Assembly: GCA_030037185.1 (NCBI GenBank)
Contig: JASHRR010001156.1
Span: 1-6,897 of the forward strand
Length of the DNA: 6,897 nucleotides
Source: Xanthobacteraceae bacterium
GTDB taxonomy: Bacteria; Pseudomonadota; Alphaproteobacteria; Rhizobiales; Xanthobacteraceae
Direction of reading: 5' to 3'
Below are positions 1-6,897 of this stretch, in pieces (within the stretch, counting starts at the first letter, position 1; every line of letters starts with the position of its first letter). A program made the position numbers and the translations under genes. The notes beneath the pieces were generated by a model. That model ran no database searches. It was given only the letters and a program-made list of their open reading frames with translations, and had not been told where the DNA came from.

Positions 1-104
1 TCGAGGTGGCGGATGCCCAGCCGGCCGCGACCTATTACGGTGTCGTAGTCGATAGTGCCACCAACGAGCCGTGCGGTACTTTGTCGGTGCGCATCCTGCC
101 TTAG
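1..104 (+). CDS. C-terminal end of an unrecognised protein (5' partial)
   Basis: An open frame enters from the left edge and ends at TAG 102-104. The visible tail is about 33 residues. It is rich in Val, Ala and Thr and contains TYYGVVVDS and a final LSVRILP. The alternating hydrophobic pattern looks like the closing beta strands of a globular domain, but I cannot assign a family. It ends 27 nt before the polyprenyl synthase ATG on the same strand, so it is probably the upstream member of the same transcription unit. That no promoter-sized gap follows it supports this. The frame choice rests on it being open to the edge and closely spaced to the next gene, so a chance open frame cannot be excluded over so short a stretch. 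Confidence 0.5.
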   Translation, partial: EVADAQPAATYYGVVVDSATNEPCGTLSVRILP

Positions 105-120
105 GACGGCGATAACGCGC

Positions 121-125
121 GAGAG
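121..125 (+). promoter_or_regulatory. Ribosome binding site of the polyprenyl synthase
   Basis: GAGAG lies 6 nt before ATG 132. It is a modest Shine-Dalgarno match at good spacing and supports that start codon. Confidence 0.5.
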
Positions 126-131
126 CCTGTC

Positions 132-1166
132 ATGGAACAAGGTAAGGCCCCGACAGTGGTTCTTGAAACACTGGAAGAATACGGTGCCGTAACTCGCGCC
201 GCCATGAAGCCGTATTTTCCCGAGGGAAACCCGCGGCGACACTTATACGATTTGCTGCCGGAATATCCCTCGCGAGGAGGCAAGATGATGCGGTCCAGCC
301 TGTGTATCGCGACCGCGCGGGCCTTCGGCGCGAGCCTTGAGGACGCGCTTTATACCGCGGTGGCGATCGAGCTGATGCACAACGCCTTGCTGATTCATGA
401 CGACATCGAAGATGAGAGCGAGCAGCGGCGGGGCAGGCCCACGCTGCATGCTTTGCACGGGATTCCACTGGCGCTCAACGCGGGTGATGCGTTGACACTG
501 CTCAGCCTGCGTCCCTTGTTCGACAACTTCACCCGCATCGGCCCGCGGTTGGCCTATTCCATTGTCCGGGAAACCGAGCGCATGGCCTGGGAATCAGCGG
601 AAGGCCAGGCGATGGAGTTGGGATGGCGCAAGGACAATTGTAACAGCCTGAGCGACGCCGATTATCTCATCATGGTGCTGAAGAAGACGTGCTGGCTTGC
701 CTCCATCCATCCGAGCCGCGTCGGCGTGATGATCGGCACGCGCGATAGCACCGGTCTCGATCCCTTCAATCGCTTTGGGTTTTTTCTGGGCGCGGCCTTT
801 CAGATCCAGGATGATCTGCTGAACCTTGTAGAAGATGAGGCGTACGGCAAAGAGCTGAACGGCGACATTCTCGAGGGCAAGCGCACGCTCATGCTCAATC
901 ATGTTTACCGGCTGTCGTCGCGGCCGCAGCGCCAGCGACTGGCCGCGATTCTGGATTCCGAGCGCGAATTGCGCACGGCAGAGCAGGTTGGCTGGATCAG
1001 AGGGTTGATGGACGAATACGACTCGATCGCATATGCGCGCGGTATCGCGCATGGCCTCGCGGGAGCCGCCCTGCACGAATTCGCGTGCATTTATGACGTG
1101 TTGCCAAACTCACGCGATAAGCAGTTCATCCAGGGACTGGCGACCTGGATATTCCATCGGACGTGA
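132..1166 (+). CDS. Polyprenyl diphosphate synthase, geranylgeranyl-diphosphate-synthase-like
   Basis: This 344-aa all-alpha trans-isoprenyl diphosphate synthase should condense isopentenyl diphosphate with an allylic diphosphate in the cytoplasm. Seen: a substrate-binding GGKMMR at 49-54 (usual form GGKR.RP), the first Asp-rich motif DDIED at 90-94 followed by RRGRPT, a KKT motif at 185-187, and the second Asp-rich region FQIQDDLLN at 223-231 followed by YGKELNGD and EGKRT. The second motif is DDxxN rather than DDxxD, as in several eukaryotic-type and some bacterial GGPP synthases, so it need not impair activity. Ala85 and Leu86 lie 5 and 4 residues before the first motif, where aromatic residues normally limit products to C15. 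Their absence suggests C20 or longer (inference). Length fits the family. The ATG start has GAGAG 6 nt upstream. It is followed by the ADC-like gene after 85 nt, suggesting that its product feeds a local isoprenoid pathway. Exact chain length and symbol (crtE/ispA/ispB type) cannot be set from sequence alone. Confidence 0.93.
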   Translation: MEQGKAPTVVLETLEEYGAVTRAAMKPYFPEGNPRRHLYDLLPEYPSRGGKMMRSSLCIATARAFGASLEDALYTAVAIELMHNALLIHDDIEDESEQRRGRPTLHALHGIPLALNAGDALTLLSLRPLFDNFTRIGPRLAYSIVRETERMAWESAEGQAMELGWRKDNCNSLSDADYLIMVLKKTCWLASIHPSRVGVMIGTRDSTGLDPFNRFGFFLGAAFQIQDDLLNLVEDEAYGKELNGDILEGKRTLMLNHVYRLSSRPQRQRLAAILDSERELRTAEQVGWIRGLMDEYDSIAYARGIAHGLAGAALHEFACIYDVLPNSRDKQFIQGLATWIFHRT

Positions 1167-1176
1167 CGGCACGAAA

Positions 1177-1221
1177 CCTGAAATGCCATAAATCGCGACC
1201 TTACCGATCCGGCCTTTCAGG
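1177..1221 (+). repeat. Imperfect inverted repeat (stem-loop) between two genes
   Basis: CCTGAAATGCC at 1177-1187 pairs with GGCCTTTCAGG at 1211-1221. Ten of eleven positions are complementary, with a 23-nt loop between. No T-run follows, so it is not a standard rho-independent terminator. It lies 10 nt after the synthase stop and 30 nt before ATG 1252. It could be an intercistronic mRNA-stabilising or attenuating hairpin, or an operator. The long loop makes a chance repeat possible. Confidence 0.35.
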
Positions 1222-1240
1222 ACGTGAACCTTGCGAAATA

Positions 1241-1246
1241 AGAGGA
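1241..1246 (+). promoter_or_regulatory. Ribosome binding site that decides the start of the ADC-like gene
   Basis: AGAGGA ends 5 nt before ATG 1252. The same frame also opens at TTG 1231, preceded by AGGA at 1219-1222. The ATG has the better codon and the stronger site, so 1252 is preferred and the protein is 7 residues shorter than the longest open frame. Confidence 0.7.
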
Positions 1247-1251
1247 CGCAA

Positions 1252-4200
1252 ATGCCGCGTAACTCAAAGCCCGAATACGTCGACCCGGGGAGAAAAGAAG
1301 CGATTTCGTTCAAGCCGCCCTTCCTGTTCCGCAATGTGACCGCACGTGTGTTTCCGCTCAAAGCGAATATGGCGCGGCTGACGCAATTCTGCGATCAATA
1401 CCTCAACATGGACATCCCGCCCGAAATTGTCCACTTCACACCGGCGCTGCCGTACGTTTATTTCACGGCGCTGAATTACGGCAGGATGTCTGCCGCGTCC
1501 TTACAGGCGCAAGGCCTCGGCTGGGTGGCGCAGCATGAGGTGTGCTTCACGGTAGTGCTTCAGCAATGGCGCAAAATCCACGGTAAACTGAAATTCCAGG
1601 ACTGGGCGACCGTCTCGCCTTTCATCTTCGTCGACGCCCCGATGTCGCAGACCACAGGGCGCGATGTCTATGGCTGGCCGAAGGTTCTGGCGCGCATCGA
1701 GCCCCACACGCCGCTGTGGGCTACCCATCCGCGTTCGCCGACGCGTTTGTTCACCATGAGCACGAAGATGTTCGGCCGTGTCTATGCGGGCGAGGACGAA
1801 AAATCGTGTGTTTTGGTAGAGGTCGATCGCGACCCTGCGGCCTCGTATGCCGAATTTCCACCCGACCTGAATTGTCCGTGGTCCGTCACCACTGCTGTGC
1901 CCAATCTCATTCGCAGTTCGCTTTCCTTGATGGGCGACGCGGCTGACATCGTTACGGGACTGCGCCTGCGCGGTTACCCGGCTGGCCGGGATCTCGGCGC
2001 CTTGCCGAGGATGGCCGGTATGGCCGGCAGCTATATCAGGCATATGCTGCCCGGAATGCTGCTGCCGTCTTTTGGTCAGCGCCGTTCGCCGGGGGACGAT
2101 CCGGACGGGGCCCGGGTGTCACTCGCCGGGACGGTTGAGTTGAACAAGCCACCGCTAAACGCGCGAACTATTAACCTGAAGCAATTTCGTGATGCGGAAG
2201 ACCCGAACCTCGCCTGCTATAAGGCGCTGGTGGAATCCGACATGGGCGTTGACAGGTTCAACGGCGGCGGGCTGCTGGGAGATTGGGATTTGCTCCGGGG
2301 CGATCCCTCCGGCGGCTATACGGTCCGCATTTATCGATACACAGCGCAACCGATCATGGAGTTGCTGGGGATCGCGGTGGACGACACCGAGCCAAACCCG
2401 AGCGAGGGGTCGGTGGCGATATTGAAGCCGAGCTTTCCATTCTGGTCCGACGTCGATTTGTATTATGGCGCCGGACAAGTGCTTTGCTCAAAGGCACGGA
2501 AAGGTCCTTGGTTTAATGAATTCAACCCAACGGATGCCCTGCACGACGGCGCCCGTCTCATCCCCGCGGACATTGTGTACAACGACACTCTCGGCGCCGC
2601 CACGCAGCCCGTCGTCGGACCTTTTCATTTTCCAGATGTGACGGTGCAGGTTTATCCATTGCTAGCCGACCAGGCGCGACTCAACGACTTCGTTGACGGT
2701 TATTTGAACAAGCTTTTCAAGCCACCAAGAGATGGAAAGCCGAAAATGAAATTTGAGACCATGGGGGCCTACGCCTATCTGATCGTCAATGTGATTGGCG
2801 ACAAGCGCGGCACTATGTGGTCAAGCAACAACAATATTGGCTGGTGGGCCGAGCGTGAGGTGTCGTTCTGTATACCGGTCAAGTGGTACGACGAACACGA
2901 TAAGCTGATCAGTCTCGCCATGATCGAACCGTTTGTCTACGCTAACAAAGACCGGGCCGTCATCACCGATCGCGAGGTCAACGGTCGCAATTCGGTCGTG
3001 GCGACCATTGATAGCCCGAACGATGTCTGGATGTCGCCAGACGGACCGGCCAGCGAACGCCGGCTTTTGCATGTGGCTACCCAAATCTTTCCGGCTTTGA
3101 ACTTGGGCCAGCGGGCGGAGGAGCGCAAGTTGATTGAAATTGATCAATGCGACGTGCTGCCGCCTGAAGACAAAGAGGGATGGCGCGGTATAGCGGCTAC
3201 CTGGGGACGCTTCCTCGTTGACGACCTGAAACGCAAGACTTGGCTGGCGTCCGCCCAGAGTCGACAATTGGAGGACGCCAAGGCCCTTGCGCTGGAGATC
3301 CTCGCGCATGGTGCGCCGATGAACCGGATCACCCTGAAGCAATACCGCGACGCCGATGAAGTGGATCATGCCTGCTATCAGGCGCTAGTACATACACAGC
3401 GTGCGATCACCCGCGTCTACGATATCCGCGAAATCCAAGACCGTGTGCATGTGCGACTCCATCAGGTCGCTGGCCATCCGATTGCCCAGGTGCTCGGTTT
3501 GAAAATCAAAAGCGTTCATTCAGCAGCCGGCAACGTGGTTGATATTCTTCAGCCAATCCGACCGTTCTGGATGCACATCGCGATGAAAGAAGAACTCGGA
3601 TCAATCATCGGTACGGTCGATCCCGCGATAGGGCAGGATTCGTCAAATGAAAAGCGGTATGGTAGAAACAGGGTGTGGAAGTTCAGCCACCCTTGGTTTG
3701 GCGGCGATCGGCTGGAGGCGGATGGGGAGACCGCACGACGGCCGGCCGGCGGGCCTTATTTCCTGGCGGATCAGGATACGAGGGTCGGCCGATCGTTGGG
3801 CGCCCACGATTGGCTGGGTTCCCGCGATCGCGGCGGTAACAACCCCTACATCGATCTGAAAGATCATGCGACGAAATGGTTGCGCAATTCCTGGACCAAT
3901 GAACTGGCCTGGATCAAAGTCAACGTAAAGCAAGACAGTTGGACCGATTCTGACCTGGACAAAATCAAACGTAAACTTGAAAAAATCAAACAAGAACGAA
4001 AAGAAACCTGGTCCCCGACGGCACGCTTCGATCCCGAGATGTTCACGCAGTTTTTGAAGATGGAAGCGTCGTCGATCAACGATTTCTGCGATGCCCTTTC
4101 GATCGAAAATATGGTGGCTCTGGCGCGGGCGGCGGCACTGGCGGACCTGGCGCCAGCACGTCCAAGTGCGGCGGAGGCCGCATCGAGCTCGCAGGCTGGT

Positions 4201-4878
4201 GGCGGGTTGCCAGCCCAGGCTGGGACGCTGATGGAAGATCTCGAGAAGATGGGAGACGTTCTGAAACAAAATTATGATCCATCTTCACAATCGGTCAAAG
4301 AAATATTGGACGGCCTGTTGACCAAGGATAAAAACGACTTTGAAACTTGGGCAAATAGTCCGGGGCTTTGGGATGAACGGTTTCGTGGCCTGCCCGAAAG
4401 ATCTCGTCTGGCGTGGATCAAAAGGTTGCCCGCGAGCATGTCGGAGGAAATCTCTAAAGTGTTGACTAAACACCCTCCTACGCCCGTCCATAGCGGGCCG
4501 TTCATGGAGTTCCCCGTCGTTACGGTATCGGACGAAAATCTATTCGCCGAAATAGCCAAGCTTATCGAGATGCTTCACGTGTACGATGATTGGAAAGACC
4601 CCTCGCGTTGGCAACGCCTGACTCCAAAGGCAGCGGGAGAGTCCATCCGAAAGCTTGAGGAAGTGCAGGTCGTCCTGGAGAGTATCCTCAGTTGCGCGTG
4701 GGAGAACCGGGACGAGAAGACATTGAGAGACTCGGAACCTGAGGACTCAAAGCTCGAACATCGTATTCCGACCGGATCGGTGGGCTCGGAAGGCGATGAG
4801 TGGTTTGAGAAACAGGGGCTCTGTAAATGGGAAGATGGAGATGGAGACAAGCGGTGGTGGATTGTTCCGGCTCAATAG
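1252..4878 (+). CDS. Giant tandem acetoacetate-decarboxylase-fold protein with unrecognised C-terminal extension
   Basis: This is a 1208-aa cytosolic-looking protein with no signal peptide or clear membrane helix. Single-domain ADC is about 245 aa. Residues about 23-406 and 458-793 are two diverged copies of an ADC-like domain. Each has an opening F.F..VT..V.P strand, a GW.A..EV strand (90-97 and 530-537) whose Glu (96, 536) aligns with ADC Glu76, an R-(D/E)-V-x-G segment, an LKQ(F/Y)RDA...ACY(K/Q)ALV block (309 and 695), and a final PFW segment. In copy 1, GWPKV keeps the Schiff-base lysine (Lys144, aligned with Lys115 of the Clostridium acetobutylicum enzyme), while the neighbouring Lys116 position is Val145. 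In copy 2 the equivalent is GRNSV, so lysine is replaced by Ser581. Copy 1 has about 50 extra residues, including a Gly/Met-rich stretch (248-275). Residues about 794-1208 match no family I know. ADC-fold membership is well supported; the reaction is not. It could be decarboxylation, or aldol-dehydration chemistry as in some family members. Its place between a prenyl synthase and an oxidoreductase hints at small-molecule biosynthesis. Confidence 0.85.
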   Translation: MPRNSKPEYVDPGRKEAISFKPPFLFRNVTARVFPLKANMARLTQFCDQYLNMDIPPEIVHFTPALPYVYFTALNYGRMSAASLQAQGLGWVAQHEVCFTVVLQQWRKIHGKLKFQDWATVSPFIFVDAPMSQTTGRDVYGWPKVLARIEPHTPLWATHPRSPTRLFTMSTKMFGRVYAGEDEKSCVLVEVDRDPAASYAEFPPDLNCPWSVTTAVPNLIRSSLSLMGDAADIVTGLRLRGYPAGRDLGALPRMAGMAGSYIRHMLPGMLLPSFGQRRSPGDDPDGARVSLAGTVELNKPPLNARTINLKQFRDAEDPNLACYKALVESDMGVDRFNGGGLLGDWDLLRGDPSGGYTVRIYRYTAQPIMELLGIAVDDTEPNPSEGSVAILKPSFPFWSDVDLYYGAGQVLCSKARKGPWFNEFNPTDALHDGARLIPADIVYNDTLGAATQPVVGPFHFPDVTVQVYPLLADQARLNDFVDGYLNKLFKPPRDGKPKMKFETMGAYAYLIVNVIGDKRGTMWSSNNNIGWWAEREVSFCIPVKWYDEHDKLISLAMIEPFVYANKDRAVITDREVNGRNSVVATIDSPNDVWMSPDGPASERRLLHVATQIFPALNLGQRAEERKLIEIDQCDVLPPEDKEGWRGIAATWGRFLVDDLKRKTWLASAQSRQLEDAKALALEILAHGAPMNRITLKQYRDADEVDHACYQALVHTQRAITRVYDIREIQDRVHVRLHQVAGHPIAQVLGLKIKSVHSAAGNVVDILQPIRPFWMHIAMKEELGSIIGTVDPAIGQDSSNEKRYGRNRVWKFSHPWFGGDRLEADGETARRPAGGPYFLADQDTRVGRSLGAHDWLGSRDRGGNNPYIDLKDHATKWLRNSWTNELAWIKVNVKQDSWTDSDLDKIKRKLEKIKQERKETWSPTARFDPEMFTQFLKMEASSINDFCDALSIENMVALARAAALADLAPARPSAAEAASSSQAGGGLPAQAGTLMEDLEKMGDVLKQNYDPSSQSVKEILDGLLTKDKNDFETWANSPGLWDERFRGLPERSRLAWIKRLPASMSEEISKVLTKHPPTPVHSGPFMEFPVVTVSDENLFAEIAKLIEMLHVYDDWKDPSRWQRLTPKAAGESIRKLEEVQVVLESILSCAWENRDEKTLRDSEPEDSKLEHRIPTGSVGSEGDEWFEKQGLCKWEDGDGDKRWWIVPAQ
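1318..2469 (+). repeat. ADC-like domain, copy 1 (lysine kept)
   Basis: This is the first unit of an internal duplication within the large gene. By motif alignment to ADC, the lysine codon at 1681-1683 (AAG) encodes the Schiff-base residue. The Glu76 equivalent is kept. The Arg29 and Glu61 positions appear to be Val29 and Thr72, which is less certain because that region is more diverged. The spacing from the lysine motif to the LKQFRDA block is about 165 residues, against about 114 in copy 2. The difference is an insert that includes the Gly/Met-rich stretch. Confidence 0.75.
2623..3600 (+). repeat. ADC-like domain, copy 2 (lysine lost)
   Basis: This second unit begins with GPF.F, like the GPYKF of classical ADC. 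It shares with copy 1 the V.PL.A...RL..F.D.YLN opening, GW.A..EV, R(D/E)V.G, LKQ(F/Y)RDA and PFW motifs in the same order. The catalytic lysine codon position, 2992-2994, is TCG (Ser). The preceding Trp-Pro is Arg-Asn. It probably cannot form a Schiff base, so a structural, dimer-mimicking or substrate-binding role is likely. The duplication is visible in protein but not as close DNA identity, so it is old. Confidence 0.75.
3601..4875 (+). other. Unrecognised C-terminal extension of the ADC-like protein
   Basis: About 425 codons follow the second ADC-like unit in the same frame. In order they hold a Gly/Arg/Asp-rich segment (about residues 803-865), a short Lys/Glu-rich helix that could form a coiled coil (KIKRKLEKIKQERKE, about 904-918), an Ala/Ser/Gly/Pro-rich linker (about 955-990), mostly helical charged sequence, and an acidic, Trp-containing tail (KRWWIVPAQ). 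GC content drops in places: 22 of 60 at 3961-4020 and 23 of 60 at 4261-4320, against 42 of 60 in the next gene at 5341-5400. No known domain is evident. It may mediate protein-protein contacts or be a separately acquired module. Confidence 0.6.
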
Positions 4879-4937
4879 CCAGAAACTAACTGCGCACCGT
4901 TCATTGTCTGAAAGCCACTTGCCATGCCCCGCGACGC

Positions 4938-4942
4938 AGGAG
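4938..4942 (+). promoter_or_regulatory. Ribosome binding site upstream of the oxidoreductase
   Basis: AGGAG at 4938-4942 is the only strong Shine-Dalgarno site before the Rossmann motif. It sits 8 nt before the in-frame ATC at 4951. It is only 1 nt before GTG 4944, which is also in a different frame. The site therefore supports initiation at or near 4951 rather than at ATG 5065. Confidence 0.5.
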
Positions 4943-4950
4943 AGTGATTC

Positions 4951-6015
4951 ATCCCTGGCCACCTGCTGATCTACGGTGCCAGCGGCTACACGGGCCGGCT
5001 TCTCGCGGGCCACGCCCGCCTGCGCTGCATCAGCACCATCCTCGCGGGCCGGAGCCCGAGCCGAATGGAGTCCGTCGCGCGGGCATTGACCCTGCCATAC
5101 AAGGTGTTAGCACTGGAAAATCCACGCGAGCTGGACGCGGCGCTGCGTGACGTTACCGTCCTGATCAACGCCGCCGGGCCATTCGAAATCACCGCTCGGC
5201 CGATCGTGGAGGCCTGCCTGCGCACGGGTACGCACTACCTCGACGTTACCGGCGACCTGCCGATCTTGCAATATTTGCATGGCCTTGACCGGGCGGCGCG
5301 CGAGGCCGATGTTATGATCATGCCAGGCGCCGGCTTTGTCGTCGTGGCATCGGATTGCCTCGCGGCACATGTCGCGGCCCGCCTGCCGGACGCCCAATAC
5401 CTGTGGCTGGGTTTTTCGCGCGGCGACGCGATCTCACGCGGAAGCTTCACCTCTATGCTCGGTCTGATTGGCCAGGATGTGACCATACGGCGCGACGGGC
5501 GCCTGTGCACCGTTCCCATGGGGAGGCTGGAACGCGCGTTCGACTATGGTGGCGGCGGAAGACTCAGCATTGCGGTCCCCTGGCCCGACGCCTTTACCGC
5601 TTATTACACCACAAAAATTCCGAATATCGAGGGTTACCTGGAAGCCGATCTGTGCGCGCGGTCCGCCTCACAGATATCGTCGTTCTTCGCGGCGCCGCTC
5701 CGTCTCACGCCGGTCCGGAACCTGTTGACCCTGATGGCCCAGGCCTTGCCGGAAGGCCCGTCCGAGGCACAGCGCACGGCGACGCCCAAGGTGATCGTGG
5801 CTGAGGTGGAAGACCGGTATCGCCGGCGTGTTCGCGCCCGATTGCATACGCCGAATGTTTACACCTTCACGGCACTTGCGGCGCTCGCGATCGCGCAGCG
5901 TGTAGTCGATGGCGAAGCTCGGGCGGGTTTTCAAACCCCGGCCGCCGTTTATGGCCCGGACTTTATTCTGAGCTTTGAGGGCGTGCGCCGGGAAGAGATC
6001 ACCAAGCGTCGCTGA
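4951..6015 (+). CDS. Saccharopine-dehydrogenase-like NAD(P)-binding oxidoreductase (atypical start)
   Basis: This roughly 354-aa protein is of the saccharopine dehydrogenase NAD(P)-binding superfamily, the group that includes trans-acting enoyl reductases. Numbered from 4951, HLLIYGASGYTGR (4-16) is the first Rossmann strand and the GxxGxxG dinucleotide loop. AGRS follows after the second strand, LINAAGPF lies at 71-78, and ACLRTGTHYLDVTGD at 88-102 is a family hallmark. It is expected to act in the cytoplasm or at the membrane face as a hydride-transfer enzyme; the substrate is unknown. The start is odd. TGA at 4945-4947 closes the frame, and no ATG, GTG or TTG lies in frame before ATG 5065, which would delete the cofactor loop. 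ATC 4951, 8 nt after AGGAG, gives an initial MPGHLLIYG. CTG 4963 or 4966, or a one-base frameshift from GTG 4944, are alternatives. It lies 72 nt after the ADC-like gene and is likely co-transcribed. The family is certain; the start is not. Confidence 0.85.
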   Translation: MPGHLLIYGASGYTGRLLAGHARLRCISTILAGRSPSRMESVARALTLPYKVLALENPRELDAALRDVTVLINAAGPFEITARPIVEACLRTGTHYLDVTGDLPILQYLHGLDRAAREADVMIMPGAGFVVVASDCLAAHVAARLPDAQYLWLGFSRGDAISRGSFTSMLGLIGQDVTIRRDGRLCTVPMGRLERAFDYGGGGRLSIAVPWPDAFTAYYTTKIPNIEGYLEADLCARSASQISSFFAAPLRLTPVRNLLTLMAQALPEGPSEAQRTATPKVIVAEVEDRYRRRVRARLHTPNVYTFTALAALAIAQRVVDGEARAGFQTPAAVYGPDFILSFEGVRREEITKRR

Positions 6016-6059
6016 TCAACACGCTGTCCGGTCGGCAAGATGCACACCGAGCCTTTTCA

Positions 6060-6897
6060 TCACGTCACTGCCAGCACACCCGCCAGGCGTTCGGCGTGAC
6101 CGGTGGCGCCGATCGCCCGATAGAGGTCCAGTGCTTGGCGCAACGCACGATCCGACGCCGCCGCGTCGCCAACGGCGCCCGCGAAGCGACCGCGGAGTTC
6201 CAGAATGCGGGGCAATAACGAGTGGCCTTCGATCGAGGCGACCAACTCCTCCGCTCGGTCGAGGGCAGCCTCGATCTCCGCTCGCGGCACCTGTGGTTCC
6301 ACCCCCAGCAACACTTGAGCTAGCGCGATCTGCGCGTGCGCTTCGAAATAGTAGCATCCACCCGCGCGTCCGAGATCGATGCCCTCACGCGCCGCTGCCA
6401 GGGCCTCGGTCCGTTCGCCCAGCGCGAGGTGCGCTTCCGCGAGCATGGCGAGAATCTGAGGGACAAGGGCAGCTAGTGTACCTCGATCACGCGCGATGGC
6501 GGCGCTAGTATGGAGTGATTCGCGTGCCCTGGTCGGTTGCCCTTCGGTTAAATAGGCGTTGCCGAAGGAAAAGTGTGCCAGGCTTCGGCACAAGTCGTTG
6601 TCGATCTGCTCCGCGACTTCGAGACACCGGCTGCTACGATCCAGAACTGGCCCAGGACCACCGCGTGTGTAAGCGAGCCAGGTCGAGACGTGAAGCGACC
6701 AATTCAGAACCTCGAAATCTCCCGGCACGTCGGCGATACGTATGGCCTCCTGGGCTTGACTTTCGGCCTCTTTCAATCGACCGAGATACATGAGGCCAAA
6801 CGTGCGGGCCGCAAGGGCGGCCGCGCGCGGGCTATAGCCGGTAATGGCCTTGCCCATGGAACTGTCCGATCCGACTTCGGCGAGGACGCGTTCCGAC
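6060..6897 (-). CDS. TPR-repeat C-terminal region of a large, probably regulatory protein (5' partial)
   Basis: The frame is open to the right edge, and 278 residues are visible before TGA at 6060-6062. The internal ATG at 6857 is not required as a start, because 13 more codons continue upstream to the edge. The sequence is almost wholly helix-turn-helix TPR-type pairs with A-LG-EA spacing: about residues 25-57, 105-135, 145-178, 185-222 and 230-265. The last unit, ALDLYRAIGATGHAERL, resembles the C-termini of AAA/NACHT-type ATPases with TPRs, adenylate-cyclase-linked ATPases and some LuxR-type regulators (family knowledge). An N-terminal signalling or nucleotide-binding domain outside the window is therefore expected but not seen. 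It converges on the oxidoreductase with 44 nt between stops, so it is probably a separate transcription unit. It could be a regulator of the neighbouring cluster or an unrelated boundary gene. Confidence 0.8.
   Translation of the reverse strand, partial: SERVLAEVGSDSSMGKAITGYSPRAAALAARTFGLMYLGRLKEAESQAQEAIRIADVPGDFEVLNWSLHVSTWLAYTRGGPGPVLDRSSRCLEVAEQIDNDLCRSLAHFSFGNAYLTEGQPTRARESLHTSAAIARDRGTLAALVPQILAMLAEAHLALGERTEALAAAREGIDLGRAGGCYYFEAHAQIALAQVLLGVEPQVPRAEIEAALDRAEELVASIEGHSLLPRILELRGRFAGAVGDAAASDRALRQALDLYRAIGATGHAERLAGVLAVT

Follow-up and report, generated by a model that had tools for sequence, protein, structure and literature searches.

The window, by which we mean the whole analysed stretch of 6,897 nt, begins on the plus strand with the tail of a small conserved protein (3..104), whose last residues before the stop are YYGVVVDSATNEPCGTLSVRILP; compared by eye only, this end resembles that of the small protein upstream of the polyprenyl synthase at the related loci L001 and L006. 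The next gene (132..1166, plus strand) codes for a polyprenyl diphosphate synthase (Pfam PF00348, E 7.5e-51), which reached 147.5 bits against an encapsulin-cargo model with a cut-off of 450 bits. It is followed by a gene for a protein of 1208 aa (1252..4878, plus strand), an open reading frame with at least 119 homologs besides itself. This protein comprises, on the plus strand, two domains with the predicted fold of acetoacetate decarboxylase (ADC), copy 1 (residues 22-420, 1315..2511) and copy 2 (residues 443-791, 2578..3624), and a variable C-terminal extension (residues 801-1208, 3652..4875) that has no Pfam match. Further downstream lie a gene for a saccharopine-dehydrogenase-like reductase (4951..6015, plus strand; Pfam PF03435, E 9.3e-11) and, on the minus strand, a TPR gene (6060-6857). 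The start of the reductase gene is uncertain: the first in-frame ATG, GTG or TTG occurs only at 5065, and a start there would trim the beginning of the matched nucleotide-binding domain. Searches for viral protein families, RNA families and tandem repeats gave nothing useful.

Small proteins of about 250-270 residues, often with a GTLxVxx-type tail, recur beside polyprenyl synthase or double-ADC genes (window 3-104; L001:8420-9169; L006:4136-4939; L004:16989-17801; L048:10501-11244). ORFs related to the small protein of L001 were detected by phmmer in L004, L005, L006 and L048, and a Pfam scan of the proteins from L001, L004, L006 and L048 gave no match.

Two ADC folds in one chain

The first-pass annotation had pointed to five motifs, F.F..VT..V.P, GW.A..EV, R(D/E)V.G, LKQ(F/Y)RDA and PFW, that occur twice in the same order. 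Both local and profile-profile alignment demonstrate that this repeat is real. The local alignment of copy 1 and copy 2 scored 239, compared to a mean of 35 and a maximum of 55 in 500 shuffles, which rules out a chance repeat, and the profile-profile alignment covered 343 columns with a probability of 100 and E = 2.6e-73. An assembly artefact or a frameshift is ruled out by the homologs of the protein and by its single open frame. Of the six 600-base blocks that are full, five have their highest or tied third-position GC in this frame; in the remaining one, at 3052, the frame ranks second.

A sequence search of solved structures with the double-ADC protein returned no relative up to E 1. The corresponding profile search, with E up to 10, gave six rows, all for the C-terminal part and the best with E 0.046 (1wgs); we read 1wgs and the other five as chance matches. 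Since no relative was found among solved structures by sequence, a fold search was needed. Predicted structures of both halves matched the ADC fold, so the objection that one half might not be an ADC fold finds no support in the models. The structural alignments to PDB 3bh2, which we take to be the acetoacetate decarboxylase of Clostridium acetobutylicum, had 10-13% identity, and the solved structures of the ADC superfamily that were matched by fold are small and single-domain. At the level of family models, NCBIfam has no family for the protein, and PF06314 scored 22.2 bits, below its gathering cut-off of 29.8, while a double-copy relative in L002 clears this cut-off with 31.9 bits. The profile of copy 1 matched three ADC fragments from the PDB with E 1.9e-4, yet with a probability of only 22%; the profile of copy 2 gave no match to the same fragments. 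Copy 2 is thus assigned to the ADC superfamily by its predicted fold and its homology to copy 1.

The C-terminal extension of about 400 residues belongs to no known family and is absent or of other length in relatives (0-534 aa among the best 120 of 140 matches). An ESILSxEWE-type motif is locally conserved in its consensus.

Lysine position and conservation of the two copies

The profile-profile alignment matches GWPKV in copy 1 with GRNSV in copy 2, which places Lys144 (codon 1681..1683, plus strand) opposite Ser581 (codon 2992..2994, plus strand), as had been proposed from the motifs. For comparison with 3bh2 we used Lys115, Lys116, Glu76, Arg29 and Glu61, which are active-site or pocket residues of ADC. 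In the alignment of copy 1 to the three ADC fragments (profile probability 22%), Lys144 lies over the Schiff-base Lys115, Val145 over Lys116, Glu96 (codon 1537..1539, plus strand) over Glu76, and Val29 over Arg29; the position of Glu61 falls in a gap. The Pfam match puts Lys144 in the same place, and so does an independent alignment that includes four ordinary ADC proteins. One ordinary ADC from the fetched genomes, when aligned to 3bh2, has its PKK motif at residues 114-116. Lys144 can therefore be assigned to the Lys115 position, as the earlier reading had it.

In a protein search 7994 candidates were scored, and the best 120 of 140 matches, including the window protein, were aligned. In these 120, the Lys144 column holds lysine in all 118 rows with a residue (2 gaps) and the Glu96 column glutamate in all 117 (3 gaps). 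At the Lys116 position, all 118 rows with a residue have V, A, I, M or T; the Arg29 position is occupied by V in 108, A in 4 and T in 2, with 6 gaps. The invariance of Lys144 and Glu96 argues for imine chemistry in copy 1, while the absence of Lys116 and Arg29 argues against plain decarboxylation of acetoacetate. Judged by these residues, the most likely chemistry of copy 1 is a Schiff base (iminium) to a substrate carbonyl, and an aldolase/dehydratase or another imine-chemistry enzyme is more likely than an acetoacetate decarboxylase.

Copy 2 behaves differently at this position. Among the same best 120 of 140 matches none has lysine there; the Ser581 column contains S in 64, T in 28, A in 24, I in 3 and V in 1. 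The pairing of a copy with and a copy without the lysine is thus real and family-wide. Whether another lysine of copy 2 might occupy the pocket had been raised at the outset. None lies at the aligned position, and this part of the expectation stands; it is less clear-cut two residues further on, since 31 of the best 120 of 140 matches have Lys, and 16 have Arg, in column 583 (Val in the window protein). Judging from the alignment, the lysine of column 583 is too poorly conserved to stand in for the catalytic one. Several other lysines of copy 2 are well conserved in these 120, namely K544 (95, with Arg in 21), K662 (107), K753 (103) and K677 (87), and K696, whose counterpart in copy 1 is K310, is Lys in 119 of 119 rows with a residue among the matches listed. 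The pocket glutamate of copy 2, E536, is kept in 109 of the best 120 of 140, and R574, E575, G578, W593, Y709 and W773 are near-invariant among the matches listed.

The overall conservation of the two copies is very similar. Among the matches listed, copy 1 and copy 2 had mean column entropies of 1.52 and 1.57 bits, against 2.60 bits in the C-terminal part, and median identity to the window protein was 54% for copy 1 and 56% for copy 2 (119 homologs each). Decay of copy 2 is ruled out by this equal conservation, and the view of copy 2 as a domain that lost the catalytic lysine and kept the fold agrees with all of these data. Its tight conservation argues that copy 2 has a job, and the fixed loss of the lysine together with the full conservation of the fold argues for a structural partner. 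Structure prediction gives a weak hint in the same direction: residues 131-140, just before Lys144, had a mean pLDDT of 85 with copy 2 modelled and 64 without it, and values also dropped for residues 231-250 (from 79-80 to 68-71) and 1-10 (from 71 to 61), in a comparison of one run each with slightly different alignments. This is only suggestive of a copy 2 that packs against copy 1 and orders segment 131-140.

Family history, distribution and gene neighbourhood

A wider set of 55 domains was assembled from 11 of the 120 proteins, 8 double-copy loci, 14 single-copy genes and 4 ordinary ADC proteins; copy 2 of L006 (at a contig end, its visible piece reading GWPM), L005 (a near-copy of L004) and the over-long ADC frame L042 were left out of the count. 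Lysine was present in 19 of 19 first copies, 14 of 14 singles and 4 of 4 ordinary ADC proteins, and in 0 of 18 second copies, which have V, M, T, S, I or A instead and, in some rows, R, Q, S or D at the glutamate position. In a quick tree with several long branches, copy 1, copy 2, singles and ordinary ADC were each set apart by a branch (SH-aLRT 93, 84, 97 and 100); of the first three branches, only that of the singles was starred. The data do not reject a single group made up of both copies (p-AU 0.65). This tree would fit a single duplication and a subsequent single loss of the lysine. Repeated independent losses were set aside because the second copies are split off together by one branch (support 84, unstarred); a single loss is simpler, though not proven.

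The double-copy family is rare among the sampled genomes. Few candidates were scored per genome in these scans, so the counts refer to genomes and not to genes. A double-copy match occurred in 1 of 385 genomes in the class of G001 and in 1 of 299 in its order, in both cases G001 itself. In the phylum of G002, a Thermoanaerobaculia MAG, 9 of 396 genomes matched at all, and only G002 has a double-copy gene; for this genome, two of 19 candidates were scored in the phylum scan versus all 21 in another scan. G002 carries four double-copy genes and one single (L021, L046/L013, L047/L027, L048/L029). Of 194 genomes in the phylum of G006 (Microcoleus), 6 matched, five by single-copy genes and one weakly to the C-terminal part.

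Of the 10 double-copy loci, 7 (window, L001, L003, L004, L005, L006 and L048) have a polyprenyl synthase homolog within the stretch that was fetched; L004 and L005 are close relatives. The three loci without it (L002, L046, L047) are all from G002, which has the synthase at L048, so that counted by genome or record the association is 7 of 7 (window, L001, L003, L004, L005, L006, G002). In 5 of 10 genome-contig loci the synthase homolog is 56-61% identical. A FAD enzyme of about 730 residues was found in 5 of 10 double-copy loci (L001, L003, L004, L005, L048); no FAD gene was seen in the window or L006, both short stretches, and the fetched stretches of L002, L046 and L047 hold neither a polyprenyl synthase nor a FAD gene beside the double-copy gene.

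For 12 of 14 single-copy genes, this FAD enzyme either occurs within the stretch fetched around the gene or is fused to it. The exceptions are the single gene of L002 and L052, and L050 has another frame separating the two. In one case (L054:2338-6471, minus strand = L008:4833-8966) both parts share a single 1377-residue open frame, in which the FAD match starts at residue 294 and that to a Lys-bearing ADC domain at about 1060, which suggests that FAD enzyme and ADC domain may work together. The best named models for the FAD enzyme were HpnE and zeta-carotene desaturase, both far below cut-off, and solved-structure searches with the FAD enzyme and with a single-copy relative gave nothing useful. 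Other neighbours of isoprenoid type, each at one locus, were a geranylgeranyl-reductase-family protein in L001 (188.9 bits, cut-off 158.8), a squalene/phytoene synthase in L010 (PF00494, E 1.2e-28) and a Rce1-like protein in L003; L048 has a methyltransferase. A homolog of the saccharopine-dehydrogenase-like protein adjoins the polyprenyl synthase in L001 only among the 10 genome-contig loci. Cyclase-, AAA- or TPR-related proteins lie by several single- and double-ADC loci (L004:12543-15842, L048:333-4109, L051:14446-18000 and others).

Function of the pair and relation to known ADC-like proteins

As a whole, the explanation that we somewhat favour is a Schiff-base copy 1 with a structural copy 2 acting on a carbonyl compound derived from isoprenoids. 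One old tandem duplication would have given rise to a single-chain pair of ADC folds. Copy 1, with Lys144 and the pocket Glu96, would form the iminium with the substrate carbonyl group, while copy 2 would have lost its lysine in a single event at the base of the family and been kept as a structural partner packing against copy 1, so that the chain may in itself be an asymmetric dimer with a single Schiff-base site. The substrate would be made from what the neighbouring polyprenyl diphosphate synthase produces and be processed jointly with the desaturase/dehydroxylase-like FAD enzyme found near relatives.

Because E536 is kept and copy 2 has conserved lysines of its own, copy 2 may instead have its own site. 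It could carry out acid-base chemistry without a Schiff base, as an isomerase, hydratase or lyase, and the chain would then be a two-step bifunctional enzyme. Conservation equal to that of copy 1, the retention of Glu536, the near-invariant residues from R574 to W773 and a small polar Ser or Thr at the lysine position in 92 of the best 120 of 140 matches are all in line with this. However, the V, M, I and A at the lysine position and the R, Q, S and D at the glutamate position in the wider set are unlike catalytic residues, and we consider a second active site unlikely. Alternatively, copy 2 could serve for binding or channelling, by holding the prenyl chain or as a docking site for the FAD enzyme or the polyprenyl synthase, in which case the pair would not mimic a dimer. 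The linkage to the polyprenyl synthase and the FAD-ADC fusion speak for such a role, but the single-copy relatives near the FAD enzyme have the lysine and manage without a copy 2, which argues that copy 2 is not generally needed for the partnership with this enzyme; we consider a binding or channelling role improbable. That neither copy is an enzyme, and the protein is a sensor or carrier binding a ligand through the ADC fold, might be suggested by the AAA/cyclase or TPR proteins near several loci. It is very hard to reconcile with Lys144 and Glu96, which are invariant wherever a residue is present among the matches listed, as catalysis would predict, and we give this reading hardly any weight.

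The family might form a new class of Schiff-base enzyme in bacterial isoprenoid metabolism, an obligate single-chain pair of an active and a lysine-less ADC domain that acts on a prenyl-derived carbonyl together with a dedicated polyprenyl synthase and FAD enzyme; we propose this class tentatively and regard it as rather doubtful. Titles and abstract starts in a full-text literature search revealed none on a link between ADC and isoprenoids or on such a protein; subscription papers are mostly outside this search, so that a prior description is possible. A search on hydroxysqualene dehydroxylase with polyprenyl synthetase returned nothing relevant. The gene context ties the ADC fold to isoprenoid chemistry and points to an uncharacterised gene cluster. 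Since each copy can be altered separately, a pair with and without lysine in one chain is a natural test of the role of an inactive partner.

Classical ADC has one domain per chain and is a homo-oligomer. With acetoacetate decarboxylase (EC 4.1.1.4; 3bh2; PF06314) the protein shares the predicted fold of both halves and the correspondences Lys144/Lys115 and Glu96/Glu76, but it has two folds per chain, lacks Lys116 and Arg29, and has isoprenoid genes as neighbours. The fold of the copies is also common to MppR (4jm3) and to the ADC-like aldolase-dehydratase of Streptomyces bingchenggensis (6eej, 4zbt), where the title of entry 4zbt names a pyruvate Schiff base complex and that of 6eej a covalent complex. 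The matched entries are single chains of about 260 residues, in contrast to the fused pair described here. PMC7820114 names MppR as an aldolase of the ADC superfamily. By its predicted fold and the aligned position of its putative Schiff-base lysine, copy 1 belongs to this ADC-like superfamily. A further comparison is with single-domain ADC-like proteins of Microcoleus, Nostoc and Azospirillum (L007, L009, L010, L011), which lie beside a FAD enzyme and whose fetched stretches contain no polyprenyl synthase homolog. They share the signature LKQFRDA..ACYQA and the lysine at the same place, but have only one copy, whereas the double-ADC protein has two. The double-ADC protein seems to be an unstudied enzyme that carries its own inactive partner, a variant within a known fold family.
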